DNA of 64,000 bases from contig CATOOF010000002.1 of the NCBI GenBank assembly GCA_951801825.1, positions 226,441-290,440 on the forward strand. Direction: 5' to 3'. The position numbers and the translations under genes were made by a program. Numbering within the stretch: the first letter of the stretch is position 1; each line of letters begins with the position of its first letter. The DNA comes from an uncultured Alphaproteobacteria bacterium. Lineage in GTDB: Bacteria > Pseudomonadota > Alphaproteobacteria > Rs-D84. This document shows positions 1-64,000 of the stretch, piece by piece. The notes beneath the pieces are model-generated. The model made no database searches and was not told the origin of the DNA. It saw only the letters and a list, made by a program, of their open reading frames with translations.

Positions 1-339
1 CCCGTTAATGTTTAGTTCTTTTATGTCGTTGGAATTTTGTATTACCTGTGTCACAACGGCGTCAGGTTCCAGATTGATGTCGCCGTTTATTGTGCCATTG
101 TTTCGGATGTATACGTCACAGCCACTGCCAATTGATATATCCGAGGATATAATGCCATGATTGTTCAAGTACACCGATTGAATAATATTTATATTCTTTG
201 CGCTGAACAGTATCTCTGGCGCAATAGTAATATTATCTTCAAAATTGAAATAATCGCCATATATGTCGCTGTTGATATACGCGGCATTTGCAGAGCCGGA
301 AACAATTACGACATACAGCGTAAAGTGATATAGCCTCAC
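1..339 (-). CDS. Secreted protein, N-terminal part only (continues beyond window); repetitive beta-helix/autotransporter-like
   Basis: Open frame on minus from GTG at 339-337 with GAGGAG upstream; translation VRLYHFTLYVVIVSGSANAAYINSDIYGDYFNFEDNITI... shows a signal peptide ending ANA-A. Absent from the ATG-based ORF track. Confidence 0.6.
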   Translation of the reverse strand, partial: MRLYHFTLYVVIVSGSANAAYINSDIYGDYFNFEDNITIAPEILFSAKNINIIQSVYLNNHGIISSDISIGSGCDVYIRNNGTINGDINLEPDAVVTQVIQNSNDIKELNING

Positions 340-406
340 AACGCTCTCTCCTCATCCCCATTTGGGGACAAGATTAGCATATAGGATATTTTTCATAAAG
401 TAAAAA

Positions 407-1006
407 TTAACGTATCATCTGATATCGCAGCAAAAAACATTTAAGGCGCGGCGACAACACAACTTCTTGTGTGTTGCATTTCGCCATAAAATCAATATCA
501 AGCCCTGCATTCAGTATATCGGACGGTTCACACGTATTGTTTGTTCGAACTGCGTCATCGTCGGGCATATTTGCGCGTTTTCGAGCTATGTCCATGCTAT
601 TATGGGGCGGAATAAAGTACAATGTTTTTATGTCATATTCGTTGTGCAGATTATGCTCAAAAAACCAATACTTCAGCTGATATGCATATCTGGGCTGAAT
701 AACGTCATATACCAGGTTTTTGTCCAGGTTGGCGCGAACTTCAAATTCTGGCGCACCATAAAGCCATTTCGGTTTTCCCGGCATCCATAATGTCTCGTTT
801 ACCCAAAGACGCGTTGCCAGCTTCATTGAATCAAAATCAGCCTCGCTGCGAAAATAGTAGTCTCGCCCATCTGCCTCGCCCGGGCGCATGGGCCGCGTTG
901 TTGCCGAAACCAGCTTATGAAACATTTTTTTTGGCAGATAATTTTGTATAAAATAAGATTTCCCGCTGCCCGATACGCCCACGCAGAGTAATAATGTCTT
1001 TTTCAT
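407..1006 (-). CDS. Guanylate kinase-like P-loop protein
   Basis: P-loop GVSGSGKS and guanylate-kinase-like SATTRPMRPGEADGRDYYF; C-terminal half is atypical. Confidence 0.65.
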   Translation of the reverse strand: MKKTLLLCVGVSGSGKSYFIQNYLPKKMFHKLVSATTRPMRPGEADGRDYYFRSEADFDSMKLATRLWVNETLWMPGKPKWLYGAPEFEVRANLDKNLVYDVIQPRYAYQLKYWFFEHNLHNEYDIKTLYFIPPHNSMDIARKRANMPDDDAVRTNNTCEPSDILNAGLDIDFMAKCNTQEVVLSPRLKCFLLRYQMIR

Positions 1007-1054
1007 ACCTAATAACTATATAGTTCGCCCCCGTTTATTTAACGGGGGTGTAAA

Positions 1055-3133
1055 TTAATCCTCCAAGAAACTGCGCAGTTTTCTGGCGCGGGTCGGATGC
1101 TTTAGCTTATTAAGCGCCTTTTGTTCTATCTGGCGGATACGTTCACGTGTTACGCCGATATATTCGCCAACCTCTTCCAGGGTGCTGGTTTTATTTGTGC
1201 TCATACCGAAACGCTGGCGCAGAACAGTTTCTTCTTTTGGATCCAGTTCCGATAAAATCTGGGTAACAATTTTGCGCAGGTTTTTCTGAGCCGCCGACGT
1301 AAATGGATTCTTGGCGGTTTCGTCTGCAATAATTTCTATACGGCTGCTATCATCTTCGGTTCCAACCGGCGCCTCCAACGATATGGGTTTCAGATTAACC
1401 TTCATTGCCTTATGTATCTTGTCGACAGGCAAATAGATGATTTTTGACAGCTCTTCCGCCGTGGGATTGCGCCCGTACTTATGCATAAACTGACGAGAGG
1501 CGCGCTGAATCTTGTGAATGTTGTCAATCATATGAACCGGGATTCTGATTGTTCGTGCCTGGTCTGCGATACTGCGCGAGATTCCCTGCTGAATCCAGTT
1601 GGTGGCATATGTTGAAAACTTGTTGCCCAAACGATAGTCGAATTTGTCCACAGCCTTCATCAGACCGATATTGCCGTCCTGGACCAGGTCGGAAAAATCT
1701 AATCCCAGACCGCGATTGCTGGATTTTTTTGCAAATTTGATAACCAGACGCAGGTTCGCCTCTATCATTTCGCGTTTTGCACGCGCCGCCTCTGTCTGGC
1801 CGCGTCGAACCAGTTCAACAACCTTTTTATATTCGGCCGTTGGCTGGCCGGTTTCGGTTGCGATGGCGGTTATGTCCTCCTGAATTTTCAGGATGTCTTT
1901 TTCGTGTTTTTTTGCAAAATTCGCCCACAATGCATTTTTGGATTTGGCCAGTTTCTTTACCCAGTTACGGTTTAATTCATTTCCGGTGTATTCCGCCAGG
2001 AAATCCTCGCGCTTTATTTTATTGGCCAGTGCCAGACGCAACAGTTTTCCCTCCAGCCCCATTAACAGCTGGTCGCGTTGGGTCAAACGCTCTAAAATTT
2101 CTGCATTTCTGTCATCGTTAAGGCGTATTTTGCTGACATGTTCAAACAGCTCCAGGCGCATTTTTGCATATTTCTTTTCCAGCGCCTCGTCGGGTGTATT
2201 TGACGTCAACAAATTTTCCAGACGCTTTGCCTGCAGCTTTTGCATGCTGTTAAACGTCTTTTTTATTTTGCCGAACAAATCCACAACCATCGGCATCAAC
2301 GCCTCTTCCATAACGGGAATCGGAACACCGGATGTTCCACGCGGCGTTTCTTCTTTCTTTATGCCGTCATCTTCTGTGTCTTCTTCTTCATCCTCTTCGT
2401 CGGATGCGGCGGACTCTTCCAAGTCATCCAGTTCGTCGTCATCCAATTCGTCTACATGTTCTACGCCTTTGGATTTTAACGCCTCTGACAACGCCGCCAG
2501 AGATTTTTGTTCGGATTCGCTGGAATACATAACTTCCAGATTTACAATATAGCGCAGACGTATGTCTTCGTTCAGCAACTGCTGATACCAGTCCAGCATG
2601 GCCTGAATGGTCATTGGGCTTTCGCACAAACCGTATACCATCAAACGAGATGCGGCCTCTATACGCTGGGCGATGGCAACTTCGCCGGCGGCGGTCAACA
2701 GCTGTACTGTGCCAATCTGTTTCAAATATGACTGAACAGAATCTTGAACACCCAGAACCAAGCTGCCTGTTTGACTGCGCTCTAGCTGTTTTGCAAAATG
2801 CTCGTAATCGTCGTCGTTGACATCAACCTGTTCGGCATCGGCATTCAACAAGTTGCGTGTCTTGTCGCGTGGCTCATCGGAATCATCGTCATAATATTTT
2901 CCCATATCCTGGGCAAAATTATCAGACTCCAAAATCTCGAGCCCCAAATCCTGCTGAAAGAAATCCAGCACTTCGTCCTGTTCCTCTGCCGGGATTTCAT
3001 CCGCCTCGGTTGCGGCATCAAAGTCCATTTGGGACATATAGCCAACCTCGGCGGCAGATATAGCCAGTTTCTGTAAATTTTCCGGCAATGACTCTATCAG
3101 CAATCTTGTTGCGTCGTCTAATTTTTTCGCCAT
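1055..3133 (-). CDS. rpoD: RNA polymerase primary sigma factor RpoD
   Basis: [43 protein letters not shown], and region 4 [24 protein letters not shown]. Confidence 0.97.
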
Positions 3134-3167
3134 GAGCGAACCCCTGAATTTCTAGGTTAAAAAAGAG

Positions 3168-3713
3168 TTATTTTTTTGCTTTTGCCACTGCTTCGTGTAG
3201 CGCGGATTCCGATACCAGCCCCAGTACAATCGGGCTCTGAATCTGAATCAATGAATACGATTTGTGTGTTTTGTTGCGAACAGATGCAACCGTAGGATTG
3301 GTACTGCGCATCAGGCGGGCAACCTGGCCGTCTGACAGCTCAGGGTAATTCTTTACAATCCACAAGATGCCGCCCAGACGATTCTGGCGGTGCAGTTTTG
3401 GGGTATAGCCGACGCCACGCTTGTTCTGGGTCTTTTGTGCAACTACAATTTCATCGCGCAGGCTCAAACGTGCGTTGGGGTCCGCCTCACACCGCTCGAT
3501 ATCTTCGCGTGTCAACTGGCCGTTCAGTATCGGGTTCAACCCTTGAACCTTGTTTGTTTCGGCATCGGCGATATTTTTTACCTCCAGCTCGTGCATGCCG
3601 CAGAAGTCTGCGATTTGCTCAAAAGTCAGGGCTGTATTTTCAATCAACCAAAGGGCGGTGGATTTAGGCATATATGGATAATTCATGGATGTTCCTCTTA
3701 TTGCTGGGGGCAA
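3168..3713 (-). CDS. DUF1013 / TrcR-like cell cycle transcriptional regulator
   Basis: MPKSTALWLIENTALTFEQIADFCGMHELEVKNIADAE pattern of the alphaproteobacterial DUF1013 family; likely start is the internal MNYPYMPKS. Confidence 0.75.
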   Translation of the reverse strand: MPPAIRGTSMNYPYMPKSTALWLIENTALTFEQIADFCGMHELEVKNIADAETNKVQGLNPILNGQLTREDIERCEADPNARLSLRDEIVVAQKTQNKRGVGYTPKLHRQNRLGGILWIVKNYPELSDGQVARLMRSTNPTVASVRNKTHKSYSLIQIQSPIVLGLVSESALHEAVAKAKK

Positions 3714-3747
3714 TATACCCTAAAACAGCCCTGATTTCAAGAATAAA

Positions 3748-5175
3748 TTATCCCTTTTTAATAATTTTTGCCCCGTCCTTGGTATCTATAACGTTCCAGC
3801 CGGCGGCATCAATTTGCGCACGCAGTGCATCCGCCGCCGCCCAGTCACGTGCCGCTTTTGCGGCGGCACGCTGGTCCGCCAGTGCCTGAATCTCTGCTGG
3901 GACTGCAATATTTTCCAGCGTCAGCTGTTTTTTTGCGCTTTCAACCAGCCGCAACCCCAACAGACGGTCTATAAAATCTATCAATGATATCTTGGTCGCA
4001 GCATTCACGTCAGAATTTTTCAACAGCTCTTGTACAGCAACCAATGCCTCGGCTGTTTTCAGATTATCTGATACCGCCCCCAATATTTTGTTATGCCATG
4101 CGTCAAACACTTCGCTGTCAATGGCGCCGGGCTGCTTGTCGCTAATAATATCGGCGACACGACGAACCATGTTTTTATATCCGTTTGCGGCCGCGTCCAA
4201 TCCATCCCAAGAAAACGCCAGCTGAGACTGATAATGCCCCATCAGCAACATATAGCGGTACGCCATCGGGTCGTAACCCTTGTTTTTTAATACGGACAGC
4301 GTCAGAAACTCGCCACTGGATTTCGACATTTTTTCGCCGCTTTTGTCCACCAAAAACTCGGAATGAACCCAATATTTTACCCATGGTGCGCCCGTTATAG
4401 GTTCTGACTGGGCGATTTCGTTTGCATGATGAATACGCGACAGGTCTACGCCCCCCGTATGAATATCAAAGTGCGGCCCCAACAGCGCCATTGACATCGC
4501 ACTGCATTCTATATGCCAGCCGGGAAATCCGACACCCCAGGGACTGTCCCATTCCATTTGACGCTTTTTGTCGGTCGGCGAAAATTTCCATAGCGCAAAA
4601 TCCGTAGGGTTGCGTTTTGCATCATTAAATTCTACGCGCGCGCCGGCACGATTGCCCGCCATTGCGCCACCGGTCAATGCGCCATATGACGCAAATTTGG
4701 ATGTATCGTAATAAATCCCGTCGCCCGGAATCTGATACGTATAGCCCAAATCCACCAGTTTTTGAACCAAATCTATTTGCTCGTTTATATACTCGGTTGC
4801 ACGCGGACGGGCGGATGGCGGCAACAGGTTCAAATCGGCACTGTCGCGTAAAAATTCATCCGTATAAAATTTGGCAACATCCCAAACAGACTTGTTTTCC
4901 CGGGCCGCGCCTTTTTCCATTTTGTCTTCGCCGGAATCGTCGTCATCGCTGGTCAGGTGCCCTACGTCTGTTATATTCATGACATTGTAAACATCGTAAC
5001 CATTCTCTATAAACATACGCTTTAACAAATCCGCCAACACAAAACTGCGCAGGTTTCCAATATGCGTATAATGATAAACGGTTGGGCCACATGAATAAAA
5101 GCCAACCTTGCCGGGAACCAGGGGTTGAAAATCTTCCATTTTACGTGACATTGTGTTAAAAAGTTTGATAGTCAT
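3748..5175 (-). CDS. cysS: Cysteinyl-tRNA synthetase
   Basis: YSCGPTVYHYTHIGNLRSFVLADLL, GWHIECSAM, KMSKSSGEF. Confidence 0.96.
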   Translation of the reverse strand: MTIKLFNTMSRKMEDFQPLVPGKVGFYSCGPTVYHYTHIGNLRSFVLADLLKRMFIENGYDVYNVMNITDVGHLTSDDDDSGEDKMEKGAARENKSVWDVAKFYTDEFLRDSADLNLLPPSARPRATEYINEQIDLVQKLVDLGYTYQIPGDGIYYDTSKFASYGALTGGAMAGNRAGARVEFNDAKRNPTDFALWKFSPTDKKRQMEWDSPWGVGFPGWHIECSAMSMALLGPHFDIHTGGVDLSRIHHANEIAQSEPITGAPWVKYWVHSEFLVDKSGEKMSKSSGEFLTLSVLKNKGYDPMAYRYMLLMGHYQSQLAFSWDGLDAAANGYKNMVRRVADIISDKQPGAIDSEVFDAWHNKILGAVSDNLKTAEALVAVQELLKNSDVNAATKISLIDFIDRLLGLRLVESAKKQLTLENIAVPAEIQALADQRAAAKAARDWAAADALRAQIDAAGWNVIDTKDGAKIIKKG

Positions 5176-5279
5176 GAGAAAATCCTTGCGTTGTAAAAAC
5201 TGTAATAAAACATCGTGTTAAACGCAACAAAAAAACCGCCAATCGGCGTTTTTATCAGTGGTGTAATAACAAATATAAA

Positions 5280-5368
5280 TGGCGGAGCGTATAGGACTCG
5301 AACCTATGGACCGCTAATTCACGGTCACAGATTAGCAATCTGCTGCATTACCACTCTGCCAACGCTCC
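5280..5368 (-). tRNA. tRNA-Ser (anticodon GCT)
   Basis: GGAGCGT/ACGCTCC acceptor, long variable arm, ttGCTaa anticodon loop, encoded CCA. Confidence 0.92.
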
Positions 5369-5516
5369 GCTGCGGGATGAATTATATAGAAACACCTTGG
5401 GGAAATCAAGCACAAATAAACAGTTCTTTATATTTTTCAAAATTATAGTACTAATAATCCTTGTTACGTACGGGCGTTAAGCAAAATACAAAATATAACC
5501 ATTGATAGACAGCGTT

Positions 5517-5543
5517 AAAAAATCCCCCATTCGGGGGATTTTT
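5517..5543 (-). terminator. Rho-independent terminator after accDA fusion
   Basis: aatcccccattcgggggattttt hairpin with flanking A/T tracts. Confidence 0.75.
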
Positions 5544-5544
5544 A

Positions 5545-7287
5545 TTAATGCTCTTCCGATTTGTGTTCCGGCTGATATATTTCTACATCACGCGTCATAG
5601 ACAAGAATTTTGCCGTACGCGATGCCGGCAATGTTTCCGGATCGACTTTTTGCAAATCCTTAATCTGGTCCGCAACCGCGGAACTTAGCAGTTCCATGGT
5701 TGTCTGCCAATCGGTATGTGCACCGCCGGCCGGCTCATTAACTATCTGGTCAATAACGTTTAGGTCCGCCATGTCGCGCGCCGTCAGTTTCATCGCCTGG
5801 GCGGCGGTTGCCTTAAACTTGTTATCCTTCCATAAAATACTGGCGCATGATTCCGGCGCAATAACCGAATAAATCGCATTTTCCAGCATTAAGACACGGT
5901 CGCCGGTTCCAATGGCAATTGCCCCGCCAGAGCCGCCCTGGCCTACATTCACGGCGACATATGGCGTCTTGATGGAAAGTCCTGTCGCAATCGATGATGC
6001 CACCGCCTGTGATTGGCCGCGCTCTTCGCCTTCGCGGCCGGCAAATGCACCGGCGGTATCAAATAAAGAAATGACGGGCAGTTTGAATTTTTCAGCCAAA
6101 CGCATCATTCGCTGGGCCTTGCGATAACCGTCGGGGTTGGCCATACCAAAACGATGCTTTTGACGCGTCTCGATTGTGCGACCCTGCTCTTGACCTATTA
6201 TGACAGCCGGAATGCCGCGCCAATAACCAATACCACTGCCCATGGCGGCGTCTTCGGCAAATGTGCGGTCGCCGGCCAGGTATGTCCACTCGTCAACAAT
6301 GCCATTTATATAGTCCAGGAAATGCGGACGGTTTTCATTACGCGCCAGCAGAACTTTATCATAGGCATCTGTTTCGCCCATGCCGCGCGCAGGCTTGCCG
6401 TCGGATGACGGCGTGGCAATGTTTATTTCTTTTGCATCACGCGGCTGTTTTGTCAAAACAGCCAATATTTTTGCAATTGTATCATGCAACTCGGGACGCG
6501 GAACGACCATGTCCACCATTCCGTGCTCGTACAAGTATTCCGCTGTCTGAAAGTTTGACGGCAGTTTTTCACGAATATTTTGCTCGATAACGCGCCGGCC
6601 CGCAAAACCAATACGGGCGCCCTTTTCAGCGATATGAACATCGCCCAGCATTGCAAACGATGCCGTCACACCGCCATACGTCGGGTCGGTCAGCAATACT
6701 ATATACGGTATGCCCTGCTCATGAAGGCGATTAACCGCAACGGTCGTACGCGCCATCTGCATCAGTGATAAAATATTTTCCTGCATTCTGGCGCCGCCAC
6801 TGCTGGTTACCATGATAAACGGCCGCCGCTCTGATATTGCATGCTCTATGCTGGCGATTATTCCATCACCGGCCGCGCGACCCATAGACCCCATCATAAA
6901 GTCACCGTTTAAAACGCAAACGGTTGACGGAATGCCGCCAATAGTGCCATCGGCGGTTGTTATTGCATCATTACATCCCGTATCTGCACGGGCATCGGCC
7001 AGGCGCTGACCGTACGGAACACGGTCGGTAAACTGTAACGGGTCATCAGTAACCGTTGGCAGTGAAATTTTTTCCCATGTCATGTCATCAAACAGCAGGT
7101 CAAAACGCTGTTTCGGGGTCATGATAAATGCACGCCCGCACATTGGACAGATATAATGATTATCCTTGTAATCTTTGTAATATACCAGTTTGCCGCATGA
7201 TTCACACTTAATCCACATCAGGCGACGCACGCGGTCATAGCGTTCGCGATTGCGGTTTTTTATTCCAGACTTTTTACCAAACAACAT
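5545..7287 (-). CDS. Acetyl-CoA carboxylase carboxyltransferase, fused beta (AccD) and alpha (AccA) subunits
   Basis: N-terminal AccD zinc finger CESCGKLVYYKDYKDNHYICPMCGRAF and GGARMQE; C-terminal AccA MANPDGYRKAQRMMRLAEKF...TAGAFAGREGEERGQ...IGEGGSGGA-like IGxGQGGSGGAIAIGTGDRV; one uninterrupted 580-aa ORF. Confidence 0.93.
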   Translation of the reverse strand: MLFGKKSGIKNRNRERYDRVRRLMWIKCESCGKLVYYKDYKDNHYICPMCGRAFIMTPKQRFDLLFDDMTWEKISLPTVTDDPLQFTDRVPYGQRLADARADTGCNDAITTADGTIGGIPSTVCVLNGDFMMGSMGRAAGDGIIASIEHAISERRPFIMVTSSGGARMQENILSLMQMARTTVAVNRLHEQGIPYIVLLTDPTYGGVTASFAMLGDVHIAEKGARIGFAGRRVIEQNIREKLPSNFQTAEYLYEHGMVDMVVPRPELHDTIAKILAVLTKQPRDAKEINIATPSSDGKPARGMGETDAYDKVLLARNENRPHFLDYINGIVDEWTYLAGDRTFAEDAAMGSGIGYWRGIPAVIIGQEQGRTIETRQKHRFGMANPDGYRKAQRMMRLAEKFKLPVISLFDTAGAFAGREGEERGQSQAVASSIATGLSIKTPYVAVNVGQGGSGGAIAIGTGDRVLMLENAIYSVIAPESCASILWKDNKFKATAAQAMKLTARDMADLNVIDQIVNEPAGGAHTDWQTTMELLSSAVADQIKDLQKVDPETLPASRTAKFLSMTRDVEIYQPEHKSEEH

Positions 7288-7290
7288 TTC

Positions 7291-7593
7291 TTATCCATTC
7301 ATTTTTTTTGTCAGCTCGCGACTGGGTTTAAACAATATTGTTGTTCCCGCCTCAAGATGCATCGGTTGGCCGGTGCATGGGTTGTATCCTATCTTGGTCG
7401 CACGGGCACGCGGCTGAAAAGTACCGAAACCGCGAACCTCTATCCTGTCGCCGGCGGCGACGGCCTCAATCATATGCTCTGCCACAGTATCCAGTATCGC
7501 CGATGCATCAGCAACGCGCATGTGTTTAAACTGAACCTGTATAGAGCGAACAATATCCGAACGTTTCATCTTTTTTCCCCTATTTAGTGCCAC
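7291..7593 (-). CDS. HU/IHF family DNA-binding protein (IHF beta-like)
   Basis: RSDIVRSIQVQF...GDRIEVRGFGTFQPRARATKIGYNPCTGQ...FKPSRELTKKMN. Confidence 0.88.
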   Translation of the reverse strand: MALNRGKKMKRSDIVRSIQVQFKHMRVADASAILDTVAEHMIEAVAAGDRIEVRGFGTFQPRARATKIGYNPCTGQPMHLEAGTTILFKPSRELTKKMNG

Positions 7594-7720
7594 CTATTAT
7601 TTATATCTTAGCATATTTTATCAAGAGTAAAGTTTTTTCTTTAAAGAAGACGTTCCTAAGGTCTGCCATCCCCGGGCGTGATAGCCTGAACACAGGCTAT
7701 ATAAAACAAAGGAGAAAAAC

Positions 7721-8503
7721 ATGCACGACTTATTTGATATATGTCCATGCGATGATGGTGCCGATACCGAACCAACAATGCCGTTAATCGGCGACCCGGC
7801 ACCAGAATTTACCGCCCAAACAACAAACGGCCCCATAAACTTTCCGACGGATTATGCCGGGCGCTGGGTGGTTCTATTTTCGCATCCGGCCGACTTTACA
7901 CCGGTCTGCACCTCAGAATTTATGGCATTCCAGGCCCTGCAGGAAGAACTGGCAGAAATCAATACGGCCCTAATCGGGTTGTCCGTGGGCAGTATATCAT
8001 CGCATTTGGCGTGGATTGACGCAATAAAGCATATAAAATATCGCGACTGGGAGAACATGGAAATTACATTCCCTGTTATAGACGACGCGGGTATGAAGGT
8101 TGCAAAAAAATATGGAATGATTCATCCCAACGCATCGGACACGCATGCGGTTCGTGCCGTTTTTATAATAGATCCTGCCGGAATTATACGTGCAATACTG
8201 TATTATCCCGCATCAACAGGCCGTAATTTGGATGAAATAAAACGCATGGTTGTCGCATTGCAGACCGCAGATGCGTTTAAGGTTGCAACGCCGGCGGACT
8301 GGGTGCCGGGCGAAGAAATACTGGTTTCGGCCCCCGCGACCGCGGGCGACATGCGCCGCACAATGCAGGCTATGGCGAATCCGGACAGAAACCGCGACGT
8401 AAAGGCATGGTTCCTGACATTTAAGAAGTTGCCGGCTGATGAAATAGAGGCCAAACTGCGCAGGAAGCCTGCCGCAAAAAAGAAACCTAAAAATATTTCG
8501 TAA
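7721..8503 (+). CDS. Peroxiredoxin (1-Cys/Prx6 type)
   Basis: LIGDPAPEFTAQTTNGPINFP..FSHPADFTPVCTSEF; actual start may be the internal MPLIGD. Confidence 0.9.
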   Translation: MHDLFDICPCDDGADTEPTMPLIGDPAPEFTAQTTNGPINFPTDYAGRWVVLFSHPADFTPVCTSEFMAFQALQEELAEINTALIGLSVGSISSHLAWIDAIKHIKYRDWENMEITFPVIDDAGMKVAKKYGMIHPNASDTHAVRAVFIIDPAGIIRAILYYPASTGRNLDEIKRMVVALQTADAFKVATPADWVPGEEILVSAPATAGDMRRTMQAMANPDRNRDVKAWFLTFKKLPADEIEAKLRRKPAAKKKPKNIS

Positions 8504-8528
8504 AAACGGGGCAAAGCCCCGTTTTTAT
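8503..8528. terminator. Bidirectional terminator between convergent genes
   Basis: aaaacggggcaaagccccgtttttattt. Confidence 0.75.
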
Positions 8529-8873
8529 TTAAAATACCAACGGCAAATCACGCACGTCCATCGGAACGGCATCACGTTCCGGGTCCCATTGAAACTGTTC
8601 CATTATAACTGTTTTTTCTTTTGTAAACTTTACGCCTTCGGCACGCAGTGCCTTGTATTGCTGTTCAAAAAAACCGGCGCCGCACAAACTGCCGTCTTTA
8701 AAAACAACGCGATGCCACGGCAGATGCCATGATGCCTTGTTGTTTGATGCGTATCCCACAAAGCGGGCCATCCGTTGCCGCCCAATCATGCGTGCGATTT
8801 GCCCAAATGTTGCAACGCGGCCGGCCGGAATACGCGCAACAATGTCATAAACTTGTTCGTTAAACGTTTTCAT
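8529..8873 (-). CDS. MGMT-family alkyltransferase-like (ATL) DNA-binding protein
   Basis: VYDIVARIPAGRVATFGQIA...LPWHRVVFKDGSL: the catalytic PCHR motif reads PWHR. Confidence 0.85.
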   Translation of the reverse strand: MKTFNEQVYDIVARIPAGRVATFGQIARMIGRQRMARFVGYASNNKASWHLPWHRVVFKDGSLCGAGFFEQQYKALRAEGVKFTKEKTVIMEQFQWDPERDAVPMDVRDLPLVF

Positions 8874-8930
8874 GATAAAACCGGAATAATATAAAATATT
8901 TCAAGCCACCCATTCGGGCGATTTCTATTT

Positions 8931-9020
8931 TGGCGGAGAAGAAGGGATTCGAACCCTTGATACGGTTGCCCGTATACACGATTTCGAGTCGCGCGCATTC
9001 GACCACTCTGCCACTTCTCC
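8931..9020 (-). tRNA. tRNA-Ser (anticodon CGA)
   Basis: GGAGAAG/CTTCTCC acceptor, long variable arm, ctCGAaa loop, encoded CCA. Confidence 0.92.
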
Positions 9021-9219
9021 GTGCCGTGTATTATACAGGCTTTCTTTCTTTTTGCAAGGCTTTTATAATCTTTATTGTTGTCAAGGCGTATAAAAATCTG
9101 ATAGAATTTATAGCGAAATCACTGGGAAGTGCTTTCGGGACTTTAGCAGGTCCTTAGTAATGACGGCATGCTTATTGCAGACCGTATCCATAATATGACG
9201 CATTTGCGTAAATTATTGC

Positions 9220-9340
9220 CCCCGGCACAGGTCGGGGTGCCGCGGGTTATACAACAGGGAACATCCCAAAGATCTGTGGAATCATTTCATTACTATGATT
9301 TGCTAACACCCCGACCGCCATTCCTTAGTGGCGGTTTTTA
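9220..9340 (+). promoter_or_regulatory. Candidate attenuator-like leader, copy A of three-copy family
   Basis: CCCCGGC(9220-9226)/GTCGGGG(9231-9237) hairpin; alternative 10-bp GGTCGGGGTG(9230-9239)/CACCCCGACC(9307-9316); terminator ACCGCCA(9314-9320)/TGGCGGT(9329-9335) plus T tract; ORF starts at 9356. Confidence 0.6.
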
Positions 9341-9355
9341 TAAAAAAAGCGTTGT

Positions 9356-10450
9356 ATGATGAAGAGAGTTACTTATGGCACAATGTTTGTACTGCTGGGC
9401 TGTATAATATCAGCACAATGCCACGGAATAGAATACAAATCATTGATGCAAATGTGGGGGGTATATGATTACAAAGCGACATCTGGTACCGCCGGGGCCT
9501 TCGTACTGGCGGGATGCGTTGGCAAATCAGGATGTAAATCAATCGTTGGCCTGGTGGCCGACAAAATTGTAGAGCATGGCGGATACTTTTGTCCATATCG
9601 CATTGCCCTGGGATTGTCGCGTTTTAAATATTATTACCCCGCCAACGACCCCACATGGAGCACACGGTGCGCGTGGCTGTGTGAGGCCGGATATTCCGGC
9701 ACGGGTTGCGCAGTGCAGACCGGCACACCATCCTATTGCGACACAAAACCATATACCGCAACCAGTACCGGAAAATTCGGCGACCCTCAGACAATAAATG
9801 CGTCGGTGGGCAAGACAATAGAAATCAGCCGGTTTGCCAGCTGGGATTTTAATACACTGGTTTTGGGCGCAACACAATTCATTGATCATGGAATAATAGC
9901 GGCCCCCGTACGACTGAGATATGGCAAACATATACACGGCATACATGTATACGGCGGCAACGGAACCACCAAAACATTATGCGCCACGGGATATAAACCG
10001 GACAACAACGGCACAAAATGCGTACCAATAAATGCCGAGATTTGTAATACCTCAATGGCAAATCTGAGCATGTGTTACGGATTTTCCAAATCGGATTACA
10101 ACAGCAAAATACACTATCTGGTGGATGATGGCGGATGCGCAAAATTCTTTTGTTCCGAAGTGGGCACCGCATTTGCGCAACCGGGACAATACGAATGCCA
10201 GCCATGCCCGGCAGAGGGCCGAAATGGAATAGATCCGGCAAGCGGCGTCTGCATAAAATGCAACAGCGGGCAAGCTTTTGACAGCACCAGCAACCAATGT
10301 GTTACCGCACGGCCATACACACATACAGATTTACAATACGGTATCGGGCAAACATCCGGCAGTACGGCATTAAAAAACCAGTGTTGGACATATACAGAGC
10401 CAGATGAATACAAAAACTGCGTTATGGGGAATAATTCCATAAATGATTAA
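9356..10450 (+). CDS. Secreted cysteine-rich protein, unknown function
   Basis: N-terminal hydrophobic MFVLLGCIISAQCHG, many Cys, CQPCPAEGRNGIDPASGVCIKC module. Confidence 0.7.
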   Translation: MMKRVTYGTMFVLLGCIISAQCHGIEYKSLMQMWGVYDYKATSGTAGAFVLAGCVGKSGCKSIVGLVADKIVEHGGYFCPYRIALGLSRFKYYYPANDPTWSTRCAWLCEAGYSGTGCAVQTGTPSYCDTKPYTATSTGKFGDPQTINASVGKTIEISRFASWDFNTLVLGATQFIDHGIIAAPVRLRYGKHIHGIHVYGGNGTTKTLCATGYKPDNNGTKCVPINAEICNTSMANLSMCYGFSKSDYNSKIHYLVDDGGCAKFFCSEVGTAFAQPGQYECQPCPAEGRNGIDPASGVCIKCNSGQAFDSTSNQCVTARPYTHTDLQYGIGQTSGSTALKNQCWTYTEPDEYKNCVMGNNSIND

Positions 10451-10481
10451 AAAAATATCCCGCGTTGCGGGATATTTTTTA
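10451..10481. terminator. Bidirectional terminator
   Basis: aaaaaatatcccgcgttgcgggatatttttt. Confidence 0.75.
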
Positions 10482-11636
10482 TACGTCAAAATTATATTTC
10501 TTTATCGATTTCACAATCGCATTAGCCAGTTTATTCTGATGCGAATCCGATTTTAATAATTTTTCTTCGGCCGCGTTTGACAGGTGTCCCAACTCAACCA
10601 GCGCCCCCGGCACAGTTGAACGCAATACTGCGAACGGCGCATGCCGCACATTGGCACCGGGCTGTTGTTCTATGCCGCTGCCACGGAATGTCTTGGCACA
10701 GCCCATTGCGTATTCCTCGCTAAGCTCTGCCACGGCGTGCTGTTGCAACGCGGATAATGCGATACGAATATCCTTGGAAAACTCAGAGAATCCACTGACG
10801 TCTATTTTATCGGCCGCGTTTTCCGCATCCGCCAGCTTTTGCGCCTCTTCGTCGGACGCCTTTTCAGATAGTGTGTATATCGAAAATCCTTTCATTGCGC
10901 GGCTGGGGTTCGCGTTTGCATGCAACGATATAAACAGGTCGCCCTTGCGACGTTCCGCAATGGATGCGCGCTCCGCCAGTTTTAAATATGTGTCGTCACT
11001 GCGCGTCAGATACGTCTTGAAACCCGCCGCATCCAGTTTTGCCTTCAGTTTTTTAGCAACCGCCAGAACGACCACTTTTTCCTTGGTTCCGCCCTTACCT
11101 ATACAGCCGGGATCTTTGCCACCGTGGCCGGCATCTATTACAATAGTGTATTTTTTCGACGGGGTTGCCGCGGCAATCTGTTGTGCCGCCGCCTGGTTGG
11201 ATTGCGATGCGGCAGTGCCGGCTGCAAAATCCAGCACCAGGCGGTAATCAGTATCGCCATTTGGCGACAACACCATAATCTGGGACTTTGGAATATCCGA
11301 AACAGGACGGCGCAACATTGCACGTATTTCCAATGTGTCGCCACTTTGGGCCTGTGATATGGAAGAGACCAGCGTACCGGCCGCCAATGTCGGCGCCAGC
11401 GATGCATTCGCCGCCGTATTTGCCAGACGTATAACCAACTGGTTCTCAGGATAACTTATTGTATAGGATGGACGCTGGGCCGTTTCTATAACAAGGCGCG
11501 TTTTGTTCCCAGGCTGTACCCCCGTGCGCAACGAACGCAATGAATTCCGTGCCGCCATCGCACGACGCGGCATGACCATAACCGCCATTGCACCAATGCC
11601 GGTTATTTTCAAAAGATTTCTTCTGGATATTTTCAT
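10479..11636 (-). CDS. N-acetylmuramoyl-L-alanine amidase (AMIN + Amidase_3), Tat signal
   Basis: SRRNLLKITGIGAMAVM Tat-type signal; TIVIDAGHGGKDPGCIG, ISLHANA, ALVELGHLSNAAEEKLL. Confidence 0.92.
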   Translation of the reverse strand: MKISRRNLLKITGIGAMAVMVMPRRAMAARNSLRSLRTGVQPGNKTRLVIETAQRPSYTISYPENQLVIRLANTAANASLAPTLAAGTLVSSISQAQSGDTLEIRAMLRRPVSDIPKSQIMVLSPNGDTDYRLVLDFAAGTAASQSNQAAAQQIAAATPSKKYTIVIDAGHGGKDPGCIGKGGTKEKVVVLAVAKKLKAKLDAAGFKTYLTRSDDTYLKLAERASIAERRKGDLFISLHANANPSRAMKGFSIYTLSEKASDEEAQKLADAENAADKIDVSGFSEFSKDIRIALSALQQHAVAELSEEYAMGCAKTFRGSGIEQQPGANVRHAPFAVLRSTVPGALVELGHLSNAAEEKLLKSDSHQNKLANAIVKSIKKYNFDV

Positions 11637-11759
11637 GATAAAAATTATATCAAATTAACACCCCACGTTCAAGCGATAAACAACGCTTAAGCCAATCGCC
11701 GCTTGATTTTATAACAATACTGATATAGCATATATGTCCATTAAGGACAGGAGTATGGC

Positions 11760-12644
11760 ATGCAGCCAAATTTTTTAATATCAGTCGTAATCCCGATGTA
11801 TAACGCCGAACGGTTTATTTCCAAATGTCTGGAACATCTGATTCATCAGACATACAAAAATCTGGAAATAATTATCGTGGACGACGGCAGCACGGATAAA
11901 TCTGTCGAGATATGCCGCCGCTATGCAGCCGCCGACGCCCGAATAAAGATAATATCCCAGAAAAACGGCGGACCATCGGTTGCATTGAATACGGGCCTGG
12001 ATGCGGCAAGCGGCATGTATGTCCACTTTCACGATCACGACGATTATGTAAATCTGGACTATTTTGAAGTTATGGCACGCGCGGCGGAACAAACAGGTGC
12101 CGACATTATGTGCGGAGAGGTAAACCAGCACGAATATAACTTTCCGCGGTTTCGGTCGTTAGAGATATGTATAAGCTTGCGCGACAAGGTGCTGAAAACA
12201 GCGGCAAACAAATTTAACCCTGCGTGGCGCTATCTGTATAAAAAGAGTTTTCTGGATAAAACAGGCCTGAAATACGAACCAGATATATTCGGCGCCCAAG
12301 ATGTATATTTTACCAAGCCGGCAATTATACTGGCCGACAGTGTGGCACTGGTTCCGGGCGCGGTTTACAATGTTGTAAATACCGACACAGCATTGGGCAA
12401 GGCCCATAAAAAGCTACGCAGGGCCGCTGAATGCCCGGGGGCCCGGGCCGCGCATGCGCGATATTGTGAATTTTTGGCGAAACACAATGCGACGGAAATA
12501 ATATCAATGCCAGAGGCCCCACTGGAAACACAAGAGTTGCGCATATTTAACATGCCCATTACGCGTCGCGTAATATTTCACAATAAAATCCGCTATTATT
12601 TTATGGGATTGAACATAGGGACAAGACGCATTATTCGTGATTAA
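11760..12644 (+). CDS. Family 2 glycosyltransferase
   Basis: ISVVIPMYNAERFISKCLEHLIHQTYKNLEIIIVDDGSTDKS...FHDHDDYV. Confidence 0.93.
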   Translation: MQPNFLISVVIPMYNAERFISKCLEHLIHQTYKNLEIIIVDDGSTDKSVEICRRYAAADARIKIISQKNGGPSVALNTGLDAASGMYVHFHDHDDYVNLDYFEVMARAAEQTGADIMCGEVNQHEYNFPRFRSLEICISLRDKVLKTAANKFNPAWRYLYKKSFLDKTGLKYEPDIFGAQDVYFTKPAIILADSVALVPGAVYNVVNTDTALGKAHKKLRRAAECPGARAAHARYCEFLAKHNATEIISMPEAPLETQELRIFNMPITRRVIFHNKIRYYFMGLNIGTRRIIRD

Positions 12645-12671
12645 AAAAAACGCCCGACGGGCGTTTTTTTC
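12643..12671. terminator. Bidirectional terminator
   Basis: aaaaaaaacgcccgacgggcgttttttt. Confidence 0.75.
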
Positions 12672-12680
12672 TATATGCGT

Positions 12681-13943
12681 TTACTGTGCACGACAGCTGG
12701 CAAACGTCTGGGCCATCAGTGATGTTTCCTGGGAGGTCATCGGCTGGACCGGTATTGTATAACAGCGCGAGCCATCCTCTATTACAAAAACCTTGGTTCC
12801 ACGTTTATAGGCCGTCTGCATGCTGTCCATTTGGGCGGATGTCAAAAACGCATTCTGGGTCAGTGCAGAATTTGTCAGCGCCGCATTCACAACCTGTTTT
12901 GCCATATTATAATTATCCAAGCGCGACAATGTCTGTACCTGCATGTACAGGCTTTGGGCCTGATACGGATTATCGGGCTGGGCACCGTTCTGCGTTGGGA
13001 ACGCCACCCCGGTTATCAGCGCCGCCGCCGTCTGTAATGCGGTTGGCTGGTCCGAATTGCCGGCAGAATAATCGGCGGTATTTATCTGCAGATTGTCGCC
13101 GCATGCCAAATTCATTCTATTCGCATAACCCGCCAATACGGAATCAACCGCGGCCTGCCAATCGGCCCCCTTGTTATTCATATCCAGACTGACGATTTTT
13201 TCTGCCCAGCCCCATATGTTCGCACCAACATTTCCGGCATTGGAAAAACGAGTTACCATTTCCGCACTGCCACCCGGGACGCCGGCGCCACATGCCCCGG
13301 TCAGCTGAGAACTAAGCATGCTTGACGTTTCGTTTCCATATGTCATGGCCACAGAATGGCATGCCATTGCCGCCTCTAGTTCCTGGCGGCGCAACAGACA
13401 CAGATCTGAATGAGATTTTGACAGCTGGTCCGCCATGTTCGCCATCGCCAGATATGACATAACCTCTTGCTGAACATATGACGGGCACAGGCGCGCCGCA
13501 GTGTTCATACCACCGGCCCCACCCAGCGTATTTACCCCATATTGCGGCAACAATATCGATGTATCTTTTTGCAGGCACAGCATTGCATAATTATACAGTT
13601 CGCTTTCAGAGCTGTACTGACAGCGACCAGAACGCTGTCCCGGGACCGCCGTCACATCGCCACAATAATCCGACAGGCATTTGTAAATTTTTTCACGGCA
13701 TGCCGTATCAACATCAGGCTGGGTTACCATGTAATATGTATTGCGCTGATTTGCCTTGTACGCATTTGCCAGCCCCTGTTTCCCGCGGGCACCACCAGTC
13801 GACGGGGTATATATCCCACCCGTGGCATCAGATGCAGATACCGTCCCGGCCGATACAGCCATGGCCGCCGTCCCCCAGGAAAACAGCACGGTCAAACAAA
13901 ACGCCAGCGTCAAATTTTTCATTAAAATCCCCTCTCTTTCCAT
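12681..13943 (-). CDS. Secreted protein of unknown function; likely start at internal MKNLTLAF
   Basis: MKNLTLAFCLTVLFSWGTAAMA signal peptide; paired Cys (CREKIYKCLSDYCGD), no recognised domain. Confidence 0.6.
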   Translation of the reverse strand: MEREGILMKNLTLAFCLTVLFSWGTAAMAVSAGTVSASDATGGIYTPSTGGARGKQGLANAYKANQRNTYYMVTQPDVDTACREKIYKCLSDYCGDVTAVPGQRSGRCQYSSESELYNYAMLCLQKDTSILLPQYGVNTLGGAGGMNTAARLCPSYVQQEVMSYLAMANMADQLSKSHSDLCLLRRQELEAAMACHSVAMTYGNETSSMLSSQLTGACGAGVPGGSAEMVTRFSNAGNVGANIWGWAEKIVSLDMNNKGADWQAAVDSVLAGYANRMNLACGDNLQINTADYSAGNSDQPTALQTAAALITGVAFPTQNGAQPDNPYQAQSLYMQVQTLSRLDNYNMAKQVVNAALTNSALTQNAFLTSAQMDSMQTAYKRGTKVFVIEDGSRCYTIPVQPMTSQETSLMAQTFASCRAQ

Positions 13944-14024
13944 GAAATTTTAACATATCGGCGCTAAAAAGGCAAACATTCATTTTAGGTTGATTTGCAT
14001 TTTATAATTGTTATTATTCTGCAC

Positions 14025-15105
14025 ATGATTATACCAAACGAAGTCTTATCACAAATACACGACGACATCGCCGCCGTAAGGGGGTTTCTTTGACCCCGAC
14101 AAACTGCAATCCGAAATAGAAGAACTGAACAAGGCCGCATCCGCACCGGACCTGTGGTCTGACCAGGACGCCGCACGCGCCATATTGCAAAAGAAAGCGG
14201 GGCTGGAAAAATCTTTAAGCGAATTAAGCAAGCTGGAATCTGATTATCAGACACTGGCTGAACTGTACCAAATCGCGCCGGATGATGCAGATGTTATTGC
14301 CGATATAGAACGTTTGGGCTCGGACGCACACCGCGCCAAATTCATTACCCTGTTCCGTGACCCTGCAGACAGTAACGGCGCCTTTTTGTTTATTCAGGCC
14401 GGCGCCGGCGGAACCGAGGCCCAAGACTGGGCTCAGATGCTGGCCCGGATGTATGCACGCTGGGCGGAACGCCACGGATTTACGTTGGATATAATAGAGG
14501 AACATGAAGGCGATACCGCCGGAATAAAAAACATAACATACCGCATATCCGGAATGCGCGCGTACGGATGGCTGAAAAATGAAATCGGCGTCCATCGCCT
14601 GGTCCGAATATCGCCATTTAATGCCAACGGCAAGCGCCAGACCAGTTTTGCATCTGTGGATGTATGGCCCGATGTTGATGATACAATTGAAATCGAGATA
14701 AATGACAAAGATTTACGCATTGACACATACCGCGCATCGGGTGCCGGCGGCCAGCACGTTAACAAAACCGACAGCGCGGTACGCATAACACACATTCCCA
14801 CAAATACAGTCGTTACATGCCAGAATGAACGCAGCCAGATACAGAACAAGGAAATGGCGATGAAAATGTTGCGCAGTAAACTGTACGAGCTGGAAATGCA
14901 AAAACGTGCCGCCGAACAGGATGCCACCAAAGCCGCCCAAAAGAAAATTGAATGGGGCAGCCAAATCCGCAACTATGTCCTGTACCCGTATCAGTTGGTA
15001 AAAGATGTACGAACCGGGGTCGAAAATACCGATTCTGATGCTGTTCTGGACGGCGATTTGGATGAATTTATGCTAAGCCTGTTACAACGCGGTAATTTAC
15101 TATAA
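14025..15105 (+). CDS. prfB: Peptide chain release factor 2, programmed +1 frameshift at the TGA at 14091
   Basis: ATG at 14025 reads 22 codons to ...GTA AGG GGG TTT CTT TGA C; after +1 shift DPDKLQSEIEEL...GGTEAQDWAQML...RASGAGGQHVNKTDSAVRITHIPT. Confidence 0.95.
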
Positions 15106-15178
15106 AAAACCTAAAAACTTGACTTTTTGTGATTTTTGTATAGCATTTATAAACTGAAAAATAATAAGGTTAGACATA

Positions 15179-15994
15179 ATGGACAAAAAGATACCTGATT
15201 TTCGTAAAAAAGTACTGTTAAGTTGTTTTCGCGGGGTAATAAACATAACAACACCCAACAACGCGGGCACTCAAAACACCGTATATTTTGTAAAAACCAA
15301 CACCGGCGATTTTGTCGCAAAATTCGGCTGTCGTGATATGGTGTTAAAGAATTGTATTGCGGCACGCCTGGCGGGCCGGCACGGAATATCCGTGCCCGAT
15401 GTGTCCACCGCGGAATACAACGGCCAATGGATAGAGACATACCCGATGATTTCCGGCAAAACATTATTTGAACGCATTCGCAGCGGCATGCCCGAACCGG
15501 CGGTACGCCTGGCGTTTGAAAATATGCTGACCCAGTTTGTGTATATGGGCAATATTCAAATGCCAGCAAAACAGCCTATAAATAATAAATGTTTTGAAAT
15601 TCACAACACCACATATGAACACACCAAAAACTCTAATGGTGCGGCGATGGCTATGGTTTTGCGCCCAATCGTATATATGCTAAATCGCGGTCGTGCACAC
15701 AACAGCGGCCTGTACCATTCCGACATGTCGCCGAAAAATGTTATCGTAAATGAAAAAGGCCATATTGTTTCCATAATAGATATGGACAGCATGACCGTAT
15801 GCAATCGCGATTTCGCATTCAGCGCAATAGCTGACAAATGGTGCGAGATGGGCTTTAACCTTAATGAACTGTATGACAAATACGAATACCTATCAAATCA
15901 TCAGATAAACCGCATACGCATTGGCGGAATGTTGCGTACGATACATCTGGGCAAGTATTTGATGTTCAAAACAAACAAGCACAGACAAAAATAA
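15179..15994 (+). CDS. Aminoglycoside phosphotransferase-like/small-molecule kinase fold protein
   Basis: GLYHSDMSPKNVIVNEKGHIVSIIDMDSM (HxDxxxxN ... DxD). Confidence 0.7.
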   Translation: MDKKIPDFRKKVLLSCFRGVINITTPNNAGTQNTVYFVKTNTGDFVAKFGCRDMVLKNCIAARLAGRHGISVPDVSTAEYNGQWIETYPMISGKTLFERIRSGMPEPAVRLAFENMLTQFVYMGNIQMPAKQPINNKCFEIHNTTYEHTKNSNGAAMAMVLRPIVYMLNRGRAHNSGLYHSDMSPKNVIVNEKGHIVSIIDMDSMTVCNRDFAFSAIADKWCEMGFNLNELYDKYEYLSNHQINRIRIGGMLRTIHLGKYLMFKTNKHRQK

Positions 15995-16124
15995 TATTAT
16001 TTCAAATGTTATAGATACGGTTTTTGCGGGGGAATGCCGGGGCGCACTGTGTGTTTTATGATTTTTTAATAATTCATGTTTGATTTTACAGGAAATCGCT
16101 GTATAATTATGTGCAAATCAGATT

Positions 16125-16201
16125 GCACCCATAGCACAACTGGATAATGCGCCGCCCTCCGAAGGCGGAGATTACAGGTTCGAATCCTGTTGGGTGCGCC
16201 A
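16125..16201 (+). tRNA. tRNA-Arg (anticodon CCG)
   Basis: GCACCCA...TGGGTGC acceptor, CCGCC-ctCCGaa-GGCGG anticodon arm, encoded CCA. Confidence 0.93.
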
Positions 16202-16202
16202 G

Positions 16203-16238
16203 AAACAAAAAACGCCCATAATTGGGCGTTTTTTTTAT
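16203..16238 (+). terminator. Terminator after tRNA-Arg
   Basis: aaaaaacgcccataattgggcgtttttttt. Confidence 0.75.
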
Positions 16239-16258
16239 GTTTTGAAGGTTTATGGGGC

Positions 16259-18055
16259 TTATAAATTGTGGCCCTTAAACTGCATGTCGTGCAATGAACG
16301 ATACGCCCCACCCTCTATTTTCAATAATTCATCATGAGAGCCGGCCTCAACAATATGACCGTGATTTATAACCACAATTTTTGTCGCATTACGTATCGTA
16401 GATAGACGATGCGCAATTACAAATACCGTCTTGTCCTCCATCAGGTTTTCTATTGCCTTTTGAACAACGGCCTCTGCCTTGTTGTCAAGGGCGGATGTTG
16501 CCTCGTCCAGGACCAAGATAGGTGCATTTTTAAGGAATGCACGCGCGATGGCAACACGCTGTTTCTGGCCACCGGATAGCAAGATTCCGCGTTCGCCTAT
16601 CTGGGTGTCGACACCGTTGGGCAGCGAGCTTATAAAATCATCCAAATACGCCATTTTTATTGCGCGCTGAAGATCTTCGTCGGTTGCGGTTTCATTCCCC
16701 AGCATGATGTTTTCGCGTATTGTTCCCGCAAACAGGAAATTATCCTGGAAAACAACCGCAATGTTACGACGCAGTGACTTTAATGAAAAATCACGGATAT
16801 CTGTACCATCGATAAGTATGGCCCCGTGCGTTGGGTCATAAAAACGCGGCAGCAAGCTTACCAGTGTGGATTTGCCACCCCCAGAATTTCCAACCAGTGC
16901 AATCGTATCCCCGCGCTTTACGCTTAGGTTCACATCTGACAAAACAGGGGAATTGGGCACATATTCAAAGCACAAATCCCTGAACTCTATTTTCTTTAAT
17001 TTGCCGTCAAATTCTTTTGCATTTGGCTTGTCTTTTATTTGCGGTTCTGCGTTGAGTATTTCAAACACGCGATCAATGGCCATAAACGACATAACCATAG
17101 AGTTAAAGTTCCCGCCCAAGCTTTTCAAAGGCGTATACAACATGATAAGCGCGGTAAGGAACGAAACAAAACTGCCGCTGGTTATCTGGCCGCTAAGAAT
17201 CAGATACGAACCGTACCAGATGGCAAGCCCTATTCCAACCGACATAATCATATGCATCAATGGCGACAGCCAGCTGGTGCGCTGAATCATTTTTATTCGC
17301 AGCCAGAATATATTATCCAATACCTTAGAAAACTTTTCTGTTTGGCACTGTTCCAGATTATAGGATATAATCGTCTTGTTCCCCGCATAAGATTCATTAT
17401 ATGCAGTCAATATCGCAGAATCTGCCGATATTGATTTTTTTATTACCGAATTTATTCTTTTCTTGATACGCGTGGCCGGCAAAAATGCAAACACCAGCAC
17501 CATAACGCATATCAGCGCCAACTGCCACGAGTTATAGAACATCACACCAATCAGCGACAACGAAGAGAACAGACGCTGGACAAAAGTTTTTAGATTCTTT
17601 AACAGCCCCGCGCATGCCATGTCTGCATTATTATTGAACATGAATATAACGTCGCCTGAATTTTTGGTGTTAAAGAAATTCGTCTCGAACCCCAGCATTT
17701 TCTTGTATAAATCGAATTTCAGACGATTTGTTATCTTGGACCCCGTCCATGTGTTCAGATACGTTGCAACATACCCCAGGCCGCCCTGAAGCGTTGTAAA
17801 CGCAATTATGACCAGCGGTATATACCATGATGCCTGGATGGACTTTTCCACCATGACCAAATCCATATACGGTTTTAGCGAAAGCGCAATAACCGCATCC
17901 AGCGAGCCAATCGGAATAGTAATCAATATCGCCAACAGGGCCCGGAACCAATAAGGCTTAACATACGGCCACATGCGCCGATAATTATATATGAACGGAT
18001 TTTGAATCGCTTTGTTTAAACAATCTTTTACTGTCATACCAATCCCTTGTAACAA
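16259..18055 (-). CDS. ABC transporter, fused TM-ATPase, MsbA-like lipid exporter
   Basis: Six-TM region plus [52 protein letters not shown]. Confidence 0.93.
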
Positions 18056-18163
18056 CGCCTACCATAGCTCAGACGAGGCAGATTGGCAAGTATTAATTAC
18101 TTGTTTTAAAACACCGTAATAGGTAAAATATCCTTGTTTCTATTATTAAACAAAGGCGCACCC

Positions 18164-18619
18164 ATGAAATTTATTTCAATTTTTACGCTGGCAGTCATCT
18201 TGACCGGATGCAACAGCATATCCATTAAACCCGGCACGATGCAGCCCAACACAACCGTTTACACAGACCGCGGCGGATTTACCATGCGCCGCAGTATAAA
18301 AGACGAACTGGAGCGCAGGGGATACAATGTTTTAGTCGGCACGGTTCAAAACAACAAAACGTCGGCAGACAACAGTGAAGAGTTCAGCAGAGTGCCAAAA
18401 AATGCCCGCTATTTTATAAAGGTATCGGAACGCAGTGAAAAATTTCGGCCGATATGGTGCATCTTTAACGGTGTTTGGTGGTGGAATTTTAATATATCAG
18501 TCGCAGACCAGAAAACCGGCACAGAACTGATGACATGGCGCGGACGCGGATGTGCCGACAGTTCCATGCGTCTGTTACGCCGAACGCTGAACCAGCTGGA
18601 AACATCACAGGCCAAGTAA
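18164..18619 (+). CDS. Putative lipoprotein
   Basis: MKFISIFTLAVILTGCNSIS lipobox; start internal to ORF 18134. Confidence 0.65.
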   Translation: MKFISIFTLAVILTGCNSISIKPGTMQPNTTVYTDRGGFTMRRSIKDELERRGYNVLVGTVQNNKTSADNSEEFSRVPKNARYFIKVSERSEKFRPIWCIFNGVWWWNFNISVADQKTGTELMTWRGRGCADSSMRLLRRTLNQLETSQAK

Positions 18620-18728
18620 AAATTCATAAATCATCACACACATTAACAACAGCGTATGAAACATTTCACACGCTGTTGTTTTTTATGAAAATAATCCCGA
18701 CAAAACAAGAAGTTATGAAAGAAATCCC

Positions 18729-18849
18729 TATGCCTAATTGAAATGAGCGGTTTAATTAGTCTCACTCTTGGTAACCAGAATATCTTAAAAACATGGCATG
18801 TGTCAACGGCAAAATATGCCTAAAAAAACCGCTGGGTTTAATTAGGCAA
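18729..18849. repeat. Inverted repeat upstream of a Cys-rich gene
   Basis: TGCCTAATT(18731-18739)/AATTAGGCA(18840-18848) and AGCGGTTT(18746-18753)/AAACCGCT(18826-18833). Confidence 0.75.
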
Positions 18850-18867
18850 TAGTTGATGGAGAAACAT

Positions 18868-19551
18868 ATGAATAAATACCCAATCTCAACACTTTTTTTC
18901 CTGGGGTTGATTTCTGCACCGCATTATGCAAATGCCGCGGGTGACGCCTGTAGCAGAGTTGGTATAACATCTGGCGTAAGGTGTAGCACGATTGATTTTA
19001 GTGGTGGAATAACTGTGATGAGGGACCCAAGTTGCTATAAGAACTCTATTGATATGGACGAGGGCATGTTATCAACATGTATTGCAAGGAGTTGCAATGG
19101 CATATGCGTCTGCACCTCTAAGCTCTGCGAACAACAAGAACAACAGTGTACTATCCCAGCTTGTATAACAGGAATTACATGGGGGGCGACGTTATCGTCT
19201 GGCGTACAAGTGGGGTTAACCACGGCAAGCAGTGTTTCAGCTTGCAAACCTTGTAAAGATATTCCGGTATATAGATGCGGCGAGGGATATTATTTATCAA
19301 AACTAGGTAGTTTTGATACGCTGGAATATGATGGCGAAATATATGCCGCATCCAGCATAAATTGCATTGCCTGTCCATATGCGTCCGACGATAAAAACAA
19401 ACCAACGATCATGGAGACCCCGCCATCTTATGCCACATCAACGGCGGGATTAAATGATATAAACAGCTGTAGAGTAAAGGCCAACTCTTCAATACAGTCA
19501 ACCGCCGGAACATATGTTTATACCGCGAATTGCGGATATAGCGGCTCTTAA
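18868..19551 (+). CDS. Secreted cysteine-rich protein, unknown function
   Basis: MNKYPISTLFFLGLISAPHYANAA signal after GGAG; CKPC, YRCGEGYYL, C-terminal GTYVYTANCGYSGS. Confidence 0.7.
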   Translation: MNKYPISTLFFLGLISAPHYANAAGDACSRVGITSGVRCSTIDFSGGITVMRDPSCYKNSIDMDEGMLSTCIARSCNGICVCTSKLCEQQEQQCTIPACITGITWGATLSSGVQVGLTTASSVSACKPCKDIPVYRCGEGYYLSKLGSFDTLEYDGEIYAASSINCIACPYASDDKNKPTIMETPPSYATSTAGLNDINSCRVKANSSIQSTAGTYVYTANCGYSGS

Positions 19552-19584
19552 AAAACACCGCCAATTCGGCGGTGTTTTTTTAAG
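19550..19584. terminator. Bidirectional terminator
   Basis: aaaaaacaccgccaattcggcggtgttttttta. Confidence 0.75.
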
Positions 19585-19592
19585 AACAATTA

Positions 19593-20279
19593 TTAGTCCT
19601 TGGTCGTGTATTCGCAGAACCCTTCGTTCGTGTCACAGCGGGCAATAACACCCTCGCTGATGAAATAGCCGCGATCATGCAGGCATGCCGCACAAACCTC
19701 GGGCGCCTCTGTTCCGATATGCCAGTTGCCACAGTTGGTGCAACGCCACATCACAATTTTATCAGACTTAAACAATGTGCCGTTTTCTATTGCCTCTGCC
19801 AAGGCGCGAAAACGAGATTCATGATAGCGTTCCGCATAACCGATATTTTTCAGAACCTCTGCGATTGCCGGAAAACCTTCCTGGGCGGCAATCTGGGCAA
19901 ACTTTGGATACATGTCTGTATTTTCTTCGTGTTCGCCATAGGCCGCGGCCTTTAAGTTTTCAAGCGTATCGCCAATTTTTCCCGCCGGGAATGCCGCCGT
20001 GATTTCCAAATCGCCACCTTCTAAAAATTTAAACAGGCGGGACGCATGTTCTTTTTCCTGGTCTGCGGTTTCCATAAAGATTTTTGCAATGGCCTGGTAA
20101 CCATCTTTTTTTGCCTTGGACGCATAGAACGTATAACGGTTGCGAGCCTGAGATTCCCCGGCAAACGCCATTAATAAATTCTTTTCAGTCTGGGTTCCTT
20201 TTAGGGATACTGTCATGCTTTTTGCTCCTTTGTGATTATTTTCCCACAAAATACTATCAGAGACCTTTACAAAAAGCAA
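19593..20279 (-). CDS. Rubrerythrin
   Basis: Ferritin-like ESQARNRYTFYASKAKKDGYQAIAKIFMETADQEKEHA plus rubredoxin-like WRCTNCGNWHIGTEAPEVCAAC. Confidence 0.95.
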   Translation of the reverse strand: MLFVKVSDSILWENNHKGAKSMTVSLKGTQTEKNLLMAFAGESQARNRYTFYASKAKKDGYQAIAKIFMETADQEKEHASRLFKFLEGGDLEITAAFPAGKIGDTLENLKAAAYGEHEENTDMYPKFAQIAAQEGFPAIAEVLKNIGYAERYHESRFRALAEAIENGTLFKSDKIVMWRCTNCGNWHIGTEAPEVCAACLHDRGYFISEGVIARCDTNEGFCEYTTKD

Positions 20280-20283
20280 AAAA

Positions 20284-21835
<1,552 letters not shown>

Positions 21836-21855
21836 CTAAAAGATTATAATTATAA

Positions 21856-22155
21856 GGTCGCGAAAGCGATGATGATTCTGAAGTCTATGCGGAATAAACG
21901 TTTTGGACCCGGGGGCGGTACCCGGCAGCTCCACCAATAAGCAATACGGGGCTGACATAGTTTCGACAGGCGCGGTAAAGGCAAAAGATTGAATCCGACA
22001 TGGCGTCGTTAAAAGCCGTTAAAAAATGAATGCGAACGATAACGTTCAGCTTGCAATGGCTGCCTAATATGGCGTTGAATACGGTTGGCGATTGTTAACC
22101 CTATTCGTTTTAGCTTTTGCGGGGCCCGCCGGGTGCCTGGCACCAGAAACCCGGT
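21856..22155 (+). ncRNA. ssrA: tmRNA, circularly permuted two-piece type; tag ANDNVQLAMAA
   Basis: Acceptor piece ends ...GGACCCGGGGGCGGTACCCGGCAGCTCCACCA (21936) upstream of coding piece GGGGCTGACATAGTTTCGACAGG (from 21948); tag frame GCG AAC GAT AAC GTT CAG CTT GCA ATG GCT GCC TAA (22032-22067). Outer ends approximate. Confidence 0.92.
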
Positions 22156-22183
22156 ATTTATAAATAATAAAAAGGCAAAAAAA

Positions 22184-22414
22184 ATGTTTGGAAAAGTAAA
22201 AAAAGTATTCTTTACGGGTGTGTTTGGAATCCTGTATGTTTCGTTTATTGCACAATTGGTTTATATTTTAGGCTGGGTCCCGGGCGTTGAGGGCAAACTG
22301 AGCTGGCTGGGGGCGTTGTCCTTGGAATGGCTGGTTCTGATTGCGGCACGATATCTGTCAAAGCGCAGCAGCACCGGTGCACAATATAACGGATATAATA
22401 ATCGCCGCCGTTAA
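22184..22414 (+). CDS. Small membrane protein
   Basis: MFGKVKKVFFTGVFGILYVSFIAQLVYILGW...; the ORF track N-terminal extension lies within tmRNA. Confidence 0.5.
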   Translation: MFGKVKKVFFTGVFGILYVSFIAQLVYILGWVPGVEGKLSWLGALSLEWLVLIAARYLSKRSSTGAQYNGYNNRRR

Positions 22415-22506
22415 TATTGGCACATGCAAACAAATGAAAATCCCCCTATGACGGGGATTTTTTATTGTCTTGAAAAGTTCAAAAAATAGCTTATATTTGG
22501 TAAGCC

Positions 22507-24264
22507 ATGAAAGAATATATACTTCCATTTAGAGATTTGGTCGTACATCCCGGCCTGACGGTTCCTGTTTTTATTGACAATCCAATGTCGATAGCGTGTA
22601 TAGAGGCCGCAATGGAGGGCAGCCGCCGCTTGGTTTTGGCCGCCCAGCACAGCTGGAACTATCCGGCAGAGGTCAATGATATTTTTGATATCGGAACAAT
22701 AGGCGACATCGCCCAGGTTCTGCGCATGCCAGATGGTGCAATACATGCCATTATCAGAACAACTGACGTGGTGTCACTCCATGACATATCCGTAAACCGC
22801 GGCCTGTTTACCGCCGACACCCAGGTTATTTCATGCATGGATGATGCAGAATTCGAGCAGACAATCGCACTGCGTGACAGAATTGCAGAAAACCTGCAGG
22901 CGTTGGCGGCGGGGCGCAAATTTAAAATAGACAAACTGCGCAACATTGTTCAGAACTATCCCCTGCCCGCATTTGTAGATGCCGTGATTCAAACAGCCGA
23001 CATCGACACAGATGCCGCAGTTGCAGTTTTGCGTGCGGCCAGCTGGCGGGACAAACTGGTCTTGCTGTTGGAACAGGTAAACCTGATAGCGGAAACCGCA
23101 AAAATCGAAGATTCAATTAATCGACGCATTCACCAGCAGATGGAAGCCGGCCGCCGCGAGGCTATTTTGCAAGAAAAAATGCGCGCAATACAAAAAGAAA
23201 TGGGTGACGACGCCGAAGAAATGGACGCTGAAAACATGCGGCGGCGCATTGAAAAATCGCCCCTGCCGACAGAGGCGCGCGAAAAGGCGATGTCCGAATG
23301 GCGGCGCATGCGGTCACTGGCGCCGATGTCAAACGACGGCGCGCTGATAAAAACATATCTGGACGAACTGCTGGCAATGCCATGGGCAAAAACGCCCGCC
23401 TCAAAGATAGAACTGGGGGCCGCACGAAAAACGCTGGACGCCCGGCACTCTGGCATGAATGCAATAAAAGAGCGAATTTTGGAACATATCGCCGTGATGA
23501 AAAAAACCGGCAGCAACCGCGGCAGCATACTGTGTTTTGTCGGGGCGCCGGGCGTTGGCAAAACGTCGCTATGCAAATCGATTGCGGATGCACTGGGGCG
23601 AAAGTATCAGCGCATATCGCTGGGCGGCATTTCAGACGAGTCACACTTTCGCGGTCACCGCAAGACATATATAGGCTCTCAGCCGGGGCGCATTATGGAT
23701 GCACTGAAACGCTGTCACGCCAATAATCCTGTCATTGTTTTAGATGAAATAGATAAAATGGGACGCGACTGGCGCGGCGATCCAGAGGCGGCGTTACTTG
23801 AAATTATGGACCCTGAGCAAAACAAGACTTTCCGCGACCATTATTTAGAGGTGGATTTTGACCTGTCGAATGTTTTATTTATCGCCACAGCAAACAGCCT
23901 TAACCTGTCCAGCGCCCTGAAGGACCGTATGGAAATTATAGAGATTCCCGGATACACCGAAGAGGACAAGGTTTGTATCGCACGCGAACATTTGGTGCGA
24001 CGCGCCGCCGCCGATACGGGATGGGCAACAGAAAATATTATCATTAATGACGAAGCAATACGCCATATAATCCGAAACTATACGTCAGAACAAGGCGTAC
24101 GCCAGTTGCAGCGCGAACTGACCGCGATGCTGCGGCGGGCGCTATTGGAACACGACGGCGAAGATATTCTGACCGAGTTCACGCCGGAAAAAATTGACCA
24201 ATTACTGGCGGTACGAAAATTATCAGGTGTTTCAAAACGGATTGGTTTTGGCATGGGTGCATAA
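22507..24264 (+). CDS. Lon-family AAA+ protein lacking the C-terminal S16 peptidase domain
   Basis: Lon N-domain LPFRDLVVHPGLTVPVFIDN; Walker A GAPGVGKTSL; GGISDESHFRGHRKTYIGSQPGRIMDAL; VIVLDEIDKMG; stops at ...KLSGVSKRIGFGMGA. Confidence 0.92.
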   Translation: MKEYILPFRDLVVHPGLTVPVFIDNPMSIACIEAAMEGSRRLVLAAQHSWNYPAEVNDIFDIGTIGDIAQVLRMPDGAIHAIIRTTDVVSLHDISVNRGLFTADTQVISCMDDAEFEQTIALRDRIAENLQALAAGRKFKIDKLRNIVQNYPLPAFVDAVIQTADIDTDAAVAVLRAASWRDKLVLLLEQVNLIAETAKIEDSINRRIHQQMEAGRREAILQEKMRAIQKEMGDDAEEMDAENMRRRIEKSPLPTEAREKAMSEWRRMRSLAPMSNDGALIKTYLDELLAMPWAKTPASKIELGAARKTLDARHSGMNAIKERILEHIAVMKKTGSNRGSILCFVGAPGVGKTSLCKSIADALGRKYQRISLGGISDESHFRGHRKTYIGSQPGRIMDALKRCHANNPVIVLDEIDKMGRDWRGDPEAALLEIMDPEQNKTFRDHYLEVDFDLSNVLFIATANSLNLSSALKDRMEIIEIPGYTEEDKVCIAREHLVRRAAADTGWATENIIINDEAIRHIIRNYTSEQGVRQLQRELTAMLRRALLEHDGEDILTEFTPEKIDQLLAVRKLSGVSKRIGFGMGA

Positions 24265-24285
24265 AAAAATTATAAAGGAAAAATT

Positions 24286-24561
24286 ATGAATCTTTCTGAA
24301 AAATACAAGCTGTTCAAGGCAATCATACTGGCTGATGACGTAAAGTTCCAGACGCCCGGCATTTTTAATGAAACATACAGGGCAATAACCAAAGACTATG
24401 TAATCGAATCCGAGATACTATTGCCACATTTTGACGGCGAAAAATCGCAGTATACAATAAACGCCATTAACAGACACAAGCATTTATCATACACGTTAAA
24501 TGGCCGCATCGCACAATTAGCAACTTTTATAATGAACAAAAAACACGCCAAGACAAAATGA
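24286..24561 (+). CDS. Hypothetical small protein between Lon-like and tsaB
   Basis: Upstream AAAGGA; 4-nt overlap with tsaB. Confidence 0.6.
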   Translation: MNLSEKYKLFKAIILADDVKFQTPGIFNETYRAITKDYVIESEILLPHFDGEKSQYTINAINRHKHLSYTLNGRIAQLATFIMNKKHAKTK

Positions 24562-25109
24562 TTCTGCTTATCAACACTTCGGGCGGGGGGCTGGAATTTG
24601 CCCTGGGGGCCGCACACAAACAAATAGCTGTGGAAAAACAGTCTGTTGCGCTAGCGCCGGAATGCGAAAAATTTATGACCGAGTGCGGGGTATCATGGCG
24701 CGAATTAACGGCAATCGGCGTAGTGGTGGGCCCGGGCAGTTTTACCGGCGTACGCCTGGGCATTGCATACGCAAAGGGCCTGGGGCTGGGGTTGAATATT
24801 CCGGTGGTCGGGATAAGCGCGTTTGAATTATATCTGGCGGCGACGCCGGACGCGTTTGTCGCAATAGAATCCGGACGTGGCGACTTTTTTGTCGCATCAG
24901 AAAAAACAGCCCCTCAAACAATGACAATTGACGAGGTGGAAACGCGCCAGATGGAATGCCCGCGAACCGTCGGACATTTACCGTTTAACCTGGGGCTGGG
25001 GGATGGCATTGTCCGCAAAAAGCTGGCAGATGGCGACACCACGCCCGCCGTGCCGATGTATCTGCGCCCCAGCTATGCCGAAGAGAATCACAAATGCTGC
25101 AACAACTAG
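24558..25109 (+). CDS. tsaB: tRNA t6A biosynthesis protein TsaB
   Basis: ILLINTSGGGLEFAL...GVVVGPGSFTGVRLGIAYAKGLGLGLNIPVVGISAFE. Confidence 0.92.
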   Translation: MILLINTSGGGLEFALGAAHKQIAVEKQSVALAPECEKFMTECGVSWRELTAIGVVVGPGSFTGVRLGIAYAKGLGLGLNIPVVGISAFELYLAATPDAFVAIESGRGDFFVASEKTAPQTMTIDEVETRQMECPRTVGHLPFNLGLGDGIVRKKLADGDTTPAVPMYLRPSYAEENHKCCNN

Positions 25110-25480
25110 AAAAACTGCACGCGCAATGCTTTCCGCACAAACCGTGGTGCGCCAATGATTTTGACGATTTAAAAAAGTCGGGCTGTGACATTATCGCCAG
25201 CCAAAACGGTTTCATCATTTATCGCGTCGTCGCAGACGAGGCAGAAATTATCACTATCGGGGTGGCGCCTGCGGCGCGGCGCGGCGGGATTGCCGCGGCA
25301 ATGATTGAGATAGCGGCCGCCGATGCAAAAAAACGCGGCGCAAAAAAAATGTTTCTGGAAGTGGCACGCGACAACGCGGCCGCAATTGCACTGTACAGCC
25401 GCGCCGGATTTTCCGAAATCGGCGTCCGCCCGAAATACTATGATGGGATTGATGCAATTTTAATGCAACGCCAATTGTAA
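25094..25480 (+). CDS. rimI: Ribosomal protein S18-alanine N-acetyltransferase RimI-like
   Basis: GNAT core ITIGVAPAARRGGIAAAMIE...FLEVARDNAAAIALYSRAGFSEIGVRPKYY. Confidence 0.85.
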   Translation: MLQQLEKLHAQCFPHKPWCANDFDDLKKSGCDIIASQNGFIIYRVVADEAEIITIGVAPAARRGGIAAAMIEIAAADAKKRGAKKMFLEVARDNAAAIALYSRAGFSEIGVRPKYYDGIDAILMQRQL

Positions 25481-25492
25481 AAGAGAATACGC

Positions 25493-26230
25493 ATGGCGAC
25501 ACCACCTGACAGCGCATTTCACAACGGCCATCGCGAAAGGCTGCGCCAGAAGTTTCTGGATGACAAAATAACGGATTACGAGTTTCTGGAATTACTGCTG
25601 GCGTTTGTGATACCACGGCGCGATGTCCGGCCACTGGCGCGCGGTCTGATAAACAAGTACAGCGGCCTGCATCAAATTTGCAGCCTGCCGATGGAACAGT
25701 TGCTGGAATTTCCGGGCGTGGGACGCAACACGGCCATATTTTTAAAAGCAATTCGCCATGCCATGCTGGCCGAATATCGCGAACACCTGGACAAGCGCCC
25801 TATTTTCCATACAAACACTACGTTGATAAACTATTGCCTGACACTGCTGGGCGGTAAGACAATAGAAGAATTTCATGTTCTGTACCTGGACGAGGAAAAG
25901 CGCCTGTTGCGCGACGACACGCACAGCGTCGGAACAATAAACTGGGCGGCGGTATACCCGCGCGAGATAGTTCGCCGCGCACTGGATATAAACGCACGCA
26001 GTATTGTGATGCTGCACAACCATCCGACGGCGGGCGTGCCTTTTTCCACACCGGACATAGAGATTACAACAATTACGCGCGACATGCTGGCACCGCTGGA
26101 TATTGAGCTGTACGACCATTTTCTGGTCACGGGCGGCCAGGTATTATCTGCAAAGAACAGCCAACTGCTGAATCAAAGCAAAACTAGTTTGACGAATTCA
26201 CAAAATCAAGGACACGCGGGTCAAAAATAA
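25493..26230 (+). CDS. radC: RadC-family JAB-domain DNA repair protein
   Basis: HNGHRERLRQKFL...SIVMLHNHPTAGVPFSTPDIEIT. Confidence 0.92.
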   Translation: MATPPDSAFHNGHRERLRQKFLDDKITDYEFLELLLAFVIPRRDVRPLARGLINKYSGLHQICSLPMEQLLEFPGVGRNTAIFLKAIRHAMLAEYREHLDKRPIFHTNTTLINYCLTLLGGKTIEEFHVLYLDEEKRLLRDDTHSVGTINWAAVYPREIVRRALDINARSIVMLHNHPTAGVPFSTPDIEITTITRDMLAPLDIELYDHFLVTGGQVLSAKNSQLLNQSKTSLTNSQNQGHAGQK

Positions 26231-27458
26231 CATCACGCGGACGCAGTGCCGCGGCGATATGAATATCGGCGGCACGACGCGTACGCGACAGTGCAACATA
26301 TGCCTGGCCGTGGGCAAAAGCACCGCGCGATATATCCACCACAACCGCATCCAGTGTTTTTCCCTGGGCCTTATGTATTGTCATTGCATACCCCAACGAC
26401 AGCGGAAATTGGCGATATGCACCAACTTCGTTTTCAACCAGTCTATCGTTTTCATCGCGGGAATATTCTATCTTTTCCCACTTTTCAGGCCGCACCGTCA
26501 CGGTTTCGCGATTATCGGACAGCAATTGCACCACTATCTCGCGCGGGCCCAGACTGCGCACAATTCCCATAGAGCCGTTATGCCATTTGTCGCCGTTTTT
26601 AACAAATACAACCAACGCCCCAACTTTTAACACCAAGCTTAGCGGGGCGGGAACATCACGTTCTGCAAAATTGCCGGTCAGTTCGCCGTTATACGCAACC
26701 TCTGGCGCGGCTATCTGGGCCAGGCGGCCGGCGTTTATCCGTTCGGCAACGGCACGAAACGGTGTAATCAGCACCGCATTTTCACGACGCGCCGCATCAT
26801 CTATTTTGCAACTGTTAAAAAATGCAAGTGCACTGGTGTCGCCACCACGCAATCTGGTTAAGTTTTCCAGCAACGCCATATCATTTTGACGATAGACCAA
26901 ATCGAAATCATATTTTATAAAGTCGGCCCGCTTGAAAACATTGCTGTCAAAGAAATAAGCGTTTTCATATCCATAATTCTGGGCATACAGGCCGGCCGCA
27001 TCACGCGTAATTACCGGCGGCAATTGAAACAAATCACCAATTGCCAACACCTGCAGGCCGCCAAAAGGCGCATTATTGCGCCGTGCCTGGCGCGCCAGTA
27101 TGTCCATCGCATCAAGCAGGTCCGGCGCAACCATTGAAATTTCATCAATAATCAGCACATCCGCCCCGGTCAGAATATTGCGCGTTTTCGCCTTAAGCTT
27201 TAGAAATTCCGGCATTACAAAATCACGGGGCTGAATCTGAAACATTGAATGTATCGTCTGGCCCGCGATATTCAGTGCCGACACCGCCGTCGGGCATGCA
27301 CATATTATGCGCTTTTTCGATGCCGACCGCAGATAATTCACAAACGTTGATTTTCCCGTTCCGGCCTGGCCCATAATAAGAATGTTTGAATATGTATTTT
27401 CCAGCGCGTTCATGGCCGCGGTCTGGGTTGGATTCAATATCGGGACAAATTCAGACAT
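26184..27458 (-). CDS. PIF1-like helicase
   Basis: GQAGTGKSTFVNYLR...TIHSMFQI...VLIIDEISMVAPDLLDAMD; C-terminal GYAMTIHKAQGKTLDAVVVD...YVALSRTR. Confidence 0.88.
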   Translation of the reverse strand: MSEFVPILNPTQTAAMNALENTYSNILIMGQAGTGKSTFVNYLRSASKKRIICACPTAVSALNIAGQTIHSMFQIQPRDFVMPEFLKLKAKTRNILTGADVLIIDEISMVAPDLLDAMDILARQARRNNAPFGGLQVLAIGDLFQLPPVITRDAAGLYAQNYGYENAYFFDSNVFKRADFIKYDFDLVYRQNDMALLENLTRLRGGDTSALAFFNSCKIDDAARRENAVLITPFRAVAERINAGRLAQIAAPEVAYNGELTGNFAERDVPAPLSLVLKVGALVVFVKNGDKWHNGSMGIVRSLGPREIVVQLLSDNRETVTVRPEKWEKIEYSRDENDRLVENEVGAYRQFPLSLGYAMTIHKAQGKTLDAVVVDISRGAFAHGQAYVALSRTRRAADIHIAAALRPRDVIFDPRVLDFVNSSN

Positions 27459-27547
27459 GACCTTATGTTTGCATATAAGACATAAAAAAGCAACCTTGAT
27501 AAAATTTAACTTGCAACAAAACAGATTTCATATATAATGTGCGCCGT

Positions 27548-27624
27548 GGGTTAGTAGCTCAGTTGGTTAGAGCGGAGCGCTCATAACGCTTTGGTCGTGG
27601 GTTCAAGTCCTACCTAACCCACCA
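27548..27624 (+). tRNA. tRNA with CAT anticodon (elongator Met or Ile2)
   Basis: GGGTTAG/CTAACCC acceptor, ctCATaa loop, encoded CCA; identity ambiguous from sequence alone. Confidence 0.9.
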
Positions 27625-27744
27625 ACTTATTTCCGCCAATGGCGGATTTTTTATTTCTGGGCCACAATATCAGTAAAAATATATTTTTTCTCTTGCGCGA
27701 TATAAGCGATTTTTTCTATCATTAGCTACAAAAGAGAGGAAGTT

Positions 27745-30700
27745 ATGGAAAAAAAGCGCAGTTTCCTTGGGTTTTTGGCATCTTTATTCGTTGTCTTTTT
27801 TATGGCAAATGCTTTTGCCGCGGGGTATACATGCAACGATAAAAAGCAATACACGTCGTGTAATACTAATTATTATCTGAACAAATCCGGCGTTGGAAAT
27901 GCCTGTCTTTTGTGTTCCAGTGCATCTAATACGACATCTACCGAAACCAAAACGCGTACATGTACGGATGCTGAAAAAACAGCCCTGCATGCAACCGCAT
28001 GCAGCACGACATCATGTCAAAAAAGATGTAATGGTAACTTTACAGCAGGTACCGGTGGCACTACGGTTGGAACGGGCACATGTTCTGGATGCAGTAGCTA
28101 TGCCGATTGTACACCCCGGGACCCGGTGGCAACAGCATGTATAACCGAATATTTTTTCAATGACTCCCAAGATGTTTGCGATCCTTGCTCTGGTCAGCGT
28201 AATTATGATGAATTAGGCAGAACAACTATTACCGGCGGGACAAGAATCCAGACATGTACCGGTTATCATACGGGCGGCGCCGGCGGCACCAGCGGCAGTG
28301 AGGCCTGTACCGGGTGTTCGGCATCCACTTATTCCTGCTCTTGTAATTCTGGCTATCATGTTGTGGGCAGCGGCTCTTCGTGTACATGCGCGCCAAATAC
28401 CATAGACCTTACCTGTAACCCAGGATTCTATGTCAAAAAAGGCACAACAACCTGTTCAGCCGAATGCCCGGTCAATAAATGGTGCGCCGGCGGGAAACAG
28501 ACCATCAACTCTTCCGGGGCAACCGCCGACACCGGAATTAGCGGTAGCTGTCCGTCTGGATTCTCGGCACCTGTAAAGAGTACTTCGTACACGGCATGTT
28601 TTACATCATGTCTCCAGACATGTTCCGGTGAAGCTCCATGTACATATGCCAATGCTAAATGTCTTTATGATACAAGCTATGAATATACCGGAATCAGGAA
28701 ATGTCAAAACGCGGCCTGTACCACAACAACCAGCTGTAGCGCCAGTGGAACATGTCCTGTCAGTAGCTTTGTATGTAACGCCTGCTATAAAAAAAATGCC
28801 GGGGGAACGGGATGTATTGCTGAAACATATACCCTTACATATCAGCCGGGTGGCGGATCTGGTTCGGTACAATCACAGCTTATTCAGTTTCAATCCACAT
28901 TTACAACCAAACCGAGCAACACGTTTACACGGGGTGGGTATAACTTCAGCAGCTGGGGTGGTAGCTATCCAAATGCCAACAGTACATATACATATACCAA
29001 ATGCGGAAATACAACACTGACGGCACAGTGGACAGCATGCAATGCCAGCAATACCGCGGGGGCGTGCAACTGTTCATCCACCCAACACCCAACCGGCAGC
29101 GGCTGTGCAAACTGTAGCGTATCATGCAGCAGCGTAAGCGGATTTACGCTGGGTACGTACAATGTATGCAACTCTCAAACCGACAGCATATGTTACCGCA
29201 ACTGTACAACAGCCGACGTAGCGGGCTCTGCCACGGTAAGCGGAACAGTGACTAAGGGCGGAACCAAGACATGCAAGGCCGATACATGTGATGCAAATCA
29301 CTGTAAAACAACGGTCGGAACATGTATTACAAAGCCCGCAAACGGAACATGTAATACCGGCGGGGGCGATCCGATTACATGTAACGCCGGCTATCACCTT
29401 AACACGGCAAAGACGGACTGTCTGCCGAATACATACAATGTTACCTATTCCTGTGGCGCCGGAACAGGCACGGCCCCAACGGCAAACACGGCAACATACG
29501 ACGCATCTTATACGCCAAAGTCCAATACATGCTCGCGCGCCAACTATGCCTTTAGCGGCTGGCTGGTATCGGGAACCAGTGATACAAAGCAAGGCAACTT
29601 TATATGGAAATATACAGAAAACAAAACCTTTACGGCACAATGGGTTCCGACAAAGTGTCCTGCTAATCAGTATCTGGAAAATGCACAATGTAAAACATGC
29701 CCAACATCTCATCCAAAATCTGTTGAGGGCAACAATAACAGCATAAACGACTGTTACAAGGATTGTAATGCCAGCTGTACATCCCCGTCGTCTTGCCCGG
29801 CGAACTCCAGCGGCTGTACATTTGATACGACGGTAAAAAAGCCCGGAACACAGAAATATAATTCGTCTTCGTGCGTAATAAATACCGGCGTAAACAGTGC
29901 ATGTCCGGTAAAAACGCTGGCGTGTAATCGTAACTATTATACGAACGATCAGGTTTGCTCTGCGTGTACCAGCCTTGGTAACGGACAATGGAATACGTCG
30001 TTGTCATCAAACAACAGCGGACCAGAAGGCTGTTATGCAACATGCAAAAAACCGTGTACACCGATACAATGTCCGGCACACTCTACCTGTACACATGGCA
30101 ACGAAGAAAAAATCGGCGGAATATACTACCCCAGCTCTGAGTGTAACGTGGAAAACTTTAGTTGCTCTGTATCAATAACACCGGATCCCGGATACGAGGG
30201 CTGTGATGATGGCGTGTGCGACCCGATTGTTGCAGAAATAACCCTGAATCACGAAGGCGGAACCAGCACCGTCAGCAAAATATACCAAAAATACAGTGTT
30301 GGATATTCGCTGACCAACTTTGGTGCAACGGTTACCAAAATACCTGTTCCGACACGTGCCACATGGGGCTTTAACGGGTACTTTACAGCGGCCACAGGCG
30401 GCGAAAAGATTGTGGACGCCAATGGTAATATTATTGCTGCAAATACAAAGTTTTTACAGAAACAGAACAACACAATATACGCCCAGTGGACACGTCTGAC
30501 ACGTAATTGCGTCGTCGGAAAGGCATATGACGGAACAAACGACGTTAACTGTCCGGCAGGCAAATATTGCCCTGGAACAGGAACGGCGGTAATCGGAACC
30601 GCCGGATGTGCAACACAATGTCCGGCCGATGCGGCGGGTGGAACGGTTACATCCGACGTAAACTCTTCGGTTGTCACGGCATGCCGTACGGTGCGCTCTA

Positions 30701-33123
30701 ACCAGGTGTTGGATGATCAAACCGGCCGCGGCGACCAGACCTGTGGGTATAACACATCAAAATCCGATTACTCTGCCAGCTGTACAATTAAAGTTACGGC
30801 ATGTAATGCAGGATATTATCGTCAGGCTGAAAATTCAACAACTTGCTCTTCGACAGAGATTGGCGCATACAGCCCAGCAAACGATATTAAAAAGTATATG
30901 TGTAGCGCACTTAGCGGTGCCACAGCCGATGTAACAACAGCGGCCAAGAATTCTGGCGCGGCAACATTGTGCTATAATCCGTGCGGCAATGTTCCAATTG
31001 CCAATGGAACGCGCGTGCCTGTTAACACCAAAGAGTTCTATAACGGAACAAAAATACCGGCATGTACATATACAACATCATGTAGCGACGGATACAAGCC
31101 GGAAGGCACAACGTGTGTACCCAATGTATATAAAATTACATTGAACCATAACAACGGAACGCCAAACAGCACTATTTATCTAAAGTTTGCCACAGGCTGG
31201 TATTCCAACGAGGCGGCGACCAATCAGATTACATCTGTAACCGTGCCGTCCAAGGGTGACGGAATGGCATTCTCGGGCTATGTATCGTCTAATAATGACG
31301 TTATAATCAGTGCAAACGGTACGCTGACCACGAACTATAACGTGTTCAAGTCAAATGCGACCATTACGGCTGAATGGGGCGCACGCACACCAATCACATG
31401 TGCGGCCGGTACATATTACACTGGTTCGGGCACATCATGTACGGGATGTACCGCAGGAAACTATTGCCCTGGTGTCGAAACATTTGAAGGCGTGGGCAGT
31501 CCGCGTGGCATCAATACGTGCGCATCACTGGGCGGAACATATGTACATGCCGACGGGGCGCCGGCCACGGTCGTCACATCAAAGGCAAACGCCAAGGCAT
31601 CCACAGACTGTTATGCGACAAATGTTGCGTATACATCTGCATCAAACAAAGCGACCGGCAGCCAGACATGCTATTTCAACCCGGCAACAACAAAATACCA
31701 GGACGGCAAGTGTGAGGCAATCCAGGTGCTTAGCTGTGGTGGTGGTTATTACGCAAACATCGTATTAAATCGCGATGACTGTATTGAGGTCGGATACGGA
31801 TTCTATAGCCCGGCCCCAACCCCCAGTCATTTGGCGGAAAGTTTGGAGAGAACCGCCTGCGAGGAAGGTGCAACAACCAGCACGCCAACCAGTGTATCGG
31901 CCGACGCATGCTTTGTCTGCCCGGCAGGTATGGTATGCGATCCGATAACCGGCGAAGAACCTAAAACATGCGCAGAGCTGACCAATGGCACGCATCCGAA
32001 TTCAGATACCGGAAACACGGATGTTGCAGGATGCTGGCGTGATTGTGCGGTCGCGACAAATGCCGCCACAATGAAAGGACATGATTACTACGGATTGCCG
32101 TCAACTTGTGAAATCGACAACTGTAAGGCCGGATTCACGTACAATGCGACGACAAGAACATGTGACCTGTGTCCAGAAGGGTCGTTCTGTGGTGGCGGCG
32201 AAGGCAGTGGCGACTGTCCTGAGGGTCAAAACTGTGATGCGCCTAAATCGTGCTCTGACCTGGGCGATGGCAGTTGGGAATATTCCGACATTGGCGCAAC
32301 AGGTCCAAAAAGTTGCTATAAAAAGTGCGAACAATATAATCTGGATGGCGGAATTGCCGTACCGGTGGCCGATCGTGCGTACTATGCAAACCAGTGCGAG
32401 TTCAAGGGCTTTGACATTGATAACACCCCCTGTGATATTGAGGACGGCGTATGTGTGACAACATCATGTAAACCATCTTTTGAAATGGTAAACGGCAAAT
32501 GTGTTGCATGTAACCGCGATCACGCACTGAGCTATAAAAACACAGGCAACTGTATGGTGGCAACATGCGAGCCGGGCTGGCATCCATACGGCCAGAGCTG
32601 TGAAGGCGACATTACCGAGTGCTCTGCCCCGAATGCATTACGCGCTGAAAAGCAGTGGGATTATAAAAAGAATGCATACGGCATCTGTCTGATAAAGCAG
32701 TGCGAAGATGGATTCCACATATCGTCCAACGCCTGTGTAAGCGACATCCAGGACTGCACGGTTGAACACGGAACGGGCGAAAAGACATGGAATCATACAA
32801 CGAACACATGGGGCGAATGTGTAGCAACATACTGTGACCCGGGATGGACGAATGATCCGTACGAAACAAACGAGCCAACCAAGCAATGCGGGCACTGTAA
32901 GAACAAGTTCGGTATAAAGGGCGAACTGGCCGTCAGTGGTTATAGTCGCGGATGCACAATATCGGCATGCATGTACCAGGGCGAACTTTATAACCTGGAA
33001 AACAACGAGTGCAACCCGATATGCGACGTAAACGGCTATGAGGATGAAACGGGTACGATGAAATGGAACCCGGCAACCAAAAAGTGCGAACGCACATGTA
33101 AAGAAGGCTATGTAATGTGGTAA
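27745..33123 (+). CDS. Giant secreted cysteine-rich protein with InlB-type B-repeats, 1792 aa
   Basis: Signal MEKKRSFLGFLASLFVVFFMANAFAAGYTC; repeated CxxC/GxYC modules; four segments ending ...TAQW/YAQW/AEW like InlB B-repeats. Confidence 0.88.
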   Translation: MEKKRSFLGFLASLFVVFFMANAFAAGYTCNDKKQYTSCNTNYYLNKSGVGNACLLCSSASNTTSTETKTRTCTDAEKTALHATACSTTSCQKRCNGNFTAGTGGTTVGTGTCSGCSSYADCTPRDPVATACITEYFFNDSQDVCDPCSGQRNYDELGRTTITGGTRIQTCTGYHTGGAGGTSGSEACTGCSASTYSCSCNSGYHVVGSGSSCTCAPNTIDLTCNPGFYVKKGTTTCSAECPVNKWCAGGKQTINSSGATADTGISGSCPSGFSAPVKSTSYTACFTSCLQTCSGEAPCTYANAKCLYDTSYEYTGIRKCQNAACTTTTSCSASGTCPVSSFVCNACYKKNAGGTGCIAETYTLTYQPGGGSGSVQSQLIQFQSTFTTKPSNTFTRGGYNFSSWGGSYPNANSTYTYTKCGNTTLTAQWTACNASNTAGACNCSSTQHPTGSGCANCSVSCSSVSGFTLGTYNVCNSQTDSICYRNCTTADVAGSATVSGTVTKGGTKTCKADTCDANHCKTTVGTCITKPANGTCNTGGGDPITCNAGYHLNTAKTDCLPNTYNVTYSCGAGTGTAPTANTATYDASYTPKSNTCSRANYAFSGWLVSGTSDTKQGNFIWKYTENKTFTAQWVPTKCPANQYLENAQCKTCPTSHPKSVEGNNNSINDCYKDCNASCTSPSSCPANSSGCTFDTTVKKPGTQKYNSSSCVINTGVNSACPVKTLACNRNYYTNDQVCSACTSLGNGQWNTSLSSNNSGPEGCYATCKKPCTPIQCPAHSTCTHGNEEKIGGIYYPSSECNVENFSCSVSITPDPGYEGCDDGVCDPIVAEITLNHEGGTSTVSKIYQKYSVGYSLTNFGATVTKIPVPTRATWGFNGYFTAATGGEKIVDANGNIIAANTKFLQKQNNTIYAQWTRLTRNCVVGKAYDGTNDVNCPAGKYCPGTGTAVIGTAGCATQCPADAAGGTVTSDVNSSVVTACRTVRSNQVLDDQTGRGDQTCGYNTSKSDYSASCTIKVTACNAGYYRQAENSTTCSSTEIGAYSPANDIKKYMCSALSGATADVTTAAKNSGAATLCYNPCGNVPIANGTRVPVNTKEFYNGTKIPACTYTTSCSDGYKPEGTTCVPNVYKITLNHNNGTPNSTIYLKFATGWYSNEAATNQITSVTVPSKGDGMAFSGYVSSNNDVIISANGTLTTNYNVFKSNATITAEWGARTPITCAAGTYYTGSGTSCTGCTAGNYCPGVETFEGVGSPRGINTCASLGGTYVHADGAPATVVTSKANAKASTDCYATNVAYTSASNKATGSQTCYFNPATTKYQDGKCEAIQVLSCGGGYYANIVLNRDDCIEVGYGFYSPAPTPSHLAESLERTACEEGATTSTPTSVSADACFVCPAGMVCDPITGEEPKTCAELTNGTHPNSDTGNTDVAGCWRDCAVATNAATMKGHDYYGLPSTCEIDNCKAGFTYNATTRTCDLCPEGSFCGGGEGSGDCPEGQNCDAPKSCSDLGDGSWEYSDIGATGPKSCYKKCEQYNLDGGIAVPVADRAYYANQCEFKGFDIDNTPCDIEDGVCVTTSCKPSFEMVNGKCVACNRDHALSYKNTGNCMVATCEPGWHPYGQSCEGDITECSAPNALRAEKQWDYKKNAYGICLIKQCEDGFHISSNACVSDIQDCTVEHGTGEKTWNHTTNTWGECVATYCDPGWTNDPYETNEPTKQCGHCKNKFGIKGELAVSGYSRGCTISACMYQGELYNLENNECNPICDVNGYEDETGTMKWNPATKKCERTCKEGYVMW

Positions 33124-33158
33124 GAAAAAATCCCCCGTCCGCGGGGGATTTTTTCTTA
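33124..33158 (+). terminator. Terminator after giant Cys-rich gene 1
   Basis: aaaaaatcccccgtccgcgggggattttttc. Confidence 0.8.
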
Positions 33159-33508
33159 TATTATATATGCTACAACACCGTAAACTATACATAATATTTT
33201 CACTTTTTTACATAAAATATATGAGATTTTTCATATTTTTGATTTTTTCAAAATTTGATATTTTTTGACAAAAATGAGTCAAGAAAAAAAAGATGTTTTA
33301 AATATGAAAAACATCCTGATTTAACATGATTTTTGTCATATTTTAGAGACAAAAAACTTGACAAAACAGGAATGTAAGCTTATGAAAAAAATCATGATTT
33401 TGTGCTTTACAAAATTTTACGTATTCCATATAATCCGTGATGTGTGGGGTATATTAGATATGCCTAATCTAATTGGACGGTTTTTTGGCAAAAACAGGGA
33501 GGAAGTAA

Positions 33509-36500
33509 ATGCTACGGGAATCAGGGATTTTTTGTCGTCTGAATAGGACTAAAAAAATCCTCCACTTTTTTTCTCTTATACTGATTCTTGTAACATGGTC
33601 CTTTGGTGCGTCTGCCGCCGGCTATACATGCCCCACACAGAAAAAATATACATCGTGCAGCTCTGGTTATTATCTTTCCGAATGCGGCGCATCCAGTAAT
33701 TGGAACGGTCAAACAATTGCATCCAGCAGTCTGAAAGCTGGAAACTCTTGTATCAAGGGAACTAATTCTGCGTATACATATCCTGGCGGAACTGTTTGTC
33801 CAAAACCAAACAAGGTAACGTGTGCAGCGGGCAAGTATTTACCGGCAAATAAATCTAGCACTTCAGATTGTACTACGTGTGAAATCGGGTACTATTGTCC
33901 CGGCGGTACTTTTACGCCAAACAGCAGTTCAGTCCAAGGACGAAGCAGTTGTGTTGGAAATGCAACAACAAGCAGCACTGGTCAAACATCCGTTTCTGCC
34001 TGTATATGCAAGGCAGGATATGGTGGAAACGCCGCATCAACCAGTGGCAGCTGTACAGCATGTACAACTGGTCGCTATAAATCAAGCAACGGGAATACGG
34101 CCTGCTCTGTTGCCAGTATCGGATACTACGTCAGCACAACCGGCGCGACATCACAATCAGCATGCACATCATGGCGCGCCAACACAACAACAACAGGTAC
34201 AGGCTCTACATCAACAAGTGCATGCGTCTGCAAGGGTGGTTACAGACTTAACAGCACAACATGTACGGCGTGCTCCACGGGAACTTATAAATCCGCCGCA
34301 TCAAATGCAACCTCCTGTACATCGGCAGGTATCGGATACTATGTCAGCACAACCGGTGCAACATCACAATCGGCATGTACAGCGTGGCGCGCCAACACAA
34401 CAACAACCGGTACGGGTTCAACATCAACAAGTGCATGCGTCTGCAAGGGTGGTTACAGACTTAACAGCACAACATGTACGGCGTGTTCCACGGGAACTTA
34501 TAAATCCGCCGCATCAAATGCAACCTCCTGTACATCGGCCGGTATCGGATACTACGTCAGCACAACCGGCGCGACATCACAATCGGCATGTACATCGTGG
34601 CGCGCAAATACCTCTACAACCGGTACGGGTTCAACATCAACAAGCGCATGTGTTTGCAATATAGGATATGGCTGGAACGGTTCGGCATGTGCAAGCTGTG
34701 GCGCCGGAACATACAAGACATCCAAAGCAAATAGCGCCTGTTCCAGCTGTGGGGCGGGATACTATTGTACAGGCGGCTCACATCGGGCGTCCTGCAGTTC
34801 GATTTCCGGGGTTTCCGTGGCGGGCGGAAGTTATACTTCGGTATCTCCATATAACGCTTCTTCAACCTGTCGATATACGGCACCGGCCAAAACTATTGGC
34901 GGATGCAAAACGGTTACCAGCAATCAGGTCTCATACAGTGGGTCCGCATGGGGAACCAGCACTTATTCGGTTACCGCAAATCCGGGTTATATTATCGCCA
35001 ACAACAACACTGCAAATGCAACCTGTTCGCAATGCAACGGCGCGGTATGGTCTGCAGGCGGCACGGCAACGTCGTGCAGTGGATGCCCCGCCCAAACATC
35101 TGGCTGGACTCGCAATTCTGGCGCGGGTTGGAGCGCGGTGACACAATGCAACCAGACAAAAAATGTTGGCGGAAACTGCAGCGCGGGTGTACTGCGCCAG
35201 AATGCAACCAGCACAACGGCATGGGGTGCGTCAACAATCTCAACCGCATTGCAGGCAAAGGCTGGATACATTGTCAACGGCCAGACATGTACAGGATGTT
35301 CGGCCGGCACATACAGTGCGGGCGGTACTGCAACATCGTGCAGTGCATGTACAACACGCGCTAAGTACAGTGGCGCCAATGCCTCTGCGTGCACAAATGT
35401 TAGTTCCGGATACTATACCACCGGATGCAATACCAGCGGCAATAACTGTACCGGCCAAGCACAATGTACAGGCGCAACATACTGTAGCGGCGGTGTTAAT
35501 AATAACTGTCCGGGCAGCTATACCGCCAATACCACAAACGGCAAAACCGCCGCAACACAATGTACAATCAATGTGGGCGCAGGAAAACATATAGGAACCG
35601 CCAACAGTTCTACAATCTCAAATTGTGCGGCCGGCCAATATCGTGCAGCGCATACTGTAAACTATGGCAGTACGTCTAGCTGTAGCAGTTGCCCAAGCGG
35701 CTATACATCCAATGCGGGGTCGGCCGGGGCCGAAACATCATGCTATATCAACGTTGCCGGCGGTAAATATTTAGGCACCGAAAAGGGAACCACGCTGTCA
35801 ACATGCGCGGCTGGAACATACAAGGCAGCACATACTGTAAATTATGGCAGCAAGTCCAGCTGTGCGGCATGTACGGGCGCAACTTTCTCTGGGGCGGGCG
35901 CCGCCAGTTGCACCAACTGTCCCTCAGGATATACAGCTAATACCGCATCAAACAAAACCGCGAATACACAGTGTCAAATTTCTGTGAGCGGGGGTCACTA
36001 TATCGGCGCATCCGGCCAAAATAGCGGAAATTGGGGAACGTGCGCGGCGGGTACCTCAAAGGCGGCACATACCGTAAATTATGGCAGCACGTCCAGCTGT
36101 GGCGTATGCACAGCCAACAATACTTATTCGGCGGCCGGTGCGACATCGTGCAGCACGTGCCCCACGGGATATGCAAACACCGGTACGACAGCCGCGGCAC
36201 ATGCAAACGCAGCATCCTGTAAAATAAGCGTTGCTGCAGGTAAATATTTGGCCACAGCAAACGGAACAGCACTGACTTCTTGTGCGGCGGGGAAATACAA
36301 AGCGGCACACAGCGTATCTTATGGTTCCACATCCAGCTGTGATACATGCGGTGCGGGAACCTATTCAGGAGCGGGCGCGGGCAGTTGCAGTGCATGTTCC
36401 GGAACATTGCAATATCAGGATGCCACGGGCCAGTCATCATGTAAAACGGTATCTTCGGGATATTATAAATCCAGCAACAGCGCCCAGACACAATGTCCCG

Positions 36501-38485
36501 CGAATTACCGTAATGGCGGCGCCGCGGCAAATATAAGCGGATGCACGGCATCATGTGCCGCCGGCAGCCGCGTTACAACCGCAAATGGCGCATGTACCGC
36601 GATAACCACCGGGAATGTGTATATGCTGGCACATAATGTGACATATGGCAAAACATCAGCCGCGGCAACATCTTGCCCCGGCGGGTACAGCATCAGCGGC
36701 ACGTCCCAGACAGACCATGACGCAAAGAACGACTGTAAAATAAATTGCGGCGCCGGAACACGTGTTGCATCCACGGACGCAACATGCAGTGGCGTTGGAA
36801 ACGGATATTACATCGCGGCGCATACGGTATCTGCGGGCTCTATATCGGGGGCGGCAACACAGTGTCCTGCGGCATACCCGAATTCTGATGCGGGCGCCGG
36901 CGTTATCACAAAATGCTATAGCGGGCAAAAATCGCGTGCATGGACCGGCGGTCAAACAGCATGCGATACTCCCGCCAACAGCTATGGCCATACTTGCAAC
37001 AGTTGCTCTAACCCGGCATGCAGTTATGTTGCGTTCTCTAACAGCGCCGGCAATGGTGACGGAACTATAAAAACAGGATGCGGAACAAATAATGCCGCAT
37101 GCAAGCAGACAGTAAAAAGCTTTACATGTAATGCCGCATATTATGTAAACGGTGCCGCATGCAGTGCATGCAGCGGGCTGGGCGGGGGCTTTTATCCCAA
37201 CAGCGCGGCCGGCAATACCGGGGGCGCGACCGCGTGCAAGACAAACAATCTGGCCGGCCAGTATATCGCAACCGCAAATGCAACCAGCGCCACCGACTGT
37301 GGTGCGGGCAAATACAAAGCCGCACATCAGGTTGCATACGGCAGTACGTCCGCATGCAGCACAGCATCTGCGGGACATTATGCGCCGGGTCCGCGCAGTG
37401 CATCCCAGACACAGTGTGTTGCCGGCTCTTATAGCACGGCGGGGGCGTCGGGATGTACGGCATGTGGTGCGGGAAAAACATCTGCGGCCGGGGCAACCGC
37501 AGCCAGTGCATGTACAAACTGTACCGCGATTGCAAATATAAACACATGGGCAACGCCTGTTTGGAACACAAACAACACGATGAGTAATCTGTGCAGTGTT
37601 GCAACATGTAATGGCGCATCGTATAAAAACGGCAACACATGTCCGACATGCCCGCCAAACTATGGTGTGAACACGGCAACAGGCAAAACATCCATCGGCC
37701 AGTGTCAGACATCCTGTGCGGCCGGATACGCGGTTCAAAATGTGAACGAGGCATGCAAAATAATCCCTAGCGGGTATCAGACAGGAACGCACCGTATCGG
37801 ATATGGTTCTAAAACCCCGACGGCCGTCGACAGCACGTCCCCAAAGGCAGGGACCTGGTACAGCTGTCCGACAAATTATAGTGCGACAGGAACGGCGGCC
37901 ACAGACCACGATGCTCGCATCGACTGCAAAATAAGCTGTGGTGCGGGCACCCGGATTGTAACCGCGGACGCGGCCAGTTGCACCACCCCGGCAGGCAACT
38001 GGTGGGTTGGCGCACATACGGTTGGCGCAGGAACCATATCAACGGTAAACAACTGCTTGAATAATTATACCATCGCCGGCACTGCGGCCACAGACCACGA
38101 CGCGGCGGCAGACTGTAAGATAAGCTGTGGCGGGGGTTATTACATTGCGGCGGCGAATGCGACATCCTGCAGCAGTGTTGGTGCCGGATACTGGACGGGC
38201 GCCAGTGTGGTATCCCAGGGCAGTACCGGTTCGCGTACGGCCTGTGCGTCGGGTCTGACCACAATAGGCTATGGTGCTGGTGCGGACGAGTCTGGGGACT
38301 GTGGACGTATAATGCACTTTGGGGACAGCAAGCTGTACCTGCGCAGTACGAAGAAGACGACCCCGTCGTTGAACGTAAAGGTTGGCGACAAGACGTATTA
38401 CGGCAACATGAGCACGTCGACCAAGGGCAAGTTGCGTATTAAGAAAGACGCAACCACGTACAGTGTTCATGACGACAGTATGTAG
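33509..38485 (+). CDS. Second giant secreted cysteine-rich repeat protein, 1658 aa
   Basis: GGGAGGAAGTAAATG start; hydrophobic signal then AAGYTCPTQKKYTSCSSGYYLS; arrays of YGSxSSCxxCxxGTYSxAGAxSC modules; distinct C-terminal KLYLRSTKKTTPSLNVKVGDKTYYGNMS... Confidence 0.88.
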   Translation: MLRESGIFCRLNRTKKILHFFSLILILVTWSFGASAAGYTCPTQKKYTSCSSGYYLSECGASSNWNGQTIASSSLKAGNSCIKGTNSAYTYPGGTVCPKPNKVTCAAGKYLPANKSSTSDCTTCEIGYYCPGGTFTPNSSSVQGRSSCVGNATTSSTGQTSVSACICKAGYGGNAASTSGSCTACTTGRYKSSNGNTACSVASIGYYVSTTGATSQSACTSWRANTTTTGTGSTSTSACVCKGGYRLNSTTCTACSTGTYKSAASNATSCTSAGIGYYVSTTGATSQSACTAWRANTTTTGTGSTSTSACVCKGGYRLNSTTCTACSTGTYKSAASNATSCTSAGIGYYVSTTGATSQSACTSWRANTSTTGTGSTSTSACVCNIGYGWNGSACASCGAGTYKTSKANSACSSCGAGYYCTGGSHRASCSSISGVSVAGGSYTSVSPYNASSTCRYTAPAKTIGGCKTVTSNQVSYSGSAWGTSTYSVTANPGYIIANNNTANATCSQCNGAVWSAGGTATSCSGCPAQTSGWTRNSGAGWSAVTQCNQTKNVGGNCSAGVLRQNATSTTAWGASTISTALQAKAGYIVNGQTCTGCSAGTYSAGGTATSCSACTTRAKYSGANASACTNVSSGYYTTGCNTSGNNCTGQAQCTGATYCSGGVNNNCPGSYTANTTNGKTAATQCTINVGAGKHIGTANSSTISNCAAGQYRAAHTVNYGSTSSCSSCPSGYTSNAGSAGAETSCYINVAGGKYLGTEKGTTLSTCAAGTYKAAHTVNYGSKSSCAACTGATFSGAGAASCTNCPSGYTANTASNKTANTQCQISVSGGHYIGASGQNSGNWGTCAAGTSKAAHTVNYGSTSSCGVCTANNTYSAAGATSCSTCPTGYANTGTTAAAHANAASCKISVAAGKYLATANGTALTSCAAGKYKAAHSVSYGSTSSCDTCGAGTYSGAGAGSCSACSGTLQYQDATGQSSCKTVSSGYYKSSNSAQTQCPANYRNGGAAANISGCTASCAAGSRVTTANGACTAITTGNVYMLAHNVTYGKTSAAATSCPGGYSISGTSQTDHDAKNDCKINCGAGTRVASTDATCSGVGNGYYIAAHTVSAGSISGAATQCPAAYPNSDAGAGVITKCYSGQKSRAWTGGQTACDTPANSYGHTCNSCSNPACSYVAFSNSAGNGDGTIKTGCGTNNAACKQTVKSFTCNAAYYVNGAACSACSGLGGGFYPNSAAGNTGGATACKTNNLAGQYIATANATSATDCGAGKYKAAHQVAYGSTSACSTASAGHYAPGPRSASQTQCVAGSYSTAGASGCTACGAGKTSAAGATAASACTNCTAIANINTWATPVWNTNNTMSNLCSVATCNGASYKNGNTCPTCPPNYGVNTATGKTSIGQCQTSCAAGYAVQNVNEACKIIPSGYQTGTHRIGYGSKTPTAVDSTSPKAGTWYSCPTNYSATGTAATDHDARIDCKISCGAGTRIVTADAASCTTPAGNWWVGAHTVGAGTISTVNNCLNNYTIAGTAATDHDAAADCKISCGGGYYIAAANATSCSSVGAGYWTGASVVSQGSTGSRTACASGLTTIGYGAGADESGDCGRIMHFGDSKLYLRSTKKTTPSLNVKVGDKTYYGNMSTSTKGKLRIKKDATTYSVHDDSM
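34121..34670 (+). repeat. 213-bp in-frame tandem repeat within second giant gene
   Basis: ggatactac/tgtcagcacaaccgg... recurs at 34121, 34334 and 34547; near-identical DNA, 71-codon period. Confidence 0.92.
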
Positions 38486-38563
38486 GTATATGCCCCGCCG
38501 CAATCAGGCGGGGTTTGTTATAATATTTGACCAGCATTCGTTATACATATAATATATAAGCAA

Positions 38564-39718
38564 ATGAAAAAATATGATGTTGCAATTATTGGGGCGGGCG
38601 CCGCTGGTCTGGCGGCGGCGGGACGTGCCGTGGCACGCGGACGCAGTGTTGTCATTTTTGATATGGGCGAAACACCTGCACGAAAAGTTGCGGCCGCCGG
38701 CGGCGGGCGATGCAATTTTACCAACATGGCGGCGGCACGTGACAAATATTTTGGCGGGAATCCTGATTTTGTACGCGGCGCCCTGGCACGTGTTACGCCG
38801 GCGGATATTCTGCAATGGGTTGAAGGCCACGGATTACAAGCTATAGAAAAAGCCCCGGGGCAATTATTTTGCCGCAGTGGCGGCGCCGACATAGTAGCGT
38901 CATTGATGTCCGACGCAATGGGCGCCAGGATAATAACAAATGCCACAATCGACAATTCCAAATTTAAAGACGGCAATTTTATTATCACATCAAACAACAT
39001 TGAATTCAGCGCAACCAGCCTGATTGTTGCAACGGGCGGCATATCTTTTGCAAGTTTGGGCGTATCCGATGCAGGCTATAAAATAGCAAAAGATTTCGGG
39101 CACAAAATTATTCCGCCCCGCCCTGCACTGTGCGCAATTGACACTAAAACATTTCCCACGCAATGGGCCGGAATTTCCATACCTGTTCATATTACAGCAA
39201 ACGGCCGCAACATTAATGGCGATATGCTGTTTACACATTTCGGCATTGGGGGGCCGGCGGTATATTCGGCATCAGTGGCGCCGGCGACATCTGAAATACG
39301 GATAAACCTGATGCCCGGGATTAACATGGACGAATGGCTGCGCGAAATGAAACGCAGTGCCGGGCGAAAATCTTTGTTTACAATATTGTCCGAACACATG
39401 CCAAAACAAATCGCGCGTTATTTTGCCGGCGAACCACGCAACATGGCAGACTTTCGTGATACAGACTTGATCAATATTGCACAACGAATTAACAGCATTG
39501 TTATCCCGGCCGGCCAATGGCGACATCATGGCATGGCCGCGGCCGAGGTTACTTTTGGTGGTGTTGATACATGTGATATTTCATCGAAAACAATGGAATC
39601 CAAAATTCAACCCGGCCTTTTCTTTGCAGGCGAAGTCATGGATATCATCGGCGACCTGGGCGGCTACAATTTACACTGGGCATGGGCATCGGGAAGAATA
39701 GCCGGGGAAAATGCATAA
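38564..39718 (+). CDS. HI0933-family NAD(P)/FAD-dependent oxidoreductase
   Basis: YDVAIIGAGAAGLAAAGRAVARGRSVVIFD...KVAAAGGGRCNFTN; C-terminal AAAEVTFGGVDTCDI...FFAGEVMDIIGDLGGYNLHWAWASGR. Confidence 0.92.
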   Translation: MKKYDVAIIGAGAAGLAAAGRAVARGRSVVIFDMGETPARKVAAAGGGRCNFTNMAAARDKYFGGNPDFVRGALARVTPADILQWVEGHGLQAIEKAPGQLFCRSGGADIVASLMSDAMGARIITNATIDNSKFKDGNFIITSNNIEFSATSLIVATGGISFASLGVSDAGYKIAKDFGHKIIPPRPALCAIDTKTFPTQWAGISIPVHITANGRNINGDMLFTHFGIGGPAVYSASVAPATSEIRINLMPGINMDEWLREMKRSAGRKSLFTILSEHMPKQIARYFAGEPRNMADFRDTDLINIAQRINSIVIPAGQWRHHGMAAAEVTFGGVDTCDISSKTMESKIQPGLFFAGEVMDIIGDLGGYNLHWAWASGRIAGENA

Positions 39719-39743
39719 AAAATGCGCCGTTTTGGCGCATTTT

Positions 39744-40079
39744 TTATTCCGGCTGTAAAACCATTATATTTCCATCATTAACGATTAAATCGGCGTCATC
39801 AGAATATGTTTTGTTGCCCGCCCAAACACGATATTCATATGATGTATTTGGGTTACCCTCTATCTGGATGACATGGTGACGCGTTTCCAGCGTCAAATCG
39901 CCATCACGCGGAACAGAATATTTTATTTGGGATGCGGTCGTAACATCAGGCTGGTCTATAACCACGGTCTGATATTCAACATCATCTGCATATTCCACAT
40001 ACTCTGTTGGCGCAGAATGCGAAACACATCCGCATAAGGCAACAACACCGACCAATAAAAATATATGTTTTCCTTTCAT
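39744..40079 (-). CDS. Small putative lipoprotein
   Basis: MKGKHIFLLVGVVALCGCVSHS lipobox. Confidence 0.65.
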   Translation of the reverse strand: MKGKHIFLLVGVVALCGCVSHSAPTEYVEYADDVEYQTVVIDQPDVTTASQIKYSVPRDGDLTLETRHHVIQIEGNPNTSYEYRVWAGNKTYSDDADLIVNDGNIMVLQPE

Positions 40080-40118
40080 GATCTATATTATATCACATAT
40101 TTTCAATTATCCTAAGCC

Positions 40119-40685
40119 TTATTTTTCAATACGCGTCAAGTCGCGCGATATATCGCGTGACAGCATATCCACCATTTCCCCCAATTTACGAACATAATCT
40201 GCATAATCATCGGCGGAATCAGAACTATATTCAACACGGCGTGTACGCAGTGCATTTCCATCGGGGCCATTTATGGAATATGACGCATCCATCCGTACGG
40301 TTCCCGGCAGTGCACCATCCATGCGATAAACCTCAACAAAAATGGTATAATCCGCCGGCGTGCCGATAAAATCGACGCTTTTTACCGATGCGCCCGTTAT
40401 GCGCGTGCGAATTCCGTCCATTATGCGCCGCCCCAGCATTGGCGACAAATTTTCCGCCCAGCGATTGTCCTGGCTGATATTTACCGCGACACCATCTGTG
40501 GTGACAATCTGGGGGCGGTCCATATATTCAGGAATCTTTATACGGGCGACATCAACGGACATTTTATCTGCAGAAATAGCCCGGCCATTTACATCATCAC
40601 CCAGTGAATAATATGCAGGCCCGCTATACCGATTAGCGCATGCACACAAAATAGTGGCAAAAACAACGGCGATATATTTTTTCAT
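40119..40685 (-). CDS. ABC-type transport auxiliary lipoprotein (PqiC-like)
   Basis: MKKYIAVVFATILCACANRYSGPAYYSLG...VARIKIPEYMDRPQIVT; adjacent to MCE/ABC genes. Confidence 0.8.
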   Translation of the reverse strand: MKKYIAVVFATILCACANRYSGPAYYSLGDDVNGRAISADKMSVDVARIKIPEYMDRPQIVTTDGVAVNISQDNRWAENLSPMLGRRIMDGIRTRITGASVKSVDFIGTPADYTIFVEVYRMDGALPGTVRMDASYSINGPDGNALRTRRVEYSSDSADDYADYVRKLGEMVDMLSRDISRDLTRIEK

Positions 40686-40688
40686 TTG

Positions 40689-41438
40689 TTATTTCCTCCC
40701 CCGGATAAGCGCGTCGGGATGCTGTTCGAGATAATCGGTCAAATTCCGCAGGGAATTTGCCGCGCGACTGACATCTTGGACGGCATGATTAAAGTTATTA
40801 AGAGTGGCGGCTGATTTATTTGACAGCTCTCGGCTAACCCGGGCGGCCGGGCCTAATATCTCTTTGAACTCTACCAGCGTGGTGTTTAGATTTTCAACAA
40901 CATCCTTGAACGGTATGTTTTCAAAATTCGACGACAGCTCTGTCAGCGACGACAGGGTTGTTGGAATTTCTATTACCCCGTCGACCTCTCCTTTTGTCAT
41001 TTTGGTTTTTGCAGGCTTTACATCCAGTTCTATCATCAACTGGCCTGTTAGCAGGTTCTGATTTATTAAACGCGCATGCAACCCCTTTGCAATCAGTGCC
41101 GATATCAGCTTTTCTTCGGACCAGTCTTCGTGACCAGATGGCGTGGATATTATTTTCTGAATGTTGTTAAAAGCAATATAAACAGGGATGTTAAATTCAT
41201 GAGTCTTGATGTCAGGAACTATCTCTATTTTTACAACCTTGCCTACCTCAACCCCGCTTAACACAACCGGCGACCCGATGGACAGCCCCTTTATCGATTC
41301 TTGAAAATACATAACGTACAAATCTTTGTTACGGTTCCGATACCCGGCCCCGAATGCAATTATTATTATCGCCAGGAATGCAAAAATTCCAGCCAAGATA
41401 AAGGCGCCAACTGTTTTTTTATTTGCTTGAGGTCTCAT
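40689..41438 (-). CDS. MCE/MlaD family protein
   Basis: YVMYFQESIKGLSIGSPVVLSGVEVGKVVKIEI. Confidence 0.9.
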   Translation of the reverse strand: MRPQANKKTVGAFILAGIFAFLAIIIIAFGAGYRNRNKDLYVMYFQESIKGLSIGSPVVLSGVEVGKVVKIEIVPDIKTHEFNIPVYIAFNNIQKIISTPSGHEDWSEEKLISALIAKGLHARLINQNLLTGQLMIELDVKPAKTKMTKGEVDGVIEIPTTLSSLTELSSNFENIPFKDVVENLNTTLVEFKEILGPAARVSRELSNKSAATLNNFNHAVQDVSRAANSLRNLTDYLEQHPDALIRGRK

Positions 41439-42167
41439 TTATTTTTTCCCCCTGGTTAAAAATTTCAATACGTCCGCATTGGGCGGCCGACGCAACAAAT
41501 CGTTCGGATTACCCCGTGCCGTTATCGTATGTGCGGTCGGGTCCAGAAATATGGAATCCTGGCCGACTGCAAATATGGAATCCAAATCATGCGACACCAT
41601 TACGATTGTTGTCCCCAGGCTACGATTAATTTCTAATATCAGCCTGTCCAGATTTCCTGCGGATATCGGATCCAAACCGGCAGACGGTTCATCCAGCAGC
41701 AGGATTTCCGGATCCAGCGCCAATGCACGGGCCAAACCAACACGCTTTTTCATACCACCAGACAACTGTGATGGATACATATTTCCAATTCCGGGAACAC
41801 CAGCCAGCGCCAGCTTTTCCGTAACAATTTTTTCAATACGTTCCGCCGAATAGTCTGTATGGCGCAGCAACGGCAACGCAATATTTTCCGACACGGTCAT
41901 AGAGGTAAACAATGCCCCACCCTGAAACAGCATGCCTATATTTCGCATGGTATCACCATCGACCGAAGAAGACGCAACCTCTATCTTTCCGCGCAGCGGC
42001 TTTAACAGCCCCGCCATTGCACGCAACAACGTACTTTTCCCGCATCCGCTGGGGCCCATTATTACAAACACTGTACCACGGCTGATTTCAAATGATATGT
42101 TTTTCAATATCGGTGATTTATCATATCCGACACTGATACCGGAAAGACGAATAATCGCATTTTTCAT
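41439..42167 (-). CDS. ABC transporter ATP-binding protein (MlaF-like)
   Basis: MGPSGCGKSTLLRAMAGLLKP, QLSGGMKKRVGLARALALDPEILLLDEPSAGLDPI. Confidence 0.93.
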   Translation of the reverse strand: MKNAIIRLSGISVGYDKSPILKNISFEISRGTVFVIMGPSGCGKSTLLRAMAGLLKPLRGKIEVASSSVDGDTMRNIGMLFQGGALFTSMTVSENIALPLLRHTDYSAERIEKIVTEKLALAGVPGIGNMYPSQLSGGMKKRVGLARALALDPEILLLDEPSAGLDPISAGNLDRLILEINRSLGTTIVMVSHDLDSIFAVGQDSIFLDPTAHTITARGNPNDLLRRPPNADVLKFLTRGKK

Positions 42168-43027
42168 ATCCCCAGCACCTCAAATACAAACGTGATAAAC
42201 CCGGTGGCAACAACCATCCACACAATGGCAGAAACCACCGCACGCGTTGTCGCGACACCAACCGCACCGGCATCACGGCCACAATAAATTCCATAATAAC
42301 ATCCGCACAGTGCAATTATTATGCCATATACCCAGCCATGAAATACGCCCACCAAAAAATTCTGCATTCCCAACGCCTGTATTGTATATGACGTATATTC
42401 CCCCAGCGGTATGTGAAACATGCCGCACCCAACCGCGGCACCACCCAAAATAGCCATAAAATCAGCCAGCAATGTTAAAATAGGCATGCAAACAGACATC
42501 GCGACCAACCGCGGCAGAACCAAAAAATCCATTCTGTTTATCCCGATTACCCGCAACGCATCCAGTTCCTCGTTCACGCGCATTGTGCCTATTGTTGCCG
42601 CATATGATGCCCCCGTGCGGCCGGCCATTATAATACCGGTCATCATTGCACCCATGATGCGTATGGCCGCAATGGCGACCAAACTGGCAACATATACCTG
42701 GGCGCCAAACAGTTTCAATTGAGCCGCACCAACAAACGCCAAAATCAAACCAATTAAAAAACTTATCAGGGAAACAATAAGAACCGCGCGCGGCCCAACC
42801 GTGTCAAATGCCGCCCACCAATCGACACGACGAACAAACACCCCGCCACGAACCCAGCGAACAACAGATGCAAACGCAGCATTTATAAACCCCAGGCCGC
42901 GGCATAGTGCTGAAAAAATACAAATTCCCCAGGCGCCGACATCTTCGATAAAGTTATTTGCGCGCCCAGAGGACGCCGTATTGCGACGTTGAGAACTTCT
43001 TAGAAAACAGCCTGTGTTTTGCGCCAA
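42164..43027 (-). CDS. ABC permease (MlaE family)
   Basis: GAMMTGIIMAGRTGASYAATIGTMRVNEELDALRVIGI. Confidence 0.93.
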   Translation of the reverse strand: MAQNTGCFLRSSQRRNTASSGRANNFIEDVGAWGICIFSALCRGLGFINAAFASVVRWVRGGVFVRRVDWWAAFDTVGPRAVLIVSLISFLIGLILAFVGAAQLKLFGAQVYVASLVAIAAIRIMGAMMTGIIMAGRTGASYAATIGTMRVNEELDALRVIGINRMDFLVLPRLVAMSVCMPILTLLADFMAILGGAAVGCGMFHIPLGEYTSYTIQALGMQNFLVGVFHGWVYGIIIALCGCYYGIYCGRDAGAVGVATTRAVVSAIVWMVVATGFITFVFEVLGI

Positions 43028-43173
43028 TTTTCCTTCCTACCCTTTATGTCTAATTAGAATATCATAAGGGTAATTTATGTGCAACCATTATAAGAATAAA
43101 TCATTAATTTTTTTAATGTTTTTGTTTACAATTCAATAAATATTGTGATAATATTCCTTTTACAGGAATATAA

Positions 43174-44022
43174 ATGACTATACGTGAACGTTTAACAAAA
43201 CACAAAAAATGGAAACAGAATCCGATCGAGCATGCATTGCATGCCGCGGATAAGGCCGCACGTGCGGCCCCGCAAATTATAAATTTGCGGGGATTGTGCG
43301 ATTTTTTAAAATCTCACTACGGAATAACAAACGTTACGCCCGTTGCATCAATAATATGTAATAAATTCCTGACCGGCACGGACGCCAATGGGCGAGAATT
43401 GTTTATAAAAACGGGTCATCACACAGGAATCTATGAAAATGAATATAATATGGGACGCCGTCTATATGACATAGACCCGGAGCATTTTTTAGAGCCACTG
43501 TATTACAACGATTTTGATACATTTAACTTTTTTGCAAATGAATATGCACGCGGCCAGACACTAAAAACCGCAATCATGACGAACGCGCTGAGCCGTGAAC
43601 AAAAATCGCGAATAATAAATGATATATGGATGATTTTTTCCGCCATGCGAAAATCCGACGTTGTTCATCGCGACGTGCGGCCAGATAATCTTATGATTAT
43701 TAACGGGCGATTGGTATTAATTGACTTTCAGTTGGCGGTATCCAAAACAAATTTTGTGGAACTGGAATATTTGGCGCAACGCCCGAATCGTCTGCGCAAA
43801 CTGGGCGGCACAAAATATAGATACAAACCGTTCGTATGGGATGACGCCTATTCATTGTTAAAAGTTATGGAATTTGTGGGCCGGGATAAATACTACGGTA
43901 TGCGTTACGACATAATTTATAAACACATAAAAGAACATGTTGGCCAAGACAAGCTTAAGACATCTGTGCGAGAAAACGATTTTCATCGTATGGTGCGCCA
44001 TATACGGGCACTTCATCTGTAG
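43174..44022 (+). CDS. Protein kinase-like fold protein
   Basis: VVHRDVRPDNLMIINGRLVLIDFQ catalytic-loop-like motif. Confidence 0.7.
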   Translation: MTIRERLTKHKKWKQNPIEHALHAADKAARAAPQIINLRGLCDFLKSHYGITNVTPVASIICNKFLTGTDANGRELFIKTGHHTGIYENEYNMGRRLYDIDPEHFLEPLYYNDFDTFNFFANEYARGQTLKTAIMTNALSREQKSRIINDIWMIFSAMRKSDVVHRDVRPDNLMIINGRLVLIDFQLAVSKTNFVELEYLAQRPNRLRKLGGTKYRYKPFVWDDAYSLLKVMEFVGRDKYYGMRYDIIYKHIKEHVGQDKLKTSVRENDFHRMVRHIRALHL

Positions 44023-44138
44023 TGTGACGTCAAATTCCGATTAACCCACAATATTTTATAATTAATAAAAAAAGAGGCAATCACCACACGAACACCATGT
44101 CCGCCAAAAATTAACCCGCCATGCGGCGGGCAAATTTC

Positions 44139-44229
44139 TGGCGGAGACGAAGGGATTCGAACCCTTGATACCGTTGCCGGTATACTACATTTCCAATGTA
44201 GCGCACTAGACCAACTATGCGACGTCTCC
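44139..44229 (-). tRNA. tRNA-Ser (anticodon GGA)
   Basis: GGAGACG/CGTCTCC acceptor, long variable arm, ttGGAaa loop, encoded CCA. Confidence 0.92.
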
Positions 44230-44245
44230 TGGTCTGGTTTGCAGA

Positions 44246-44626
44246 TTATTCCGCATCGTCCGCGGCAACCTCTGCCTCCTGCTCAATCTCGGACGCATCG
44301 GCCGGCGCATCAACCAATGCATTTTCCAATTCTGCATCTATCTCGCGCAGTAACGGATCCTCGGCACCGATTTCCAAAGACGCCTCGTCTGCGGATGGCA
44401 TCGGCGATTCCTTGTACGACTGTATGAATTCATGACGAACGTTTTCAACGTCCAGACGGCCACTGGCAATTTCACGCAGGGCAACAACTGTCAGTTTGTC
44501 GTTTGTTTTTTCAACAACGGATTCTGCACCGCCGTTCAAATCGCGAACACGCTGGGACGCCAGCATTCCAAGCTCATAACGGCTTTCTACAAATGGTAAT
44601 GTATCTGAATTCGTTGTACGGGCCAT
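44246..44626 (-). CDS. rpoZ: RNA polymerase omega subunit
   Basis: ESRYELGMLASQRVRDLNGGAE...KTNDKLTVVALREIASGRLD. Confidence 0.88.
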   Translation of the reverse strand: MARTTNSDTLPFVESRYELGMLASQRVRDLNGGAESVVEKTNDKLTVVALREIASGRLDVENVRHEFIQSYKESPMPSADEASLEIGAEDPLLREIDAELENALVDAPADASEIEQEAEVAADDAE

Positions 44627-44685
44627 TTCAAATCCTTTGTTGAAATCGTTTTTAACCCCGCTATAATGCCCTAAGGATGTGAAAA

Positions 44686-45924
44686 ATGCAAGCAGAAAAT
44701 AATAAAAACGATATTCGCACGCTCTCTTTCGGATGCAGACTTAATTCCCTGGAATCGGAAAAGATTCAATCTATGCTAAGCGGGCTTATCAATACAGCCA
44801 TAATAATAAACACATGTGCTGTTACCGCCGAAGGTGAACGCCAGTCAGGCCAGGCTGTACGCAAAGTCGCCCGCGAAAATCCAAATGTTCCATTATTTGT
44901 AACAGGGTGTGCTGCAACCCGCAACCCGGCATTATTCACAGAAATTCCAAACACTTTCGTTATCCATAACAGAGAAAAAATGCGCCCAGAGGCATATACT
45001 GATGCCATCGCCGGTGCACCTTGCGACATAAATGCGGCAAAAATAACATGCTTTAATCATCGCGCGCAACAAATGTCAAAACAGTTTATCCAGGTTCAAA
45101 ATGGATGCAACCATAGATGCGCATACTGTGTAACACGCCTGTTGCGCGGCCCGGCGGTATCATTTGAATATTCCACAATCTTAGCCGATGCAAACGCGGC
45201 AATAAAAAACGGATTTTCAGAAATAGTTTTAACCGGCGTTGATATCGCCAGCTATGCGGCGAACGGAATGCTGATATCCGATGTATGTCGCGCATTGTTA
45301 CGTGATGTGCCCGGGATTGAGCGCCTGCGCCTGTCTTCGATGGACCCGGCATCCCCTGAAATATTCAAAATAATAGATTTAATGGAGCAAGATCCGCGCA
45401 TGATGAGGCACATGCATTTATCTATGCAGTCGGGCAGCGACACCATTCTGGGCGCAATGGGTCGGCGGCATAATGCCGCGCTGGTCAGACGCATTGCGGC
45501 GCGCGGGGCTCAAATTGGCCTCACGTTCAGCTGGGACATTATTTGTGGTTTTCCCGGCGAAACAGATGAGCTGTGGCGCGAAACAATGCAACTGGTACAC
45601 GACACACGACCAATAAAAGTGCATGCCTTTCCGTTTTCGCCGCGCCCGGGAACGCCGGCCGCAGATATGCCGAACCAGGTGCCGCGCGAAATATCAAAAC
45701 AGCGCGTAAAGGACATATCAGATGCGGCGGGACGTTTGCGCACCGAATTCATGACCACACAGGTTGGGAAAACTGTTCAGGTTTTGGTGGAACAAAATAA
45801 TTCCGCACGCGACCCGCACGATATTTGTGTAAAGATTATCGGGGCAAAAATACCGGCACGCTCTGTATGCAACATTGTTGTCACAAACATAAAAGACGAC
45901 GCTTTTGTTGGGACGGCGGGATAA
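44686..45924 (+). CDS. mtaB: tRNA (t6A37) methylthiotransferase MtaB
   Basis: SFGCRLNSLESEKI, INTCAVTAEGERQ, VQNGCNHRCAYCVTRLLRGPA. Confidence 0.92.
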   Translation: MQAENNKNDIRTLSFGCRLNSLESEKIQSMLSGLINTAIIINTCAVTAEGERQSGQAVRKVARENPNVPLFVTGCAATRNPALFTEIPNTFVIHNREKMRPEAYTDAIAGAPCDINAAKITCFNHRAQQMSKQFIQVQNGCNHRCAYCVTRLLRGPAVSFEYSTILADANAAIKNGFSEIVLTGVDIASYAANGMLISDVCRALLRDVPGIERLRLSSMDPASPEIFKIIDLMEQDPRMMRHMHLSMQSGSDTILGAMGRRHNAALVRRIAARGAQIGLTFSWDIICGFPGETDELWRETMQLVHDTRPIKVHAFPFSPRPGTPAADMPNQVPREISKQRVKDISDAAGRLRTEFMTTQVGKTVQVLVEQNNSARDPHDICVKIIGAKIPARSVCNIVVTNIKDDAFVGTAG

Positions 45925-45970
45925 AAAACTGTTGCCATTGGCTTAATATTATTGCTAGGATTGGGGTATC

Positions 45971-47146
45971 ATGAAAAAGAAGATTTTTATACTGTTTTTA
46001 TCCATTATTACCGGTACGGCCCATGCTGAATTTTCTACAAAGGCCAAGTCCGCCTTTCTTATAGATTATGATTCGGGGACGGAAATCGTTGCAAAAAACG
46101 CAGATGTTTTAATGCCGCCATCATCTATGATAAAGCTGATGACGCTGGTGGTGCTGTTTGACGAAATAAAGGCCGGCAGAATCAGCATGGACGACCGTAT
46201 AACGGTTGGAAAAAATGCAGACTATAACGATCCAAAATGGTATCCGGCCAGTAAAATCTGCCTGGTAGAGGGTCAAACAATAACTGTACGCGATTTGATT
46301 TTGGGCCTGATTGTGTTGTCCGGGGGCGACGCATCGGTTGTTGTGGCGGAAAAACTGGCGGGGTCCGAGGCCGCATTTACAAAAATGATGCAGGACAAGG
46401 CGCGTGCAATTGACATGCCGCAATCTACATTCGGAAATGCATCCGGCCTGCCCGACCCAAATAATTTGATGACCAGCCGCGAACTGGCGACGCTGGCATA
46501 TCACATAATATCGGATTATCCTGATATATATCCAATGTTTGCAACCAAACGTTTTGAATTCGGCGAACATAAAACCGACTGGTGCCGGGAATGGGGGCGC
46601 ACACATACGGTTAATTATAACAAATTACTGTTTATAATGCCGGGGGCGGACGGATTAAAGACAGGCCACACCGCAGATGGCGGATATGGTATGGTCGCCA
46701 GCAGCAATGTTGGCGGGCGACGCCTGATTGGCATAATCAACGGATTTAACGGAAAGGGTCACGATGCACTGGCCGGGGAAATGAAAAAACTGTTGAATTA
46801 CGGGTATGCCAACACCACAAACAAACTGTTTTATCATGCCGGCGACAAAATTGCCGCAATTCCAGTATGGTATGGCCGGGCACCGCATGTAATTGCCACC
46901 GTAGAGAAAAATTTTGCGATAACACTGCCAAAATCAAACAGCATGGCGGGATTGCGCGTATTGGCGCGTTATAACGACCCACTGGCGGCACCAATTGCAA
47001 AAGGCGACCAGGTCGGCGAAATAATAGCTGAACAAAACGGCGTCGTTATTGCACGGGCACCATTGGTGGCGATGGATAAAGTTTCAAAGACTCAGTTTTT
47101 AGGGCGTGTGTTTCGTAACCTGCGCGTAATGTTTGGAGGCCGCTAA
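45971..47146 (+). CDS. D-alanyl-D-alanine carboxypeptidase (PBP5/6 family)
   Basis: SAFLIDYDSGTEIVAKNADVLMPPSSMIKLMT, SGGDAS, DGLKTGHTADGGYGM. Confidence 0.94.
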   Translation: MKKKIFILFLSIITGTAHAEFSTKAKSAFLIDYDSGTEIVAKNADVLMPPSSMIKLMTLVVLFDEIKAGRISMDDRITVGKNADYNDPKWYPASKICLVEGQTITVRDLILGLIVLSGGDASVVVAEKLAGSEAAFTKMMQDKARAIDMPQSTFGNASGLPDPNNLMTSRELATLAYHIISDYPDIYPMFATKRFEFGEHKTDWCREWGRTHTVNYNKLLFIMPGADGLKTGHTADGGYGMVASSNVGGRRLIGIINGFNGKGHDALAGEMKKLLNYGYANTTNKLFYHAGDKIAAIPVWYGRAPHVIATVEKNFAITLPKSNSMAGLRVLARYNDPLAAPIAKGDQVGEIIAEQNGVVIARAPLVAMDKVSKTQFLGRVFRNLRVMFGGR

Positions 47147-47150
47147 ACCA

Positions 47151-48050
47151 ATGGCACCAAAGAAAGCACCAGAATACACTTTTCCCGCACCGATGGATAA
47201 CGACACACTGGTCGGCCATGCGGATATTTTACAGTCATTCATGAATGCATGGAACGCACGCGATGCGCATCCCATCCACCCGGTTTGGATGCTGACCGGG
47301 CCACGGGGAATCGGCAAGGCAACGCTGGCATACAAAATTGCAAAAAACGTTTACGGAAATGTGGGCGATTTTTTTATCATTGACCTGGCACGCAACATTG
47401 ACAAAGACGGCAAAAACAAATCCGACGGCAAAGTTATATCGGTATACACCGTACGTGCAATGATTGAACGTATGCGAATGTCATCAATGTCGGGCGAATG
47501 GCGCGTTGTATTGATTGACTCTGTTGACGAATTAAACACCGCGGCGTCAAACGCAATACTGAAACTGTTGGAAGAGCCGCCGGCAAAGACACTGTTTTTA
47601 CTGGTTACGCACCAACTGGCAAATGTTTTGCCTACGGTTCGTTCCAGGGCACGCGTTGAAAAAATGCGGCCGCTGACCATTGCGCAGTTGCGCGAACTGT
47701 GCGCAAAATTTATACCAGATGCGGACATCAGTACGGCAACACTGAAACTGGCCAACGGCAGTTTCGGGAAAATAGCATCACTTAAATCATCTGGCGGCGA
47801 TGTCATATACGAAGACTTGATTGAGTTGCTGAAAAATCCGCGCGCCAGTTACGGCGACATAATGGCAATGTCGAAAAAAATTGCACCCAATCCAGCGCTG
47901 CATGGAATATTGCTGGATGCGGTGGCGGGATTTGGACTGGCCGACATGTATCCTGCGACAACACATGCAATTGCCGATATTGCACGGGTAAATCTGGAGC
48001 CTGAAATAGCGGTATTTAAAATCATTGCGGATATAAAAAAATGCTTGTAG
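47151..48050 (+). CDS. holB: DNA polymerase III delta-prime subunit
   Basis: HPVWMLTGPRGIGKATLAYKIAK...NTAASNAILKLLEEPPAKTLFLLVTHQLANVLPTVRSRA. Confidence 0.9.
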   Translation: MAPKKAPEYTFPAPMDNDTLVGHADILQSFMNAWNARDAHPIHPVWMLTGPRGIGKATLAYKIAKNVYGNVGDFFIIDLARNIDKDGKNKSDGKVISVYTVRAMIERMRMSSMSGEWRVVLIDSVDELNTAASNAILKLLEEPPAKTLFLLVTHQLANVLPTVRSRARVEKMRPLTIAQLRELCAKFIPDADISTATLKLANGSFGKIASLKSSGGDVIYEDLIELLKNPRASYGDIMAMSKKIAPNPALHGILLDAVAGFGLADMYPATTHAIADIARVNLEPEIAVFKIIADIKKCL

Positions 48051-48802
48051 ACACACACTGTCATTTGACGGATTCCACAATGTCTGGCGCCCAGTTGGGG
48101 GATGTTTTGCGCCGCGCACACCAGGCTGGCGTGGGAACAATTATTTGTCCCACCGCCGACCCGGCAGATATTCCCGCCGCGCTGGATATTGCAAAAAATC
48201 ACGACAATATTTTTGTTACAGCGGGCATACATCCTGAATACGCCGGCGCCGATGCCGACGCATATTTGACGGATACGGTACTGCGGAACCCGCGCGTGGT
48301 GGGCATCGGTGAAATTGGCCTGGATTATCATTACGGCGCAGAAAACCGAACCGCCCAAATAGAACTGTTTCTGAAACAGATTGACATTGCGCGGCGCAGT
48401 GGGTTACCGGTGGCAATTCACACCCGCGAGGCAGAGGCCGACACCGCACAAATCCTGGGCGGCGACGTCACAGGTGTAATGCACTGCTATACCAGTTCAT
48501 GGGATTTGGCAAAAAAAATGCTGGACCGCGGATTTTTCTTTTCAGCCAGCGGAATTCTGACATTTAAAAACTCTGATGAAATTCGTGAAACTTTTAAGAA
48601 AATCCCAATTAACAGAATTGTTATTGAAACAGACGGCCCCTACTGCGCCCCTGTGCCGCATCGCGGAAAAAAATGCGAACCGTTTATGGTTGCCGATACC
48701 GCACGTGTTTTAGCCGACTTGCACGGTATCGAGTTGCCAGAACTGGACATGATTCTTAGCGAAAATGTTCAAAGACTTTATCCTAAAATAACATTATCAT
48801 AG
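48041..48802 (+). CDS. TatD-family metal-dependent DNase/hydrolase
   Basis: LVDTHCHLTD, GIHPEYA, GEIGLDYHY, PVAIHTREAEADT, ETDGPYCAPVPHRGKKCEP. Confidence 0.94.
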   Translation: MLVDTHCHLTDSTMSGAQLGDVLRRAHQAGVGTIICPTADPADIPAALDIAKNHDNIFVTAGIHPEYAGADADAYLTDTVLRNPRVVGIGEIGLDYHYGAENRTAQIELFLKQIDIARRSGLPVAIHTREAEADTAQILGGDVTGVMHCYTSSWDLAKKMLDRGFFFSASGILTFKNSDEIRETFKKIPINRIVIETDGPYCAPVPHRGKKCEPFMVADTARVLADLHGIELPELDMILSENVQRLYPKITLS

Positions 48803-48841
48803 TAATTGCTTTTAGTTGGGCAACGTTGTAAAATATTAGCG

Positions 48842-49312
48842 ATGGCACGGCAAATTATTAAATCAGGTCAGGTTTCTGAAAATCGCAAGGCGCGATATGC
48901 GTACTCTATCGAAGACACGATAGAGGCCGGCATCGCATTAACCGGGGCCGAGATTAAGTCCATTCGATACGGCCTGGTTACAATCGTAGACGGGTTTGTT
49001 CAGAAAAGAGACGACAATCTGATGCTGGCCGGGATAGAAATCCAAAAATTACCAACCGCGGCACGTATTACTAATTTTGACGAACGCCGACCGCGCCAAT
49101 TACTGTTGCATCGCGCCCAGATTAACCGTTTGGCCGGGAAACTGCAGGACAAGGGTGCAACAATAATTCCATTAAAGCTGTATTTTAACAACCGCGGCCG
49201 TCTTAAGGTTTTGCTGGGGGTGGGATATGGAAAAAATAAAATAGACAAGCGCGAAACAATAAAACGCCGCGAGTGGGATAAAAACAAGGCCAGAATTTTA
49301 AAAAAGTCGTAA
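48842..49312 (+). CDS. smpB: SsrA-binding protein
   Basis: NRKARYAYSIEDTIEAGIALTGAEIKSIR...KLYFNNRGRLKVLLGVGYGKNKIDKRETIKRREWDK. Confidence 0.96.
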   Translation: MARQIIKSGQVSENRKARYAYSIEDTIEAGIALTGAEIKSIRYGLVTIVDGFVQKRDDNLMLAGIEIQKLPTAARITNFDERRPRQLLLHRAQINRLAGKLQDKGATIIPLKLYFNNRGRLKVLLGVGYGKNKIDKRETIKRREWDKNKARILKKS

Positions 49313-49428
49313 AGTATGAATGCATCCAAAATCGTTACAGAAAGAGATTATCCGCCGGTTGGCGGATCTTTTGCTTGTATAAACATAGGCGCGCGATTAT
49401 CATTGAATAACAGGGAAAGGGGTATGTC

Positions 49429-49743
49429 ATGAAAAAAATATTCGCGACAGTATTGTTTATATCGGCACTGGCGATGCCAATATGCGGACACGCCAACCGG
49501 CCGGACGGCGATTTGCCCCAGTATGACAATCTGCCAAGCAATCCAAATATGTGCTGGGAAAACGGCCAAATGGTTTATTGCCCGGCCAACGCCCCTAAAA
49601 AATCAAAAAAACATAAAAACACCGGCGAAATTGTTGTTATTTCTGTTGTCGTGGGCGCGGTGTTTGTTGGCGCAATGTATTATATATTTAAAAAGATGCC
49701 ATCTGAAAAAAATCCCGGCCAGGTTAAATTAATGGAATTTTAG
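49429..49743 (+). CDS. Small secreted/membrane protein
   Basis: Signal MKKIFATVLFISALAMPICGHA and C-terminal TM helix. Confidence 0.6.
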   Translation: MKKIFATVLFISALAMPICGHANRPDGDLPQYDNLPSNPNMCWENGQMVYCPANAPKKSKKHKNTGEIVVISVVVGAVFVGAMYYIFKKMPSEKNPGQVKLMEF

Positions 49744-49784
49744 CAAACGCCCCAATTTGGGGCGTTTGTTCACAGTATCTCATA

Positions 49785-50279
49785 TCAAGAACCAGAATAA
49801 TAACAGTTTGCCGCATACACCCCCGAACCATTAGTTTCATTAAAAGCGGTGTCTTTTGGAATATAGCACTCAGAACTCTGCAGCGCACCCGGCCCAGACG
49901 TTGTGCCCGGCGCATCACATGGGGTGCAGCTGCGACTGAAACATATGTTTTCCGGAGCACCGTAATAGCCTTTTGCGCATCTGTAACTGGTCACGGCAAG
50001 ACATGAATTATTTACACACCCTTTGCTTGTTACCTGTTCACAGCCCTTTACTATTTCGATAGAGGTCGTACCAACGCATGTTAAGGGATCACAGTCAATA
50101 ACATCCCCTGGTTTTATTGTACATGGGGGACAGCAAAAGGAACCATATTGGTTACATCCGCCCGAAATATCTAACCTGCACTCAAAACAATCAATAGGAT
50201 CCCCTGAATCGGTTGCATTGGCCGCATTTATATATATTAGACCAGACCCAAGAGCGGTCAATATTAATTTAGCTTTCAT
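49785..50279 (-). CDS. Secreted cysteine-rich protein, unknown function
   Basis: CAGGAG then MKAKLILTALGSGLIYINAANA; CFECRLDISGGCNQYGSFCCPPC; C-terminal GSGVYAANCYYSGS. Confidence 0.7.
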   Translation of the reverse strand: MKAKLILTALGSGLIYINAANATDSGDPIDCFECRLDISGGCNQYGSFCCPPCTIKPGDVIDCDPLTCVGTTSIEIVKGCEQVTSKGCVNNSCLAVTSYRCAKGYYGAPENICFSRSCTPCDAPGTTSGPGALQSSECYIPKDTAFNETNGSGVYAANCYYSGS

Positions 50280-50309
50280 TTGCTCGTATCTCCTGTTCGT
50301 TTTTGCATC

Positions 50310-50413
50310 GAAAAAACCACCCAAAATATGAGTGGTCAGGAGGTTCAGAACAATCGTATGAATTGTGTGCTTATTCTTTATATTCGCAACCCTCCTGACC
50401 CCGGGTTCAGGAG
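50310..50413 (-). promoter_or_regulatory. Candidate attenuator-like leader, copy B of three-copy family
   Basis: Plus coordinates: CTCCTGA(50392-50398)/TCAGGAG(50407-50413); GGTCAGGAGG(50334-50343)/CCTCCTGACC(50391-50400); terminator stem 50316-50320/50332-50336 followed on minus by T6; gene SD follows. Confidence 0.6.
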
Positions 50414-50553
50414 TTGTTCGTCCGTATATAAAAACAGGCGCAGGCGCGCCATCATCTATATCCTGACGCATACGCAGAGGTTCTGACACCCCGCCGGCGA
50501 AACTCTCGCCAGGCACATTTATTATATCGCGCAATCAAGTATAATGCAATAAC

Positions 50554-51471
50554 TTATTCGGTCGCGGCGGCGCGTGGATGCGCATGCGAATATATATTAC
50601 AAATCTCGTCCATATTAACACGGGTATACAACTGGGTGGTGGACAGCGACGAATGACCCAATAATTCCTGCAGACTGCGCAGATCCGCCCCGCCCGATAA
50701 TAACACCGTCGCAAAAGTATGACGCAGTGCATGCGGCGTCACATAGTCCGGCAGTTGCAGATAATTACGCAGATTTTCCACAACCTTTTGCGCCATACGC
50801 GGCGTCATTGGCAGACCGCGAATACTGCGAAACAAAGAATCTTGGGGGGCGGCGCCAAACGGACGTATTGCGACATATTTATCAATCGCATCATATACAG
50901 GGGCCAGTATTGGAACAATGCGCTGTTTGTTGCCTTTTCCGGTAATGCGCAAAACATCAGGCCGCCCCGCAATATCAGAATTTCGCAGGGACAAAGCCTC
51001 TGATATGCGCAGGCCGCAACCAAACATCATCATAACCAGCGCCCAATCGCGCGCGGCAATCCAGGGCTCATTAGAATCCACAGCCTTTATGGCATCATGC
51101 ATACTTGCCACATCGGACGCGGCAATCGCCTTGGATACCTTGCGCGGAATTTTTGGCGATGATATCAACCCAATCGAATCATTTGAAACGTTATAGTGCT
51201 TTTTTAGAAATCTATAAAACGAACGCATTGAAGACATCGCGCGCGCCGTTGACTTATGCGATAATGCCCGACGCCCACGCGACGCCAGCCATGCACGAAA
51301 ACATAGCGTATCGGCATGCGCCATATCTGACAATTCCGGAGCCGCGCCCGAATAATCCTGATAGAACTCTAAGAAATCCAGGATATCGGAATTATAGGCC
51401 GCCACAGTGTTCACAGAATAATGCCTGGTCTGTGTCAGATAATCTGCAAATGCGGTGACGGCCTGATTCAT
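50554..51471 (-). CDS. Tyrosine site-specific recombinase (XerC/XerD-like)
   Basis: MMFGCGLRISEALSL...GKGNKQRIVPI...HALRHTFATVLLSGGADLRSLQELLGHSSLSTTQLYTRV. Confidence 0.94.
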   Translation of the reverse strand: MNQAVTAFADYLTQTRHYSVNTVAAYNSDILDFLEFYQDYSGAAPELSDMAHADTLCFRAWLASRGRRALSHKSTARAMSSMRSFYRFLKKHYNVSNDSIGLISSPKIPRKVSKAIAASDVASMHDAIKAVDSNEPWIAARDWALVMMMFGCGLRISEALSLRNSDIAGRPDVLRITGKGNKQRIVPILAPVYDAIDKYVAIRPFGAAPQDSLFRSIRGLPMTPRMAQKVVENLRNYLQLPDYVTPHALRHTFATVLLSGGADLRSLQELLGHSSLSTTQLYTRVNMDEICNIYSHAHPRAAATE

Positions 51472-51478
51472 TGTGTTA

Positions 51479-52213
51479 TTATTTTATCTCGAATACGGCA
51501 GATACATTCACGGTTACCTGGGTATCCTGGGCGACAATGCCACCACCGGCATATGCGCCCGCATCTTGGGCCAGTTCCATTTTGGCCGAACGCAGGAAAT
51601 TAGACACCGGACGTGCGACATTGGCCGTCTGGGCGCCATATTCCAGCGCCAACACCTTTCCCGCGCGACGACCATCGCCCGCCGCCAATGCGTTTGCGCG
51701 ACTGCGTGCATTTTCAACCGCCGTACCCAGACATTCCTCTAATACTGGTTTCATGGCCTCGGTGCTGGTAAACATGCGCAAATTCTCAGAATAAATATTT
51801 TGCTGGCCTGCAAACTGGGTCAGAATTTTTTCAATTGTTTCGATGCTGTCGGCGGAAACCTCTATCGCGATATTGGTTTCTATTCCCAACACAACAGATT
51901 TCTGGGCCGTGCGGTCCCATTCTGTCTTTTCATAGGAATCAAACTGGGTCGTCTGCATTTTGACATCCTGCTTTTTCAGGTATGCCGTTATTTCCGACAT
52001 TTTTGCCGACGCCTGTTTCATGGACGCCGCCGCAGATTTATCCAGCGTCGTAACACGCAATGTTATCGCCGTACGATCTTTTGGGGCGGTCGTCAGACAT
52101 TCACCCGTTACCGCAATCGTTCGCGGGGCTTTAGGTTCTGGGCGAGCGCCGCACAGTGCAATAACCGCCGCCGCAACAATAAAAGATGCAACCCATATTA
52201 GTTTGTTGTTCAT
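51479..52213 (-). CDS. SIMPL-domain (DUF541) protein
   Basis: IAVTGECLTTAPKDRTAITLRVTTLDKSAAASMKQASAKMSEITAYLKK... Confidence 0.8.
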   Translation of the reverse strand: MNNKLIWVASFIVAAAVIALCGARPEPKAPRTIAVTGECLTTAPKDRTAITLRVTTLDKSAAASMKQASAKMSEITAYLKKQDVKMQTTQFDSYEKTEWDRTAQKSVVLGIETNIAIEVSADSIETIEKILTQFAGQQNIYSENLRMFTSTEAMKPVLEECLGTAVENARSRANALAAGDGRRAGKVLALEYGAQTANVARPVSNFLRSAKMELAQDAGAYAGGGIVAQDTQVTVNVSAVFEIK

Positions 52214-52237
52214 TTTTCTTCTCCTCCTTTTTTGTTT

Positions 52238-53236
52238 TTATATCTGGCCCAGCATGGCACGGCGCACACGCGCATATGTTTCCGCCGCCACAGCCTGTGC
52301 ACGCGACGCACCCTGGTCTAAGATTTTATCCAATTCAGCCGTATTCGACATCAGGCGCTCGTACTCTGAACGCGGGGCCGATAAACAGCTGTCGATTTTT
52401 TCAAATAAAATTGTTTTGGCCGTGCCGTACCCCATGCCGCCATCTGTAAATTTTTTACGAAACAGTTCTATTTCATCCGAGGTGGCAAAATGCTTGTAAA
52501 GCTGGAATATCGTTGAAGAATCCGGATCTTTTGGTTCTTCGGGCAGTTTGCTGTCGGTTATAATGCGCATGATTTTCTTTTTAAGTTCCGCACTGGGTGC
52601 AAACAGCGGAATTATGTTATCGTACGATTTGCTCATCTTTCGGCCGTCAAGCCCGGGAATAATCCCCGTATCCGAGCCGATGACAGGCAACGGCATCTTA
52701 AACGTTTCACCGTATATATTATTGAAATATCCGGCAATATCGCGGGCAAATTCAACATGCTGTTTCTGGTCGGCACCGACAGGAACAACATCAGCATTAT
52801 ATAATAAAATATCTGCCGCCATCAATATCGGGTAAGTATAGAGCCCCATATTCACGCCCGCATCAGCATCCAGTCCGGCGGCGGCGTTTTTATCCATGGC
52901 GGCCTTGTAAGAATGTGCGCGATTCATCAATCCCTTTGGTGTCACGTTCATCAGCATCGAAGACAGCTGGGGTACCTGTACTATATCTGATTGACGGAAT
53001 AAAACCGCATTTTTCAAATCGAGCCCCAGCGCCACCAAAATCGCGGCAATTTCGTAAGTATGCCGACGCAGTGCCGACGCATCACGCATAAAGTTAAGCG
53101 CATGCAAATCTGCGATAAACATAAATGTCGTGTTTGATTTAGACATTTCAACCAGCGGCTTTAACGCACCGACATAGTTTCCAAGATGCAGCGTGCCTGT
53201 TGGCTTTATTCCCGTTAAAACAATTTTATCTGACAT
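52238..53236 (-). CDS. trpS: Tryptophanyl-tRNA synthetase
   Basis: LTGIKPTGTLHLGNYVGALKP...PILMAADILLYNADVVPVGADQKQHVEFARDIA...GRKMSKSYDN. Confidence 0.96.
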   Translation of the reverse strand: MSDKIVLTGIKPTGTLHLGNYVGALKPLVEMSKSNTTFMFIADLHALNFMRDASALRRHTYEIAAILVALGLDLKNAVLFRQSDIVQVPQLSSMLMNVTPKGLMNRAHSYKAAMDKNAAAGLDADAGVNMGLYTYPILMAADILLYNADVVPVGADQKQHVEFARDIAGYFNNIYGETFKMPLPVIGSDTGIIPGLDGRKMSKSYDNIIPLFAPSAELKKKIMRIITDSKLPEEPKDPDSSTIFQLYKHFATSDEIELFRKKFTDGGMGYGTAKTILFEKIDSCLSAPRSEYERLMSNTAELDKILDQGASRAQAVAAETYARVRRAMLGQI

Positions 53237-53479
53237 AATAAATACCCTTACCTTGTATTCAATATTAATGCGTTAAATGCAAAAATGAAAGCCGAAATTA
53301 TAAAAAAATGTAAAACGCCCTGGGGGCTGGCCTGGGCGTTTTTGCGCAATTTATTTTAGTGATTGTATATTGATTATTCCATAATTTTTTCAATTTTCCA
53401 TAGGAACAAATGCCGATATTAAACACAAAAACACAATTTTTTGAAAAAAATACTGGCATTAATAAAAAAAATAAGATAA

Positions 53480-53700
53480 GATTCTTCTCGCAACAAAGAA
53501 AGTATTGTTGTGGGCCTTCTAACCCAACACTATAAAAAATATCCAACATTGGTTGGAGTGCAGGTAATAACCAATAACTGCGCAATTTATAGTGATTGTT
53601 AGAAGCTCCAACCACCTAACTTTCGGTGGTATTTTTAATGGGGCTTTACCGTCTTCTCATCTCCAATCACAGAAACGGTAGCCCCACTTTTTATTTCCAA
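53480..53700 (+). ncRNA. Candidate structured RNA, copy C of leader family, no downstream same-strand gene evident
   Basis: CCAAC(53543-53547)/GTTGG(53552-53556); GGTTGGAG(53551-53558)/CTCCAACC(53606-53613); ACCACC(53611-53616)/GGTGGT(53625-53630)+ATTTTT; second hairpin GGGGCTttACCGT...ACGGTAGCCCC+TTTTT downstream. Confidence 0.55.
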
Positions 53701-53776
53701 TAATATATTCGGCACTCAAAATAAATGTAATAAAAAAATCCCTGCAAATGCAGGGATTTCTGTACGCCTTTCCCGA

Positions 53777-54409
53777 TTAACGAGAATAGAATTCGATGAC
53801 CAATTCCGGGAACATCTGAACCGGATACGGAACATCTGCAAATGCCGGTACACGCGTATATGTCGCAGTGAAATTCGCACTATCAACACTGATATAATCA
53901 GGGAATGTGCGTTCGGCAGATTCTAGTGCCAAAACAACCAGCGGCATCTGTTTTGCTTTTTCGCTGACGGTAATAACGTCGCCCGGTTTTACCTGGTATG
54001 ACGCAATCTTTACGCGCTTTCCGTTAACGTTGATGTGGCCGTGGCTGACCAGCTGGCGGGCCGAGAAAACAGTCGGCGCCAATTTCGCGCGGTATACAAC
54101 CGCATCCAGACGGCGTTCCAGCAAACCAATCAAGTTATCTGGCGCGTCCCCCTTCATATTGGCCGCCTCTAAATAATATGCACGGAACTTTTTTTCGCCC
54201 ACGTTACCATAGTAACCTTTCAGAGTCTGCTTTGCACGCATCTGTTTTGCGTAATCCGAAGAATTACCACCACGAGATGTCGGACCATGCTGCCCCGGCT
54301 TGTACTTGCGCTTGTTAAACGGAGATTTAGCCTGACCCCACAGGTTTACACCCAGACGACGGCTGATTTTCAATTTACGAGTGCTACGTTTTGCACCTGC
54401 TCTTGCCAT
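53777..54409 (-). CDS. rpsD: 30S ribosomal protein S4
   Basis: [24 protein letters not shown]...[35 protein letters not shown]. Confidence 0.97.
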
Positions 54410-54554
54410 AATTTAATCCTTTTGGTTTTTATGGTGCCAGGCTTCTTACAGAATCCTTATCGCGGGCGGGACCAAAAAGCACCGCCGTTTAATCAGTTCT
54501 GATTACCCAGCGGGGCTTAGTTTATATTGTTTTTATTTGAAAATCAAGCATTTT

Positions 54555-55041
54555 CTACTTAACATAATAACAATCTGACAGATAAATATAAGTTCCCGAT
54601 GAATCTTTCTGCGGTGTATTGACAGCGATATAGCAGTCTGTTATATCTTTCTCTTGCCCCCATAGAATATCCGACGTTCCACCAGACGGGCACTGACTGC
54701 AACCACGCAAGGCATAATCATCTGCCTCCCAGGGGAAACCATAAAATCCGGCAGAACATGCCGTCCAGCGTTCGTCTACTATTTCACACCATGTGGTATC
54801 GTCGCTGTTATCATATACATACCTAACACCATTTTTATCCGCCATGCTGCCGTCCACCTCTGCGATTTCCCCGTTCGCACCACGCAGGCATATATAACAT
54901 TCATCTACAAGGCCCGACGACAACCAGCTATTATCACATTCCTCTATGCTGTCAAAATACTCTCTGTCCTCAACCGCCGCCGCCGCATCCGCCAGGCCAA
55001 TGATAGAAAATGCCGAAAAAAATCCGACGATTTTATTAGGC
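54555..55041 (-). CDS. Secreted cysteine-containing protein, unknown function
   Basis: MPNKIVGFFSAFSIIGLADAAAA signal; CSQCPSGGTSDILWGQEKDITDCYIAVNTPQKDSSGTYIYLSDCYYVK; start inferred, no clear SD. Confidence 0.6.
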
Positions 55042-55044
55042 ATA

Positions 55045-55175
55045 AAAACAGGGGAAAACAGATGCGGAAAACGGGAATTTATAATAAAATAACATGCGCT
55101 ATGAAAATCGTCCCATTTTTTTAGGCATATGTTATACCCGTATATTTTACCCGTTTTCCGCAATCTGCGCAACAT
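55045..55175. repeat. Inverted repeat upstream of Cys-rich gene 54555
   Basis: GCGGAAAACGGG / CCCGTTTTCCGC, perfect 12 bp, extended by CAGAT/ATCTG with one bulge. Confidence 0.75.
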
Positions 55176-55214
55176 AAATCATTGTAAAAAAAACGCCCCG
55201 TTCGGGGCGCGGTA

Positions 55215-55754
55215 TTAAAATTCAACCTTTGGTGCGGATTTTTCAGATTCCGCGATTTCAAAAAACTTTTCCGGCGTGATGCCAAACATGCGCGCAATCA
55301 TGTTTGACGGGAACTGCTGAATTGATGTGTTCAGGCCCATAACAACCGTATTATAAAACTGGCGTGCGGCCTGTATCTTGGTTTCCGTATCAGTGATTTC
55401 ACGCTGTAATTCCAAAAAGTTTTCGTTCGCACGCAGGGTGGGATAGCTTTCGGATAATGCAAAAATACTTTTCAGCGTCTGGGTCAGTTTATTTTCGGCA
55501 TCGGCCTTGTCCGGGCCGGTGGCAGACATTGCCGCATTACGTGCCGAAATAACCGCATTCAATGTTTCTTTTTCATGCGCGGCGGCACCTTTTACCGATG
55601 CAACCAAGTTCGGAATCAGATCATATCGACGTTTCAACTGGGTATCGATTGTTGCCCATGCCTCGCGCGCCTGGGTGCGGCGGGAAATCAGGCCGTTATA
55701 TACGGCAATTACATACAATACAACAATTGCAACAACAGCAATGGCGGTCCACAT
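55215..55754 (-). CDS. LemA family protein
   Basis: YNGLISRRTQAREAWATIDTQLKRRYDLIPNLVASVKGAAAHEKETL. Confidence 0.93.
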   Translation of the reverse strand: MWTAIAVVAIVVLYVIAVYNGLISRRTQAREAWATIDTQLKRRYDLIPNLVASVKGAAAHEKETLNAVISARNAAMSATGPDKADAENKLTQTLKSIFALSESYPTLRANENFLELQREITDTETKIQAARQFYNTVVMGLNTSIQQFPSNMIARMFGITPEKFFEIAESEKSAPKVEF

Positions 55755-55835
55755 AATAAAACTCCTTAAGTCTTAACACTTGTTACTGATTATACCCGGA
55801 GCGCATTAAAAAAGCAACCTAAAAGCGGCCCCGCC

Positions 55836-57113
55836 CTATTTCCAAGATACAGGCATTGTTGCATAATCGGACAGCCCCGGCGCATTATAATAACACTGCT
55901 GACCGATGTTTGTTGGTCCAGACGGCCATATTTCATACAAATATTTCCCATTTATCCGCGCAGACGGACCAGTTAAGCCGGTACATCCAAAAAATGTGCT
56001 GCGGAACATAAATTCTGCGGCATCACCGGATATATCGCCAAATAGGTTTTCTGGGATTTCGCCTGTTAAATTTAAATCACCATTAAACAAGAAATGATAC
56101 ATATAGATAGCGGGTGCGCCCTTTATCCCGGCAAACAGCCCGGCCGGGATTTCGCCACTTAAACCGTATACCCTGTCAAAAGTGCCCGCAAACATATATT
56201 GTGCGGGTGCACCCTTTATCCCGGCAAACAAGTCTTTGGGAATCGAGCCTGTTAATCCAGACCGCATGAACGTATTATTAAACATGGCATAAACCGGTGC
56301 ACCTTTTATGCCGGAAAACAACCCCGCAGGGATACTGCCATAAAAAGCCGAATCTTGAAATGTTGCCGCAAACATCCAATCTATGGGGGCGCCATGGACA
56401 CCTTCAAATAAATTTTCTGGGATTGTACTGCTAAGGTTGTCACATTCACGAAATGTATTACGGAAAGCCGGTTGCTGGCCAGGCTGGCTGCCGTCGCCGA
56501 TTGTGCCAAAAATAGCCCCCAGACTACCTTCTATTTTCGCCAGATTCTCATTATAACGAAAATGCAACGCCGGCGCCGGGTCCAGATGGCTGTTTTCCGT
56601 ACTGTATGCCGTGGCACGCCCTGAAAACCCTATCTTATAGGCATCGGCCTGTTTATACGTATGCGAATACGTTGTCTTTTCGGTATTGTTCTTTTCTATT
56701 ACATCGGTTGTGCCATCGCCCCAACTTATATAAAACTTTCCCTGGGCAGACATTTCAAAACTGAAACTGGTGGTGTCGGGTGTTGTGGTAATATAAAAAG
56801 GTTGTACCACCAGACGCGCGACAGCATCATTGGTTGCCACCGTATCGGCCGCCGCAAGTGTTGCATATTTCGCATCATCGCCATAATTTGTAATATCTTT
56901 GTCGTTTAACACCTCGTTCATGCGGTCAATGGCCGTTAACAAATATTTCATATTGGCGGCGACACGCGGATTGGTCAGCGCAGGATTATACGGCAATGAT
57001 ACACCCCAGCGACGTTGCAACGCCGTATGAATATATTCAACATTTACCATCTCCGCCGCATTGGCAACAGGTGCAAACAATATGGCGAAAAGAATAAATA
57101 AACGCTTTATCAT
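55836..57113 (-). CDS. Secreted BspA/DUF285-like repeat surface protein
   Basis: Signal peptide; FSFEMSAQGKFYISWGDGTTD; five about 30-aa repeats (S/E)IPxxLFxGIKGAPxxxMFxxTFxxxxGLxG. Confidence 0.75.
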   Translation of the reverse strand: MIKRLFILFAILFAPVANAAEMVNVEYIHTALQRRWGVSLPYNPALTNPRVAANMKYLLTAIDRMNEVLNDKDITNYGDDAKYATLAAADTVATNDAVARLVVQPFYITTTPDTTSFSFEMSAQGKFYISWGDGTTDVIEKNNTEKTTYSHTYKQADAYKIGFSGRATAYSTENSHLDPAPALHFRYNENLAKIEGSLGAIFGTIGDGSQPGQQPAFRNTFRECDNLSSTIPENLFEGVHGAPIDWMFAATFQDSAFYGSIPAGLFSGIKGAPVYAMFNNTFMRSGLTGSIPKDLFAGIKGAPAQYMFAGTFDRVYGLSGEIPAGLFAGIKGAPAIYMYHFLFNGDLNLTGEIPENLFGDISGDAAEFMFRSTFFGCTGLTGPSARINGKYLYEIWPSGPTNIGQQCYYNAPGLSDYATMPVSWK

Positions 57114-57388
57114 TATGGCAATGGAGGCGTCGGAACAATCGGCGACGAAGTATATGTTTTGGTTCCAGAAATTTCTTGGTTATCAGTCTTTGTTACAACG
57201 CGCTGGGGCAGTTGGTCGGAAAATGTTTTCAGTTCTTCCTTGGAAACGGTGCGCGCCTCTATAACGGCGGCGCGATTCTCAACATAATTTGCCGTGGCAA
57301 TGGAAACATCCGCCGCGGCGTCCGTTACCGGACACCACAATATCATAAAAAACATTGAAAAACATATTACTGACAATATATTTTTCAC
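57113..57388 (-). CDS. Small secreted protein translationally coupled to the downstream BspA-like gene
   Basis: Signal MKNILSVICFSMFFMILWCPVTDAAA; NQEISGTKTYTSSPIVPTPPLP; TAATG overlap with next start. Confidence 0.6.
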   Translation of the reverse strand: MKNILSVICFSMFFMILWCPVTDAAADVSIATANYVENRAAVIEARTVSKEELKTFSDQLPQRVVTKTDNQEISGTKTYTSSPIVPTPPLP

Positions 57389-57545
57389 AGCTTTTCTCCT
57401 TATCTATCCCCCGATACAGTCAAACATTATATATATTTGCAGGCTATTATAAAAAAAGCCCTATAAGAGTCAAGTCCTCTGCCTGGTTATCATGCAAAAA
57501 AATCCCGCCGTTATTCGGCGGGACATATCCAGAGACATGCATAAA

Positions 57546-58067
57546 TTATTCAGCAACGTCAGCCTGGACTTCAACTTCCTGGACCTGGATATTGCGAATT
57601 TCAGCACGCATCTGGCGCTTTACCTCGCGGAATTCGTCACGCGTAATGCAACCATCCTGGTTGATATCCATCGCCGGCAGAGCCTGGGCCAGTTTCGGGC
57701 ATTTTACAGATGCCACATCCAAGCAACCGTTTGTAAAGTGTACGCGCGGACCATAATGACGCGGACCACAGCAACACAGTTTTGCCGCGGCAAAACCCAA
57801 TGCAAAAATAATGATAAACCAAACCAGTTTGCGCATAAAGCGACCAAACCGAGAGCCCTTGCGGCAACCGCAGTTACCACCGCATCCGCAATCATGACCA
57901 CAGCCGCAACCGTGCTTTTCCATAACCGGTGTTGCAACCGCCTTTGGTGCCGGGGCCACGACCTTTTTTACCGCCGGTTTCTTTGCCGCCGGAGCAGCTT
58001 TTTTCACGGGTGCTTTTTTTGCCGCCGCCGGTTTGGCAGCCGCTTTCTTAACTGTTTTTTGTGCCAT
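57546..58067 (-). CDS. Lys/Ala/Pro-rich N-terminus, Cys cluster, TM helix and EF-hand
   Basis: KKAAAKPAAAKKAPVKKAAPAAKK; CGCGHDCGCGGNCGCRKG; LVWFIIIFALGFAAAKL; canonical EF-hand loop DINQDGCITRDE. Confidence 0.8.
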   Translation of the reverse strand: MAQKTVKKAAAKPAAAKKAPVKKAAPAAKKPAVKKVVAPAPKAVATPVMEKHGCGCGHDCGCGGNCGCRKGSRFGRFMRKLVWFIIIFALGFAAAKLCCCGPRHYGPRVHFTNGCLDVASVKCPKLAQALPAMDINQDGCITRDEFREVKRQMRAEIRNIQVQEVEVQADVAE

Positions 58068-58185
58068 TTTTCTTCCTTTCTGTTATGACATACGTATTGT
58101 ATTGGAAATAAAATTTTAAGTAAAGGGGAAAATGCATAACGGCCGCTAAAATCAGCGGCCGTTATTTGAAACAAAATCAAACGAT

Positions 58186-58458
58186 TTAGTTCAATGCGTC
58201 TTTCAGAGCCTTACCCGGCTTGAACTTCGGCTGAACAGATGCCGGAATCTTGATTGCGGCACCAGTCTGCGGGTTGCGGCCTGTGGTCGCTTTGCGCTTT
58301 GCGGTTGCAAATGTACCGAAACCAACCAGGCGAACTTCGCCCTTCTTTTTCAGAACCTTGGTAACTGTGTTGATGAACGCATCCAGGCACGCAGCGGCGG
58401 TCGCTTTTGTAACATCCACTTCGTTTGCGATTGCTTCAATCAATTGCTGTTTGTTCAT
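58186..58458 (-). CDS. DNA-binding protein HU
   Basis: MNKQQLIEAIANEVDVTKATAAACLDAFINTVTKVLKKKGEVRLVGFGTFATAKRKATTGRNPQTG. Confidence 0.96.
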   Translation of the reverse strand: MNKQQLIEAIANEVDVTKATAAACLDAFINTVTKVLKKKGEVRLVGFGTFATAKRKATTGRNPQTGAAIKIPASVQPKFKPGKALKDALN

Positions 58459-58664
58459 ATGTTTCTCCTTTCATAAATTTATTAAGGTCTGTCCGGCAGT
58501 TCATAGGCAATGTCAACAGAATCTGTCATCCCCGGAATTGTGCACTTTTTGCATTTGCAATTTCTTCGGCGCCTTTAATTCTGTGGACATTGCCTGTACT
58601 GCTTACCCGAATCGTAGAGAATTCCGCCGTTTAAGTCAAGAGCATATTTATTTTTTCATTTTTT

Positions 58665-59141
58665 TTACATCGTCACTGCATCCGCACGAACCGCCGCCGC
58701 ACCCGGCGTATTGGCATCGCACAGAACCCAGTCACCGCCGACACCGCGGATATGAACCGTTCTAAAATGATTCGGCGTCATCGACAGCATTAATAGTATA
58801 ACACCGGCCCAAAACGTGAATTTTGTGAATTTCCATACGTTTGTGAATGCCTCCCGCTTAAACTTGTCATTTAACAGGTTTTGATACATCGCCCATCCCC
58901 AGTTAAACAGCAGTATCATCACAACAAAGAAAAAACCAATTACTATATATTTGTTAACAAGGCGCAAGGAATTCGCAATCGCATCCCATGTCTGGGATGC
59001 CGCATGACAAACATACAGCTCCGACCCGGCGACGGATGCCGGAACCTCAATAGCCGGGTGCGGGGCCATCTGTAATCCAAATGATGCAACCACAACTATT
59101 GCAACCAGGGCCACTATTGAAAATATAAATGACGGCTTCAC
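58665..59141 (-). CDS. Integral membrane protein, unknown function
   Basis: Three predicted TM segments by eye. Confidence 0.55.
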   Translation of the reverse strand: MKPSFIFSIVALVAIVVVASFGLQMAPHPAIEVPASVAGSELYVCHAASQTWDAIANSLRLVNKYIVIGFFFVVMILLFNWGWAMYQNLLNDKFKREAFTNVWKFTKFTFWAGVILLMLSMTPNHFRTVHIRGVGGDWVLCDANTPGAAAVRADAVTM

Positions 59142-59226
59142 AAATATTCCTTTCTTGTTATGATTTATTATATCATAAAAAACTAACCGATTGCAATTTT
59201 AGAAACTTAAGAGTAAAATTTATTTC

Positions 59227-59943
59227 ATGTTGTTTAAAAAAAATACCCTTGCCGTTTGTATTATTTCATCCAACCCTGATTTGCTGCGGATATCCTTACC
59301 GCCGCTGGGGCGACTGGGGAAAAATTTTACCGCAATCATTTATAACACCAATCCCGAGATTACATTAACAAAAAGCGATGTTCGCGCCATGGGATACTCG
59401 GGGCCGACGGAAATAATAAACGCCCAAGCGGTTACAGGGAAAATAGTAGCAGTGGCCGAGACTATAAAACATATTACCGAAATGAAAAATCGGCCTGCAT
59501 GGGTAATTTTTCTGAATGAATGCGATATGCTGATAAGCGATGAACTGCCCGATGTATCAACCGCACACTGCGCCGTTATACAAAACGCGGTGGAAATAAA
59601 CAGCGATTTGGGAATTCTGATGCGGGTTTTGGCCAATCCGGCCAAATTTGAAACAGACGGAAAAAATGTTATACACCGCGCACCGGCCGGGGATATATTC
59701 GGCATATTAATACGTACCGATGCCCTAATATCCGCATGCACAGCCATTTCCAACCTGGCACTGGGATTACGACAGGAAAAACCCGCCCAGGCCGCAAAAA
59801 TGGATGATACATCCGTGATATGGCAGATTATACGCGATGCCGCAAGGGCAGACAATTCAACACCTATTTACATGGACAGGGTCAACAGAATCAAAATAAA
59901 CTCAAATTTTGGCTCCAAAAAGCAAAAATCTAAAAATATATGA
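59227..59943 (+). CDS. Glycosyltransferase-like/unknown protein
   Basis: AVCIISSNPDLLRISLPPLGRLGKN...WVIFLNECDMLISDELPDV resembles sugar-transferase-like layout; weak. Confidence 0.4.
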   Translation: MLFKKNTLAVCIISSNPDLLRISLPPLGRLGKNFTAIIYNTNPEITLTKSDVRAMGYSGPTEIINAQAVTGKIVAVAETIKHITEMKNRPAWVIFLNECDMLISDELPDVSTAHCAVIQNAVEINSDLGILMRVLANPAKFETDGKNVIHRAPAGDIFGILIRTDALISACTAISNLALGLRQEKPAQAAKMDDTSVIWQIIRDAARADNSTPIYMDRVNRIKINSNFGSKKQKSKNI

Positions 59944-59998
59944 TTGCAAGGTGCAAATATTCTCTCTAAAATGCACCCGAAATACAAGGATATGTGAT

Positions 59999-62056
59999 AT
60001 GAAATATAATGAAATAAGAACGGCTTTCTTAGACTTTTTTGAATCCAAGGGACATAAAATTGTTCCATCGGCATCACTGATACCAAACGACCCGACACTG
60101 TTGTTCACCGTGGCCGGCATGGTGCCATGGAAGTCCATTCTGCAGGGGGCCGAGGCACCATTTGCAAATCGCGTTGCCGATGTTCAAAAATGCATTCGCG
60201 CCGGGGGCAAACACAACGACCTGGACGAGGTAGGATTTGACGGCCGACATCACACATTCTTTGAAATGATGGGGAACTGGTCTTTTGGAGACTATTTCAA
60301 AGAAGGCGCGATAGAAATGTCATGGGAACTGCTGACCAAGGTTATGGGGCTGGACCCGGATAAAATTCGCGTAACAACACACATATCAGACGAAGAATCA
60401 ACCGAGCTGTGGCGTAAAATTGCCGGGAAAGAGGCAATACGCTTAGGCGACAAAGATAACTGGTGGTCGGCGGGCGATACAGGACCATGCGGCCCCTGTA
60501 CCGAAATGTTCTACGATTTTGGCGAAGACATTCAAAACGAAGATGACCGTTGGGTCGAAATTTGGAACGACGTTTTCATGCAGTTTGACCGCGACGCAAA
60601 CGGTAACCTGAGCGCACTGCCGAAACAAAACGTCGATACAGGCGGCGGGCTGGAACGCTGGGGGGCGATGATGCAGGGCGTTCGCGACAATTATGACACC
60701 GACCTGTTCCGGGCGCTAATTTCCGCAACAGAAGGTGTTGTTGGCGTAAAAAAGACCGCAGAAAACACCGCATCGTTCAAGGTTATTGCAGACCACCTGC
60801 GCGCGGTCGGATTTGCAATTGCCGACGGCGTTATTCCATCAAATACAGACCGCGGGTATGTTATTCGCCGCATTTTGCGACGCGCAATGCGACACGGCCA
60901 GATTTTGGGGCACAGGGGCGAATTGCTGTCAAAACTGTACCCTGCGCTGGTTACAGAAATGGGTGCAGCGTATCCGGAACTGGCTGCTCAGCAATCACGC
61001 GTTGTTGAAATCATACAAAATGAAGAGCATGCATTTGCAGACCTGTTGCAAAATGGAATGAAATTGCTTGATGCGGAACTGCCAAAGGTAAACAACGGCG
61101 TTTTACCAGGCGATATTGCATTCAAATTGTTTGATACGTACGGATTCCCTCTGGATTTAACCCAGATGATTTTGCGCGACAAAAATATGGATGTAGACAC
61201 CGCCGGATTTGAACGCGCCATGACCGAACAGAAAGAGCGCAGTCGCGCAAACACCAAGGGCACGCGCGTATTATGGGAATCGCAAGGCGACCTGCCCGCG
61301 ACAGACGATGCGACAAAATACGCCCCAGAATCTGACATGACATCCAGTGTTATATCAATATTACGCGACGGCGAATTCGTAAAAACAGCTGATGCGGGCG
61401 ATGATGTCGAAATAGCACTTAATAAAACAAACTTTTACGGAACCCAGGGCGGCCAAGTGGGCGATGCGGGCGAAATATTAAAAGACGACACGGTCGTCAT
61501 GACGGTATCAGAGGCCGCACGCGCCGGCAATATCGTAATCCACAAAGGACGCGTCACGGCACAAATTGCCGTGGGCGATGCGGTTAAACCCGTAATAAAC
61601 ACGGCCACGCGCGCGGCAACGGCACGTGCACACACCGCAACACACCTGTTACAGGCGGCCCTGCGCGAGGTGCTGAACGAAGATGTGGAACAGCGCGGTT
61701 CAAAGGTTTCGCCGGATTCTGTACGATTTGATTTTTCATTCGGCCGTGCAATGACGGCGGAAGAAAAACAGGCGGTGGAAGATCTGGTTAATAAATGGAT
61801 TGCGGCAGATATGCCCGTTCTGCACGAAGAAATGTCACTGGATGCGGCCAAATCACGTGGCGCAATGGCACTGTTTGGCGAAAAATATGGCGATACCGTT
61901 CGCGTTATTACAGCCGGCGACATATCGTGCGAGCTGTGCGGCGGAACGCACATTCATCATACCGGCGAAATAATAAAGGCCAAGATAAACAAGGAAAAAT
62001 CCATCAGCAGTGGCATCCGTCGTATTACGATGTCGGTGGGCAATCTTGCCGAGTAA
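59999..62056 (+). CDS. alaS: Alanyl-tRNA synthetase, apparently lacking C-Ala domain
   Basis: RTAFLDFFESKGHKIVPSASLIPNDPTLLFTVAGMVPWK; HTATHLLQAALREVL; CELCGGTHIHHTGEI; ends SSGIRRITMSVGNLAE (685 aa). Confidence 0.96.
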   Translation: MKYNEIRTAFLDFFESKGHKIVPSASLIPNDPTLLFTVAGMVPWKSILQGAEAPFANRVADVQKCIRAGGKHNDLDEVGFDGRHHTFFEMMGNWSFGDYFKEGAIEMSWELLTKVMGLDPDKIRVTTHISDEESTELWRKIAGKEAIRLGDKDNWWSAGDTGPCGPCTEMFYDFGEDIQNEDDRWVEIWNDVFMQFDRDANGNLSALPKQNVDTGGGLERWGAMMQGVRDNYDTDLFRALISATEGVVGVKKTAENTASFKVIADHLRAVGFAIADGVIPSNTDRGYVIRRILRRAMRHGQILGHRGELLSKLYPALVTEMGAAYPELAAQQSRVVEIIQNEEHAFADLLQNGMKLLDAELPKVNNGVLPGDIAFKLFDTYGFPLDLTQMILRDKNMDVDTAGFERAMTEQKERSRANTKGTRVLWESQGDLPATDDATKYAPESDMTSSVISILRDGEFVKTADAGDDVEIALNKTNFYGTQGGQVGDAGEILKDDTVVMTVSEAARAGNIVIHKGRVTAQIAVGDAVKPVINTATRAATARAHTATHLLQAALREVLNEDVEQRGSKVSPDSVRFDFSFGRAMTAEEKQAVEDLVNKWIAADMPVLHEEMSLDAAKSRGAMALFGEKYGDTVRVITAGDISCELCGGTHIHHTGEIIKAKINKEKSISSGIRRITMSVGNLAE

Positions 62057-62354
62057 GCTTTTTTCCACCATTCATATATGGCCGCGGCGCAGCAATGTGT
62101 GTGCCGCGGCCTGATTGTTTGGGATGTTATTTTTCTTGCTTTTTATCGTAAAAACACTATCATATGCCATGCTGGAAAGAGAGAGCGGGCATTAAACGCC
62201 CAAAATAAACCCATCGTGTCTTTAGTTGTAAAAAATTGCCACATGGGGCTGAAAGCTTGCACGCGCCACAGATTCACTACAAATAAAGAAATACTTTATT
62301 CGCAATGAATTTGGTGGCGCGGCAATGAAAATAAACTGTAAAAAAGGACCAAAT

Positions 62355-64000
62355 ATGGTAAAAGTTAAAGAAAAAAAAGATATGCCGGCGCCTATGCCGA
62401 TGTTTAATCAGCCAGAGCCACAGGCAAAGGCACCAAAACATCAAAAGAAAGGCCCCCAGCCAAACAAACCGGCCAAGATTGCCCCAATGCCAAAGCATGA
62501 AGGCGACAAAAACGATGAAAAAATGTATTTCATGGCACTGGGCGGACTGGAGCACATCGGCCAGAATATGTACGTCTATAAATACAAGGGCAAATATCTG
62601 GTTGTTGATTGCGGCATGGGATTTTTAGAAGAAGAAATCGGTGCAGGCGATGTTCAGTACTGTGACACGGCATGGCTGGAAAAGCGTAAAAAAGATGTTG
62701 TAGGATTTGTCATCACACATGGTCACGAAGACCATATTGGCGCACTGAAATTCATATGGCCCAAGTTCAGAAAGCCTATTTATTGCACACGATTCCCGGG
62801 GGAAATAATTCGCCGCACTTTTGAAGGTATTGAAATGGATTTCAATCCGAAGAAAGACATCATGATATTTGATCATAATGGCGCGACACTGGATTTGGCG
62901 CCGTTCGAAGTGGAAACATTCCATGTGTCCCACTCTGTACCAGAGGCACAGATGCTGATTGTAAAAACACCGGCGGGTAAAATTCTGCATACTGGCGACT
63001 GGACATTCAATGATGATAACCCGGTTGAAAATCCGACTGATTTTGCGCGCCTGCGTGAAATCGGTTCAGACCCCAAACTGTTGGCGTGCGCATGCGATTC
63101 AACATCTTCGTCACGCCAGGCAAAACAGACCACTGAAACAGAGGTTCGCGACACATTTGAACGCCTGATGAAGGAAGCGCCGGGCCGCGTAATTGTAACG
63201 GGATATTCCCGCAGTATCGCACGTCTGAAAATGTTCGCAGAGGCCGCACGCAACGCCGGCCGCGTCGCCGCAATCAAAGAGCGCAGCAATCCAAATCCTG
63301 TTCCGTATGTTGGTCTGCCGGAATTCCGCGAAATGGGTATTAAATTCGGATACCTGAAAAAAGACGAAGTTTATCTGCACAGCGAAATCAAAGACCTGCC
63401 GGCGGAAAAGCAGGCAATATTCCTGACCGGTTCCCAGGGCGAACAGTTCGCAATGCTGACGCGTCTGTGCCGCGGCCAGGTAAAGGAAATGAAACTGCAA
63501 CCGACAGATACTATTTTGTTCAGTGCAATAATTATTCCAGGACGCGAACAGGATGTATCATACCTGTATAACAAACTGGCGCGGATGGGTATCAAAACGC
63601 ATACCATATTTGATACAGACCATCTGCACGCCAGCGGGCATGCCGGCCGCCCGGAACTGGAGCGCTTTTACGACATGGTTCATCCCCAGGTCTCTATCCC
63701 TATGCATGGCGACTATATAAACGAAATGCTGAATGGCAAAATGGCAATGGAGCGCGGTGGTGCAAAATACATGATGGTCGTACACAACGGCGAAATGATT
63801 GCATTGGCAGATGGCAAAGAACCGTATGTTGCAGAAACTATTGAAACGGGTTTTGTCGTAATGGAAGGCGAAACCGAGCGTAACAAAAACGACCAGGTAT
63901 ATAAAAACCGTAAGAAAATCGCCGCCAACGGCGCAGTGTTCGTAACGCTACCGGTGGACAAGCGCGGATTTCTGAAAGGCGTTCCAGAGGTTTCCAGCGC
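62355..64000 (+). CDS. Ribonuclease J (beta-CASP MBL), 3' end beyond window
   Basis: AAGGA then ATG at 62355; VITHGHEDHIGALKFIWPKF, HTGDW, CDSTSSSRQ, PMHGDY; Lys/Pro-rich N-terminal extension. No stop in window, so absent from ORF track. Confidence 0.92.
   Translation, partial: MVKVKEKKDMPAPMPMFNQPEPQAKAPKHQKKGPQPNKPAKIAPMPKHEGDKNDEKMYFMALGGLEHIGQNMYVYKYKGKYLVVDCGMGFLEEEIGAGDVQYCDTAWLEKRKKDVVGFVITHGHEDHIGALKFIWPKFRKPIYCTRFPGEIIRRTFEGIEMDFNPKKDIMIFDHNGATLDLAPFEVETFHVSHSVPEAQMLIVKTPAGKILHTGDWTFNDDNPVENPTDFARLREIGSDPKLLACACDSTSSSRQAKQTTETEVRDTFERLMKEAPGRVIVTGYSRSIARLKMFAEAARNAGRVAAIKERSNPNPVPYVGLPEFREMGIKFGYLKKDEVYLHSEIKDLPAEKQAIFLTGSQGEQFAMLTRLCRGQVKEMKLQPTDTILFSAIIIPGREQDVSYLYNKLARMGIKTHTIFDTDHLHASGHAGRPELERFYDMVHPQVSIPMHGDYINEMLNGKMAMERGGAKYMMVVHNGEMIALADGKEPYVAETIETGFVVMEGETERNKNDQVYKNRKKIAANGAVFVTLPVDKRGFLKGVPEVSS

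Follow-up and report, generated by a model that had tools for sequence, protein, structure and literature searches.

The window analysed here, a 64,000-nt stretch of alphaproteobacterial DNA, contains a single-copy Lon-type gene, lon-delta-S16, whose 585-aa product retains an intact N-domain, AAA+ module and lid and has no S16 protease domain. The domain loss, its fixation among relatives, the intact motor motifs, an invariant IGF tripeptide in the C-terminal tail and a ClpP whose docking pocket is largely conserved are direct observations. We regard it as probable that lon-delta-S16 is a Lon-type unfoldase that works with ClpP, a separate peptidase, as its ATPase partner. With only slightly less assurance, we propose a natural Lon:ClpP protease that arose through a lineage-wide conversion from one chain to two components, in which the first S16 strand was remade into an IGF tail and ClpP is served by ClpX and Lon instead of ClpX and ClpA. 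These results suggest that in Candidatus Enterousia and its kin, gut bacteria with tiny genomes, Lon changed from a one-piece into a two-piece machine.

A Lon motor without its protease domain

Pfam searches identified the LonA-type N-domain (PF02190, 78 bits against a cut-off of 28.7), the AAA+ large domain (PF00004) and the lid (PF22667), and found no Lon_C/S16 domain with the Ser-Lys dyad in lon-delta-S16 (Table 1). The NCBIfam Lon model TIGR00763 is covered at positions 2-563 of 795 only, scoring 525 bits, below the cut-off of 608. Across the truncated clade (30 orthologues), Walker A and B, the Tyr-Ile-Gly pore loop, sensor 1, the Arg finger and sensor 2 are retained; the single orthologue deviating in Walker A reads GSPGVGKTS. 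The best PDB match by sequence is E. coli Lon (6u5z, E=7.9e-129) and the best fold match is Thermus Lon (7p6u). In the AlphaFold2 model (mean pLDDT 74.9, pTM 0.45), the lid ends in a helix spanning residues 560-574, and residues 572-585 are disordered. The ClpX model TIGR00382 is absent among the matches listed for the protein, and the ClpA model TIGR02639 reaches 39.9 bits against a cut-off of 993. Such matches place lon-delta-S16 in the Lon lineage and, by descent, outside ClpX and ClpA.

Table 1 Features of lon-delta-S16 and its downstream neighbours (window coordinates).
Feature	Position	Strand	Evidence
lon-delta-S16 (N-domain, helical region, AAA+ module and lid; no protease domain)	22507..24264	+	ORF, Pfam/NCBIfam, orthologues
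LON_substr_bdg (N) domain, residues 5-191	22519..23079	+	PF02190 E=1.1e-21
AAA+ large domain, residues 342-478	23530..23940	+	PF00004 E=8.6e-23; motifs kept clade-wide
Walker A GAPGVGKTS, residues 346-354	23542..23568	+	same in 29/30 truncated orthologues
Pore loop RGHRKTYIGSQPG, residues 382-394, substrate-gripping Tyr-Ile-Gly	23650..23688	+	kept as in full-length Lons
Walker B IVLDEIDKM, residues 410-418	23734..23760	+	conserved
Lon AAA+ lid domain (Lon_lid), residues 504-548	24016..24150	+	PF22667 E=5.6e-13
Flexible C-terminal tail, residues 572-585, replacing the S16 domain	24220..24261	+	pLDDT <50
IGF tripeptide, residues 579-581, proposed ClpP-docking motif	24241..24249	+	95/95 distinct complete truncated ORFs
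91-aa ORF between lon and tsaB	24286..24561	+	similar sequence in near relatives only
tsaB, downstream neighbour (context only)	24558..25109	+	TIGR03725 E=8e-26; synteny

The genome to which the window belongs amounts to 897 kb in 4 contigs (0.9 Mb) and is 95.7% complete. It gives one Lon match in total: no second lon was found elsewhere in it, nor Lon_C/S16, split S16 included, at E<=1, the same search being positive in 14/14 control genomes, and a split S16 domain or second lon elsewhere was thus rejected. The 91-aa ORF downstream, which has no Pfam or NCBIfam match, was rejected as a substitute protease; since it is resembled in near relatives only, it is no part of the lon-delta-S16 system. 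In many other relatives tsaB starts 6-30 nt after lon. Another small ORF (up to 109 aa; 22085-22414, plus strand; no Pfam match) lies about 96 nt upstream of lon, and a similar ORF occupies the same place in most relatives having the region. The window also encodes a cysteine-rich predicted secreted protein of 1792 aa (27745-33123, plus strand), and in the same genome the surroundings of clpP include smaller Cys-rich ORFs with signal-like starts.

Distribution of the truncated form

In the GTDB collection, the near relatives are all uncultured Alphaproteobacteria, of which two bear the name Candidatus Enterousia. This lineage belongs to the order Rs-D84 and has reduced genomes of about 1 Mb or less (PMC12306168); the main text of that paper makes no mention of Lon or Clp. 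A Lon match is present in 13 of the 14 genera of the family and in 109 of its 114 genomes. The protein is about 585 aa long or a fragment in all except one genus, g4, which keeps a full-length Lon (frame of 769-779 aa), and Lon_C accordingly occurs in 3 of the 109 genomes, all of g4. Other families of the order have full-length Lons, mostly of 780-930 aa, besides fragmentary frames. In the rest of the class, nearly all Lons among the matches listed of about 190 genomes are about 780-860 aa long; no truncated Lon was evident among them, and two frames had lengths of 638 and 694 aa. The identity of lon-delta-S16 to the full-length Lons of the class is about 40%.

A Lon tree was built on the part from the N-domain to the lid, with 30 truncated forms included. 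All 30 fall into one clade (100/99) with g4 as its sister, so that one loss suffices; the tree indicates that S16 was lost once, after g4 had split off within the family. One g4 genome (G017, 0.7 Mb, 92% complete) gave no Lon, ClpP or ClpX match. A very divergent full-length Lon, on an end branch of 3.5 changes per site, was seen in family f5 of the same order (L197, genome G117).

The original prediction, made from this stretch of DNA alone, had described a Lon homologue that stops before S16, with the N-domain and full AAA+ module intact and followed by a small ORF and then tsaB, and each of these points is borne out. Its view that the truncation is genuine and no simple frameshift also holds, since nearly all sampled genomes of the family encode the ~585-aa protein. 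Two of the checks that it proposed gave no second full-length lon and a truncation fixed in relatives, and a full-length Lon at this locus in relatives, which it had named together with reads showing an assembly deletion as what would overturn it, was not found in the same genus.

The IGF tail and ClpP

The C-terminus of lon-delta-S16 reads SKRIGFGMGA. IGF lies near the C-terminus in 95/95 distinct complete truncated ORFs, a count that took in every such ORF and did not presuppose the motif. The sole exception, L066, has an in-frame stop (at about 6597) in an otherwise intact truncated lon, and its read-through ends in KKIGFGVRL. When 54 diverse sequences are aligned, I579, G580 and F581 alone are invariant past F558; the linker residues 572-576 have entropies of 1.9-2.5 bits, and the residues after IGF also vary. 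The codons of the tripeptide vary silently (ATT/ATC/ATA, GGN, TTT/TTC), and its spacing from the last lid helix is near-constant, with a Leu pair 12-13 residues ahead in most sequences. Among about 815 distinct ORFs of at least 200 aa in the retrieved DNA, only Lons have IGF within the last 14 residues. With chance excluded as the origin of this conservation, a functional tripeptide is the simplest reading of the alignment.

Clp ATPases dock on ClpP via flexible loops, whose tripeptide (L/I/V)-G-(F/L) binds the H-pocket, entering hydrophobic pockets between the ClpP subunits (PMC9035409, PMC8745299). IGF is a tripeptide of this kind and therefore indicates ClpP as the partner protease; it sits on a tail that is disordered in the model, at the C-terminus and not on a loop. 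ClpX of the same genome carries ...RGGIGFGATV, that is, the same IGFG as the Lon tail, and the ClpX of two species checked from g4, the genus with full-length Lon, has LGFG. The original prediction of an "unfoldase/chaperone or regulator of another protease" thus had the right direction and lacked the specificity that the invariant IGF provides; it quoted the tail correctly, took it as a mere ending and overlooked the motif within it.

The linker of full-length relatives leads into the first S16 strand, [VI]-G-x-V-x-G-L-A-W, and G580 of IGF aligns with the [VI]-G-x of this strand (alignment A2). Because [VI]-G-x is already there in full-length Lon, IGF appears to be partly inherited from the S16 start and not wholly newly made, which counts against the ClpP reading. 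In 12 full-length Lons the third position is usually V, I or T and seldom F; in the truncated forms it is always F. A truncation just past [VI]-G-x would leave a weak Clp-type tripeptide, with IGF becoming fixed later.

ClpP was found in the window's own genome and in 106 of the 109 family genomes, and its catalytic Ser and His are invariant across relatives. In its pocket, L23, L48, Y62, I90 and L114 are conserved and positions 60 and 112 are variable: the ClpP of this genome has Ser at both sites equivalent to E. coli Tyr60 and Phe112, which counts against docking, although most relatives retain Phe112. The pocket numbering follows what we take to be the E. coli ClpP reference sequence, whose catalytic residues line up. 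No ClpA above the cut-off was found in 61 genomes and no ClpS in 31 genomes; a search of 61 genomes for HslV returned no clear homologue and one weak partial match, and HslV or the proteasome was rejected as Lon partner. ClpX and lon-delta-S16 are therefore the two candidate motors for ClpP.

About 230 kb separates lon from clpP in the window's genome. In one relative (G010, genus g11; L187, G010:C60, 1632-4273), clpP follows the truncated lon on the same strand at a distance of 264 nt, and clpX comes another 2.2 kb on. This adjacency speaks for the Lon:ClpP reading; its restriction to one fragmented genome, with lon and clpP separate elsewhere, speaks against it. Two genomes could be taken for true cases of ClpP loss: G035 is without clpP, clpX and a ClpB-like gene together, and G034 is without clpP and clpX, its ClpB-like gene lying on a 7.2-kb contig. 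Since clpP, clpX and the ClpB-like gene adjoin one another in several relatives, an assembly gap is likely and we rejected both as counter-examples. Among the family genomes, none is demonstrably without ClpP yet keeps the IGF tail.

The ClpB-like protein of the window's genome (L186:2083-4140, minus strand, C1) has 685 aa, starts at the first AAA+ domain without an N-domain, and lacks an [LIV]G[FL] loop in the stretch from sensor 1 to FRPEFINR; in several relatives this protein has 860 aa. Second, divergent ClpP-like proteins (frames of about 220-300 aa, weak PF00574; for example G063:C5:141757-142167) occur patchily in relatives and are absent from this genome.

In the proposed Lon:ClpP protease, the N-domain would select substrates, which the AAA+ ring would unfold and thread. 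The former place of the S16 ring, after the lid, is taken by a flexible tail of about a dozen residues, whose IGF would plug into the hydrophobic pockets of the ClpP ring as the ClpX IGF loops do. Lon:ClpP would operate alongside ClpXP in cells that yielded no ClpA, ClpS or clear HslV. We infer that lon-delta-S16 may form a hexamer, dock on ClpP and pass substrates to it. Known Lons form hexamers through the S16 domain (PMC9569914), so its loss may weaken ring formation, and this counts against the Lon:ClpP reading. No precedent was found for a C-terminal, as opposed to loop-borne, IGF, and the titles and abstracts of the open-access papers searched yielded no description of a Lon without protease domain or of a Lon-ClpP partnership.

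Alternative explanations and relation to known systems

It is unlikely that lon-delta-S16 acts as a stand-alone Lon chaperone or unfoldase (ClpB- or ClpX-like remodelling) with no protease partner and with a structural IGF tail, for example one that packs against the lid where the lost domain had been. The intact motor motifs would suit such a role, and the IG of IGF, matching the [VI]-G that opens S16, could be a retained packing element. However, the tail is unpacked in the AlphaFold2 model, the third residue is always F after truncation, the linker between lid and tail drifts freely whereas IGF is fixed, and the motif is identical to that of ClpX in the same cell. This identity would also let the protein compete for the same pockets as a regulator that docks on ClpP via IGF and blocks or competes with ClpX, feeding no substrate; we give this little credence, as a mere plug would not need a conserved pore loop, Walker motifs and N-domain.

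Partnership with some other unrecognised peptidase, such as a split S16 domain, HslV or a novel enzyme, is very improbable: weak second ClpP-like matches in some genomes speak for it, but they are patchy and missing here, S16 is confined to g4 among the 109 genomes and the 61 genomes searched have no clear HslV or proteasome. A decaying Lon pseudogene, or an assembly or frameshift artefact, can practically be dismissed. Genome reduction in this lineage (PMC12306168) and the in-frame stop in L066 would fit decay, but the frames of 95 distinct orthologues are intact with nearly the same end point in all, the AAA+ module has a mean entropy of 0.51 bits in the 54-sequence alignment, and the truncated forms make up a single clade with a single loss. 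Family-wide intact orthologues, S16 confined to g4 and the Lon tree together refute a frameshift, an assembly gap or a pseudogene.

If the Lon:ClpP reading is true, it represents a natural partner swap between two protease families that has become fixed in most of a bacterial family, while its sister genus g4 still shows the ancestral full-length state. Lon is described with motor and protease in one chain and ClpP as served by Clp ATPases; the reading would make testable how modular AAA+ proteases gain or lose a peptidase. A bare C-terminal IGF tail could then suffice to dock on ClpP, a point of interest for designing unfoldase-ClpP systems and for the ClpP-IGF pocket as a target of drugs.

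Proteasomal ATPases (through their HbYX tail) and HslU (into HslV) plug a short C-terminal tail per ATPase subunit into the peptidase ring. The docking proposed for lon-delta-S16 resembles this in outline, but with another motif, another peptidase and a tail that is not homologous. Like ClpX and ClpA in ClpXP and ClpAP, lon-delta-S16 would be a separate AAA+ ring with an (L/I/V)-G-(F/L) tripeptide and is a proposed feeder of ClpP; unlike them, it is of Lon and not Clp/Hsp100 lineage, has a Lon N-domain for substrate choice, and carries the tripeptide at its C-terminus, whereas theirs is borne on a loop inside the large AAA+ domain. With the ClpB disaggregase it would share the state of a protease-less ring unfoldase, although ClpB is without the ClpP motif. 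Lons are described as single chains with ATPase and protease domains together (PMC9569914). Like LonA (endopeptidase La, MEROPS S16; E. coli 6u5z, Thermus 7p6u), lon-delta-S16 has the N-domain, helical region, AAA+ module and lid; unlike LonA, it has a C-terminal IGF tail in place of S16 and the Ser-Lys dyad.
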